Shown: positions 1-42,798 of the stretch, piece after piece
Position numbering within the stretch: the stretch's first letter is position 1
Layout: the number at the start of each line of letters is the position of its first letter
Assembly: GCA_020348925.1 (NCBI GenBank)
Contig: CP070758.1
Location: forward strand, 1,387,157 to 1,429,954
From: Gemmatimonadota bacterium
GTDB taxonomy: Bacteria; JBHIER01; G020348925
DNA length: 42,798 nt
Direction of reading: 5' to 3'
Position numbers and translations under genes: made by a program
Notes under the pieces: generated by a model
The model's database searches: none
What the model was told of the DNA's origin: nothing
The model's input: only the letters and a program-made list of their open reading frames with translations

Positions 1-56
1 CCCGGTTCGATCCGGGGCGGCCTTCCGGCCTGGTTGTGTGAGAGGTATAAGAGCTT

Positions 57-80
57 GGAGCGAACCTGAGGGTTCGTTCC
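57..80 (+). other. RNA hairpin upstream of the terminator
   Basis: A 10-bp inverted repeat pairs 57-66 with 71-80 around a 4-nt loop (one G-U pair). Together with the terminator hairpin that starts 11 nt later it gives two consecutive stem-loops. They may be the 3' end of a structured transcript or of an mRNA that starts before the window. No gene could be read in 1-56. Confidence 0.4.
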
Positions 81-90
81 AGAGAGAAGA

Positions 91-127
91 GGCCCCTGGG
101 ACCTGGAGGTTCGAGGGGTCTTTTTTT
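91..127 (+). terminator. Rho-independent terminator
   Basis: A 13-bp stem (91-103 with 108-120; one mismatch and two wobble pairs) closes on the tetraloop TGGA and is followed by seven T at 121-127. It ends a + strand transcript that enters from left of the window, so the large surface-protein gene downstream needs its own promoter. Confidence 0.85.
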
Positions 128-130
128 GTG

Positions 131-175
131 CTCGCAATGACAGGCATAACGGCGTCCGGGTTCGCAGTGACAGGC
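131..175 (+). repeat. Two degenerate copies of a tcgcaatgacag repeat
   Basis: CTCGCAATGACAGG (131-144) recurs in degenerate form as TCGCAGTGACAGG (162-174), 31 nt later. The exact 14-mer recurs at 9462-9475, and a decayed copy lies at 9511-9530. As far as I know, this motif belongs to a class of short intergenic repeats found across many environmental genomes. Function unknown. Confidence 0.5.
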
Positions 176-233
176 ATGGAGAAGAGAACGGAACGGTTGC
201 ATTTCACAAAAAGCTGAAGAGAACAGTTTTTCC

Positions 234-261
234 TTGACAGTGCACCTTTTTTGCTTATTTT
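234..261 (+). promoter_or_regulatory. Sigma70-type promoter for the surface-protein genes
   Basis: TTGACA (234-239) is separated by 16 nt from TATTTT (256-261), in an AT-rich stretch after a terminator. The predicted transcript starts near 268, leaving a leader of about 115 nt before the GTG start at 385. Confidence 0.5.
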
Positions 262-384
262 TGCATAGTTCGTGATGTGTGAAGCTTCGCAGACACATCC
301 TGGAATTGAATGGGAAATACAATGACTCGGTACGAGGTCGATGAATTGATAGGTATGCGGACCTGATTGGCGGGGAGGGACGTG

Positions 385-3300
385 GTGAAATTTGTAAAAC
401 ATATTTTTTTCCTTTCAGTGCTCTCTTCTTTTTCCCTGTATTGCAGCGGAGCGCTTTGTGACCAACTCCCGACGCCTGGACAATACGGGGGCACAACATC
501 GCAGGGCCACCCTGTTTCCTTCAGCGTGACACACAGTGGATTCGTGGAAAACTTCTGTATCATCCTGGACTACAGCTGCGATGATTGCTCGGGGAACAAA
601 GAGATGTGTTTTGTGACCGAACAGTTCCAGATAACACAGAACCGTTTCCAGTACGATGCTCAGACACCGAACAGATTTGAACTGGGTGGACGTTTTTTCA
701 CGGAGTCGAATGCCTCCGGATTTCTGTATTACGTGACCGATCAGATATGCGGGTCCTGCGACAATTACGTCACCTGGAACACAACCTGTCTTGAATGCAC
801 ACCATCGATCACGATCACATCACCCAACGGTGGTGAACGATGGATCGCCGGTGCGATTCATCCCATTGCATGGATATACACCGGTCAGTTGCCGTTTTTA
901 GAAATTTCTTATAGTGTCCAGAGCGGGCAGTCGTGGATCACCATCGTTGATACCACGGCGAATATGGGTTCTTACCTGTGGACCGTTCCGGGCACACCTT
1001 CCGATTCCTGTCTCGTTCGGATCCGGAGTGTGGGTGACACGACGGTGACCGATGAGAGCGATGAGCCCTTCTCAATATGCATGCAACCGTTCATTACCGT
1101 CCTTTCTCCCAACGGAGGTGAGAGATGGTTCCAGGGCGATGAGAACACGGTGCAGTGGACGTGGGAGGGGTGCCTCGATTCCGTGGCTCTCGACTATACC
1201 GTTGACGGCGGTCAGATATGGATGCGTCTTGCGGAGAGCGTGCCAAACACCGGAACCTTTGCCTGGAGTATTCCCCAGACCCCTTCCTCCGACTGCTTTG
1301 TCCGTGTTTCGGACGTGACCGATGATGCTGTTTTCGACTCCAGCGACGCTCCGTTTCGAATCTGCGCTGACCTCTCACTGACGGTTCTGTCACCGAACGG
1401 AGGCGAGGAATGGATCGTTGGGAGTTCCCAACCGATCATGTGGGCCTCGTCCGAATGTGTCGATGAGGTGACTCTTGCGTATTCGATCGACAGTGGGGGT
1501 GATTGGATCCCCATCGCTTCAGAGGTGCCTGACACCGGTTCCTATGTGTGGCTCGTTCCTGATACTCCGTCCGCCGCGTGTCTGGTCAAGGTGTGGGACG
1601 CAGGCGATGCAGCCGTCGTCGATTCGAGCGACGATGTTTTTTCCGTGTGTCAGGAGCCGTCCGTCCAGGTTCTGTGGCCGAACGGAGGGGAGAGGGTCAT
1701 TGTCGATAGCGATCATGATATCCAATGGCTTTCGACGGGATGCATCCATGATGTGACGGTTCTGTATAGCGTCGACGCCGGTCAGAACTGGATTTCCGTA
1801 TCAGGCGGGACGCCTGATGACGGGACCTTTGAATGGACCATTCCGAACACTCCCTCAGCCGCGTGTCTTGTGAAAATCCATGTCTTCGGCGATACGACCC
1901 ACTTTGATGTGAGTGACAGCCTGTTCGCAATCGAATTGACGCCTGCGTTGACGCTTCTTGCACCGAATGGAGGGGAGGAGTGGTGGGTCGGGAATACCTA
2001 CGACGTTCTCTGGCAGAGCTGGGGGCCTGTGGGGGATGTGACGCTCGAGTATTCGACCGATAGCGGAGCAGGCTGGCAAGCTATTGCCGAGACGACCCAG
2101 AACACAGGTGTGTTCGAATGGAGCGTACCCTCCACACCGTCCAGCCTGTGCCTGGTCCGCATTAGTGACCTGCTGACAGGTACGGTTGCCGACACGAGTG
2201 ACAGCCTGTTCTCGATCGCGCCGGCACCGGAGCTTTCGCTCATTGCACCAAGCGGAGGTGAGCGGTGGTATATCGGAGGCCAGTACGATATTCAATGGTC
2301 CTTTTCAGGCTCGATTGACCTTATTGGGATTGAATACTCTCTCACAGGTGGTGCTGCTTGGATTGCGGTTGCGGAAAGCACCTCAAATGATGGTCTGTAC
2401 CGGTGGGAGATTCCCGAGACACCGTCGGAGCAGTGCCTCGTCCGCATCTATGACGTGGCCCATCCCGGAGTGGGTGACACGAGCGGGACCTTCATTATGA
2501 CTGTTCTCTCCGACATCACGCTGCACACTCCGAACGGGGGGGAGATCTGGCTTGTGGGGAGCACGTACGATATTGTCTGGTCGTCCGAAGGGTTGATCGA
2601 TCAAGTTTCCATCGCTTACTCTCACACCGGTGGCCTCTCCTGGATAACGATCAGAGACACGACGCTCAACGACGGTCTCCACGAATGGACCGTTCCAGCG
2701 CCTCCCTCTCTTTTGTGTCTCGTGCGCGTTTTCGACGTGACCGATCACAGTGTGGCCGACACGAGTGACAGTATTTTTACCGTTCGGGAGGCGCCGACCC
2801 TGTCCCTCGTATCGCCCAATGGCGGCGAAGAGTGGCGGGTGGCAGATGTGCGGCAGATCCTATGGTCATCCACCGGCCTCGTGCCGACCGTGACCATTGA
2901 ATATCGTGTAACGGATGACTCCGAGTGGATACCGGTTGTTGGCAATACTCCCAATGATGGGAATTACGCCTGGACGATCCCGAACAACCCGTCGACAGAA
3001 TGCTGGGTCCGAATGTATGATTCGACCGATTCCGACGTAGCCGATACCAGCGATAGCTCCTTCACGATACTCCCCTTTGAGATGATCCTCAAAGTCTCCG
3101 ACGGGAGCGGGAATTCGGGCAGCTCGGATAACAGGGTCCATATTCAGGGGGACACGCGGGTGAGTTTAAGCTCTCTTTCCTTCTCCTTAGCATACGATCC
3201 GAGTGTTCTGACGGCGACGAGTATCGTTGGGACCGAGCGCGTGGCCGACATGTCCCGTTTTTGGTGGGATCATACGGCACCGGGAAGTTTGGGTGTGATC

Positions 3301-5949
3301 CTTGAAGATGGGATTCTTCCCGCAGGTGAGGGTGTGCTCGTGTCGGTGCTCTTCGATGTTTCAGGGACCGCCCTTCCCGGTGAATATGGGCTGGCCCTGT
3401 CCGCCTGTGCTCTCCGGGATACATTGGGGCGCGAATCTCTTCTGTGTGCCACTGAGGATGGGATCTTTACAGTCTATCCCAGGGAAACTTTTTCGATTGC
3501 AGGTGCTATCCGCGACAACAGCGGTCAGGGTGTGGAAGGTGTTACGGTCACCTTAATGGGCGACAGCTCAGAGGTCTTCACGACGTCGGCGAGCGGTTTG
3601 TACCAGTTTCACCAACTAGCGACCGGGGAGTACAGCGTGCTGCCTAGAAAAGGGTGCTGGACCTTTCAGCCACCCTGGCGTCACTACACCTCCCTCGATA
3701 CGAATTATGATCATGAAGATTTCAAGGGATTCACTCTGGGGCGCTCTTTCCTCGGTTGGACTGAGGGTGTGGGAGAGACAGAACTGAGGGACGGAGCGTT
3801 GGAGGATACATTTGCCGTCTGGTTTGATCCCGGTCTGCCCTGCTCGCTCTATGCTGTCGAAGCGGCCTTCAACACGCCGGGGACAATCATGATTTTTGTG
3901 TGGGATGCAGGACCCAATGCACCTCACCATGGCGTGGCTCCGGAGAGGGGTACGTTTCCCGGGTCACCTCTCGGTGATCCGATCGTTGGTCCTTTTCCCT
4001 TCACGGTTCAAGGCAGCGGTGACTGGGAGCGTCTCAACCTTGTTCAGACCGGTTCCGTTCCGGTGTTCGGAGGTCCGGATGAACCCGGGCGTTCCTTCTT
4101 CGTGGGATGGGTCAAGGTCGTTCCTGGTCCGTATCCTGACAACGTGCCCCATGTCTTGGGACAACAGGTCTTGTCAGATGCGACGCATTCCTGGTTCGGC
4201 GGACCGTGGATCGGACCCGGGGGACCGGATGAGAGAGAGCACCCTTGGGGGGGGTACGGAGGCAGTCTCAACGGATCCCCGCCTGTGGAGTATGCTGTCA
4301 GACTGGATGTCTCGTTTCCCTGGTGTCCCCTCGTTGTCTCCGCGGGTCTGCCAGATGTGGCCGGCGATGAGGGAGATACACTCTCTGTCCCGCTCTATGT
4401 CTATTCAAATGTTACGGGTTTGGACGTTCGCTCGTACGCCTGTGAAATCGGCTATGATGAAACCCTTTTGGAGGTACATGGGTGTGTCAGCCTGCCAGGT
4501 GATATGACGCGGGATTGGGGGGCGCCGACGTGCCAGGCGGATGTCCCTGGCAGACTGATGCTCAGCCAGGCAGGATCGTCGGCCCTGGTGGGAACGGGGA
4601 TGCTCATCCATCTGCAATTTCGGCTCTTGAGCGGTTGGAGAGAATGCAGCGATCTCACCTTTGTCGAATTTGTGTTCAATGATGGTACACCTCAGGTGAG
4701 CGCTGGGAACGGCCGCATCTGCGTGGAGGCGGGGAGTCAGCGGTGTCACATCTCCGGCCGCGTTCTCCATTATGCCACTCGCAATCCTGTTGCTGAAACC
4801 GACCTTGTGTTTTCCGCCGGCGATTCGGACACGATCCAGACGGACGGTGACGGGTTCTATATCTTCGAGCGGCGGTTGTGCTCCCTCGATGATACACTGT
4901 GTGCTTCCATGCGAGATTATCCGTCTCATGGTGTGACGGCCTATGATGCGGCCCTGGTCGCTCAGACGGCAGCCGGGATGATAACCCTCTCCCCGCTGCA
5001 GCACATTGCCGGTGATGTGAGTGCCAATTGTGCTGTCTCCACCTACGATGCTGCTCTCATTGCCCGGTATGCCGCCGAGCTCATCTCGTCCTTTCCCACA
5101 GGACCGTGGATGATGGTGCCTGAGAAGGAGACCGTCACCGAAGAAAACTGGTGTTCCGTGCCCTCCTGTTTGATGCATACGCCGCTGGCAATGAACAGAG
5201 ACGGACAGGACTTTCTGGCGGTTCCGGTGGGGGATGTGAGCGGCAACTGGAGCTCCGCCCGGCGCATGTTTCCGAAGTCCCCGCCGATACCGCTGTGGCA
5301 GGACATGATCCTCACCAGGGGGCAAGTCTGTACCCTTCCTCTCCTGCTGGCCCAGGAAGAGGAGATCGTGGCTCTTGATCTCGGATTGACGTACGATCCT
5401 TCCGTGCTCACTCTGGAGGCGGCTTCCCGGACGGCAGCCACAGAGGATTTCATGTTGGTTGTGAACCATCGAGCCGGAGGCGCTGCCCTTTCCCTGTACG
5501 GCCGTTCTCCTGTCAGAGGATCGGAGGCTGTGCTCGAACTCCGGTTTCTCGTCATCGGTGAAGAAGGTGCAAGAAGCCTGCTCAAGGTGAACAAGCTGCT
5601 CGTCAATGAAAGGTCCGTTGCCGTTGCCGAGACACGGCTGTCTGTGAGAGGGAACCTTCCCCACGAATATGGTCTGGAACAGAATGTGCCCAACCCCTTC
5701 AATCCTGTAACGACCATTCGATATCATATACCACGGACCGATGGACCGGTTCGCGCCACGCTCACCCTGTATAATGTCCTGGGACAGGAGATAAAGAGAT
5801 TGGTTGAGGACGATCACGCAGCGGGTACGTACGACGTCGTATGGGACGGAACGGACGACAAAGGATGTAAGGTCTCCAGCGGTATCTATTTCTACCGACT
5901 GGGAACGGACACGTTTGTGCAGACTCGAAAAATGGTCTACTTACGGTAA
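385..5949 (+). CDS. Giant exported multidomain surface protein with T9SS-type C-terminal domain
   Basis: About 1854 residues. I chose GTG 385 because GGGGAGGGA lies at 372-380; an in-frame TTG at 367 is the longer alternative. A hydrophobic signal peptide covers residues 1-25, followed by a Cys-rich N-terminal domain (about 26-140). Eight Ig-like repeats of about 95 residues follow (about 140-896), each opening with a PNGGE[RE]W-like motif and resembling the Kre9/KNH-like family. Then come a cohesin-like domain (about 900-1030), a carboxypeptidase-regulatory-like domain (about 1033-1116), an unrecognised beta-rich domain (about 1117-1312), a second cohesin-like domain (about 1314-1450), a dockerin-like pair with two xxYDAALxA helices (about 1500-1565), and a third cohesin-like domain. 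The C terminus (about 1761-1854) has NVPNPFNP and ends RKMVYLR, typical of FlgD-like / type IX sorting domains. The protein is likely anchored or released at the cell surface by a T9SS-like route. The next surface-protein gene follows after 40 nt, so the two are probably one operon. Confidence 0.9.
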   Translation: MKFVKHIFFLSVLSSFSLYCSGALCDQLPTPGQYGGTTSQGHPVSFSVTHSGFVENFCIILDYSCDDCSGNKEMCFVTEQFQITQNRFQYDAQTPNRFELGGRFFTESNASGFLYYVTDQICGSCDNYVTWNTTCLECTPSITITSPNGGERWIAGAIHPIAWIYTGQLPFLEISYSVQSGQSWITIVDTTANMGSYLWTVPGTPSDSCLVRIRSVGDTTVTDESDEPFSICMQPFITVLSPNGGERWFQGDENTVQWTWEGCLDSVALDYTVDGGQIWMRLAESVPNTGTFAWSIPQTPSSDCFVRVSDVTDDAVFDSSDAPFRICADLSLTVLSPNGGEEWIVGSSQPIMWASSECVDEVTLAYSIDSGGDWIPIASEVPDTGSYVWLVPDTPSAACLVKVWDAGDAAVVDSSDDVFSVCQEPSVQVLWPNGGERVIVDSDHDIQWLSTGCIHDVTVLYSVDAGQNWISVSGGTPDDGTFEWTIPNTPSAACLVKIHVFGDTTHFDVSDSLFAIELTPALTLLAPNGGEEWWVGNTYDVLWQSWGPVGDVTLEYSTDSGAGWQAIAETTQNTGVFEWSVPSTPSSLCLVRISDLLTGTVADTSDSLFSIAPAPELSLIAPSGGERWYIGGQYDIQWSFSGSIDLIGIEYSLTGGAAWIAVAESTSNDGLYRWEIPETPSEQCLVRIYDVAHPGVGDTSGTFIMTVLSDITLHTPNGGEIWLVGSTYDIVWSSEGLIDQVSIAYSHTGGLSWITIRDTTLNDGLHEWTVPAPPSLLCLVRVFDVTDHSVADTSDSIFTVREAPTLSLVSPNGGEEWRVADVRQILWSSTGLVPTVTIEYRVTDDSEWIPVVGNTPNDGNYAWTIPNNPSTECWVRMYDSTDSDVADTSDSSFTILPFEMILKVSDGSGNSGSSDNRVHIQGDTRVSLSSLSFSLAYDPSVLTATSIVGTERVADMSRFWWDHTAPGSLGVILEDGILPAGEGVLVSVLFDVSGTALPGEYGLALSACALRDTLGRESLLCATEDGIFTVYPRETFSIAGAIRDNSGQGVEGVTVTLMGDSSEVFTTSASGLYQFHQLATGEYSVLPRKGCWTFQPPWRHYTSLDTNYDHEDFKGFTLGRSFLGWTEGVGETELRDGALEDTFAVWFDPGLPCSLYAVEAAFNTPGTIMIFVWDAGPNAPHHGVAPERGTFPGSPLGDPIVGPFPFTVQGSGDWERLNLVQTGSVPVFGGPDEPGRSFFVGWVKVVPGPYPDNVPHVLGQQVLSDATHSWFGGPWIGPGGPDEREHPWGGYGGSLNGSPPVEYAVRLDVSFPWCPLVVSAGLPDVAGDEGDTLSVPLYVYSNVTGLDVRSYACEIGYDETLLEVHGCVSLPGDMTRDWGAPTCQADVPGRLMLSQAGSSALVGTGMLIHLQFRLLSGWRECSDLTFVEFVFNDGTPQVSAGNGRICVEAGSQRCHISGRVLHYATRNPVAETDLVFSAGDSDTIQTDGDGFYIFERRLCSLDDTLCASMRDYPSHGVTAYDAALVAQTAAGMITLSPLQHIAGDVSANCAVSTYDAALIARYAAELISSFPTGPWMMVPEKETVTEENWCSVPSCLMHTPLAMNRDGQDFLAVPVGDVSGNWSSARRMFPKSPPIPLWQDMILTRGQVCTLPLLLAQEEEIVALDLGLTYDPSVLTLEAASRTAATEDFMLVVNHRAGGAALSLYGRSPVRGSEAVLELRFLVIGEEGARSLLKVNKLLVNERSVAVAETRLSVRGNLPHEYGLEQNVPNPFNPVTTIRYHIPRTDGPVRATLTLYNVLGQEIKRLVEDDHAAGTYDVVWDGTDDKGCKVSSGIYFYRLGTDTFVQTRKMVYLR

Positions 5950-5989
5950 TGGATATGATGAGTGCGGTTGGTCTCTTGCGGGAATCAGA

Positions 5990-8900
5990 ATGAAGAAGAA
6001 TCGTCGCACAGTTCTCTTTGTTGCACTGACGTCCCTCGTTCTCCTTGCCGGATTGGATGCGACAGCCGTTGTTGTCACCGTTCCGGATACGACCCTGCGG
6101 ACAGGCACATCATTTTTGCTCCCCATTCGAGTGGATCAACTCTCGGACAGAGGTATCATCGCCTATCAGTTTCGGCTGGAGTTTGACGCCGACGTGCTCA
6201 GGATGGTGGGGGTGGAGAGGGAGGGGTGCTTGGGGAATCAGTGGGGTGAACCGACTGCGAATATGAGCATACCAGGGACCATTATCGTGGTTCAATACGG
6301 TATTGCTCCCCTTTCAGGAAGCGGCGATCTCATCAAACTGGAGTGTGACGTCATCGGGAATCCCCGCGATACGACGCAGCTGTCCTTCGATTCGTTCGTC
6401 TTCAATGACGGCGAGCCTCAGGCCGAGATGACAGATCCCGTGGCCATCTTCACCGTGACCTCCACGGGGGTACCCATTCTGGCTGTCTCTCCGGATACCA
6501 TTGACTTCGGCGCATTGGATACCTTGAGATCCTTCTCCGTTGCGAACGAAGGCGTCGGAGACTTGAACTGGAATGTTCTTGAGGATCCTGATATACCCTG
6601 GATTGTGACCGTTGACCCCTTGTCCGGAGCTTCTGACGATACGGTGACGGTGACTGTCTCCCGCGAGGGCATGAGTTTCGGATTTTATTCAGGGCTTCTG
6701 ACGGTTCAATCCGATGGTGGGCGAAGGGGGGTTGTTGTGAAAATGACCGTTCCTCAAGAATTTTTCATAGTGTCCGTCACCGTTCCCGATACGTCCCAGT
6801 ACACGAGCCGGTGGGTGGAGCTTCCTATCATGCTTGATGATGTCACGGACATGGAAATTATTGCCTATCAATTTGCCCTCCGCTATGATGCGGATGTGGT
6901 GAATATTGTCGGGGCCACGACGCACAATTCTTTAAGCGCAGGCTGGGGGGATGCGGAGGTGAATACCGATACCACCGGTCAAATCGGCGTGGCGCATTAT
7001 GGGGCGACACCTCTCTCCGGCGAAGGGACCCTCATCTCCCTTATCTGCTATGCCGTGGGCAATCCTGGTGATGCCACGGCTCTCAGTTTCGATCGATTTC
7101 TGTTCAACGACGGATACCCCCACGCGGAATGGACGACACCTGCGGCCACCTTTTCGGTCGACACGGCGGATGTGCCCCTCATTTTTCTATCGCCCTCAGT
7201 CCTCGACTTCGGGACGACGCAGACCGTGAACGCGTTCAACATCCGCAATGTCGGTACCGACACCCTGAAGTGGGCTGTTTCCGAGGATCCTGAGGTGGAG
7301 TGGATCACTTCCGTTTCGCCACGCTCCGGTGTGGGGGAAGGGACTGTTACTGTCGCGGTCAGCCGTATCGGCCTGGCGCCGGGTCTGTACTCGGGGAAGG
7401 TCTCGGTCACATCGAACGGCGGCGACGGAAGCATCACCGTGGCCCTGTCAGCGCCTGATGGGGGTCGACGCGTCCGTCTGTCGTTGCCGGACACCAGCGG
7501 AGCGGTCGCCAGTGAGCTCATAATTCCTGTCAGGGTCAATGATGTGTCCACTTTCGGCATTGTCGAATTTGAGTTAACACTCCTCTATGATGACGGCGTC
7601 TTGGAGGTTCTCGAGGCCCTCTCGGGGATGACGCTGAGTGCTGTCTGGGGACCACCCACATGGGACAGTCCCGCACCCGGTCACGTTCGCGTTGTCCATC
7701 AAGGACAACCGCCCTTGACCGGGAGCGGAACAATCGTTGGTTTCAGAATACGGGCCATTGGAGATCCTGAGAATACCAGTGAGTTGCGTTTTTCGAACGT
7801 GCTCATGAACGGGGACGCCGGTGTTTCCCAGTACAATACGCCGGCCGGCCTGTTCACGGTAGAACGTCCCGATTACCCTGTCCTTTCCGCAACACCGCTT
7901 TCCCTCGATTTTGGATCCGAGGCCACGACGAGGAATTTTTCCATTCGGAATGTCGGATCAGGCACACTTCGCTGGTCCATCTTCGAAAGCCCGGAAAAGA
8001 ATTGGATCGTTTCAATATTTCCCACGGACGGCCAGAATCAAAGAACTGTGACGGTCATTATCGATCGAGCATATCTCTACCCTGACGTCTATACCGGGAC
8101 ATTGCACATCGCATCGAACGGGGGGAATCAGAACATCAGCGTGCGGATGGAGGTTGTGGCGAGCGATACACTTCCACCCTATTTGGCCTTCAGCAGTCCG
8201 CAACATCATGCCGTCGGTATGGCCCGAAACATGCCCGTCTTCGTCATCATTGACGATGAGGACTCCAGCGTGCTTCCGAGCAGTGTGGGCGTTACGGTGG
8301 ATTCGGATACCATTGTGTCAGAGGGTGAGGATCGTACGGCCGGGGCTGTTCGATTCGTACCAAGGAACCGGGGAATAAGTCTTGTGTATACTCCCCTGAC
8401 GCTGTTTGACGAGAACTCTGAGGTGGTGATCTCTCTGACTGCCGAGGACACAGCGCTTCCTTCTCGTGTGTATGAGGGATCCTTTTCCTTTACAACCGGC
8501 TCCGCGACGGTGGAAGTTATTGCGGAGGCACTGTTGGCGTCCGAGGGTGGGACCGTGGATGATCCGGACGGTGTGTTCGTCACTTTACCCCCGGGTGTTC
8601 TCGCGGATAGTCTGACGGTTCTCGTAGGCACGGTGACGGCCCCACCGCAGCTCCCGGACTCACTGCTCTCCGTCGGCAGGACCTCTTTCTTCGGACCCGA
8701 GGGTCTGACCTTTTGCCCCTTACCCGGAGTAGGGCGGCTTGTTTACACTGACGAGGATCTCGCAGAAGCCGGAATTGTTGATGCCTTGGGCCTGATGGTT
8801 TTTTCTTTCAACTCTGAAAGCGGAGGGTGGGAAGAACGGCAGATTTTAAGCAATGATACCAACAGCGGGACCATCCTCTTTCAGATCTGTCGACTCGGGT

Positions 8901-9271
8901 ATGTCACCCTGGCCATCGCCCAGACGACCTCGGTTCAGGACGAGCGGAGGGATGAACGGATTCCCCTCACGTACCGTTTCATGTCCTGCCAACCCAACCC
9001 TTTCAACCCAACAACGTCCCTTCCTTTCCATATTCCTGACGTCCGTTTCCCTGTGGAGGTCACCCTTCGCATCTACAATGTACTCGGTGAGGAGATCCGT
9101 ACTCTTATTCGGCAGCGACTTCCCGGAGGCCGGTACACAGCGATCTGGGATGGATGCGACGGGAAGGGTAGGGATGTGCCCAGCGGAGTCTATTTTTGCA
9201 GGATGTCGGTGCAAGATGAACAGGGTTTCGAGGTCTTCGTCCAGACACAGAAAATGCTCTTCTTGAAATAA
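5990..9271 (+). CDS. Exported cohesin/BACON-repeat surface protein with T9SS-type C-terminal domain
   Basis: 1093 residues from ATG 5990 (MKKNRRTVLF...). The open frame extends upstream into the preceding gene, but this ATG begins a clear signal peptide (residues 1-27). The body is three units of a cohesin-like domain (about 28-160, 263-394, 493-626) followed by a BACON-type domain (about 161-252, 396-486, 628-722); each BACON unit has the 'LDFG ... NVG...LxW ... SxGG' pattern. An Ig-like domain starting at DTLPPYLAFSSP covers about 722-839. A ZU5-like domain (about 841-980) is recognised by GGTVDDPDG, LPPGVL and FGPEGLTF. The C-terminal FlgD-like sorting domain (about 988-1093) has CQPNPFNP and ends QTQKMLFLK. 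It shares module types with the gene upstream and is probably exported to the surface by the same machinery. The ligand is unknown; cohesin and BACON modules suggest protein-protein or glycan contacts. Confidence 0.88.
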   Translation: MKKNRRTVLFVALTSLVLLAGLDATAVVVTVPDTTLRTGTSFLLPIRVDQLSDRGIIAYQFRLEFDADVLRMVGVEREGCLGNQWGEPTANMSIPGTIIVVQYGIAPLSGSGDLIKLECDVIGNPRDTTQLSFDSFVFNDGEPQAEMTDPVAIFTVTSTGVPILAVSPDTIDFGALDTLRSFSVANEGVGDLNWNVLEDPDIPWIVTVDPLSGASDDTVTVTVSREGMSFGFYSGLLTVQSDGGRRGVVVKMTVPQEFFIVSVTVPDTSQYTSRWVELPIMLDDVTDMEIIAYQFALRYDADVVNIVGATTHNSLSAGWGDAEVNTDTTGQIGVAHYGATPLSGEGTLISLICYAVGNPGDATALSFDRFLFNDGYPHAEWTTPAATFSVDTADVPLIFLSPSVLDFGTTQTVNAFNIRNVGTDTLKWAVSEDPEVEWITSVSPRSGVGEGTVTVAVSRIGLAPGLYSGKVSVTSNGGDGSITVALSAPDGGRRVRLSLPDTSGAVASELIIPVRVNDVSTFGIVEFELTLLYDDGVLEVLEALSGMTLSAVWGPPTWDSPAPGHVRVVHQGQPPLTGSGTIVGFRIRAIGDPENTSELRFSNVLMNGDAGVSQYNTPAGLFTVERPDYPVLSATPLSLDFGSEATTRNFSIRNVGSGTLRWSIFESPEKNWIVSIFPTDGQNQRTVTVIIDRAYLYPDVYTGTLHIASNGGNQNISVRMEVVASDTLPPYLAFSSPQHHAVGMARNMPVFVIIDDEDSSVLPSSVGVTVDSDTIVSEGEDRTAGAVRFVPRNRGISLVYTPLTLFDENSEVVISLTAEDTALPSRVYEGSFSFTTGSATVEVIAEALLASEGGTVDDPDGVFVTLPPGVLADSLTVLVGTVTAPPQLPDSLLSVGRTSFFGPEGLTFCPLPGVGRLVYTDEDLAEAGIVDALGLMVFSFNSESGGWEERQILSNDTNSGTILFQICRLGYVTLAIAQTTSVQDERRDERIPLTYRFMSCQPNPFNPTTSLPFHIPDVRFPVEVTLRIYNVLGEEIRTLIRQRLPGGRYTAIWDGCDGKGRDVPSGVYFCRMSVQDEQGFEVFVQTQKMLFLK

Positions 9272-9601
9272 ATCCAAGATTGACACATGCGGTTCGACCT
9301 CTCGTGAATGCGGAGACAGACACTCCTGTTTCGAAAGACGTGCGGTCCACGGTCAGCCGAAACCTCTCGTGCCAGAAAGAGAGTTTGGCTCCTGAGAGCC
9401 GCGTGCCATAAGAGGTCGCGATGGTGGCGTGAGATGGCTTCGCCCTCCGCTTCGTTTCGATCTCGCAATGACAGGTTCAGGGCGCGAGAGTGCTTCACCC
9501 GGACCGAGCTCGGTCTCGCAGTGGTAGGCAGGGGCGTGGGATTGCCCGGCCCGGGTCACGTCCGGAGGTTCAATGACAGACAGAGAAAGGAGGTGTATGC
9601 G
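9272..9601 (+). repeat. Intergenic stretch with decayed tcgcaatgacag repeat units
   Basis: About 330 nt without a credible gene. It contains the exact 14-mer CTCGCAATGACAGG (9462-9475) shared with 131-144, preceded by a purine/CTTCG-rich stretch (about 9431-9460), and a decayed copy at 9511-9530. The ribosome-binding site of the next gene (GAAAGGAGG, about 9585-9593) closes the region. I see no strong promoter or terminator. Confidence 0.4.
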
Positions 9602-9916
9602 ATGGAGAGAACAACGATTTGCAAGGGGTTCGCCACTCTCATGGTCTTCGCCGTAGGGTTGACCGCTCTTGTTCTCCTCTCGGTGGGAAATCGTACCGCA
9701 GCTCAGCCGGGACAACCGGATTTCGATGAAGAATTTATGAGGATGATGCACCCCGTGGAGTTGGCCCGTCAATTCGTCACGGATGACAAACTGCCTCAGC
9801 AGATCGCCGAGTTTAAGTGGAAGTTATATCGAGAGTATCAGGCCAAAGGTTTTACGGAGGAGCAAGCATTTCAATTGGTTCTGAGCGGCGGGATACCGTT
9901 TTCGGCTTCACAGTAA
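9602..9916 (+). CDS. Small exported protein of unknown function
   Basis: 104 residues. ATG 9602 is chosen because GAAAGGAGG ends 8 nt upstream and the product opens with a signal peptide: basic MERTTICKG, a hydrophobic run to about residue 30, and a possible cleavage after NRTAAQ. The mature part (about 70 residues) is acidic at first (DFDEEFMRMM), then predicted helical (LARQFV...EFKWKLYREY), and includes GFTEEQAFQLV, which looks like a short helical hairpin. No family recognised. It follows the two surface-protein genes on the same strand and faces pilT across a shared hairpin, so it may be a periplasmic or surface accessory. The open frame extends to 9308, but the upstream part is intergenic repeat. 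Confidence 0.7.
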   Translation: MERTTICKGFATLMVFAVGLTALVLLSVGNRTAAQPGQPDFDEEFMRMMHPVELARQFVTDDKLPQQIAEFKWKLYREYQAKGFTEEQAFQLVLSGGIPFSASQ

Positions 9917-10064
9917 GACCGGCCGCACGGGATACGTGGCGTGAGGCTCGACGGCTGTGTTGAGAACAGCGGGAGCCGAGTATCTTGAGAGAGAGGGGGG
10001 CTCCAGCGAATATGGCCGGTGAGGGTTGTGTTGTCGGGGGGTGCGGGGATCCCATCAATTTAGG

Positions 10065-10100
10065 AGGCCGAGGACAGATTGTGCTCGGCCTGAGATTTTT
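10065..10100 (+). terminator. Weak terminator hairpin between convergent genes
   Basis: AGGCCGAG (10065-10072) pairs with CTCGGCCT (10084-10091) across an 11-nt loop, followed by GAGATTTTT. It lies between the small exported protein (+) and the end of pilT (-) and best fits termination of the + transcript, although the T-run is short and offset. Confidence 0.5.
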
Positions 10101-11193
10101 ATACTCGGCCCGGTCTTTGATACTGCTGCAGTCTCTTTTCCACTGTCTTGTCGCAGACGTACGATCGTGCACTATCGTAATCTATTTTTCCTTCCTGGCA
10201 TAACTTCAGAAGGGACTGGTCCATCGTCTGCATGCCTTCGGATGTCGACGTCTCAATTATGTGGTGCAGAGATTCCATCGTTCCAGAGCGGATGTTGTTT
10301 CTGATGGCCGCGTTGGTCTTCATCACTTCACAGGCAACACACCGCCCACGTCCGTTAATCCGCGGAAGAAGAATTTGTGAGATGACACCGACCAGATTCG
10401 AGGCGAACTGGGCACGAACCTGATTGTGCTGTTCCGCAGGAAAAATATCGATAACCCGGTTGACAGTCTCTACCACGCCGGAGGTGTGTAACGGTCCAAA
10501 CACGAGATGCCCTCTCTCCGCTGAAGTGAGAGCAATCCCGATCGTCTCATAATCTCTCATTTCGCCGATAAGGATGACATCCGGGTCCTGACGCAGTGCA
10601 AATTTTAAGGCGTTCTTGAAGGAGAGCGTGTCACCGGAGAATCCCACTTCCCGTTGTGAGATATACGATTTCTTCGAGTTGTGAAGGTATTCGATGGGAT
10701 CCTCGACAGTAATGATGTGATCACATCGGGTACTGTTTATTGTATCGATTAAGGCCGCCAGCGTGGTCGATTTGCCGCTGCCGGTGGGACCGGCGACAAG
10801 GACCAAGCCTTTTCTGGCCGTGGCGAAGTCCTGAACCGAATGCGGCAGGCCCAATTCCTTCAGTTTCGGGATGTGGGTGGCCAGTGCGCGCACAGACGCG
10901 GCAACAGTTCCCCTTTGCTTGTGGATGTTGCATCGGAATCTGCCCAAACCCGAAACGCTGTACGCGAAGTCCAATTCATACCGGTCCTCTTTATCGCTTT
11001 CAAAAGTCTCTTTTTGCTCTTCAGTGAGAATACTGTAAACCAATTCTTGGGTATCAGAAGGTGTCAGTTCTTCATAGCCTGTCAGTGGTATCAGCTGGCC
11101 ATCAACTCTGACGGCAGGATGGAGCCCCGCAATGATGTGTAGGTCCGATCCGTCCATGGCGACCAATTTTTCGAGCAATTCAATAATCGTCAT
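10099..11193 (-). CDS. pilT: Type IV pilus retraction ATPase PilT
   Basis: 364 residues, the usual PilT length. It is a hexameric cytoplasmic ATPase at the pilus base that drives pilin disassembly, twitching and DNA uptake. An N-terminal PAS-like domain (MTIIELLEKL...GSDLHI) precedes the RecA-like core: Walker A GPTGSGKST (135-143), Asp box with EDPIEYL (164-170), Walker B DVILIGEMR (205-213) and His box GHLVFGPLHT (228-237). The C-terminal PilT signature normally reads AIRNLIRE; here it is AIRNNIRSG (296-304), and the His box has Pro where Ser or Thr is common. GGGGGAG sits 5 nt before the ATG. The gene stands apart from other pilus genes; a pseudopilin-like gene lies at 33029 and regulatory genes follow upstream on the same strand. 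PilU is the alternative, but length and motifs favour PilT. Confidence 0.93.
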   Translation of the reverse strand: MTIIELLEKLVAMDGSDLHIIAGLHPAVRVDGQLIPLTGYEELTPSDTQELVYSILTEEQKETFESDKEDRYELDFAYSVSGLGRFRCNIHKQRGTVAASVRALATHIPKLKELGLPHSVQDFATARKGLVLVAGPTGSGKSTTLAALIDTINSTRCDHIITVEDPIEYLHNSKKSYISQREVGFSGDTLSFKNALKFALRQDPDVILIGEMRDYETIGIALTSAERGHLVFGPLHTSGVVETVNRVIDIFPAEQHNQVRAQFASNLVGVISQILLPRINGRGRCVACEVMKTNAAIRNNIRSGTMESLHHIIETSTSEGMQTMDQSLLKLCQEGKIDYDSARSYVCDKTVEKRLQQYQRPGRV

Positions 11194-11381
11194 TGTTTCT
11201 CCCCCTGATCAAGAATCCTTGTGTGTCCTTAACGTTTCATTTCTTTTTCAAAGGAAGCCGTAAACTAATAGTGAGATAACCGGGAAACAACTTCTTTTTC
11301 CGACAGCTATTCGACCGTTACTTTTTAAAGTCGGCGATTTCGCGGCACCGCGCTTTGTCTCCAAGTTGTTCCGTTCAGTTT

Positions 11382-12025
11382 TCACTCCGTCTGAAAGAGT
11401 CGGTTGACAGAGGCTGTCAGTTCTCTCGGATCGAGAGGTTTCGACAGATGCGGGACATTGTATATCTCCGTGAATTGAAGGAAATCGGAAGCGATGATGT
11501 CTCCGGCCACAAAGAGAAACTTTTGTGTTAAATCCGGTTTTTCCCCTTGGAGTGCAATAAGACGTGCGTCCCGCCTCTGCCTGGCATCTTCACGTCGGAA
11601 ATCACAGCGTCGTAGGATACCTCATCGATTTTCAGGATGGTGGGGTCTCCAGGTAATGCTGTTTCAACAGAGTATCCCTCGCGCCATCGGGCGGCCACCT
11701 TCAATCCCCCTTTTCCGTGAGCTTCAAGCATGACCTGTTCGACATTTCCAAGAATATTCATGAAGACCTGCTGCAGCTGATGTTCGTCGACACAGGGATG
11801 GGGGAGGTTTTGGCTGAACTTTCGAGCCACACCGATATTGCTTACCCGCATTTCATAAGTTCTGAGGTCCAGGAGCCGACTGAGGATATCGTTGATGTGG
11901 ACCCGCCTCTTCCACCGTGGTGTGTTGGCGAGCGAAGGCGAGGAAGTTCTGGACAATTTCTCGAGCGCGCTCGGCCTCGCGGTTTATGGTTTGGAGGGGT
12001 GACGTTATTTTTTTGAAGATCCGAG
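11382..12025 (-). pseudogene. Remnant of a hybrid sensor histidine kinase (frameshifts and internal deletion)
   Basis: Kinase homology runs through three reading frames. Near 11928-11985 the - strand encodes INREAERAREIVQNFLAFA, the end of a dimerisation helix. The next frame continues from about 11930 with HINDILSRLLDLRTYEMRV and the N-box region LQQVFMNILGNVEQ. It then jumps near 11690 directly into a receiver (GYSVETA ... YDAVISDVKMPG), so the ATP-binding G-boxes and the start of the receiver are missing. A third frame supplies the receiver C-terminus (LTQKFLFVAGD ... LSKPLDP) and ends in TGA at 11382. With at least two frameshifts plus a deletion it cannot make an active kinase. The intact receiver next to it (12099-12479) may have been its partner. 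Confidence 0.8.
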
Positions 12026-12098
12026 GACATGAGTAAAAGTCGCGTATGCCCCCATAATTCGATAATCAGAAAAATCGCTTTTCATTTGTCCTCCGACG

Positions 12099-12479
12099 TT
12101 ATTCTGGTGTCACTGCGGCCATCATCAGAAGCTTGGCATACACACTTTTTTCCAGATCATCGAGATCAATAGGTTTTGTGAGGCAATCGTTCGCCCCGAG
12201 TTTGAGAGCATACTCACCGACTTTTTCATCCTTGACCCCTGTAACCATGATGACGCCCACCTCTTTGTCGAGAGCTCGAATACGGCGCAGGACTTCAACT
12301 CCGTCGAGGCCGGGCATTTTGGTATCCAGAAGAACAATATGGGGGCGTTCGCTTTTGAAAGTGGTTAAGGCCTCGAAGCCATCGGATGCAGTCAAGACCT
12401 CATAGCCTCGCAGGTTCAGAAATTCGCTCAGCAATTCGCGCGTTTCCTGTTCATCGTCAACAACCAGAATTCTTGCCAT
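12099..12479 (-). CDS. Single-domain response regulator (CheY-like receiver)
   Basis: 126 residues, a stand-alone receiver. Conserved residues are all present: acidic pair D8/D9, phospho-acceptor D52 in LLDTKMPG, T80 and K102 in TKPIDL. No output domain follows, so it acts by phosphorelay or protein contact, in the cytoplasm. The ribosome-binding site GGAGAGGAGA lies just upstream of the ATG. It stands directly before the decayed hybrid kinase on the same strand, so it was probably co-transcribed with it and may now depend on another kinase. Confidence 0.9.
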   Translation of the reverse strand: MARILVVDDEQETRELLSEFLNLRGYEVLTASDGFEALTTFKSERPHIVLLDTKMPGLDGVEVLRRIRALDKEVGVIMVTGVKDEKVGEYALKLGANDCLTKPIDLDDLEKSVYAKLLMMAAVTPE

Positions 12480-12510
12480 AGACGTCTCCTCTCCTCACAC
12501 TTCCGATACA

Positions 12511-12774
12511 TTATGATTGATACTGTTTGAACATTTCAGAGCTTGTACTCTTCTTGTACCATAAAATGGATGGACACTTAGCAGCTTTGCGGAGGTACCC
12601 CTGTGCCAATTCTGGGACATCCATATCCAGTATATCTTTGCCTTTTCCACCGTTGCCATCCGGACCGTAAACCCCTCCCGCTCCAAGAGGATCCTTACAA
12701 AAATCACACATGCTCTCATCATCAGCGTGACAGGCACCGATTTGGACGCCATATCGCAAGCTCACGCACACCAT
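12511..12774 (-). CDS. Possible small Cys-rich protein, ferredoxin-like remnant
   Basis: An 87-residue open frame starting about 30 nt after the HD-GYP gene on the same strand. It has MCDFCKDPLGAGG in the middle and LRKAAKCPSILW near the C-terminus, which faintly recalls the Cys motif and the terminal EAAExCP of short ferredoxins, but the spacing is wrong for an intact cluster. No good ribosome-binding site precedes the ATG; the frame also runs upstream without an ATG. An overlapping 85-residue frame exists here too. It could be a decayed gene or spurious; the codon pattern does not decide it. Confidence 0.3.
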   Translation of the reverse strand: MVCVSLRYGVQIGACHADDESMCDFCKDPLGAGGVYGPDGNGGKGKDILDMDVPELAQGYLRKAAKCPSILWYKKSTSSEMFKQYQS

Positions 12775-12805
12775 TTCAAGAATACGTCGAATCCTGATGC
12801 GAATA

Positions 12806-13903
12806 TTAGAGGCAGAGCGATTGCTGTGAAAACGGAATTGATTCGAACACCTCCTTCACGCCCGGTCCGTTTTTTGCGCCAGGAGATCCATCGTACAGCT
12901 CAATAAAGACTTTAATCAATTGAGGATCGAATTGTTTTCCAGCGTTCACCTCCAGTTCGTCTAATGCTTTGTCCGCAGTGAGTGCGGGTCGATAGGGCCG
13001 ATCCGATGTCATCGCATCATAACTGTCAGCAACGGCCAGGATTCGAGCCCCGAGGGGTATGTCCACTCCCCTCAAACCGTGAGGATACCCGTTTCCATCA
13101 TACCGTTCATGGTGATGTCGAATGTCTGCAAGAATCTCCTGCAATTCTTCGATAGGTGTCAGAATACGTTCGGATATCAGGGGGTGCTGCTTGATCTCCT
13201 CGGATTCCGCCTCCGTCAATGTCCCTGGTTTGTTGAGACAGGCTTCACGGACCCCTATCTTTCCGATGTCGTGAAGGATCCCGGCGAGTCTCAGTTTCTC
13301 CACGTCCTCATCGGAGAAACGAAGACGTTTGGCCATGAGTGAGCTCATCTCAGCCACCCGCCGGGAGTGACCCTCTGTATATTTATCCTTCGCTTCCAGG
13401 GTTTGCACCAAGGACTGTATCGTATTGAGAAAGAGAAGGCGCAGCTGCGTATTTTTCTCAACAAGTTCTGATGTTTTTTCTTGAACCTTCTCCTCGAGAC
13501 GGTCATGATATTCTTTGTTTTCTATGAGCAGCTGTCTTCTCTCGAAAGCTCGCCGCACGCTTGTTTCTACGGTTTTCAAATCAAAGGGTTTCACAACGTA
13601 GTCGTAAGCACCTTGGCGCATTGCCTCAACGGCCGTTGATGTCTCAGTCAGAGCGGTAGCCATGATGACCTCAGTAAAAGGTTCCTTCTGTTTCACTTCT
13701 TGGAGAAAGCCAATCCCGTCGAGTCCCGGCATTCGAATATCGGAAATGATGATTGGGATGTTCTTCTGATGCAGAATATTCAGAGCGCACTGAGCATTTT
13801 CCGCCTGAATACAATCATATCCCTTGTTGTTAAGAAAATGAACCAGAAGCTCTCTGACACAGGATTCATCATCGACGATGAGGATTCTTTTCTTTTCATT
13901 CAC
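12806..13903 (-). CDS. Response regulator with HD-GYP domain (c-di-GMP phosphodiesterase)
   Basis: 365 residues from GTG 13903, chosen because AAAGGAGA lies 8 nt upstream; the longer frame to 13963 would add 20 unconserved residues. The receiver (about 6-118) has D11/D12, phospho-acceptor D55 and K105. A coiled-coil linker (about 125-155) leads to the HD-GYP domain (about 160-335) with HDIGKIG (211-217), HHHERYDGNGYP (263-274) and LAVADSYDAM (289-298). The family hydrolyses c-di-GMP with a metal centre and all signature residues are visible, so it is probably active. Phosphorylation of D55 would control the activity. A sigma54 promoter lies 80 nt upstream and a sigma54 activator is the next gene upstream, so the regulator probably controls c-di-GMP level through this gene. 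Confidence 0.93.
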   Translation of the reverse strand: MNEKKRILIVDDESCVRELLVHFLNNKGYDCIQAENAQCALNILHQKNIPIIISDIRMPGLDGIGFLQEVKQKEPFTEVIMATALTETSTAVEAMRQGAYDYVVKPFDLKTVETSVRRAFERRQLLIENKEYHDRLEEKVQEKTSELVEKNTQLRLLFLNTIQSLVQTLEAKDKYTEGHSRRVAEMSSLMAKRLRFSDEDVEKLRLAGILHDIGKIGVREACLNKPGTLTEAESEEIKQHPLISERILTPIEELQEILADIRHHHERYDGNGYPHGLRGVDIPLGARILAVADSYDAMTSDRPYRPALTADKALDELEVNAGKQFDPQLIKVFIELYDGSPGAKNGPGVKEVFESIPFSQQSLCL

Positions 13904-13994
13904 CTGGAATCTCCTTTGGTCGCTTCTCTGAATAATCACAGGACTGCAGGATGATCTGAGCAATTCTCAATCGAGCAGAGAGGTTCTTTAAATT

Positions 13995-14011
13995 TGCAAC
14001 ATTCGTGCCAA
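13995..14011 (-). promoter_or_regulatory. Sigma54 promoter of the HD-GYP gene
   Basis: Read on the - strand, TTGGCACGAATGTTGCA matches the sigma54 consensus TGGCACG-N4-TTGC at every position, with exactly 10 nt between the -24 GG and -12 GC. The predicted start is near 13984, about 80 nt before GTG 13903. It lies just after the terminator at 14012-14048 and 210 nt downstream of a gene for a GAFTGA-containing activator. Confidence 0.85.
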
Positions 14012-14048
14012 CAACAAAAAAGCCACTCAGATATTCCCTAAGTGGCTT
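14012..14048 (-). terminator. Rho-independent terminator
   Basis: An 8-bp stem AAGCCACT/AGTGGCTT (14041-14048 with 14020-14027) is followed on the - strand by six T. It ends the ntrC transcript and/or the candidate small RNA, and isolates the sigma54 promoter that begins immediately after it. Confidence 0.85.
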
Positions 14049-14108
14049 TGGAGTAAGTTCTTTGGAGCTTACTCTCGAAGCATCGATGCCTCTCTCTCGA
14101 TGCGTCGT
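14012..14108 (-). ncRNA. Candidate small RNA: three hairpins ending in a terminator
   Basis: On the - strand a perfect TATAAT (14119-14114, no clear -35) is followed by three consecutive stem-loops: 14097-14103 with 14080-14086 (7 bp), 14068-14074 with 14051-14057 (7 bp), and 14041-14048 with 14020-14027 (8 bp) ending in a run of T. This makes a discrete RNA of about 95 nt in the gap between ntrC and the HD-GYP gene, ending just before the sigma54 promoter. The loop of the third hairpin contains AGGGA, a CsrA-type binding core. It could instead be the 3' end of the ntrC transcript. No known RNA family recognised. Confidence 0.45.
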
Positions 14109-14220
14109 TGTTCATTATACGTCAGAAGTTCGAAAAAAATTAAATTTTTAACTTCTAACATTTTTATGTTCAATAGGTTAAGTTTATGTTCATTTTAAGA
14201 CAGGGGTCTTGCATTATACG

Positions 14221-15573
<1,353 letters not shown>

Positions 15574-15675
15574 GTGTTGACTCCATATCGTTGTCTGCTT
15601 TGGAGTAATATGAAAATCATTATAGTATCTGAGCACCTGATCCATGAAGGATCCGTGCTCGGTCTCTTCGAAAGA

Positions 15676-15704
15676 ACTATATAAAAAAAGAGAGGAAAAG
15701 TCAA
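15676..15704 (-). promoter_or_regulatory. Sigma70-type promoter of the NtrC-family gene
   Basis: On the - strand, TTGACT (15704-15699) and TATAGT (15681-15676) are separated by 17 nt. Transcription would start near 15669, giving a leader of about 95 nt before ATG 15573. Confidence 0.7.
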
Positions 15705-15824
15705 TGGAAATGTGCGCATTGTGCTCGGGCGATGGGGGGATGTTTGGAATGAACCTGCATTCTGAATATAAAAATGTGAGCAAGCGTTCGCCAAAGAGGA
15801 AAAGTAGGTAGGTATGAAATGTGG

Positions 15825-15956
15825 GGATAAAAAGCAGGTTTGCTTATCGTTTCGTCAATTAACCCGGCTACTAGCCTGCTCACATATTCGACTATCACAT
15901 TTTCAATTTTTTCCCTTTTCGAGTCATAATATAAGGTCGTTTTCTGGGAAATGCAA
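15825..15956 (-). ncRNA. Candidate small RNA or leader with its own promoter
   Basis: On the - strand TTGCAT (15956-15951), a 17-nt spacer and TATATT (15933-15928) form a promoter with a start near 15921. About 95 nt later AGCAGG (15880-15875) pairs with CCTGCT (15838-15833) and is followed by TTTTT, a terminator-like end. No gene with a ribosome-binding site starts in between, and the ntrC promoter lies further downstream. It could be an independent small RNA or an attenuator upstream of ntrC. The loop is long, about 36 nt, and may hold inner stems. Confidence 0.35.
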
Positions 15957-15994
15957 GATATTTTTACAATTTTTGTCGTGATATTAAAAAAAAG

Positions 15995-16561
15995 TCATTC
16001 TGCGTCAGTTTTTCGATACTGCCTGACTCCTTCTTCGTAAAGGTTCCCGCCGTATGTATCCTGGACAACAATGGCTGGAAAGTTTTTTACCTCCAGTTTT
16101 CGAATTGCCTCGGCACCTAAATCTTCGTATGCAACGATTTCGACACTGACAACTGATTTTGCGATGAGGGCAGCCGCACCCCCCGTTGCAGCAAAATAGA
16201 CCGCCTTCCATTTCTTCATCGCTTCTACGACGTTGCTCCCTCGAATTCCCTTTCCGATCATCCCCTTGAGCCCTTGTTCGAGGAGTTTGGGAGCATAGGG
16301 GTCCATCCGGCCGCTTGTGGTTGGGCCGACGGATCCGATAACTTTCCCCGGCTTGGCCGGTGTCGGACCGGCGTAGTATATAATTTGACCTTCAAAATCC
16401 AGAGGGAGCTTTTCTCCCGCATCTATGAGTTCGACCAAACGTTTGTGGGCGGCATCCCGAGCCGTGTATATGACTCCGGTTATATGAACAGCATCTCCAA
16501 CTTTCAGATCGGCGACGTCTTCATGACGTAACGGGGGTGTGATTGTTTTCATTTCAGCCAT
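15995..16561 (-). CDS. Fumarate hydratase class I, beta subunit
   Basis: 188 residues from ATG 16561; a GTG at 16567 and an ATG at 16552 are alternatives. It is the C-terminal (swivelling) half of the Fe-S hydro-lyase that interconverts fumarate and malate, or a tartrate dehydratase beta subunit. Visible family features are GPTPAKPG, GSVGPTTSGRMDPY, GKGIRG, AATGGAAAL and the closing AIVVQDTYGGNLY. The gene lies 15 nt after the alpha subunit, so both form one enzyme. No terminator is evident after the stop. Confidence 0.93.
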   Translation of the reverse strand: MAEMKTITPPLRHEDVADLKVGDAVHITGVIYTARDAAHKRLVELIDAGEKLPLDFEGQIIYYAGPTPAKPGKVIGSVGPTTSGRMDPYAPKLLEQGLKGMIGKGIRGSNVVEAMKKWKAVYFAATGGAAALIAKSVVSVEIVAYEDLGAEAIRKLEVKNFPAIVVQDTYGGNLYEEGVRQYRKTDAE

Positions 16562-16576
16562 TCTCACCTCTTCCTT

Positions 16577-17419
16577 TTAAATCACTACGCTTTTGTGTCG
16601 AGCCACATGGCATTGAATGTTTACTGCGGCGGGTAAACTTGCGATGTGGCATGGATACGTCTCAATTAGGACGCCCAAAGCAGTCGTTCGACCTCCCAAT
16701 CCTTGGGGTCCAATCCCCAAGGCATTTACTTTTTCCAAAAGTTCTTTTTCCATATCGGCGTAAAATGGATCGGGATGCGACGTTCCCAGTTCCCTCAACA
16801 GGGCTTTTTTGGCCAATTGAGCGCATTTGTCGAACGTGCCACCAATCCCCACACCGAGAATAATAGGAGGGCAGGGATTCGAACCAGCCAATTGAACCGT
16901 TTCAATGACGAAATCCTTCACCCCCTCGGCGCCATCGGCTGGCTTCAGCATCTTGATTCGACTCATGTTTTCGCTGCCGCCACCCTTAGGCGCTATCGTA
17001 ATTTTTATCCGATCACCAGGAACAATATTCGTGTACAGAATGGCTGGTGTATTATCTCCAGTATTGACCCTGTTCAATGGATCCCTGACGATAGATTTTC
17101 GCAGATAGCCTTCGGTATATCCCCGTCGTACGCCCTCGTTCACCGCCGCCTCCAAACCCTCTCCGATCAACCGAACCTCTTGGCCGAGCTCTATGAAGAT
17201 GACTGCAAACCCCGTGTCCTGACAGATGGGGACTTCTTCATCCGCAGCTATGCGGGCGTTCTCGATGAGTTGATCGAGAATTTCTTGGCCTAAAGGTGAT
17301 TCCTCTTTATCCCGAAACGTATGAAAGGCCTGCAGGACATCCTGCCCCAACAGGGTGTTCGCCTCAATGCAGAGCCGCATAACCTCGTCTGTTATTTTTT
17401 CAGTAGGGATTTCTCTCAT
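16577..17419 (-). CDS. Fumarate hydratase class I, alpha subunit
   Basis: 280 residues. It is the catalytic N-terminal half of two-subunit class I fumarase, an oxygen-sensitive [4Fe-4S] hydro-lyase of the TCA cycle. Cysteines at the positions expected for the cluster are visible: C66 in PICQDTG, C183 in GSNPCPP and C270 near the end (VNIQCH). Substrate-binding GGGSENMS and GVGIGGT are also present. The start codon overlaps the stop of the upstream hydrolase gene (ATGA), indicating translational coupling. L(+)-tartrate dehydratase is the alternative; operon context with anaerobic metabolism genes favours fumarase. Confidence 0.93.
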   Translation of the reverse strand: MREIPTEKITDEVMRLCIEANTLLGQDVLQAFHTFRDKEESPLGQEILDQLIENARIAADEEVPICQDTGFAVIFIELGQEVRLIGEGLEAAVNEGVRRGYTEGYLRKSIVRDPLNRVNTGDNTPAILYTNIVPGDRIKITIAPKGGGSENMSRIKMLKPADGAEGVKDFVIETVQLAGSNPCPPIILGVGIGGTFDKCAQLAKKALLRELGTSHPDPFYADMEKELLEKVNALGIGPQGLGGRTTALGVLIETYPCHIASLPAAVNIQCHVARHKSVVI

Positions 17420-18072
17420 AATTTATGCTCCAGAACCTTAATATGTGTCTCTCTTGGGAGGTCGGCCTTCGTCAGGGAGATCTCAGAACCGGTGATCCTT
17501 TCCACGTTCTCTTTCCCTCTGAGGAAATCGTCAACCCCTGCGATGTCAAAGCCACATTTGGATGTTTTGTAATGCATCGGAATCACGATTTTCGGAGCCA
17601 TCGTGTTGATAATTTCAGTCGCTTCATTTGAATCGATGGTGTACAGACCGCCAACTGGTACAAGAACAACGTCAACATCTCCGATTTCAGCCGTCTGGTC
17701 CTCGCTCAGGGCGTGGCCTAAATCTCCAAGATGGCACAGCGTGATGTCATCGACAGTGAAAACGAAGACGGTGTTGTCTCCCCGTTGTGTGCCTTCAGAC
17801 GGATCGTGAAAGGTTGAAATACCCTTGAAAGAGAAACCTCCGACTGTTCGAACTCCAGAGCCAGTGATAATCTCTGGCTGCCCCTTCAATCCTTTTGGAT
17901 GATAATGGTCGGCGTGCTGATGGCTGACTGTGACAATATCGGCCTCTTCATTAATAGGTTGATATGCCAGGGCGCCGCCGTACGATCCGGCTTCGTAAGG
18001 ATCGGTCAAAATCTTTTGACCATTCTCCGAAAGAATAAGGAAGGCAGCATGTCCCAACCAGGTTATTTTCAT
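17416..18072 (-). CDS. UPF0173-type metallo-beta-lactamase-fold hydrolase
   Basis: 218 residues, the usual size of the UPF0173/UlaG-like family. The metal-binding motif SHQHADHYH (residues about 49-57) matches HxHxDH; further ligand regions are HLGDLGH and PMHYKT, and the N-terminus MKITWLGHAAF is typical. The physiological substrate is not known for this family. It overlaps fumA by 4 nt (ATGA) and follows rpmA after 45 nt, so it is part of the long co-directional cluster. Confidence 0.9.
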   Translation of the reverse strand: MKITWLGHAAFLILSENGQKILTDPYEAGSYGGALAYQPINEEADIVTVSHQHADHYHPKGLKGQPEIITGSGVRTVGGFSFKGISTFHDPSEGTQRGDNTVFVFTVDDITLCHLGDLGHALSEDQTAEIGDVDVVLVPVGGLYTIDSNEATEIINTMAPKIVIPMHYKTSKCGFDIAGVDDFLRGKENVERITGSEISLTKADLPRETHIKVLEHKL

Positions 18073-18117
18073 GGGATTCTCCTTCGTGAACGTGCAGTAA
18101 GAATTGCCTTTTTGCGA

Positions 18118-18390
18118 TTACGCCGAGAGGGAGCTCGCTCCGGCATAAACGCTCACCTGTTTTTTCTTTTTGCCTTTTCTCTCGAAGCAGACCGTGCCAT
18201 CGATAAGGGCAAACAGGGTATCATCCCTACCGATTCCTACGTTGTTGCCGGGATGGATGACGGTGCCTCTTTGCCGAATGATGATTCCGCCTGCGTTCAC
18301 TTTTTGTCCCGAAAAGAGTTTCACTCCAAGATGTTGTGCATTTGAATCCCTTCCGTTTCTTGAACTTCCAACACCTTTTTTATGCGCCAT
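18118..18390 (-). CDS. rpmA: 50S ribosomal protein bL27
   Basis: 90 residues. The N-terminus [19 protein letters not shown] is the standard bL27 sequence, including the tail that reaches the peptidyl-transferase centre and is present without a cleavable extension. [14 protein letters not shown] and [12 protein letters not shown] follow. It sits downstream of rplU, the conserved L21-L27 pair; GTPase Obg (obgE), often next in other genomes, is replaced here by the UPF0173 gene. Confidence 0.98.
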
Positions 18391-18458
18391 AGTACTCTCT
18401 CCTCCTCACTCTTGTGTGTTTTTATCGAAGCCGTCACTTCAGATTTTTGCTGTGAATG

Positions 18459-18776
18459 TTATTTCCTTGTGACGATGTCTTGAATCAATAATTCAGTATA
18501 CTCTTGTCGATGTCCCTTTGTTCTTCTATATCCTTTTCTCCGTTTCATTTTAAAAACAAGAACCTTCGCCGCTTTCCCGTGTCCAAGGACCGAAGTGACT
18601 ACCTTTGTCTTGGACACATGAGGAGTACCCACGGTAACTGCTTCTTCATCAGAGGAAAGAAGCATGGGGAAGAATTCAATGTTGGCACCAACCTCGACAT
18701 TGATCTTGGGAACACGGACAACATCATCTTTTGTCACTTTAAATTGTTTGCCTCCTGTTTCTATCACTGCATACAT
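18459..18776 (-). CDS. rplU: 50S ribosomal protein bL21
   Basis: 105 residues, full length. MYAVIETGGKQ opens the protein and KMKRRKGYRRTKGHRQ is the conserved 23S rRNA-binding C-terminal signature. AAGGGAG lies just before the ATG. It has its own promoter at 18829-18858 and is followed by rpmA after 68 nt. Confidence 0.98.
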   Translation of the reverse strand: MYAVIETGGKQFKVTKDDVVRVPKINVEVGANIEFFPMLLSSDEEAVTVGTPHVSKTKVVTSVLGHGKAAKVLVFKMKRRKGYRRTKGHRQEYTELLIQDIVTRK

Positions 18777-18828
18777 GGAACTCGTTCTCCCTTCTTATTG
18801 TAATAACGTAGTTTTAACATAAAACATA

Positions 18829-18858
18829 AATTTAATTCATAGACCGTCCTTTTGTCAA
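18829..18858 (-). promoter_or_regulatory. Sigma70-type promoter of rplU-rpmA
   Basis: On the - strand, TTGACA (18858-18853) and TTAAAT or TAAATT (ending at 18830 or 18829; 17- or 18-nt spacer) precede a start near 18822. The -35 overlaps the last codons of RNase G (stop at 18855), giving the ribosomal-protein pair an internal promoter within the cluster. Confidence 0.6.
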
Positions 18859-20396
18859 GTTTTAAATTGTTCAGTAATTTCCGACTTCCCATCCTGCAGG
18901 TATATTTTGAACTCATGAAGCGGAAGCAGAGGATCGTTCGCAATTTCAATTATCATTTTGTACTTTTTTGTTAGATTTCTTCTTCTCAATTCATCATCCT
19001 GGGTTAAAAACGCTCCGATGCGGGGGTGGACGACAAGGCGAACCTGTTTCTCTTTTGTGTAGATGCTTGCCCGCTCAAACCAACGCTCAATTTTGGCCAT
19101 GACGGTTTCTTTGGATAATACTCTTCCAAAGCCTCCGCAGACCGGACAAGGTTCGCTAAAGGTATACAACAAGCTCGGCCGAACTCTCTGTCGCGTCATC
19201 TCCACAAGTCCGAATTCGCTTATTGGTGAAATGCTGCTTTTAGCCCGGTCTTTTTTGAGGGCTGCTCTCAGTTCTCCGACGATCATGTCCCGGTAACTTT
19301 GATCCTCCATGTCGATAAAATCGATGACAATGAGCCCGCCGATGTCTCTGAGGCGTAACTGTCTGGCTATCTCTTTGACTGCCCGAAGATTCGTTTTGAG
19401 CAGTGTTTCTTGCTGATCGCTCTTGCCCACATATTTTCCGGTGTTCACGTCGATTGCTACCAGTGCTTCAGTGTGATCGATGACGATGTATCCTCCTTTT
19501 TTGAGCCATATTTTTCGGTGTAACGTCTTCTCGATCTCATGCTCAAGGTCAAAATGATCAAAGATGGGGGTGCTCTCTCTGTACAGGGTCACCCGAGAAC
19601 GCAAGGAGGGTGAAACCGATTTTAAATAGGATTGGATCTCTTTAAATTCTTTCTTTGAATCAATCATGAGCATGCTGATGTCATCGGTGAAAAGATCCCG
19701 CACAAAACTACCGGTGAGACTCATATCTTTATGAATGAGTGCGGGGGCACCCGTTTTCATGGCTCTTTTTTCGATCTTCTTCCATAATTTCATGAGTTGT
19801 CTCAGATCTGATTTCAGGTCTCTGACGTTTTTTCCTTCCGCTTCCGTGCGGACAATGAGACCCATGCCCTTCGGTTGTATCTCCTTGGCAATTTGCCGGA
19901 GTCGTCTTTTTTCAACCCAGTCGGTGATTTTAAGGGATACTCCAACGTGTAATTCATTGGGTATGAGGACAAGGAATCGACCGGGCAGGGAGGTTTGAGA
20001 GGTTACCCGTGGACCCTTCGTGCCCATAGGCTCTTTCGTAATCTGGACTAAGATTTCCTGTCTCTTTTGAAGCATATCCTCGATGGGAATTGTCTCATTT
20101 TCCCTGAATGAAGCGAGAAACTTTTCACGATCTTCAGAACCCTCGATCAAGTCGACATACTCATGTGCGGAATCTGCCACATCAGAAACATGGAGAAAGG
20201 CACTCCGCTCCAATCCAATATCGAGGAACGCTGCCTGCATACCTGGCAGCACTGTTTTCACAATTCCTTTGTAAATATCACCCACCATACGCTCATGTTC
20301 GGGACGCTCAATGAAAAGTTCGACCAGTTTCCCATCCTCCAACACAGCAATTCTGTTTTCATGTGTCCCAACGTTTATGATGATCTCTTTTCGCAC
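18855..20396 (-). CDS. rng: Ribonuclease E/G family endoribonuclease (RNase G)
   Basis: 513 residues from GTG 20396, supported by AAGGAGAAC 7 nt upstream; a longer frame to 20420 is less likely. It lacks the long C-terminal scaffold of RNase E, so RNase G is the better name. An S1-type domain covers about residues 38-120 (VGDIYKGIVKTVLPGMQAAFLD). Catalytic aspartates lie in VAIDVNTGKYVG (about 314) and IVIDFIDMEDQ (about 357). The zinc-link CPVCGGFG (about 416) is present. It cleaves single-stranded RNA, including the 16S rRNA 5' end. It starts 14 nt after the radical SAM gene, a known neighbour in many bacteria, and precedes rplU. Confidence 0.95.
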   Translation of the reverse strand: MRKEIIINVGTHENRIAVLEDGKLVELFIERPEHERMVGDIYKGIVKTVLPGMQAAFLDIGLERSAFLHVSDVADSAHEYVDLIEGSEDREKFLASFRENETIPIEDMLQKRQEILVQITKEPMGTKGPRVTSQTSLPGRFLVLIPNELHVGVSLKITDWVEKRRLRQIAKEIQPKGMGLIVRTEAEGKNVRDLKSDLRQLMKLWKKIEKRAMKTGAPALIHKDMSLTGSFVRDLFTDDISMLMIDSKKEFKEIQSYLKSVSPSLRSRVTLYRESTPIFDHFDLEHEIEKTLHRKIWLKKGGYIVIDHTEALVAIDVNTGKYVGKSDQQETLLKTNLRAVKEIARQLRLRDIGGLIVIDFIDMEDQSYRDMIVGELRAALKKDRAKSSISPISEFGLVEMTRQRVRPSLLYTFSEPCPVCGGFGRVLSKETVMAKIERWFERASIYTKEKQVRLVVHPRIGAFLTQDDELRRRNLTKKYKMIIEIANDPLLPLHEFKIYLQDGKSEITEQFKT

Positions 20397-20410
20397 GAAG
20401 TAGTTCTCCT

Positions 20411-23005
20411 TCAAACACAATCCATAGGAGTCATGAGGCGTCCCTCTCTCTCCACGAGTTGTTCGGTTCGCTCTATGAGAAAAGTCGACACCTGTTGTTG
20501 TGGCAAGGACAGCGTTTCGCTGACAACCTCGATTGGTTTGGCGTGGCCGGATTCGGATGTCCGCAACCTGAGAAGGACGGAAACATCGGTTGCATCAGAC
20601 TCCACCTTTGCTTCAAGAATGTTGGGTCGAATATCTATGTTCTTTATCGTTTTATCCCCTTGACGGCGAACCCAGACGGTTGTGCGCTCGAAGAGTCTTG
20701 AAAAAGCCTCTTCAATCTGTTCCGCCGGAAATGTTCCGTCGAAGTGAATCCGAAACTCCGATTGTGAGATACTTGATGAGAGTGATGGGATTTTGCCAAA
20801 AATGGGCTTTGCCTTCAAAATACGAAATCCATCAGGGAACGCTCTGTCGAACACTTGAATACTCTCAGGATTGTAAGGTTGCTCGAATTGCATATCAACG
20901 TATTCGGCCTTGCTTATCATCCCCAACGTTAAAGGCGGTCCAAATGCTATTTTGGGATGAGGATGAAAACCCTGGGAGTATGCGATAGGCATTTCGGCGC
21001 GACGCAACGTGCGCTCGAAGACGCGGACAACATCGAGATGGGAAAGATAACGGACGTCCAGACCTTTCGCATATTTTATTCGAATTCGAGCCTTCGCAAT
21101 CTGAATGGGAGATTGCGTCCGTCTCTTTCTCGACCTGCCGAACGTTCGTGGGCTCTGCTGTATGAGCATGTCGGTCTCGTCGGCGGCCTGGACTTTTTCT
21201 TTTTCGAGTCGAACAAGATATTTTGTCTTAGGTGGAACCGTATTCATTGTCCCTTCGGTATGCTCTTGAGACCGCTGCCATTCCTTGGCCAGAGTGTTCT
21301 TCGACACACCGATAGATATATGTTCCCAGGGCAAGGGATCGGTAATGTCTCTTCGCCCAGTGTAACGATGAGGGTCGATTTCGGAGAGTTCAAACGCTTT
21401 TTGCCACAGAGGAAAAGAAAAGAAATCTGACCAACCGTCAAATCTGGCTCCCAACGTCTTCATTTCTTTCAACGCCTTTGATAATCGTCGATCCCCTCGC
21501 GCGATAACACTCTCAATAAAGGATACTTCCGGAGCTCGCCACTTTACTTTAATTCTTCCATGATGAAGGCGTTCCCGTAAAAAAGCGGTTTTTTCACGGA
21601 GGGATTCAATATCGTTCTGAGCCGCCCATTGGAATGGTGTGTGGGCTTTCGGCGAGAAGGGTGAGATGGCGACATTGATGTACTTATCATTCTGGAACTT
21701 TTTTCCCACATGAGCAACTTCCTGGACAAGGCGAGCGATGGCTTCAATATCCTGCTGCTCTTCAGTGGGGAGTCCTATCATAAAATAGAGTTTTATCACA
21801 TTCCACCCGTTCTCGTATGCTATCTCCACGGCTCTGAACAGATCCTCGTCGCTGATGTTCTTTCGAATAACGTGACGAAGCCTCTCGGTCCCCGCTTCAG
21901 GTGCAAAGGTTAAGCCACTTCTGCGGACAGTTTGGACCGCTCTGGCCAATGTGTCTGAAAACGTGTCGGGCCGTAAGGACGGCAGCGCTGTCGCCACTCT
22001 TTTTCCAGCGAACTTTCTATTCAATTTCGCTATCAGTTCATCCAAGGCTGAATAGTCCGTGGACGAGAGAGAGAGCAGAGAAATTTCGTCGTATCCGGTT
22101 GCCCGGATCCCCGTTTCTGCCTGGCGAACGATGTCATCAACCGGCCGTTCCCGCACGGGGCGGTAGAGCAAGCGCGCGTTGCAGAACCGACACGCTCTGG
22201 GGCATCCTCTCATAATCTCTATTGTCAAGCGATCATGCTCGATCTCGGTGAAGGACATGAGTGGTGCATCAGGATAGTATTCCTTTCTCAAGAACTCCAC
22301 TGTTCGGGCTTCGATCTTTCTGGGAATAGATGGATCGACAGGCAGAACACTCGCTGAGCCACCGGTGCTCTCGTGCGCTTCATAGAACGAAGGAACATAG
22401 ATACCCTTCAGTTCGGACAAGGAGCGTAATTTCTCATGCCTGGAGGAACCTTTCAGGGCTTTGACGATATCTATAATCTCAAGAACCGCCTCCTCACCAT
22501 CGCCGATGACAAAGGCATCAATAAACCCAGCCAGAGGTTCGGGATTAAAAGCACCCAAACCGCCCCCGAGGATCAACGGATCGTGTTCACCTCTTCCTGT
22601 GCCTTCGAGAGGTATGGACGCCAGATCGAGCATATTGAGGATATTTGTGTAGCACAGTTCGTAGGGCAGAGTGAACGCTACAATGTCAAAGTCGCTCAAG
22701 GGTTTTTTTGATTCAAGCGTAAACAGAGGAATTGTTTCCTCCCGCATTCGTTTTTCCAAATCCACCCAGGGAGCATACACGCGCTCGGCACATACATCAT
22801 CTCGTCGATTCAGAAGGTGGTACAGAATAGCAAATCCGAGGTACGACATTCCCAGCTCATAGGTATCAGGAAAGGCCAAGGCGACCTTGACATCAACAGA
22901 GGTGTGGTCCTTGCGGATGACGTTGAGTTCGTTGCCCGTGTACCTGCTGGGTTTTGCAACAGTCGGTAAAATTTCGCGAAACATTCTTCTTTCAATTGAA
23001 TTCAT
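20411..23005 (-). CDS. Radical SAM protein fused to radical SAM-linked DUF2344 domain
   Basis: 864 residues. The N-terminal part is a cobalamin-binding-like domain (about 1-200) followed by a radical SAM core with the cluster motif CPRACRFCNA (about 268-277). From about residue 637 the protein continues with the DUF2344 'radical SAM-linked' domain (RIKYAKGLDVRYLSHLD, GFHPHPKIAFGPPL). In many genomes these are two adjacent genes; here they are one polypeptide. The N-terminal domain lacks an obvious DxHxxG cobalamin motif. The substrate is unknown; the persistent linkage to RNase G, bL21 and bL27 suggests a role in RNA or ribosome modification, which is inference. GAAAAATG-type spacing before the ATG shows no strong SD. 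Confidence 0.92.
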   Translation of the reverse strand: MNSIERRMFREILPTVAKPSRYTGNELNVIRKDHTSVDVKVALAFPDTYELGMSYLGFAILYHLLNRRDDVCAERVYAPWVDLEKRMREETIPLFTLESKKPLSDFDIVAFTLPYELCYTNILNMLDLASIPLEGTGRGEHDPLILGGGLGAFNPEPLAGFIDAFVIGDGEEAVLEIIDIVKALKGSSRHEKLRSLSELKGIYVPSFYEAHESTGGSASVLPVDPSIPRKIEARTVEFLRKEYYPDAPLMSFTEIEHDRLTIEIMRGCPRACRFCNARLLYRPVRERPVDDIVRQAETGIRATGYDEISLLSLSSTDYSALDELIAKLNRKFAGKRVATALPSLRPDTFSDTLARAVQTVRRSGLTFAPEAGTERLRHVIRKNISDEDLFRAVEIAYENGWNVIKLYFMIGLPTEEQQDIEAIARLVQEVAHVGKKFQNDKYINVAISPFSPKAHTPFQWAAQNDIESLREKTAFLRERLHHGRIKVKWRAPEVSFIESVIARGDRRLSKALKEMKTLGARFDGWSDFFSFPLWQKAFELSEIDPHRYTGRRDITDPLPWEHISIGVSKNTLAKEWQRSQEHTEGTMNTVPPKTKYLVRLEKEKVQAADETDMLIQQSPRTFGRSRKRRTQSPIQIAKARIRIKYAKGLDVRYLSHLDVVRVFERTLRRAEMPIAYSQGFHPHPKIAFGPPLTLGMISKAEYVDMQFEQPYNPESIQVFDRAFPDGFRILKAKPIFGKIPSLSSSISQSEFRIHFDGTFPAEQIEEAFSRLFERTTVWVRRQGDKTIKNIDIRPNILEAKVESDATDVSVLLRLRTSESGHAKPIEVVSETLSLPQQQVSTFLIERTEQLVEREGRLMTPMDCV

Positions 23006-23118
23006 AGAGTGGCTTATTTTCTTTTGTAAGTTCCGTCGGAGTGAATTTGGCCCAGAGAGTTATGAAAAATGTTGAGGAAAGACGGAGATCTTCGGTTGAA
23101 GTGGTTGACAGAACATGT

Positions 23119-24000
23119 TCAATGACTTCTTTCCGTTTTGCTGAGCAGATTTTCCCATTCTTTCTCCACCATATCTTGGATATCATCCATTTGGCTCTTC
23201 GTAAGATGTTTGAATCGACCCTGAAATTTGAGATACTCGATGACTGGAACGCCATCCGGCTGCCGCGTTATCGTGTATTTCTCACCGTTTTCTATCTCGT
23301 ACAGCGGGAAGATCTTTGTCTCGATGGCCAGTCGTGCCAATCGTATCGCAATTTCAGAGGGAATTTTCCATCCGGGTGGACACGGTGAGAGGATGTGTAA
23401 GAATCGGGTTCCGTGGATGGTCTTCGCTTTTTGCACCTTGGCGACGAGATCATCGGGGAAAGCGACTGTGGCTGTAGCGGCATAGGGGATCTTGTGAGCC
23501 GCCATAACCATCATAATGTCCTTCTTGGGACGGTTTTTAAAGTGGCGCACAGGAGTTGTTGTTGTCCAGGCACCCCAGGGTGTCGCCGAGCTCCGCTGAA
23601 TTCCCGTGTTCATATAGGCTTCGTTGTCGTAACACACATAGAGAATATCGTCATTTCGTTCGGCAGCTCCGGACAGAGCCTGGATGCCGATATCGAAGGT
23701 TCCGCCATCGCCGGCCCAGGCCAGTACTGTTGTGTCCGTATCACCCTGGATTTCCAAGCCGGCTTTTATGCCTGAGGCGGCAGCTCCCGCTGTCTCGAAG
23801 GCCGTGTGGTACAACGGGACTTGCAATGATGAATAGGGGAATGGTCCAGCGATTATTGACCAGCAGCAGGCAGGCAGAACGACGATCGTTTTTTCACCCA
23901 ATGCTTTCAATACATATCTCATGGCCTGGGCCGCGCCACATCCCGGACATGCCACGTGGCCTGGCCCCATGAGTTCGTGCTCTGGAATTTGAAATCTCAT
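23119..24000 (-). CDS. porB: 2-oxoacid:ferredoxin oxidoreductase, beta subunit
   Basis: 293 residues from ATG 24000, which overlaps the alpha-subunit stop (ATGA). This is the thiamine-diphosphate subunit of pyruvate or related 2-oxoacid:ferredoxin oxidoreductase. The TPP/Mg motif is GDGGTFDIG (97-105) with DNEAYMNTG (124-132). Cysteines C18 and C21 (ACPGCG), one of C45/C46 and C207 (SPCPPG) are positioned to bind the proximal [4Fe-4S] cluster. PorB-type Cys placement and operon order favour pyruvate, but 2-ketoisovalerate (VOR) cannot be excluded. Confidence 0.93.
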   Translation of the reverse strand: MRFQIPEHELMGPGHVACPGCGAAQAMRYVLKALGEKTIVVLPACCWSIIAGPFPYSSLQVPLYHTAFETAGAAASGIKAGLEIQGDTDTTVLAWAGDGGTFDIGIQALSGAAERNDDILYVCYDNEAYMNTGIQRSSATPWGAWTTTTPVRHFKNRPKKDIMMVMAAHKIPYAATATVAFPDDLVAKVQKAKTIHGTRFLHILSPCPPGWKIPSEIAIRLARLAIETKIFPLYEIENGEKYTITRQPDGVPVIEYLKFQGRFKHLTKSQMDDIQDMVEKEWENLLSKTERSH

Positions 24001-25151
24001 CGTTTCACTCCGATCCAAATGATCTCCGTATCAGGTGTATCGTGAGTCTCAGCATGCGTGACAATTTCATGGATGACGTTCGGTGTGACATCCCGACCGC
24101 CGAGTCCGGCAATAAATCCAAAGATTGGTAAATCATCTCGGTGGCCATACATGGTTGACGTAATCTCCTGATAAAAGATGCCGCCGAATCCAACGCAAAT
24201 ATTTCGGTCGATGACGGCCACTTTTTTGGCCCTCCGAACGGCATTCCGAAATTCCTGCCTGGGAAAGGGGCGAAACATTCTCACCTTCAACATGCCCACA
24301 TTTCTTCCTTCTGATCGGAGTTGATCAACAACATCACGTGTTGTGCTGGCTATACTGCCTGAGACGACCAAGATAAGTTCGGCATCATCGCTGTAATATC
24401 GTTCTATTAAACCGTGGCTCCGGCCGAAAATACGTTCAAATTCCTCGTCGGCCTGTCGTGCTATTTCTATGGCCTGATCCATGGTTTCCTGCATTTTGTA
24501 CCTGATTTCAAAATAGTGGTCCGGTCCTGTCAAACCACCGAAGGCGTATGGATTTTCAGTACTCAGTCTATAGGTGGCGTTGTACTTCGGCAGATATGTG
24601 TCGACCACCTCGATGTCAGGGATATCCACAGGTTCTGACGTGTGGGAGAGGAAAAAAGCATCTAAGACGAGCATTGTGGGTAAGAGTATCTGCTCGGAAA
24701 TCTTGAAACCCTGAATGATTGTATCGAGGATCTCCTGATTGCTCTCACAATAGAATTGCAACCATCCAGTATCTCTCTGAGATAAACTGTCGTTTTGATC
24801 CGTCCAGATTGACCATCCCGGCCCCATCGCCCGGTTGACATTCGCCAGGACAATGGGCAACCTCCCTAAGGCGGCCCAGTGGAGGAGTTCGTGCATGAGA
24901 GCCAGCCCGTGCGCTGAGGTGGCCGTGAAGGCGCGTGCTCCCGTAGCCGAGGCCCCGATACAGCTGGCCATGGCCGAATGTTCGGATTCAACTTTGATGA
25001 ATTTGGCGTCGAGAAGACCGTCAGCGCAAAATTCAGAGAGCAATTCAACAATCTGCGTCTGAGGAGTAATCGGGTAAGCGGCAATAACTTGGGATCGAGA
25101 GACCATCGCCCCATAGGAGACCGCGTAGTTGCCAGTGATCACTTTTTTCAT
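23997..25151 (-). CDS. porA: 2-oxoacid:ferredoxin oxidoreductase, alpha subunit
   Basis: 384 residues. ATG 25151 (MKKVITGNYAV) has GGAGGAGGAA upstream and overlaps the stop of the fused delta gene (ATGA). The substrate- and TPP-contact motif AAYPITPQTQIVE and TSAHGLALMHELLHWAA are typical of PorA. It carries the substrate-binding part of the enzyme that splits pyruvate and CoA to acetyl-CoA, CO2 and reduced ferredoxin. Confidence 0.93.
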   Translation of the reverse strand: MKKVITGNYAVSYGAMVSRSQVIAAYPITPQTQIVELLSEFCADGLLDAKFIKVESEHSAMASCIGASATGARAFTATSAHGLALMHELLHWAALGRLPIVLANVNRAMGPGWSIWTDQNDSLSQRDTGWLQFYCESNQEILDTIIQGFKISEQILLPTMLVLDAFFLSHTSEPVDIPDIEVVDTYLPKYNATYRLSTENPYAFGGLTGPDHYFEIRYKMQETMDQAIEIARQADEEFERIFGRSHGLIERYYSDDAELILVVSGSIASTTRDVVDQLRSEGRNVGMLKVRMFRPFPRQEFRNAVRRAKKVAVIDRNICVGFGGIFYQEITSTMYGHRDDLPIFGFIAGLGGRDVTPNVIHEIVTHAETHDTPDTEIIWIGVKR

Positions 25152-26929
25152 TTCTGTTCCTCCTCCAGGGACATCGCTTCCCGGGGGCACTCTTCGACAC
25201 AGATTCCGCACCCTTTGCAATGGTCGTAGTCGATGTCGTAGCCGAAGGCATCCGTCTTTCGACTGATGCTGATATCAGGACAGAAGACCCAGCAATTTTC
25301 GCACATATTGCAGACACCGCAGTTGAAGCACCGTCCGGATTCCGTTGTGACGGCACTCTCAGGCAAGCCTGAGTTGACTTCGACGAATGATTGCTTCGCT
25401 TTTTCGATGTCCGCTCTCGGCAGGTCCACCCGGTCTTTGTGTTCGAAATAAGCCAGATTGATGTCTTCGAACCTGACGACTTTCGAAGCGTTATACCGTA
25501 TCTCGCCGCGCAGATATCGTTCCATGGAGACGGACCCTTTTTGTCCTATTTGGACCGATGCTGCGATTTTTGCTGTGTCTTTCCCCCGAAGGAAGGTATC
25601 GATGGCGATGGCGGCCACTTTCCCCGAGCCGATGGCATGGGCTACGGTCCGGGGCTGATCGACGGCATCACCTCCTGCAAAAATTCCCTTTTTACTTGTT
25701 TCACCGTGATCGCTTACGACGATCGAGCCCCACTCTGTTTGAATATCCTCGGTCAAAAAGGAGAGTTGTGGTGATTCACCGATGGCCGTGAAGACGGTCT
25801 CAACATCCATAATGAAGTTTGATCCTTCGACAGGCACCGGACGTCGTCTGCCGCTCTCATCCGGTTCTCCCAGCTCCATTTTGACGCACTCCATCTGAAC
25901 GACTCGTTCCTGGTCGGTTATGACGCGTATGGGAGTGGCCAAGAAATGGATGGGAATTCCCTCGTGCTCGGCTTCCTCCACTTCGGCCGGAATGGCTGGC
26001 ATCTCAGCCCGGGAACGCCGGTAGACGACAACAACTTCGGATCCCAACCGAAGCACAGATCGAGCGGTATCCATGGCTGTGTTGCCACCCCCTATGACGG
26101 CCACTTTTTTACCGATCGCAATCTTTTTCCCAAGATTGAGATCAATTAGGAATTGCAGTCCGGACATCACGCCGGACGCGTCTTCCCCAGGGACATTCAA
26201 ATTTCTGCTTTCGTGGGCACCGGTCGCGACATATATGGCGTTGAAGTCTTTGAGATCCTTCAACAAGAGGTCGCGATCGACACGACTGTCAGTTTGAATA
26301 TCGACGCCCATTTTGATGATGTGTTCGATCTCAGCCTCCAGGATGTCTTTGGGAAGACGATAGGAGGGGATGCCGACCCGGAGAATACCACCGGGAACAG
26401 GATGCGCCTCCAAAACGAGGGGTGTGTATCCCATTCGTGCCAGATGATAGGCGCACACGAGACCCGCAGGTCCTGCACCGATGATGGCTATTTTTTCTGA
26501 CTTCTTGTGTCCCCTCTCTTGCGAGAGCCTTGGTGGGATGAGCCCATGATTGAGCCCGTAGTCGCCCACGAACCGTTCGACGGCGTGAATGGAAATGGCT
26601 TCATCGTAATGTCCGCGGTTACAGGCCTCCTCACAGGGATGATAGCACACCCGTCCCTGGACACCGGGAAAGGGATGCTCCTCCAGGATGAGTTTCCAGG
26701 CGTCTTCAAATTTTCCTTGCTCGCACAGATATTGAACCCCTTCGACATCTTCTCCGGCCGGACACGCTTCATCACACGGTGGGGTTTTGTTTTCGTATAT
26801 TGGTCGAATATAGCGCCACGACCCTGTTTTGTTCCACCTCATGCTCCCGAGGGATACAGCCAGTGGGGGCATCTCGTTCGCAGATTTGAAGGTGATGATT
26901 TCATCCTTTGGATACTTTCGTTTTTTCAT
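25148..26929 (-). CDS. Fused GltD-like NAD(P)H oxidoreductase and PorD-like ferredoxin subunit of the OFOR
   Basis: 593 residues. An N-terminal segment with GSMRWNKTGSWRYIRPIY resembles the start of PorD. It is followed by the glutamate-synthase beta (GltD-like) part: a Cys-rich Fe-S segment (CDEACPAG ... CYHPCEEACNRG), an FAD-binding GxGxxG fold (IIGAGPAGLVCAYHLARMG) and an NAD(P)-binding fold (VIGGGNTAMDTARSVLRLG), with IFAGGDAV closing the FAD domain. The C-terminus carries two [4Fe-4S] ferredoxin motifs: CxxCxxCxxCxxxCP (CFNCGVCNMCENCWVFCPD) and CKGCGICVEECP. It sits between gamma and alpha of the OFOR operon, so it probably passes electrons between the oxoacid enzyme and NAD(P)H and replaces a separate PorD. 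Confidence 0.88.
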   Translation of the reverse strand: MKKRKYPKDEIITFKSANEMPPLAVSLGSMRWNKTGSWRYIRPIYENKTPPCDEACPAGEDVEGVQYLCEQGKFEDAWKLILEEHPFPGVQGRVCYHPCEEACNRGHYDEAISIHAVERFVGDYGLNHGLIPPRLSQERGHKKSEKIAIIGAGPAGLVCAYHLARMGYTPLVLEAHPVPGGILRVGIPSYRLPKDILEAEIEHIIKMGVDIQTDSRVDRDLLLKDLKDFNAIYVATGAHESRNLNVPGEDASGVMSGLQFLIDLNLGKKIAIGKKVAVIGGGNTAMDTARSVLRLGSEVVVVYRRSRAEMPAIPAEVEEAEHEGIPIHFLATPIRVITDQERVVQMECVKMELGEPDESGRRRPVPVEGSNFIMDVETVFTAIGESPQLSFLTEDIQTEWGSIVVSDHGETSKKGIFAGGDAVDQPRTVAHAIGSGKVAAIAIDTFLRGKDTAKIAASVQIGQKGSVSMERYLRGEIRYNASKVVRFEDINLAYFEHKDRVDLPRADIEKAKQSFVEVNSGLPESAVTTESGRCFNCGVCNMCENCWVFCPDISISRKTDAFGYDIDYDHCKGCGICVEECPREAMSLEEEQK

Positions 26930-26943
26930 CTCTCCTCACTTAT

Positions 26944-27507
26944 TCAAGGCGTGATATTTTGCCCTCTCACCTTTTCGTACGCCTCGCGGCAGGCGGCCGC
27001 ATTTTCTTCCGGATTGAGCGGCACCTCTTCTTTGACGGCGGCAACAATAGCCTCGATGCTCACCAGTTCCGTTATTCTTGAAAAGGCACCTAAAATGGCT
27101 GTATTGACTATAGGGGCGGTTCGTGTTCCGAGGTTGTGTTTGACGGCGATTGCGTTGGCATCGACGGTGGCGATCCGGAACTTTGACGGCAGGTGAAATT
27201 CTCCAAAATGCTTATCGCTGTTGATAACGATCCAGCCGTTTTCCTTCAAGCCGGTTGTGACATCGATGGCCTCGATTAAGGTGGGATCGAGGACCATGAG
27301 ATGGTCAGGCTCATAAATTTCACACCGTAATCGGATCTCCCTATCGTCCATCCGTGTAAAGGCGGCGACTGGGGCACCGCGCCGTTCCACACCGAAAGTC
27401 GGGAAAGACTGCACACATTTTCCCTCTTGAAACAGAGCAGCGGCCAGAACCTGAGAAGCGACGACGGCACCTTGTCCACCGCGACCGTGAATTCGAATCT
27501 CGATCAT
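26944..27507 (-). CDS. porC: 2-oxoacid:ferredoxin oxidoreductase, gamma subunit
   Basis: 187 residues from ATG 27507 (GGAG 6 nt upstream); a start 12 nt earlier is possible. GRGGQGAVVASQVLAAAL is the gamma-subunit signature and FPTFGVERRGAPVAAFTR follows. It is the first gene of the operon porC-fused delta-porA-porB, 14 nt before the fusion gene. It contributes to the interface that holds CoA and the dimer. Confidence 0.92.
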   Translation of the reverse strand: MIEIRIHGRGGQGAVVASQVLAAALFQEGKCVQSFPTFGVERRGAPVAAFTRMDDREIRLRCEIYEPDHLMVLDPTLIEAIDVTTGLKENGWIVINSDKHFGEFHLPSKFRIATVDANAIAVKHNLGTRTAPIVNTAILGAFSRITELVSIEAIVAAVKEEVPLNPEENAAACREAYEKVRGQNITP

Positions 27508-27700
27508 AGACAACTCCACTCTTCATTTAGAGTTCATAGATGTAACGAATTATGGTATTGTACGAAAATTACGAAAATATAGGAGAGAGGTACTGGACAC
27601 ACTTTTAGGATTCTGAAAGGAAAAGAAGTCACAGGGATCAATAGCTTTGTGAAGAGCCCGCGTCACAGGAAAAGAGATACGTCCCAGAGATGCATGCAGC
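27508..27700. other. Intergenic stretch upstream of porC
   Basis: About 190 nt between the terminator of the small Cys-rich gene and porC. It is AT-rich near 27540-27580 and holds a possible -10 (TACAAT, - strand) without a convincing -35. No gene was found in it. Confidence 0.3.
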
Positions 27701-27740
27701 AAATGAAAAAAGAGGAAAGTGATCGTTCCATCTTTCCTCT
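27701..27740 (-). terminator. Rho-independent terminator of the small Cys-rich gene
   Basis: A 9-bp perfect stem AGAGGAAAG/CTTTCCTCT pairs 27740-27732 with 27719-27711. On the - strand it is followed by a T-rich tract. It lies 48 nt after the stop of the 65-residue gene and separates it from the OFOR operon. Confidence 0.85.
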
Positions 27741-27787
27741 CCATTCATGGTCTCATTCAGTACACTTTTCTATTGATGATGGCTCGA

Positions 27788-27985
27788 TTATCCATAAACC
27801 TCTTGTTGGTTACATTTACATACTCTGAGATATCTCTCATTAAATTTCCAAGAACGAGTTTGATCAGAGTACACCGATTTCACGAAAAGGACGTGATTCG
27901 TGGTACTATTGCACACGGAACACTGATCACTTTTTTTCCCTGAGGCTTTGGCCACTTTCGCAGCAAAGCTTCTGTCCTTTGCCAT
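27788..27985 (-). CDS. Small Cys-rich protein, putative zinc ribbon
   Basis: 65 residues with CxxC (CSVC) at about 22-25 and CxC (CKC) at about 57-59; the N-terminal MAKDRSFAAKVAKASGKK is basic. The four thiolates could bind Zn as a short ribbon. I do not recognise a characterised family, though similar short proteins are known to me as hypothetical genes. AAGGAG lies 8 nt before the ATG and it has a strong promoter and terminator, so it is a single-gene transcript with probably high expression. A cytoplasmic nucleic-acid-binding role is inference. Confidence 0.75.
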   Translation of the reverse strand: MAKDRSFAAKVAKASGKKSDQCSVCNSTTNHVLFVKSVYSDQTRSWKFNERYLRVCKCNQQEVYG

Positions 27986-28037
27986 TTCATGCTCTCCTTA
28001 TATTTTCAATGTTTTCTATGCCTTTCTGGCGTTTTCA

Positions 28038-28066
28038 AATATAAAAAAAAGAGCGTTGCATGTCAA
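28038..28066 (-). promoter_or_regulatory. Strong sigma70-type promoter of the small Cys-rich gene
   Basis: On the - strand TTGACA (28066-28061), exactly 17 nt, TATATT (28043-28038). This is the closest match to the sigma70 consensus in this part of the window. Transcription would start near 28031, 46 nt before the ATG. Confidence 0.85.
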
Positions 28067-28070
28067 GGTT

Positions 28071-28094
28071 AAAAGGGCCTTCGGAAGGTTGCCC
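28071..28094 (-). terminator. Possible terminator after the MerB-like gene
   Basis: On the - strand GGG (28094-28092) and CCTT pair with AAGG and CCC, followed by TTTTAA. The stem is short and has a bulge. It lies 28-51 nt after the MerB-like stop codon. Confidence 0.45.
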
Positions 28095-28121
28095 GGGGAA
28101 ATGGCGGCGGGGTCAGCGTTC

Positions 28122-29423
28122 CTATCGTTTTAAGAATGTCCTGGCCCAGGTGAGCGCTGCGGATACGGTCATCGTTTCTCCTTGAATATCCGGGTGGCTC
28201 ACCTTCCATTGGTGGAGGTTTTGCTCGGAGCGGAAGAAGTGGATGTTGCCGTGCTGACCCTCGCTGAAAACTATGAGTCCCTGGGGTTGAGAGGAGATGA
28301 GCTGTCCGTTTTTGACCAGAATGCGAACCTCAGAACCGGTGTCTGTTGTCGCGGTCAAAATTTCGACGTCGTTCTGTCCATAGAGATACGGCCACCCCCA
28401 GAAATCCGGGGCACAGGGGAGCAACGATTTTCCCCTCTGCTCCATAATTTTCCGGGAAAAGCCGGAATATTCCGGTTCCTCCTGTTCGGTTTTTATGAGA
28501 GAGAAGGGGGGGCCTAAGGGTTCGTTCGACATGACAGCGGCCACAGGCTCTGGGACATGAAAGGGGTCTCTTTTCGGTACGAACATATTTTCCGACGTGT
28601 CGGACGCGGTTCTCTCAGACCGCATCTTCTCCTGTGCTTCAGGCGGGGCCTCTTCGGGTACTGGGAAGGTCTCAACCGTATTGACGGTGACGGATTCCGC
28701 AGCGGGAGTCGGCAAAACTCTTGAAGGTTCGTGAAGATCGAAGCCTTCATCGGGTGTGGGCTTTTCGTCTTCGGGAGCAGGGGAGATGGGTCTCTCTGCC
28801 TGATCAACTGGAATCGGTTCTTCTTGAAAATAGGAGTACGAGACATCACTTCTTTTCTGTCCCAGAATTTCATGCGTTGTGCTGCGGTCTTTCAGAGATG
28901 AGGCCATATACAGAGTATCCAATCCCTGGGGCAAGATGAAATAGACGCGCTCACCGTCGTTTCGAACATCGATAAATCCAGCCGCGTACAGGAACTCAAG
29001 GCCGCGAACGATGCGGGCTTTTGGGATGGGCGCCAGTGCATATTCCTGTATGTGGCGAATGAGATCTCTGATGCTTCCCAAATTGCCTCTGTGTTGTAAC
29101 AGGTAGGCCATGATGTGAGATTCATCATCTGAGAAGAAAACTCCTATGACGCCGTTCTCGTAATACATTTTTGCTGAGAGTTTGGCCCGCCTCTCATTCG
29201 TGATCGTTGAGGCGAGGGCCTGCTCGATGGTCTCCAGTGTCGGGATATCTCCTTCCTGGTCGATGTGTTCTAAAACAGACGCATATATTACTTTTTCGTC
29301 GAGTGTGAGTCGGACCCGTTCCATGGACGTTTGAAGACGGTTCTCTTCTGCATAGACACAGGGGGACACGGAAGATACGATGACGACCACAGCCAGAGAG
29401 AGCATTGGGGTTTTCAAATTCAT
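28122..29423 (-). CDS. Secreted MerB-like (alkylmercury lyase-fold) protein
   Basis: 433 residues from ATG 29423 (MNLKTPMLSL...), with GGAATGC upstream; the longer frame to 29540 has no SD. Signal peptide residues 1-24 with cleavage about VYA-EEN. The middle (about 40-200) is predicted helical and winged-helix-like (HRGNLGSIRDLIRHIQ, KARIVRGLEFLYAAGFIDV), followed by a Pro/Glu-rich linker (about 215-310). The last 97 residues resemble the catalytic domain of organomercurial lyase MerB: CAPD at 337-340 matches C96-x-x-D99 of MerB, and HFF at 394-396 with W401 matches the region after C159. The position of C159 is His391 here. So two of the three MerB catalytic residues are kept and one Cys is lost. 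It is likely periplasmic and not a classical lyase. It has its own promoter and lies next to the sigma/anti-sigma operon. Confidence 0.75.
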   Translation of the reverse strand: MNLKTPMLSLAVVVIVSSVSPCVYAEENRLQTSMERVRLTLDEKVIYASVLEHIDQEGDIPTLETIEQALASTITNERRAKLSAKMYYENGVIGVFFSDDESHIMAYLLQHRGNLGSIRDLIRHIQEYALAPIPKARIVRGLEFLYAAGFIDVRNDGERVYFILPQGLDTLYMASSLKDRSTTHEILGQKRSDVSYSYFQEEPIPVDQAERPISPAPEDEKPTPDEGFDLHEPSRVLPTPAAESVTVNTVETFPVPEEAPPEAQEKMRSERTASDTSENMFVPKRDPFHVPEPVAAVMSNEPLGPPFSLIKTEQEEPEYSGFSRKIMEQRGKSLLPCAPDFWGWPYLYGQNDVEILTATTDTGSEVRILVKNGQLISSQPQGLIVFSEGQHGNIHFFRSEQNLHQWKVSHPDIQGETMTVSAALTWARTFLKR

Positions 29424-29467
29424 GCATTCCTTTCTTTCGGGTTCTGGAATGTCGATTGTGTGTTGTA

Positions 29468-29496
29468 AAAATAGTATGTGTGGCTGAAAGAGGCAA
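29468..29496 (-). promoter_or_regulatory. Sigma70-type promoter of the MerB-like gene
   Basis: On the - strand TTGCCT (29496-29491), 17 nt, TATTTT (29473-29468); the start would be near 29461. The -35 lies just past the T-run of the preceding terminator. Confidence 0.45.
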
Positions 29497-29498
29497 CA

Positions 29499-29534
29499 GA
29501 AAAAACCCCTTTCCAAGACGGTTTTGAAAAGGGG
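29499..29534 (-). terminator. Rho-independent terminator after the HtrA-like gene
   Basis: CCCCTTT (29534-29528) pairs with AAAGGGG (29512-29506) and is followed on the - strand by TTTTTT (29505-29500). It separates the sigma/anti-sigma/HtrA-like operon from the MerB-like gene. Confidence 0.85.
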
Positions 29535-29571
29535 CAACATCTATATTGGGCACATCAAGAACGTCGGACCT

Positions 29572-30852
29572 CTATTCTTCTTTGTTGAAAAGTTTCTCCA
29601 ATCTCCGAATTTCTTCCTCCAGTTGTTCGATCCGTTTTTCCAGGGTTTCACGAGAGGTGACCGGCTGAACCATTGCTGCTGTTTCAGGGGTCACATTATA
29701 TTCCTGAAAATTCATGTTCTGTCCGTCGGTTTGTTCTGCCACCTGACTTGGCCTGTCACCGATTTTCGTGACCAGGGTATGTTGATGACCGTTGCGCGAG
29801 ATGGTGATGGGGATCGCTTCTCCAATGTGTGTCGATGTCACCCATTCGACGAGTTTCTTCCCATCAATCACTTTCTTCCCGTTATATTCAACGATGACAT
29901 CGCCTTGTTGGATACCCGCTTCCGAAGCGGGACTTGGTTCCGAAACAAATGTCACAAACACACCAGAGGCAACATTGAGTTTCATGGCTTGTTCGTTCGT
30001 CATATTCTGAATGGTGACCCCAAGCCAGCTGCGTTCGTATTTTCCATGCTCAATCAGTTCCCTGGCAATGGCCGTGGCCCTATGGGCAGGAATGGCTAAG
30101 CTTGCGCCGTGAGAGCGAAAATCGAACCGTTGTTGAGGCTGTCGCTGATCGCCCGGCGCACCGATCGTAACGGTTACGGGTTCGGTCACTGCGGCTGTGA
30201 CAAGTCCTATCACTTCGCCTTTGGTATTGAGGGCTGCGGCCCCGCTGTTGCCGGGATTCACATAGGCGCTCATCTGAATGAGATCGTCTTCCTGTCTGAT
30301 TCCGTTTACCAAGCCGAAGGATACGGCGGACGAGAGTCCGAACGAGTTGCCCAGAATCGTAATCCACGAACCAACCTTTAACCGATTGGGATCACCGACC
30401 TTCGCAGGAGTAAAATGATCACCTTCGATTTTCAATACGGCGATATTGCTTTCGGAATCAGTGCCAATAAGTTGGGCGATATATTGTTCCCCATTCGAGA
30501 GGGTGACCTCAAATTTTTCGGCACTCCGAATCACGTTTTCCGTGGTCAAAATGTGACCCCTGGAGTCCAGGATGAAGCCTGAACCCACGTTTGTCTGCCA
30601 TGAAAATTCCTCTTCTTGTGGTGCCTTCGGCGTATGCACAGTGCTCGATGAGAGCATTTGACCACAGTGACGCGTCTTGCACTTGGCTGAGACGCTCACC
30701 ACCGAAGGTTGTACTCTTTCCACCAGTTTTGTCATTTCTTTTTCAAGAGTATCCAGCAGTTGATTTTCCGCTCGTATTGCATCACATGGAGATAAAAGAA
30801 GTGTAAAAGATACGGAGAGAATCAGATGTATCACTGTCCCGCTTTTTCTCAT
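29572..30852 (-). CDS. HtrA/DegP-like pseudoprotease with PDZ domain and coiled coil
   Basis: 426 residues from ATG 30852, with CAGGAG 9 nt upstream; ATG 30858 is an alternative. A signal peptide (about 1-28) precedes a trypsin-like domain (about 40-265), a PDZ domain (about 276-363: GVFVTFVSEPSPASEAGIQQGDVIVEYNGK) and a C-terminal coiled coil (about 400-422). Aligned to DegP, the catalytic His (NNHV) is TTENV, giving N106; the catalytic Asp (SDIA) is SNIA, giving N136; Ser203 in NPGNSGAAAL is kept. Two of the three catalytic residues are replaced, so it is probably not a protease. A CKTRHC pair (58-63) lies near the mature N-terminus and could form a disulphide. It is in an operon with an ECF sigma factor and anti-sigma factor, where HtrA proteins usually act as stress sensors; a sensor or chaperone role is inferred. 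Confidence 0.85.
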   Translation of the reverse strand: MRKSGTVIHLILSVSFTLLLSPCDAIRAENQLLDTLEKEMTKLVERVQPSVVSVSAKCKTRHCGQMLSSSTVHTPKAPQEEEFSWQTNVGSGFILDSRGHILTTENVIRSAEKFEVTLSNGEQYIAQLIGTDSESNIAVLKIEGDHFTPAKVGDPNRLKVGSWITILGNSFGLSSAVSFGLVNGIRQEDDLIQMSAYVNPGNSGAAALNTKGEVIGLVTAAVTEPVTVTIGAPGDQRQPQQRFDFRSHGASLAIPAHRATAIARELIEHGKYERSWLGVTIQNMTNEQAMKLNVASGVFVTFVSEPSPASEAGIQQGDVIVEYNGKKVIDGKKLVEWVTSTHIGEAIPITISRNGHQHTLVTKIGDRPSQVAEQTDGQNMNFQEYNVTPETAAMVQPVTSRETLEKRIEQLEEEIRRLEKLFNKEE

Positions 30853-30915
30853 TGTCATATTCTCCTGAGCTACACGTATGCTTTTGAAACCCAATACTCG
30901 GACGTCGTCCCTGAA

Positions 30916-31608
30916 TTATGGGCTGAATGTAACCGTTTGAAGTCTCCGGGGCGGAGTGGCAGAGGGCAGGACGTACTTAACGGCTTGCAACCCTTCGGAT
31001 GTCCACTGGAGCCGGGTCTGGCCCAGGATATACTCTCGATTGAATTGGGATTGCCATGTCGATGAAAGATAGCCTCTCTGTAACTCAAGGTGTTGCGGCG
31101 AGATTTTTCTGAGCACATAATTGGGAGCTTCGTTCCGGTCACTCACGAGACGAGCCGGAGATCCGAGAGACACGGTGTCTTCTGAGGGACTGATCCGCTC
31201 CACTTTCGTTGAGTGTTCGCTTTCGGCAATAAAAAGGGGCTGTCTCTTTTGCAGGAGCGTGCTCTTAACAAGGAACAGTCCGATAACGACGGCGAGACAG
31301 GCCATAGAGAAGGCGAACGCTGGCCTGGGACGGATGGGCAGGTATGAAGGGAGACGACGCCACAATGTCCCTTCGGACCGCTCTCTCTCCAGGCGCAATT
31401 TGTCCTTTAAAATATGCTCAAAAGTGGGTGAGGATGCTACTTGAGGTAAACCGTTTAGGAGATCCCTCACGCGGCGCATTCTCTCGCAAACGGAGGCGCA
31501 GAGTGAACACCCGTCGACGTGCGTCTGAACGATATTGTGTTTTTCTGTTTCAAGCAACCCTTCGATAAAATCGGACATGGAGTCCTGAGCCCGTTTGCAA
31601 TCGATCAT
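30916..31608 (-). CDS. Zinc-binding anti-sigma factor, membrane-anchored
   Basis: 230 residues from ATG 31608 (AAGGAG 7 nt upstream). The cytoplasmic N-terminus has the ZAS motif H30-x3-C34-x2-C37 (HVDGCSLC). A single membrane helix (about 97-114, FAFSMACLAVVIGLFLV) leads to a periplasmic domain of about 115 residues. It holds its cognate sigma factor at the membrane until signal-induced release or proteolysis. It overlaps none of its neighbours but is only 29 nt after the sigma gene, with the HtrA-like gene next, so it is one operon. Confidence 0.9.
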   Translation of the reverse strand: MIDCKRAQDSMSDFIEGLLETEKHNIVQTHVDGCSLCASVCERMRRVRDLLNGLPQVASSPTFEHILKDKLRLERERSEGTLWRRLPSYLPIRPRPAFAFSMACLAVVIGLFLVKSTLLQKRQPLFIAESEHSTKVERISPSEDTVSLGSPARLVSDRNEAPNYVLRKISPQHLELQRGYLSSTWQSQFNREYILGQTRLQWTSEGLQAVKYVLPSATPPRRLQTVTFSP

Positions 31609-31637
31609 AGGCAACTCCTTCATTTTTAACTAAAACG

Positions 31638-32300
31638 TCATTGAATCCCTTCCATCCATTCTTTCAGCTCTTCTTGCAGTCGTAACCGAGCTCTGTTTAC
31701 CCTCGATTTCACTGTGCCGACCGGGCAGCCAATAATTTCTGCGATTTCTTCGTATGCAAACCCTTGAATATCTCTGAGGATAACGGCCTCCCGATATTTT
31801 GGAGATAGGGTCTCCATGGCTTCTTCGACGGCCCTTTCAATCATACGATCATGGGTTAAATCATCCGGTCGTTGGCTTTCATCGGGGATTTCAAACTCTG
31901 TTCCCTCCTCAGATTCTGGTTGATCCAAGGAAAAGAAGCGCCATCGTTTTCTTCTTCGGAGTTCACTCTTGGCCAGATTTCCGGCTATTGTGAAGATCCA
32001 TGTTGAAAAATTTGAGATTCGTTCGTGATTCTTGCGCTCCCTAAAAACCCTCAGAAATGTTTCCTGAACGAGTTCTTCGGCCTGATCTCGATCACCCACG
32101 AACCTGAAGACAAAATTGAGAAGCCGCATCTTATACCTCTTGACGATCATGTCAAAAGCCCCGGGGTCACCTTCGTGAACCTTCTTGAGGAGTTCCTCGT
32201 CTGCAGGGGTGCGCTGTTTCCGTTGGACCCTGACACCTGCGGCGCTTTCTCTCATTCGTCGCTCATTTTCGCTACTGGTCTTTAAACTTCGGTTCGTCAA
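31638..32300 (-). CDS. ECF RNA polymerase sigma factor (RpoE-like)
   Basis: 220 residues from TTG 32300, supported by GGAGGAAC 6 nt upstream; ATG 32255 would give a 205-residue form. Region 2 (about 35-110) has the -10 helices (FDMIVKRYKMRLLNFVFRFVGD, AEELVQETFLRVFRE) and WIFTIAGNLAKSELRRRKR; region 4 (about 160-215) has LSPKYREAVILRD and the helix-turn-helix YEEIAEIIGCPVGTVKSRVNRAR. It directs transcription of envelope-stress genes on release by the anti-sigma factor that follows it. A sigma70-type promoter lies at 32415-32443. Confidence 0.95.
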   Translation of the reverse strand: MTNRSLKTSSENERRMRESAAGVRVQRKQRTPADEELLKKVHEGDPGAFDMIVKRYKMRLLNFVFRFVGDRDQAEELVQETFLRVFRERKNHERISNFSTWIFTIAGNLAKSELRRRKRWRFFSLDQPESEEGTEFEIPDESQRPDDLTHDRMIERAVEEAMETLSPKYREAVILRDIQGFAYEEIAEIIGCPVGTVKSRVNRARLRLQEELKEWMEGIQ

Positions 32301-32414
32301 AAAAGTTCCTCCGTCTTTCGCAGAAGAGTGAAGCCTTTTGCGGTAGTCAATCAGGCTTTGTGAGACGCTTGAAATTCCAATTGCCGAGGGAAGATCGAAG
32401 GATCTTACAGTTCA

Positions 32415-32443
32415 ATTTTAACGTTTTCCTATCGAGAAGTCAA
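32415..32443 (-). promoter_or_regulatory. Promoter of the ECF sigma operon
   Basis: On the - strand TTGACT (32443-32438), 17 nt, TAAAAT (32420-32415), with a start near 32408 and a leader of about 108 nt before TTG 32300. It looks like a housekeeping promoter, so any ECF autoregulation would need a second site; I did not see one. Confidence 0.65.
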
Positions 32444-32859
32444 TAGTTTTTTTTACGATGCGTAACGGGAGTATCTCCCAGCCCGTCTTACAGCGGTCAG
32501 TTGATTCATTCTATGCTTGTGCGGCAAGTGACACTGGGAGCCCCTCATCCGAATGGGGGAGGGGCGATTGGATCTTGACGGAAAGCGACTCAAAAAAAAC
32601 CGACCATCGTCTCGAGTAACGCCATCCGCTCGTCTCTGTTTTTTCGAAACGTCGAGGTACCCGTTGCGATAGTCGGGAATGCGCTTCGCTCGTTCCAAGA
32701 TAGGGGCGTCGTGCCCATAATGTCAAGAAAAAGAGTACAACATGTCGGGCTCGAAGTGTAAGGAACCCCGAAATGTCGTATAAAACCCAATGTGTTGTGT
32801 GTATCGATTGAAAAGTGAGGTGTTCCTGAGACTTTGAGAAAGGTCGATAGTGAAAATGG
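32444..32859. other. Intergenic stretch without a credible gene
   Basis: About 416 nt between divergent transcripts. Several overlapping short frames on the - strand have no ribosome-binding sites or recognisable motifs. A GC-rich inverted repeat pairs GCCCCTC (32540-32546) with GAGGGGC (32559-32565). The segment about 32625-32710 contains GCGCTTCGCTCGTTCC, reminiscent of the CTTCG-rich part of the repeat near 9431-9470, so it may be a decayed dispersed repeat. Confidence 0.35.
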
Positions 32860-32888
32860 TTGACATGATGTTTTTTCTGTTGTATACT
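32860..32888 (+). promoter_or_regulatory. Strong sigma70-type promoter of the pseudopilin-like gene
   Basis: TTGACA (32860-32865), exactly 17 nt, TATACT (32883-32888). Start near 32895, leader of about 135 nt. A 12-bp perfect palindrome overlaps the -10 box and the start site (see next entry). Confidence 0.85.
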
Positions 32889-32895
32889 TAAGTAT
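32884..32895. promoter_or_regulatory. Perfect 12-bp palindrome over the promoter start
   Basis: ATACTTAAGTAT is self-complementary. It covers most of the -10 box and runs to the predicted start, a typical place for an operator. No regulator family can be named from it. Confidence 0.4.
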
Positions 32896-33028
32896 GCCCG
32901 TCACTTTTGGAAGAGTGAAACACTTTGAAGGGGGCGAACGGAAAGGAACGATGCCATAGTCCGGATGGAACAGTGAATGATCGAATCCGAAAAACCGTGC
33001 TCTTCATCTTTTTCGGGAGGTAGAATGT

Positions 33029-33412
33029 ATGTTCTTTTTTCTTCGAAGTCGTGAGGGATTTGTCTGGTACGAGCTTCTTCTCGTCATTGTGCTGATCAGT
33101 ATTTTTGCCACGCTTATTGTTCCGAGATTTTTGGAGGTGAAAGAGAAAGAGAACGTCATCAAAGTCCGGCAAGCATTGGAAATCATGCATCGCAGGCAGA
33201 AGAGTTATCTCGAAGAAAGCGGTCGGTATGGTCTTTATGATGATCTGAGGATCGGGGATCTGGGATTTGTGACACGCTCTTTCGAATTTTCTGTGGAGCA
33301 TGTTACCGACAGTACATACACCGCTATTGGGAAAGAGAAGAAAGAGCCCTATCGGTTCATGAGTATTGACCAGGACAGCAACTGGGCCGGTGATTTGATC
33401 GAGGAGGAGTGA
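33029..33412 (+). CDS. Type IV pilin / pseudopilin-like protein
   Basis: 127 residues; GGGAGGT lies 7 nt before ATG 33029. A short leader ending in G10 is followed by FVWYELLLVIVLISIF (11-26), a prepilin-type cleavage and methylation site: F+1 and the conserved E+5 are in place, with Trp and Tyr at +3 and +4. The helix continues with Pro at the usual position of pilin alpha1 (VPRFLE). The C-terminal part is short (about 95 residues) with no disulphide pair, closer to minor pseudopilins (GspG/H-like) than to a major pilin. It needs a prepilin peptidase and a secretion ATPase from elsewhere in the genome; PilT at 10099-11193 is the only other pilus gene in the window. The strong promoter upstream suggests high expression. 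Confidence 0.75.
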   Translation: MFFFLRSREGFVWYELLLVIVLISIFATLIVPRFLEVKEKENVIKVRQALEIMHRRQKSYLEESGRYGLYDDLRIGDLGFVTRSFEFSVEHVTDSTYTAIGKEKKEPYRFMSIDQDSNWAGDLIEEE

Positions 33413-33477
33413 GGTATAGGGGAAAGCAGATTTCTCCGTGCGCACGTGCGCTCTTTACTGCGAAACAGAGCACCGTC

Positions 33478-33990
33478 ATGGAAAACAATTACAGCAACAG
33501 TCACTATTTGAAGAAGATCTTCAACGAGACCGAGGTTCTGAAGAAGCCAATTCATCGCGTCATCAGCGGGTATCACCATCTTCCCTACATATTGATCGGC
33601 ACATCTTTCGATAATCTCAGTAGGACCACGGAAATCAGAGGGATCATCCACGTTTCGCCGCGAATGATCATCCGGCCCGGAGAGGGGGGGCAAACCTACG
33701 GGGAGATTTTTGGGGAGGAGAATATCGAACCGGCCATTGTAGCCCGTATCTTTGGATTTTTGTACCTGAGAGAACGGACCACGAAGTTCGCGTGCGATGA
33801 TCTGTCGATACAGGAATTGCATATTCCGCTGCCTGAGGTCGCCGACCGTGTTATGGATGAATTGGCCAGGCGGGAATGTATTGATACGGGTGTGATTCGG
33901 TCGCCTGATATCGGTGTCTATCCTGTTTCCATAGACCGATATATCAAAGAGATGCTTGACAAGGAACTGTCCACAGGAACCATCATGTAG
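33478..33990 (+). CDS. Conserved hypothetical protein
   Basis: 170 residues from ATG 33478. The frame also runs back to a GTG at 33409 that overlaps the pseudopilin stop (GTGA); translational coupling from there is possible, since the SD of ATG 33478 is weak, but the residues in between look poorly folded. The sequence has SGYHHLPYILIG, EIRGIIHVSPRMIIRPG, TYGEIFGEENI and a C-terminal IGVYPVSIDRYIKEML. It looks like a soluble alpha/beta protein; no domain family recognised. It lies 65 nt after the pseudopilin gene and ends before the membrane protein gene, so it is probably in the same operon. Confidence 0.75.
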   Translation: MENNYSNSHYLKKIFNETEVLKKPIHRVISGYHHLPYILIGTSFDNLSRTTEIRGIIHVSPRMIIRPGEGGQTYGEIFGEENIEPAIVARIFGFLYLRERTTKFACDDLSIQELHIPLPEVADRVMDELARRECIDTGVIRSPDIGVYPVSIDRYIKEMLDKELSTGTIM

Positions 33991-34096
33991 TGTTCTCATT
34001 CCCCTCTACCCACACATCATTCGCTCTCTTTCCTTTACCAATTCCAACGATGCTGTTGAGATCCCTGCGGGGATCGTCTCGATCCGGGAGGTGAGG

Positions 34097-36487
34097 GTGT
34101 TCTTCGTCTATGCGGGACTCTTTTTCATTTCAGCAGCAACCCTCATATTTGAGATTACGCTTACCCGAGTCCTGGCGATAGCGCAATGGCATCATCTCGC
34201 CTTCATGGTCATCAGTATAGCCATGCTGGGTTTTGGAGCGAGCGGGACGGTTCTGTCCCTTTTCCCGTCGCTGCTCAAGCGGGATTCCGGGACGTTCCTC
34301 TCGGTGACTGGAATCATTTTTAGCCTGTCCAGCGTTGGGAGTTTTGCCCTGGTCAATGCCATCTCCTTTGACCAATTTCTGATTCTTTGGGAACCTCGAC
34401 AATCCCTCTGTCTGGCCATGTACTATCTCTGTCTGACGATCCCCTTTACTGCCAGCGGTCTTGCCGTGGGTTTCTTGCTGGCGAAGAAAGCCAAAGATGT
34501 CAGCAGAATCTATTTCTTCACTATGGTCGGCTCCGGGGCGGGGTGCATTCTGGCGGTTTGTTTCGCTCCTCTGGGAGCCCCACTTGTGATTGTCTGTGCG
34601 TCGCTCATCGGAACCGTGGCCGCCGTCCTGTTCAGTCTTCGATCTTGTAAGATGCTATCGGTGGCAACTCCAATTCTGTTGCTTCTATCCGTTCTTGTTT
34701 TCATTCGTCTCCCCCTTACGATCACTATGACTCCTTACAAAGACTTGCAGGTCCAGCTTCGATTTCCTCAAACGAACGTTGTGGCCACCTTGTGGAATGC
34801 GTTTTCAAGAATTGACGTCATCGAAGGACCTGCGGTTCGGTATGCACCGGGGCTGAGTTATCGATTTCAGGATACGCTGCCGCGACAATTGGGGATCACG
34901 TGGGACGGGGATGGATTGACTCCTCTCACGGAATATGAAGGTGACCCGGATCGTCTGAAGTTTACAGATTTTCTGACGTCGAGTCTTGCCTACCATCTTC
35001 AGGACAGACCAAAGGTGTTGGTCTTGGGTGTCGGTGGAGGCTTGGATGTTTTATCGGCCGTGTATCATCGAGCCGAATCGGTCACCGGCGTCGAGATCAA
35101 TCCGCTCTTGATTGAGATACTTACCGAAAAATATCGACATCGAACAGGGGACATTTTTCAGACGTCGAATGTAGAGCTGATCGTCGATGAGGGCAGAACG
35201 TTCCTCCGGCGCAGTCCCGAACACTATGACGTCATCCAGATCTCTCTCCTCGATTCGCAGACATCCGCAGCGGTTGGGGCGTATGGTCTTTCTGAGAATT
35301 ATCTCTACACGGTGGAAGCGTTCAGAGAGTATTTGAAACGTCTCACTCGTGACGGCATCCTCAGTATCACCCGATGGTTACTGCTGCCTCCCCGGGATTG
35401 TCTTCGCCTGTGCACCATTGGTTTGACTGCTCTTGAGGAGACTGGCGTTCAAAGACCGGAACAGCATATCGCCCTAATCCGCTCTTGGGGTACGAGCACT
35501 TTTCTGTTGAAGCGGAGCCCCCTTTCATCCGATGAGATTGTCTGCCTAAAGCAGTTTTGCCGCGAGAGAGGGTTTGATCTCATCGCCTATCCCGGAATTG
35601 GGGAGGAAGAAGTCAACCTGTACAATCAGCTCCCCGAACCGTATTACTACCAATATGTCAGCAACCTGGTGAATCCCTCAAAAAGGTCCTCGTTCCTCTC
35701 AGATTATCTCTTGGATATTCGGCCGACGAGGGACGACAGACCCTTTTTCCATCATTTCCTGAAGTGGCGAAATCTGAAAAAGCTGTATCACACGGTGGGG
35801 GAGAGGATGGAATCCTTCATCCTGTGGGGAGATGTAACTTTAATGGCTGTTCTGGGACAAGCCATTTTTTTTAGCCTCGTGTTCATTGTTCTCCCCTTAT
35901 GGATTGTGAGGACAAGAGGGCGGTTCGGCCTTCAGAAGCGGATACCTGCAGCCATGCTCGTCTATTTTCTGTGCTTAGGGTTCGGTTTTATGTTTGTTGT
36001 AATAGTTCTCATTCAGAAGTTCATTCTCTTTCTCGGCAGGCCGGTATACGCCCTGTCGGTCATCCTCTTCTCGGTGCTCGTTTTTTCGGGATGCGGAAGC
36101 CTGGCCTCGAGCAAACTTGGTTTCAGGGCGAAGATATTTGTACCATTTCTGAGTATTGTCATCATCGCCTATCTCATCGTTCTGTCTCCTCTTTTTCATG
36201 TCTGTCTCGGCCAGTCTCTGACCTTGCGAATTGTGATTTCGGTCATCCTGCTCGCACCCTTATGCTTCATCATGGGATTTCCTTTTCCGCTCGGCATCCG
36301 GACTCTGAACAGTATATGCCCGGCTTCAATCCCCTGGGCCTGGGGTATGAACAGCTGCTCGTCCGTCGTCGGATCGATTGTCGCCGGTGCCGTTGCTCTC
36401 TATTTTGGATTTTCCGTGGTTTTTATTTTGGCCGGTATGATATATTTCATTGGAGGTGGCATACTTCTGAGGACAAAAGTGCCATGA
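34097..36487 (+). CDS. Membrane protein with spermidine synthase-like domain
   Basis: 796 residues from GTG 34097, with CGGGAGGTGAG 1-11 nt upstream; GTG 34091 is close, and the open frame extends to 33956 but overlaps the previous gene. The N-terminal 220 residues hold about six membrane helices (FFVYAGLFFISAATLIFEI; HHLAFMVISIAMLGFGASGT). The central part (about 240-520) is a spermidine synthase/methyltransferase-like Rossmann domain with VLVLGVGGGLDVL (about 307-319) and GVEINPLLIEIL. The C-terminal 200 residues add at least four more helices. Such membrane spermidine-synthase-like proteins are common, but their substrates are not established; it may be a transferase with membrane-bound products. 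Confidence 0.85.
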   Translation: MFFVYAGLFFISAATLIFEITLTRVLAIAQWHHLAFMVISIAMLGFGASGTVLSLFPSLLKRDSGTFLSVTGIIFSLSSVGSFALVNAISFDQFLILWEPRQSLCLAMYYLCLTIPFTASGLAVGFLLAKKAKDVSRIYFFTMVGSGAGCILAVCFAPLGAPLVIVCASLIGTVAAVLFSLRSCKMLSVATPILLLLSVLVFIRLPLTITMTPYKDLQVQLRFPQTNVVATLWNAFSRIDVIEGPAVRYAPGLSYRFQDTLPRQLGITWDGDGLTPLTEYEGDPDRLKFTDFLTSSLAYHLQDRPKVLVLGVGGGLDVLSAVYHRAESVTGVEINPLLIEILTEKYRHRTGDIFQTSNVELIVDEGRTFLRRSPEHYDVIQISLLDSQTSAAVGAYGLSENYLYTVEAFREYLKRLTRDGILSITRWLLLPPRDCLRLCTIGLTALEETGVQRPEQHIALIRSWGTSTFLLKRSPLSSDEIVCLKQFCRERGFDLIAYPGIGEEEVNLYNQLPEPYYYQYVSNLVNPSKRSSFLSDYLLDIRPTRDDRPFFHHFLKWRNLKKLYHTVGERMESFILWGDVTLMAVLGQAIFFSLVFIVLPLWIVRTRGRFGLQKRIPAAMLVYFLCLGFGFMFVVIVLIQKFILFLGRPVYALSVILFSVLVFSGCGSLASSKLGFRAKIFVPFLSIVIIAYLIVLSPLFHVCLGQSLTLRIVISVILLAPLCFIMGFPFPLGIRTLNSICPASIPWAWGMNSCSSVVGSIVAGAVALYFGFSVVFILAGMIYFIGGGILLRTKVP

Positions 36488-36662
36488 CGAACTCCTTAAC
36501 GCTACAGATCTTTCATGGATGGGAAGGTTGAGCCGGATCGGCTGTGAATCAAGATCTGACGTTTGCTGTTCTCTGGGATGGTTATCATCCGTACGAGTGT
36601 CCCTGGGAATCGTTCGGAAAAGAAATCTGAAGAAACTGTGAACCGTTTCAAACGAGGTGAAG
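36488..36662 (+). other. Intergenic leader of the alcohol dehydrogenase gene
   Basis: 175 nt. Short in-frame stretches from 36488 read as nothing known. I see no clear sigma70 hexamers; the ribosome-binding site GAGGTGA (36654-36660) closes the region. Confidence 0.3.
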
Positions 36663-37766
36663 ATGAACTGTTTTAACTTTCATATGCCGACGCGTGTTTT
36701 CTTTGGCAAGGATCGTATCTCTGAACTGGGTCGGTGTATCGACCCGGCGTTCAAACGAATACTCATTGTCACAGAGCCAAACGTCGCTCACAGGAGCGGA
36801 GCCCTTGACAAGACGCTGGAACAGCTCAGCGGGAGGGATGTCACCCTTTTCACGAATGTTGAGGAGAATCCCTCGTTCCAGGTCATAGAGAAGGGCCGGC
36901 AGATGGCCAGGGGGAGTGAGGCGCAGCTGGTCATCGGCATTGGCGGGGGATCGCCCATGGACGCTGCCAAGGGGATTGCGGTTCTGTCGACGAACGATGG
37001 GGACATGCGTGATTTCATCTCTGGCGAGCCGCTGCGGGAGGGTCCTCTTCCAATTATGTGCATCCCCACGACTTCGGGAACGGGCAGCGAGGTGACACCC
37101 TATGCCGTTTTCACGGATAGGGATGCCGGGACAAAGGGCGGCTACGCGCATCCGAAACTGTTCCCCACGCTTTCCATTGTCGATCCAGTTCTGACTTACT
37201 CCATGCCTGAATCGGTCGTCGTCAACACGGGTCTGGATGTGCTCACGCACAGCATTGAGGCGTACCTCTCGACGATATCCTCTCCCATGAACGATGTGAT
37301 TGCCCTCGAGTCCATAAACATTGTTCTGGACCATCTCAAGGAGGCGACCAAGAAGAACACCGCGGCCATGGATGAGATGGCCTACGCTTCCATGTTGGGG
37401 GGGCTTGCGATTGCGCACGGAGGGACAATTCTGCTTCACGTCATGGGTTATCCTCTGACGATCTTCCACGGCGTCCCGCACGGCCGGGCCAACGCGGCCC
37501 TGCTGCCGGAGTTCGTGCGGTTCATGGGGGAGCGTTCGACAGTCAGACCGAAGGTCCACTTTTTGGAGCGCCTCTTCGATGCGCACGGGGGCTTGGAAGT
37601 CTTTGTCAATGACCTGGGTGTGTCGACGCGGCTGTCATCGTACGGTGTTCGGGACGAAGAGATAGCGGTCTTTGTCAAGAAGGTGATTGTGAAGGATGAT
37701 GTCAGGATCACGCCTGCGGCTGTGACTGAAGAAATCATCGCGGAACTCTATCGCGCTGTTATGTAG
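36663..37766 (+). CDS. Iron-containing alcohol dehydrogenase
   Basis: 367 residues from ATG 36663 (GAGGTGA upstream); GTG 36657 is the longer alternative. This is a family III (Fe-ADH) NAD(P)-dependent dehydrogenase. Cofactor-binding GIGGGSPMDAAK and PTTSGTGSEVT are present. The four metal ligands can be seen: Asp and His in GLDVLTHSIEAY, His in LLHVMGYPL and His in GVPHGRANA. Likely substrates are primary alcohols or aldehydes, e.g. butanol or lactaldehyde; the sequence does not say which. No obvious partner gene; the amide hydrolase follows after 134 nt. Confidence 0.93.
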   Translation: MNCFNFHMPTRVFFGKDRISELGRCIDPAFKRILIVTEPNVAHRSGALDKTLEQLSGRDVTLFTNVEENPSFQVIEKGRQMARGSEAQLVIGIGGGSPMDAAKGIAVLSTNDGDMRDFISGEPLREGPLPIMCIPTTSGTGSEVTPYAVFTDRDAGTKGGYAHPKLFPTLSIVDPVLTYSMPESVVVNTGLDVLTHSIEAYLSTISSPMNDVIALESINIVLDHLKEATKKNTAAMDEMAYASMLGGLAIAHGGTILLHVMGYPLTIFHGVPHGRANAALLPEFVRFMGERSTVRPKVHFLERLFDAHGGLEVFVNDLGVSTRLSSYGVRDEEIAVFVKKVIVKDDVRITPAAVTEEIIAELYRAVM

Positions 37767-37900
37767 ATCCTGTTTTCCGTGTGAATTGAGGAGATACTGC
37801 GTCTGCATGAGATACATGTTTTCATCTAAATTAAAGGGCGGCTGGAATGTGATGTTCGGGGTATACTGCAGGAGATAATGCATTGTGAGAGGAGTGACGC

Positions 37901-39013
37901 ATGTACCGGATCACTGTCAACGTGTTTTTCATCATATGTTCTCTCTTTCTGATTCAGCCGACTGGGGAGGGCTGCTCAATTTTTACGCTCTCACACGGAT
38001 CCGAGACCGTGTACGGTCAGAATCTCGATTGGCATAGGCCGCTGCCCGGTCTCGTTGTGGTGAACAGGCGCGGCGTTGAAAAAACGGTTCTCCATTGGAA
38101 GGGGCATTGGCCGGCGGCAGGGGAGAGGGAGTGCGTGTCCTGGATTTCGCGCTACGGCTCGGTGACCTTTACGTGTTACGGCCGTGACTTTATTGAAGGC
38201 GGGATGAACGAGGTCGGTCTCATGGTGGATGAAGCCAGCCTTTTTGGAGTCTACCCGCAGGACGATGGCAGACCGGGTGTATCCTGTGCGCAGTGGATGC
38301 AGTACCAGCTGGACAATTTTGCCGGTGTGGGTGAAGTGCTCGAGCATTTGAATGATCTCCGGCCCGACGGTGAGGGGTGGCATTACTTGATCGCCGACAG
38401 CAGTGGAGCCTGTGCCGTCATCGAGTACCTGAGCGGTGAGGCTCTCTTTTACACCGGCGATTCCGTGGACGTGTGCGCACTGACGAACACGACCTACGCG
38501 CAGGCTCTCAGCCATGTACCGATGGATAGGGCTTTCGGAGGGGAGCTCGACATCGCCTCCGGCAGCGATTCATACGGACGTTTCGTTCGTTTGGCGGCGT
38601 TGCTCAGGAATTATGATCCGGCCCACGATGGCAGCGCTGCCGACTACGCGTTCCACATGCTGAAGGAAGTCAGTGTCGAGGACACCCGTCGCTCGGTGGT
38701 CTACGATGCCGGGAAAAAGAGGGTCCTGTGGAAAACGGAAAAGAATCCGCAGGTGCGATGGCTCGATCTCGGTGAGCTTGATTTCTCACAGGATTCATCA
38801 ACGAAAATTGTCGATGTCGACGCTGACGGTGTCGGGAATGTGAAAACCCAACTTCAGGATTATACGCTCGAGGCAAACCGGGCTGTTGTTAAGGCAATTC
38901 TTGGCTCCGGGAGTCTCAGTACGGCAACCGGTCAGGAATTGAAGTCACGTGGATTCACCCTGGAAGAGGTCGTCGAACTCATCACCCGCCATCCCACCAA
39001 AGACATTCGTTAG
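37901..39013 (+). CDS. Exported linear-amide C-N hydrolase (choloylglycine hydrolase family)
   Basis: 370 residues; GAGAGGAGTGA lies before ATG 37901. A signal peptide of about 24 residues ends exactly before Cys25 in GEGCSIFTL, the nucleophile position of the Ntn-hydrolase family (penicillin V acylase, bile salt hydrolase, AHL acylase-like). The following segment has GQNLDWHRP (family NxDW pattern), then GGMNEVGLMVDEASL, and LIADSSGACAVIEY. So after cleavage the catalytic Cys would be the N-terminal residue in the periplasm, ready for activity without further processing. Likely substrates are amides such as bile salts, penicillin V or N-acyl homoserine lactones; the specific one is not determined. 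Confidence 0.88.
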   Translation: MYRITVNVFFIICSLFLIQPTGEGCSIFTLSHGSETVYGQNLDWHRPLPGLVVVNRRGVEKTVLHWKGHWPAAGERECVSWISRYGSVTFTCYGRDFIEGGMNEVGLMVDEASLFGVYPQDDGRPGVSCAQWMQYQLDNFAGVGEVLEHLNDLRPDGEGWHYLIADSSGACAVIEYLSGEALFYTGDSVDVCALTNTTYAQALSHVPMDRAFGGELDIASGSDSYGRFVRLAALLRNYDPAHDGSAADYAFHMLKEVSVEDTRRSVVYDAGKKRVLWKTEKNPQVRWLDLGELDFSQDSSTKIVDVDADGVGNVKTQLQDYTLEANRAVVKAILGSGSLSTATGQELKSRGFTLEEVVELITRHPTKDIR

Positions 39014-39118
39014 AATATGATTCATATGTTCGAGATGATAAGAAAAATCAACCCTTCTCTCATTCCCAAACTCTGTTTCCTCCTATTGTGTGTATCGCTT
39101 TTGCCCATTCACGTTTCT

Positions 39119-39150
39119 ACGCATCGACGCATTTACGCATACACGCATTT
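39119..39150. repeat. Four ACGCAT units at 8-nt spacing
   Basis: ACGCAT starts at 39119, 39127, 39135 and 39143, each followed by two variable bases, so the period is exactly 8. It lies 6 nt before the -35 box of the integrase promoter and could be a slippage-prone array or repeated protein-binding site. Confidence 0.6.
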
Positions 39151-39155
39151 ATTTC

Positions 39156-39184
39156 TTGACTTTTACCCCAGAATAGTATATGCT
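39156..39184 (+). promoter_or_regulatory. Promoter of the integron integrase fragment
   Basis: TTGACT (39156-39161), 17 nt, TATGCT (39179-39184), with a start near 39191, 24 nt before ATG 39215. It still looks intact although the gene is truncated. Confidence 0.6.
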
Positions 39185-39214
39185 TACCACGCTTAGATAA
39201 CCGAAAAACTCATT

Positions 39215-39427
39215 ATGACATCTCATTTGTTAATGACGGAATTTCCCTTGGAAAGAATCCCGAATATTGAACGAGCTGGCATACTCGTTCGAAAAGCGAA
39301 ACTATTGGATCAGATGAGGCAAGCTCTGCGATCCCGCCATTACGGCCGCCGGACCGAGCAGACGTATTGCCAGTGGGTGAAGCGGTTTGGGAGTTTGGAG
39401 TCAGAGTCCAAATTTTCTCATGGTTGA
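39215..39427 (+). pseudogene. Truncated integron integrase (N-terminal fragment)
   Basis: 70 codons. The residues AKLLDQMRQALRSRHYGRRTEQTYCQWVKRF match the start of IntI tyrosine recombinases, i.e. the SAM-like N-terminal DNA-binding domain (about residues 20-60 here). After VKRF the homology stops; the last 15 codons (FGSLESESKFSHG) are unrelated and end in a stop, so the central domain and the R-H-R-Y catalytic domain are gone. The break lies about 40 bp before an inverted repeat and a tandem 12-mer. It is on the same strand as the cassettes, unlike class 1 integrons where intI faces away from the array. No complete integrase is in the window, so the array is not self-mobile here. Confidence 0.75.
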
Positions 39428-39452
39428 AACAATAAGGCTGCAGATAATTAGA

Positions 39453-39491
39453 GTCAAGCGGAGACTTGACCCCTTTGAAGACCCCTTTGAA
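39453..39491. repeat. Inverted repeat and tandem 12-mer after the integrase break
   Basis: GTCAAG (39453-39458) and CTTGAC (39465-39470) form a 6-bp inverted repeat. The last bases of the second arm begin a perfect tandem duplication GACCCCTTTGAA (39468-39479 and 39480-39491). The pattern resembles the end of a small transposed element, which may have broken the integrase; no transposase is present. Confidence 0.5.
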
Positions 39492-39570
39492 CATACTCAT
39501 GTTCTCAATCGAGGTGGAAAGGGAGTAAAAAGCCCAATGGATGGTTTGAAGAGTGAACAAAAATAGCCAT

Positions 39571-39725
39571 GTCTTATACAGACCGTATAAGACACAATGG
39601 AGTCTGAACATTAAAACGGAACACATTATGGTTCCAATGACTTAGGACACAAATAACCGAATAGTCTTATATAGCTGAAGCTCATGCGGAGCTTTCTTAT
39701 ACAGACTGTATATTCATTGTTGGGC
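39571..39725 (+). repeat. attI-like region with repeated TCTTATA motifs and core site
   Basis: GTCTTATAC-AGACC-GTATAAGAC (39571-39593) is a 9-bp inverted repeat. Related motifs recur as TCTTATATAG (39665-39674) and TCTTATACAGACT-GTATA (39695-39712). Integron attI sites carry such direct repeats that bind IntI, followed by a core GTTRRRY; GTTGGGC lies at 39719-39725 and fits the core exactly. It is the left boundary of cassette 1. The region has no gene. Confidence 0.55.
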
Positions 39726-40667
39726 AACTTAGCGAGGTGCACCCATTGAACAGCCACAGTCCGATTCATCCCAGAGATGTGCCGACTCCGTTCTTTGTGC
39801 TATTGGAGACGATCTGAAGCATTTCTTCATTCCGATGGTCGGTCTCCAAGTAACAGTATCTCCACCCACGGCGAACGTGCTCGGATCGGGCACGCTGGTC
39901 AAGGTTGCGCGCGAGTCCTTCATTCTGACCGCAGCCCACGTTTGGGAGTTTGCTCAGGCATACCCGTCCATTGGACTGGTCCGGGTTGGCTCACCCTCCA
40001 TCGTTACCGTGAGACGCGATTTCATTGTCCCGCAAACCCTGGGCCGGGCGCCATTCGGCGAATGGGGGCCCGACTTGGCACTCCTCAAGATTCCTTATCC
40101 CGACTCCGGCACTTTGCTAGCGAGACAGTCCGCTCTAGATCTCGTCGCGGAACGTGGAAGTACACCAGCTCATCCACCCAGCAGCGATGCAGGCTTCTGG
40201 GTCACGCTCGGTGTGGTCGCTGAGCGCAGTGACATCGCGTTTGACCTTACTGAGCGTGAGATGTCCATAACAATTGACGGTCCACCGAGTTTCTCTCCTC
40301 GGGCGGTGCTACGGCAGAACGGTGCATTTGACTATCGTGACGTATCATTCGATCCAGGGATCTCATTCAACCCACAAAGTCATGGGGGAACAAGCGGTGC
40401 AGGCCTCTGGTTGGTCCCTTTGTCCCGCGACGCGAATGGCACCGTGGTCTGGCGAGGTGCGAGGATCTTCCAGGGAGTAGCATTCTGGGAGCAACGAGAG
40501 TCCCCTGAAGATGGGTTCATTCGATGCCATGGAGCGGACAGCCTCTTCAAGGTCGCGTGGGAAACATGGGGGTTGCCCAACAAGTAAATGCACCCGACAG
40601 CCGCTGCCTCGCCAGAAGATCAAGACGTTTGATTGCTAGGTGGTTGCTGCTGCGGGTGATTTGCAGG
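39720..40667 (+). mobile_element. Integron gene cassette 1 (trypsin-like protease)
   Basis: The cassette begins with TTGGGC and ends at the G of the attC core at 40667, 948 bp. G plus its first six bases (GTTGGGC) is the exact reverse complement of the R'' box GCCCAAC (40575-40581) of attC1, which proves that the two ends belong to the same circularised unit. It holds one gene, starting about 25 nt after the boundary. Confidence 0.85.
39745..40587 (+). CDS. Trypsin-like (S1-fold) serine protease, cassette 1
   Basis: 250 residues if started at ATG 39835, 280 if started at ATT 39745. I favour ATT 39745: the in-frame stop TAG is at 39730, GAGGTG lies 5 nt before the ATT, and the extra 30 residues (EQPQSDSSQRCADSV...DDLKHFF) lead directly into the domain. 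No ATG, GTG or TTG occurs in frame between the stop and 39835; CTG 39814 is another option. The catalytic triad is visible (ATG-based numbering): His in LTAAHVW (about residue 35), Asp in GPDLALLKI (about 79), Ser in GGTSGAGLW (about 190). There is no signal peptide, so it would be cytoplasmic, a feature of some defence or housekeeping trypsin-like proteases. The stop lies inside attC1. Confidence 0.7.
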   Translation: MEQPQSDSSQRCADSVLCAIGDDLKHFFIPMVGLQVTVSPPTANVLGSGTLVKVARESFILTAAHVWEFAQAYPSIGLVRVGSPSIVTVRRDFIVPQTLGRAPFGEWGPDLALLKIPYPDSGTLLARQSALDLVAERGSTPAHPPSSDAGFWVTLGVVAERSDIAFDLTEREMSITIDGPPSFSPRAVLRQNGAFDYRDVSFDPGISFNPQSHGGTSGAGLWLVPLSRDANGTVVWRGARIFQGVAFWEQRESPEDGFIRCHGADSLFKVAWETWGLPNK

Positions 40668-40673
40668 TTAGCT
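40575..40673 (+). repeat. attC1 recombination site
   Basis: R'' GCCCAAC (40575-40581) and R' GTTAGCT (40667-40673) enclose an imperfect palindrome of 99 bp: AAATGCACCCG on the left pairs with CGGGTGATTTGCA on the right with bulges. The G at 40667 is the cut base. The TTAGCT of R' belongs to the next cassette. Confidence 0.75.
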
Positions 40674-41744
40674 ACACGGCAATAGGATAAAGAGATGAAA
40701 TTCACCGAAATTCAAGATGCACTTAGAGACATTGGATGGCGTGAGTTTGAGAGTTTCGTAGTTGATGCTCTTTGTGCAATGGATCGATTTTCGGATATTC
40801 GGCATAACAGCGTCATGGGGGGGCATCAGATCGATGTAGTCGCAGAGGAAAAGGACCCTCTGTCGAGCACACCAGTTCGGTGGTTATTCGAGATTAAGGC
40901 GTGGAAGAGGAGAATAGGACGAGAGGTAATAGAACGTCTACACTTCTTGAGTCAGTCACTTGGTGGATCACCACACGGACAACGCGTCGTACTGGTATGC
41001 AACATCCCGCCGACTAAAAGCGCAGCAATGATGGCACGACAGTTCGGGATTGAAATCTGGGACCCTCTGAAATTAATTGAGCTAGTCCCCTCACAAGTGT
41101 TACAGAAGTACTTTGGAAGTGACGCCTCCAGTGCCTTGCCGGATAGAGAGAGTGAGACTAAGACGCGAGCGTTTCATGAGTCTCTTAGTAAGCTGCGTCC
41201 AGGCCGGAATGATTGGTTTTCTTACCAACGACTCGTTTCCGAGATGTTCGAATATCTGTTTTGCCCACCACTTGAGTCTCCACGTGACGAAGTACCAGAT
41301 GCTGATGCTCGAAATAGACGAGATATTATTCTTGAAAACGGGGCACCAGATGGATTCTGGAGTCGCTTGAGAACCACTTACGCTGCTGATTTCGTTGTTG
41401 TATATGCGAAGAACTACGTTGCACCGCTCAAAAAAACGCCAATACTTGACGTTGCGCATTACCTTAAGCCGCACGGTTGCGGGATGTTCGCGATAATTGC
41501 TTCTCGTTCTGGCGCTGGTCCCTCTGCGATCCATGCTGTAAGAGAACAGTGGATAGCATCACGTAAAATGATACTTGTACTTGATGATCAAAATCTGAAG
41601 GACATGATTGATCTGAAGCAAGAAGCTGGTGATCCGGAAGATTTACTTAGACGTCATATAGCTGAATTTCGTATGTCGTTGTGACTCGGTAGCTAACAAG
41701 GCAAATTCAGCCGACGCAAAAAGCCGCGCGGCTGATTAGCACCG
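40668..41744 (+). mobile_element. Integron gene cassette 2 (two REase-like domains)
   Basis: 1077 bp, from TTAGCT (40668) to the G at 41744. G plus TTAGCT = GTTAGCT is the exact reverse complement of R'' AGCTAAC (41691-41697), so the ends match. The single gene begins 27 nt after the boundary. Confidence 0.88.
40695..41684 (+). CDS. Protein with two restriction endonuclease-like domains, cassette 2
   Basis: 329 residues; AGGATAAAGAG lies just before ATG 40695. The N-terminal half (about 10-120) has an Mrr/REase-like nuclease core: GGHQIDVVAEE (Asp) then RWLFEIKAWK (E-x-K), and VVLVCNIPPT as the next strand. The C-terminal half (about 165-320) repeats the pattern: RRDIILENG, then ADFVVVYAKNY, then CGMFAIIASRSG. 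In the second domain E-x-K reads Y-A-K, so Glu is lost while Lys stays. The first domain can be catalytic, the second probably not and may bind DNA. Such proteins in integron cassettes are candidates for antiphage defence; this is inference. Confidence 0.7.
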   Translation: MKFTEIQDALRDIGWREFESFVVDALCAMDRFSDIRHNSVMGGHQIDVVAEEKDPLSSTPVRWLFEIKAWKRRIGREVIERLHFLSQSLGGSPHGQRVVLVCNIPPTKSAAMMARQFGIEIWDPLKLIELVPSQVLQKYFGSDASSALPDRESETKTRAFHESLSKLRPGRNDWFSYQRLVSEMFEYLFCPPLESPRDEVPDADARNRRDIILENGAPDGFWSRLRTTYAADFVVVYAKNYVAPLKKTPILDVAHYLKPHGCGMFAIIASRSGAGPSAIHAVREQWIASRKMILVLDDQNLKDMIDLKQEAGDPEDLLRRHIAEFRMSL

Positions 41745-41750
41745 TTAGGC
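41691..41750 (+). repeat. attC2 recombination site
   Basis: R'' AGCTAAC (41691-41697), R' GTTAGGC (41744-41750), 60 bp. Inner arms TCAGCCG (41707-41713) and CGGCTGA (41729-41735) pair perfectly, and the outer arms pair with one bulge. TTAGGC belongs to the following cassette. Confidence 0.9.
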
Positions 41751-42699
41751 CGATTTTATAGATTTATATCCTGATATAAGCAGGAGGAGATAACAATGGA
41801 AGTTAAACAGGTAAAACTCATCTATTTTTCACCTACTGGAACCACTCAAAAAGTACTGGAAAGTATCGCTGAAGGTATCGCTGTTGAAGATGTCGAGCAT
41901 ATTAATTTCACACTTCCGGAGGGAGCTCAGCAAATCATTCCACCATTCTCAGATGAACTCGTCATTATAGGTGCGCCTGTTTACGGTGGCCGTCTTCCAG
42001 TTGATGTAATCAAACGATTCAAACAGTTGAAAGCAAGCAACACCTTGGCGATTATCATCGTTGTATATGGGAACCGGGAGTTTGAAGATGCGTTGTTAGA
42101 ATTAAAAAATCTTGCACTTGAGTTGGGCTTTAGTCCGGTTGCCGGTGGTGCATTCATTGGGGAGCACTCTTTTGCAACAGAGGAGGTCTCCATCGCAAAT
42201 GGACGTCCGGATAGCCTGGATGTACAAAAGGCAATAGATTTTGGAGTAAAAGTTAAAGATAGAATCACAGCGTTACAATCACCTGATGCCCAAATTGATT
42301 TGGATATTCCCGGCAGATTTCCATATGAAGCAGACGGAGCGCGAGCTATGGCTGTTTCACCAGTGACCAAAGAAGACACATGCACAGTTTGTGATACGTG
42401 TGCCAGTGTATGTCCAACTGCAGCCATTTCAATTAATGAGAGCGTGGCAACAAAAATCGAGCTATGCATCCGCTGTTGCGCTTGCATTAAATACTGTCCC
42501 GAAAAGGCAAGGGTCATGGAAGACGAGATGTGGAAAAATATTGCCAACTGGTTAAATGAAAATTGCAATGCTCGGAAGGAACCTCGAATTTTTGGGGTGG
42601 ATCTGTAGGATCCAATTTTGTAAAGTTCTTGTTCGTCTAGCATATGGCCTAACAATGCCTTCGAGGCGACGTCCTAAAGGCCGCGCCTCAAGGCAGGCG
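41745..42699 (+). mobile_element. Integron gene cassette 3 (flavodoxin-ferredoxin)
   Basis: 955 bp, TTAGGC (41745) to the G at 42699. G plus TTAGGC = GTTAGGC is the exact reverse complement of R'' GCCTAAC (42647-42653). It holds one gene. Confidence 0.9.
41796..42608 (+). CDS. EFR1-type flavodoxin-ferredoxin fusion, cassette 3
   Basis: 270 residues; GCAGGAGGAGA lies 6 nt before ATG 41796. The N-terminal flavodoxin-like domain (about 1-150) has the FMN phosphate loop YFSPTGTTQ (10-18), and GAPVYGGRLP and GGAFIGEHSF for the flavin ring. The C-terminal part (about 185-245) has two [4Fe-4S] motifs: CTVCDTCASVCP and CIRCCACIKYCP. This is the EFR1-like ferrodoxin architecture, which transfers electrons between FMN and two clusters in the cytoplasm. 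It is an unusual cargo for an integron cassette and may connect to the low-potential metabolism of the host. Confidence 0.85.
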   Translation: MEVKQVKLIYFSPTGTTQKVLESIAEGIAVEDVEHINFTLPEGAQQIIPPFSDELVIIGAPVYGGRLPVDVIKRFKQLKASNTLAIIIVVYGNREFEDALLELKNLALELGFSPVAGGAFIGEHSFATEEVSIANGRPDSLDVQKAIDFGVKVKDRITALQSPDAQIDLDIPGRFPYEADGARAMAVSPVTKEDTCTVCDTCASVCPTAAISINESVATKIELCIRCCACIKYCPEKARVMEDEMWKNIANWLNENCNARKEPRIFGVDL

Positions 42700-42705
42700 T
42701 TCGGT
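42647..42705 (+). repeat. attC3 recombination site (59-base element)
   Basis: R'' GCCTAAC (42647-42653), R' GTTCGGT (42699-42705), exactly 59 bp. The arms TGCCTTCGAGGCG and CGCCTCAAGGCA pair fully except for one extra C, the extrahelical base known to direct strand choice in attC recombination. TTCGGT belongs to cassette 4. Confidence 0.9.
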
Positions 42706-42730
42706 GCAGAGGAAATCTGCGAAACTTGAC

Positions 42731-42759
42731 TTGACAATAGCTTGGAATGTAATTACATT
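42731..42759 (+). promoter_or_regulatory. Promoter and palindromic operator of the MazE-like gene
   Basis: TTGACA (42731-42736), 17 nt, TACATT (42754-42759). The start would fall at about 42766, the A of the ATG, so the mRNA may be leaderless. The perfect 14-bp palindrome AATGTAATTACATT (42746-42759) covers the -10, where an AbrB/MazE-type protein would repress its own gene. Confidence 0.7.
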
Positions 42760-42765
42760 GTATCT

Positions 42766-42798
42766 ATGAAAACAACGATCGTCAGAATTGGCAATTCG
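42766..42798 (+). CDS. MazE/AbrB-like antitoxin, start of cassette 4 (partial)
   Basis: 11 codons, cut by the window end: MKTTIVRIGNS. The pattern MxTxIxRIGNS is the start of AbrB-fold antitoxins of the MazE type, whose beta-strands bind the operator as a dimer. A toxin gene (MazF or VapC type) should follow directly. It has its own promoter, as toxin-antitoxin cassettes usually do because their position in an array does not guarantee transcription. Confidence 0.6.
   Translation, partial: MKTTIVRIGNS

Follow-up and report, generated by a model that had tools for sequence, protein, structure and literature searches.

The stretch of DNA analysed here (the window, 42,798 nucleotides of contig CP070758.1 from a Gemmatimonadota bacterium) contains three genes in a row on the minus strand, which encode an ECF sigma factor, an anti-sigma factor and an HtrA-like protein (Table 1). 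The gaps between them measure 14 bases (sigma to anti-sigma) and 57 bases (anti-sigma to HtrA-like). The sigma factor matches the Pfam models Sigma70_r2 (4.5e-17) and Sigma70_r4_2 (2.7e-19), and scores below the equivalog cut-offs of the RpoE- and SigW-like NCBIfam models. The anti-sigma factor is composed of a cytoplasmic zf-HC2 domain, a single hydrophobic segment (residues 101-119) and a periplasmic tail of about 116 residues. Sigma regions 2 and 4 on the one hand, and an H-x3-C-x2-C anti-sigma with a hydrophobic segment on the other hand, identify the first two genes as an ECF sigma/zinc anti-sigma pair. The preliminary description of the locus had taken the genes for a single unit, on account of their order and of a strong terminator at 29499-29534. 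The genes lie on one strand, and a terminator-like hairpin closes the unit. Terminator-like sites in the region overall are not in excess (4, against a mean of 4.3 after shuffling).

Table 1. Features of the operon in the window, in the direction of transcription
Feature	Coordinates	Strand	Remarks
Sigma-70 promoter-like sequence TTGACT-17-TAAAAT, upstream of sigma gene	32415-32443	minus	consensus match only
First gene: ECF sigma factor (regions 2 and 4)	31638-32300	minus	Pfam
zf-HC2 anti-sigma factor	30916-31623	minus	Pfam, 22.5 bits (cut-off 22.2)
Anti-sigma zinc motif H35-x3-C39-x2-C42	31498-31521	minus	
Anti-sigma periplasmic Y-V-L-P motif	30964-30975	minus	Y217 and P220 invariant in 6/6 aligned
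Anti-sigma C-terminal VTFSP	30919-30933	minus	relatives stop at F/Y (or GGL)
Pseudo-HtrA with an apparent signal peptide, a trypsin fold, a single PDZ and a C-terminal helix	29572-30858	minus	
N108 codon (catalytic His position)	30535-30537	minus	
N138 codon (catalytic Asp position)	30445-30447	minus	
S205 codon (catalytic Ser position)	30244-30246	minus	Ser kept
PDZ domain, carboxylate-binding loop RSWLGV	29764-30042	minus	Pfam PDZ_2, 1.2e-12
C-terminal helix/coiled coil	29581-29652	minus	AlphaFold2 helix 403-426
Intrinsic-terminator-like hairpin, 12 pairs, end of operon	29505-29535	minus	

An RpoE-like promoter (GAACT-14/16-TCT at 32392-32413, upstream of the sigma gene) was also considered. 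The match does not count as evidence, because the pattern occurs five times in the window, where 4.66 occurrences are expected. Elsewhere in the window, just past the terminator, a secreted-looking protein of 472 residues has a C-terminal MerB-like domain (28122-29540, minus strand; PF03243, 2.2e-9). Cohesin-like and BACON-like domains, together with FlgD Ig-like domains at the C-terminus, occur in two very large proteins encoded at 367-9271 (plus strand). At 39835-41684 (plus strand), a trypsin-like protein of 250 residues (PF13365, 23 bits, below the cut-off) is directly followed by an Mrr_cat restriction-endonuclease-like protein, and the two are perhaps a defence-type pair.

In the textbook view, anti-sigma factors are cut by HtrA proteases. 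The HtrA-like protein of the window, read from the ATG at 30858, has N108 and N138 in place of the catalytic His and Asp, and S205 at the position of the catalytic Ser, in a GNSGAA motif that replaces GNSGG. With the next ATG as the start, these residues become N106, N136 and S203, the numbering of the preliminary description, which had noted the retained Ser and had placed the two substitutions in ranges (30530-30540 and 30440-30450) that contain the codons located here. Neither the window protein nor its family thus has the full triad of active HtrA/Do serine proteases. A signal peptide is apparent by eye. The AlphaFold2 model, computed from the window and named-locus sequences (mean pLDDT 83.8), has the HtrA fold, and its best solved structural neighbours are DegQ, DegP, AlgW, MucD and DegS. 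DegS with YQF and AlgW with a decapeptide are among the closest folds; TM-scores against DegS and AlgW structures reach about 0.85 when normalised by the solved chains. Assignment to DegS fails on the score (159 bits, cut-off 423) and on the lost triad, and assignment to MamO on the score (30.7 bits, equivalog cut-off 800).

Relatives of this protein were sought in 386 genomes with the window protein, and larger stretches around the matches were then read. The window genome is the sole member of its phylum in this set. Ten loci have the same gene order and none retains the catalytic His; one of them (L070), at a contig end, is without a sigma gene. A scan of named genomes with the single protein gave no relatives. 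A profile of 13 pseudo-HtrA proteins (A5), all 13 of which match Trypsin_2 and PDZ, scores 408-524 bits in 13 of the 386 genomes and at most 301 bits in the next ones, which are ordinary HtrAs. This gap is partly one of construction: rows of the profile come from 11 of the 13 genomes, and the remaining two have a genus code in common with one of these 11. When the phyla to which four such genomes belong were scanned, 2/4, 13/16, 12/82 and 39/84 genomes came out above threshold; in the last phylum, 30 of the 40 matches were read.

Altogether, 63 related loci were collected, the window included (L177-L189 and L206-L253, which make 61, with L090 and L116). The catalytic His is kept in none of the 63; the residue found instead is N, D, G, S, T, A or F. 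In 59 of them, an ECF sigma gene is found within about 1 kb upstream in the same orientation, and the four loci without a visible sigma gene (L179, L220, L223 and L253) begin at the edge of a contig. Members from named genomes are two Zixibacteria (L090 and L116), together with L087 (Zixibacteria), L088 (bacterium GMC4) and L089 (candidate division TA06), the last three reading identical to L070-L072. The Asn at the Asp position recurs in L070 and L071. The 16 ordinary HtrAs read alongside retain the His, and the upstream DNA read for them contains no sigma gene. More widely, unlinked HtrAs of the comparison sets nearly all keep His-Asp-Ser, with the exception of a tandem copy in L139, and have no sigma gene upstream, except for weak sigma-like matches in L015 and L026 and for the RseB-bearing operons L081, L140 and L163.

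The observation is thus confirmed, and the window protein belongs to a family. The preliminary description had left room for relatives with His and Asp restored, of which there is none among the 63 linked loci, and for a sequencing error, which is excluded by the Asn of L070 and L071 and by the absence of the His from all linked relatives. Strain-specific decay is likewise ruled out by the shared loss and by purifying selection (see below). The L139 protein represents another type of dead HtrA, distinct from the pseudo-HtrAs: it lacks the His (LSNAFLVD, DLSNTGG) and lies in tandem with an intact HtrA (3840-5339 and 5872-7305), with no sigma gene. In one genome (G495), two pseudo-HtrA copies are above threshold (L230 and G495:C52:61682-62800). 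In L071, L075 and L076, which have different family codes, the pseudo-HtrA is followed by genes of about 330-345 residues that are related to each other.

A tree was built from 28 dead and 41 live HtrAs without the three catalytic columns. A single branch separates the two sets (SH-aLRT 100, a value to be trusted less because of the quick method and the long branches of L075, L076 and L221). In the dead rows of this set, His is present in 0/28, Asp in 13/28 and Ser in 15/28; in the live rows, each is present in 41/41. The Ser loop (conservation 0.66 in dead versus 0.96 in live rows) and the His loop (0.54 versus 0.77) are relaxed in the dead rows. The carboxylate-binding loop of the PDZ domain, the domain that the preliminary description saw as retained, is not relaxed (0.67 versus 0.69). 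The coiled coil that it regarded as new fares less uniformly: the helix is modelled in the window protein and the coiled coil is present in 11 of the 13 rows of A5, but it is absent in the phylum of G317.

The variety of residues in place of His, Asp and Ser could be taken as a mark of a decaying protease or pseudogene without a regulatory role. This is barely credible, as dN/dS lies between 0.125 and 0.314 in all 55 pairs among the pseudo-HtrAs of 11 related species. Moreover, the open frames in the loci read extend over 350 to 504 residues, the PDZ loop is kept, and the linkage is stable over many family codes. It is also very unlikely that the proteins still cut, by way of a relocated catalytic base or of the retained Ser alone. 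S205 of the window and the Ser in 15 of the 28 dead rows leave scope for some residual chemistry, but Ser is lost in the other 13 rows, and Asp and the oxyanion-loop residues vary as well.

The anti-sigma factors next to the pseudo-HtrAs share a characteristic C-terminus. Nearly all of the 28 linked anti-sigmas read first, the one of the window included, end in F, Y, W or GGL. Three of the 63 loci (L222, L223 and L253) gave no anti-sigma frame, and the resulting 60 tails end in F (28), Y (2), W (1), L (28, all GGL) or P (1, the window). A PDZ-ligand-like end is thus found on 59 of the 60, the sole exception being the window, where the tail reads -VTFSP and the Phe stands two residues before the end. 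All 28 GGL tails belong to the phylum of G317. The H-x3-C-x2-C motif is present in 58 of the 60; L182 is without it, and L220 is cut by a contig end. Further upstream in the tail, a Y-[VIL]-x-P motif aligns in six of six anti-sigmas, including that of the window. In one group of 11 species, 67% of the last 9 residues are invariant, compared to 10% of the preceding 51.

As a control, zf-HC2 matches from 14 of the same genomes were used. Of 96 matches, six were set aside (four linked ones covered elsewhere, a further match in a frame already matched, and one frame of 1,200 residues). The remaining 90 were fetched and, as two ran off their contigs, 88 were readable to the end. Eight of these are linked anti-sigmas (F 6, Y 1, L 1). 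The 80 unlinked proteins end in F (4), Y (1), W (1) or L (5) and never in GGL, the other residues making up the rest. Aromatic ends on 31/60 linked versus 6/80 unlinked proteins give a Fisher's test value of 4e-9, which is only nominal because the rows are related to each other: 11 of the 60 tails are from species of one genus code, and 28 (the GGL rows) from one phylum. When the GGL rows are dropped, 32 distinct tails are left, and 31 of these have F, Y or W as the last residue. The PDZ domains of DegS and AlgW respond to peptides ending in YYF and WVF, which leads to protease activation (excerpts of PMC8545111), so that Phe-ended tails are a known type of ligand for such domains. The GGL tail of the one phylum is unlike the end of an outer-membrane protein.

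The position of the pseudo-HtrA is informative as well. It directly follows the anti-sigma gene in its loci and is the third gene in 59 of the 63; the comparison of further neighbours covered 11 pseudo-HtrA loci. An active HtrA is part of such an operon in three loci (L081, L140 and L163), always as the fourth or a later gene, after MucB/RseB. In all three, MucB/RseB is third, the position that the pseudo-HtrA occupies elsewhere. The MucB_RseB fold (PF03888, PF17188), present in these three loci, has no Pfam match in the window pseudo-HtrA, and RseB-like matches in the window's own genome are weak and without a sigma gene nearby. The preliminary description had pointed to a separate site-1 protease as something to look for in the genome, and a DegS-like HtrA candidate is indeed present (G000:C1:4086227-4087261). 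The separate active HtrA of the genome (L002) combines a hydrophobic segment at the N-terminus with a single PDZ domain, and an RseP-type M50 homologue (234 bits, G000:C1:2340393-2341637) is encoded as well.

With moderate confidence, we favour a role of the pseudo-HtrA as a non-cutting, tail-binding partner that would shield the anti-sigma factor, in the place of RseB/MucB. RseB and MucB bind the anti-sigma and hold back site-1 cleavage (PMC8545111, in part). Together with the RseB/MucB-like position and the presence of a separate HtrA and an RseP homologue, this makes a co-anti-sigma the simplest mechanism. The PDZ domain of the secreted dead HtrA would bind the anti-sigma tail in the periplasm, the tail mimicking the C-terminus of an unfolded outer-membrane protein, and the anti-sigma would thereby be shielded from the separate site-1 protease. 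Misfolded outer-membrane proteins, exposing Phe-ended C-termini, would compete for the PDZ domain, and the anti-sigma would be let go. It could then be cut first by the site-1 protease, for which the DegS-like HtrA mentioned above is the candidate, and next by the site-2 protease, the RseP homologue, and the sigma factor would be freed. From the binding onward, these are steps that we infer.

Shielding as opposed to recruiting is the least sure step of this explanation. The pseudo-HtrA might instead be a positive adaptor, which holds the tail and, upon taking up misfolded protein, hands the anti-sigma over to an active HtrA, in a mixed trimer or by docking. This is not very likely, although the linkage and the tails fit it equally, the HtrA fold predicted for the pseudo-HtrA is compatible with it, and active HtrAs are encoded in the same genome. 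Against it stands the place in the operon, which is that of RseB/MucB, proteins that shield (PMC8545111, as far as excerpted).

Alternatively, the tail could serve the PDZ domain of another HtrA. If it were the ligand of a separate DegS-like site-1 protease, the pseudo-HtrA may be a general periplasmic chaperone that happens to be encoded in the operon. DegS-type PDZ domains do respond to Phe-ended tails (PMC8545111, in part), and HtrAs are capable of chaperone action (parts of PMC12826053). We regard this as unlikely, because the tail tracks the pseudo-HtrA neighbour in genomes with the same site-1 proteases (59/60 linked, as opposed to 6 aromatic ends among 80 unlinked). In addition, none of the three anti-sigmas of the RseB-bearing loci has the tail; they have other end residues.

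The preliminary description had seen in the protein a dead PDZ partner of the anti-sigma rather than its site-1 protease. The loss of the His, the purifying selection, the PDZ loop and the tails, all seen by comparison, speak strongly for this part. As a whole, the reading is only partly supported, since binding, sensing and regulation are what we infer from sequence, the tail of the window runs two residues past the Phe, and the coiled coil is missing in one phylum.

In its general layout, with an ECF sigma factor, a membrane anti-sigma and a periplasmic third protein, the operon resembles RpoE-RseA-RseB with DegS/RseP of Escherichia coli and AlgU-MucA-MucB with AlgW/MucP of Pseudomonas. PDZ domains and Phe-ended C-termini are part of the signal path in those systems too (PMC8103513 and PMC8545111, both in excerpts). 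In contrast to them, the third gene here encodes a dead HtrA instead of RseB/MucB, and the anti-sigma, of the zf-HC2 kind, itself ends in a PDZ-ligand-like tail. The pseudo-HtrA shares the trypsin fold and the single PDZ domain with DegS and AlgW, but has an apparent signal peptide in place of a membrane anchor, has lost the His, and in most members carries a C-terminal helix. MucD/DegP, fourth in algU-type operons, has the same fold and occurs in the same kind of operon, but its triad is active and RseB/MucB is third. The mycobacterial SigE-RseA-HtrA genes have the order of the window, with sigma factor, anti-sigma and HtrA in succession. The mycobacterial HtrA, Rv1223, differs from the pseudo-HtrA by a large cytoplasmic domain (PMC3062566, in part). 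MamO, the magnetosome HtrA pseudoprotease, is a precedent for a dead HtrA in non-proteolytic use (excerpts of PMC4794232). It has another neighbourhood and another role, and the window protein matches the MamO model at 1e-7, whereas its match to the DegP family model is at 8.9e-71.

The open-access literature searched yielded no mention of an HtrA pseudoprotease linked to a sigma factor, and none of the loss of catalysis or of the anti-sigma tail; the linkage as such may stand tabulated in the ECF classification. Judged by its sequences, the system appears to be a variant of the RpoE-RseA-RseB kind, in which the PDZ-ligand-like anti-sigma tail is new. A wider proposal, tentative and a little short of probable, is that of a closed sensing module, in which the anti-sigma's built-in mimic of an unfolded outer-membrane protein tail would be caught by the PDZ domain of a dedicated dead HtrA. 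Stress would then register as a competition of real tails with mimic ones, with the cutting left to separate proteases. The module would have a single origin, as a distinct HtrA lineage, and would occur in several deep-branching phyla, one of which uses -GGL as a second tail code.

The data suggest that the operon senses envelope stress through binding rather than through cutting. If this is true, the PDZ sensing step is separable from proteolysis, over several phyla, and the operon suggests how envelope stress may be read where RseB is absent from it. The anti-sigma tail provides a sequence signature for finding such systems, and the pseudo-HtrA would add a use of HtrA pseudoproteases besides that of MamO.

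Follow-up and report, generated by a model that had tools for sequence, protein, structure and literature searches.

Gene cassettes and attC sites

The stretch analysed here (the window, 42,798 nucleotides of a Gemmatimonadota genome) is exactly one contig, bounded at both ends by gaps of 100 N, the right-hand one starting at 42799. Its right-hand end holds a cassette array, array A, in which a promoter, both ends of an integrase gene (intI), the core of an attI site, three complete cassettes with their attC sites and a truncated fourth cassette can be read directly; all lie on the plus strand. Cohesin and FlgD-Ig domains occur in two very large ORFs, of 1860 and 1155 aa, towards the other end of the window (367-9271); their products are likely secreted or surface proteins.

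Cassette 1 (39720-40667) carries an ORF of 250 aa (39835-40587) whose match to trypsin-like peptidases is weak and does not reach the curated cut-off; a plasmid search found no homologue of the protein. Cassette 2 (40668-41744; ORF 40695-41684, 329 aa) encodes an Mrr-type restriction endonuclease domain with a C-terminal region like the candidate defence family PDC-M36A. For this protein plasmids gave weak matches only, in Agrobacterium and a few others (the best among the matches listed being 24%), and a search of viral contigs gave no match. Cassette 3 (41745-42699; ORF 41796-42608, 270 aa) encodes a flavodoxin and 4Fe-4S protein resembling EFR1, at a score short of the family cut-off. For integrons this is ordinary cargo: what may be a peptidase, a restriction-type enzyme combined with a candidate defence domain, and a flavodoxin-ferredoxin protein.

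Cassette 4 begins at 42700, as an earlier note on this DNA had claimed, and the contig stops at 42798, 98 bases into it; these 98 bases had no match in the plasmids searched. A promoter-like TTGACA-17-TACATT (42731-42759) lies ahead of an ORF (MKTTIVRIGNS..., from 42766) that is cut by the contig end and whose start we take to be antitoxin-like. This motif suggests that cassette 4 has a promoter of its own, which is common among toxin-antitoxin cassettes.

The earlier note placed attC1 at 40575-40673 (99 bp), attC2 at 41691-41750 (60 bp) and attC3 at 42647-42705 (59 bp), and re-reading of the sequence returned exactly these positions and lengths. The complementarity that it described between each cassette start and the R'' box of the same cassette also holds, the pairs GTTGGGC/GCCCAAC, GTTAGCT/AGCTAAC and GTTAGGC/GCCTAAC being exact reverse complements. 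Over the nine complete cassettes from all arrays found in the genome, such own-cassette complementarity extends to 33 of 36 variable positions and is exact in six of nine cassettes (permutation P = 5e-6), against 14 of 36 variable positions for a control comparison of the two boxes within the same attC. The inner stem of the attCs is 98.6% paired over 16 sites, and both-sided changes at six of nine pairs indicate covariation.

An independent covariance model, R1, was trained on 13 known attCs, taken from class 1 integrons and from a Desulforapulum plasmid, and no site of the window went into it. Its score was 55.8 bits for attC2 (E 2.6e-10) and 39.1 bits for attC3 (E 2.4e-6); attC1 obtained 11.5 bits, a noise-level score, with its 3' end wrongly placed. 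The identity of attC1 therefore rests on the boundary rule and on its stem AAAT[G]CACCCG/CGGGTGATTT, in which ten pairs and one extrahelical base were read by hand and which was also scored. The high scores of all three attCs under a further model, R2, are circular, since R2 includes the window sites. Taken together, boundaries, R1, covariation and the permutation describe an array of cassettes each closed by an attC.

The closest relatives of attC2 are attCs of mobile and Desulfobacterales cassettes. In the class 1 integron on the E. coli plasmid NZ_AP024115, a methyltransferase cassette has an attC that shares 93% identity with attC2 over 57 bp, and six places on the Desulforapulum autotrophicum plasmid pHRM2a match attC2 (best 84%). 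An unrelated genome also has, on an AT-rich contig of 5.4 kb, an attC with 94% identity to attC2 across 54 bp. A search of plasmid sequences with attC3 returned no match. R1 finds sites in nine of 58 other genomes, a cross-domain sample, in some of them as pairs on one contig.

Remnants of the integrase gene, its promoter and attI

The region before cassette 1 retains the two ends of intI, a feature absent from the earlier note, which likewise made no mention of the direction of intI (that of the cassettes), of attI or of similar platforms elsewhere in the genome. The presumed original intI promoter, TTGACT-17-TATGCT (39156-39184), is conserved in sequence and recurs, its spacer again 17 bp long, at B, at F and in two orphan copies. 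The N-terminal remnant (39215-39397) lies on the same strand as the cassettes, about 320 bp ahead of cassette 1; its bases 39302-39397 cover IntI profile positions 1-31, with matches to TIGR02249 (E 2.2e-5), PRK15417 (E 3.2e-6) and the SAM-like N-terminal domain (E 7.5e-8). Some 94 bases of filler (39398-39491) then stand in place of about 265 integrase codons. This filler includes a genomic repeat of about 30 bp, REP-like in character (GACTTGACCCCTTTGA / GAGTCAARCGGAGACTTGACCCCTTTGA; window 39450-39480), that also occurs at genome positions 3329822 and 2905230. The C-terminal remnant, HTHVLNRGGKGVKSPMDGLKSEQK followed by a stop codon (39492-39566), corresponds to TIGR02249 positions 297-315 (E 0.003) and has His at the position of the catalytic Tyr. 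Profile positions 32-296 are missing, and with them a complete IntI with its IntI-specific domain. In the PDB the array A N-terminal and array B C-terminal fragments match one protein alone, V. cholerae IntI4, the former at residues 6-33 and the latter at 301-318; with E values of 1.5 and 0.15, it is the position on IntI4 and not the score that counts as evidence.

The attI core, TTCTTATACAGACTGTATATTCATTG|TTGGGC (39694-39725), is cut between 39719 and 39720, so that cassette 1 starts at the G|TT of an attI lying beside intI. Since the intI ends are on the plus strand and attI follows the stop codon, intI reads towards attI. The core sequence ATATTCATTGTTGGGC is exact at array B and has one mismatch at site F. 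The attI region also contains a 9-bp inverted repeat, GTCTTATAC-AGACC-GTATAAGAC (39571-39593). Repeats of TCTTATACNGA were observed in the attI regions of A (39571-39593 and 39694-39708), B and F; they may serve the integrase as accessory sites or be bound by a regulator.

A profile search of the assembly for an intact IntI elsewhere found none, and a genome-wide search for the IntI C-terminal codons found them at A and B only, plus F below significance (E 0.8). Two full-length integrase matches were rejected as IntI. Neither covers profile positions 185-241, close to the IntI-specific domain (residues 186-245 in VchIntIA; PMC3108266), and for that reason they look like XerC/XerD.

Other platforms in the genome

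Array B (genome 1024489-1019762, minus strand) consists of the promoter, twelve codons, MIYTHVLNRGGKSIRSPVVNL and the core ATATTCATTG|TTGGGC, identical to that of array A; exact copies of this 16-mer were sought genome-wide and none exist beyond these two. Promoter, intI C-terminal codons and attI are joined here by a deletion different from that of array A. The cassettes of array B encode a deaminase, an ABC transporter, a GNAT and an MFS protein, after which the array reaches a gap. Site F (genome 1992957) has the layout of array B, with the promoter, a weak integrase tail (IHILSRGG, E 0.8) and the core with TTCGGC; its contig stops at a gap 96 bases into the first cassette. The promoter is thus shared across platforms, and its present distance from cassette 1 is about 570 bp at A, 340 bp at B and 240 bp at F.

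The left end of array C (genome 107161-109684) is lost in a gap. It comprises zinc-dehydrogenase and beta-lactamase-family (serine hydrolase) cassettes followed by a cupin gene, with two attCs (107989-109684) and one exact boundary pair. Remnant D (2528704-2530621) is a decayed single cassette with an orphan promoter downstream; at 2530615 it has a decayed attC and a core-like site with a single deviation from the 11-base core. Of the two orphan copies, each comprising promoter and leader, one is at 2528704 and the other at 243031. At the latter (region 242861-243123) an ORF start, MSSNFPLLDVSVAGLSYLQRAQVP, enters a gap (242861-242960) after 24 codons, which resemble the start of the array A integrase in a by-eye comparison; it is possible that an intact intI has been lost from the assembly at this point. 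The number of arrays is a lower bound, because 150 of 814 attC candidates were scored in the genome-wide search.

Assembly and host

The count of three cassettes in the earlier note holds for complete cassettes and is otherwise set by the contig end, which cuts cassette 4. Two attC-like sites, one at 43193-43326 and a weaker one near 44004-44127, lie beyond the right-hand gap together with a methyltransferase ORF, all in the same direction. This suggests that the array continues past the gap, without proving it, because all 39 gaps seen are of 100 N and contig order may be arbitrary. With the same reservation about contig order, ACCGAAC, the motif that the earlier note expected to open the attC of cassette 4, is absent from the plus strand of the scaffold over the next 17 kb. 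The last 98 bases of the window occur only once in the genome, which argues against an exact repeat as the cause of the contig end. Completeness of the assembly is 96.3%, and the number of gaps, extrapolated from 39 in 580 kb, is roughly 340. The platforms lie nearer to the next downstream gap than expected (summed P 0.002, or 0.012 without the putative intI start; the test was chosen post hoc).

The suggestion of a poorly sampled host is borne out, as its order comprises one genome and all 58 of the nearest genomes searched share only the domain with it. A scan of the genome collection for named relatives with the alcohol dehydrogenase found none, and matches to AtpD in the collection are only 69-78% identical (78% being the maximum retrieved) and scattered over many phyla.

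Discussion

We propose, with a probability of roughly two in three, that array A is a sedentary chromosomal integron with a Treponema-like gene order, whose platforms lost their integrases by separate deletions while promoter, attI and cargo were kept. The original order would have been that of Treponema, where intI reads towards attI (PMC3607928): promoter, intI directed towards attI, attI, and unidirectional cassettes. IntI would once have inserted the cassettes of array A; the integrases would afterwards have been deleted separately at each platform, leaving an array that is presumably now frozen. A full-length intI would place promoter and attI more than 1 kb apart, and its deletion would have shortened this distance such that the former intI promoter may now transcribe the first cassettes. 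Such co-option of the promoter is predicted from its position. Integrase loss is frequent because an active integrase is costly: active intI1 is quickly lost in culture, and in class 1 integrons selection against it is established (PMC3510236); 43-46% of intI homologs appear to be inactivated (PMC3108266). Two points weigh against this reading. An intact intI may be missing from an assembly that is 96.3% complete with some 340 gaps, one of which cuts off the ORF start behind the promoter copy at 243031, and some deletion edges are ambiguous, given the weak match at F and the His at the Tyr position in A.

The first of these points leads to a different account, in which the platforms are non-autonomous yet active and one intact IntI, hidden in an assembly gap, serves several attI sites and arrays in trans. 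The promoter and putative intI start that run into a gap at 243031 would supply such an enzyme, the attI cores of A and B are identical although their intI remnants are wrecked, and variation of cassette content between strains would cause contig breaks of the kind found near the platforms. However, the C-terminal end of IntI is absent elsewhere in the assembly, the breaks could stem from low coverage or repeats, the attC of D has decayed, and the match over 24 residues was judged by eye only. We consider this account unlikely, though a genuine contender; the distributed integron that it implies, several non-autonomous platforms with matching attI and gutted intI sharing one integrase in trans from a gap, is likewise rather unlikely.

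The remaining explanations have far less to recommend them. The resemblance of attC2 to attCs of other phyla could reflect foreign cassettes inserted off target, a proposed route to CALINs (PMC8618304), with the integrase fragments as unrelated junk. That is very unlikely, because cassette 1 begins precisely at an attI core of which a second copy stands before array B, where promoter and intI end follow one another as they do in array A. The three canonical attCs and exact boundaries are also what a complete, working three-cassette integron would have, as the earlier note implied. Its cassettes, attCs and boundaries stand, but the internal deletion of intI means that there is no intact integron and rules out a working one at array A, where moreover the array reaches the contig end; we give this reading very little credence. 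Chance hairpins in place of attCs would account for the 11.5 bits of attC1 under R1, yet the permutation, the covariation and the R1 scores of attC2 and attC3 rule them out, and their probability is negligible.

Loss of the integrase with retention of the array thus remains our preferred reading. The origin of a CALIN can rarely be traced. In this genome promoter, intI tail and attI have been kept on two platforms, and probably on a third, with the enzyme deleted differently in each. Integrase loss is in itself already common; what becomes directly testable is that a host may lose the cost and keep the cargo. The data also add a lineage without close relatives among the genomes searched to the carriers of integron cassettes.

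Among known systems, the chromosomal integrons of Treponema (T. denticola, T. succinifaciens and a remnant in T. phagedenis) share the same-direction gene order. In T. phagedenis attCs and cassettes are kept and intI is absent (PMC3607928), whereas the present genome belongs to an unrelated lineage and preserves both intI ends, the promoter and attI, on more than one platform. The class 1 integron on NZ_AP024115 resembles array A in the attC close to attC2 but has an intact intI1 read away from the cassettes, is mobile and carries other cargo. The cassette region of pHRM2a is alike in its six places matching attC2 and differs in cargo. With three attCs and no intact intI, array A falls within the CALINs (at least two attCs, no intI), as an attC cluster without a scorable IntI, and IntegronFinder would probably call it so. 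It differs from a CALIN in keeping attI, promoter and intI ends in place, and because these remain, the route by which it arose, loss of intI, can be read at the locus.
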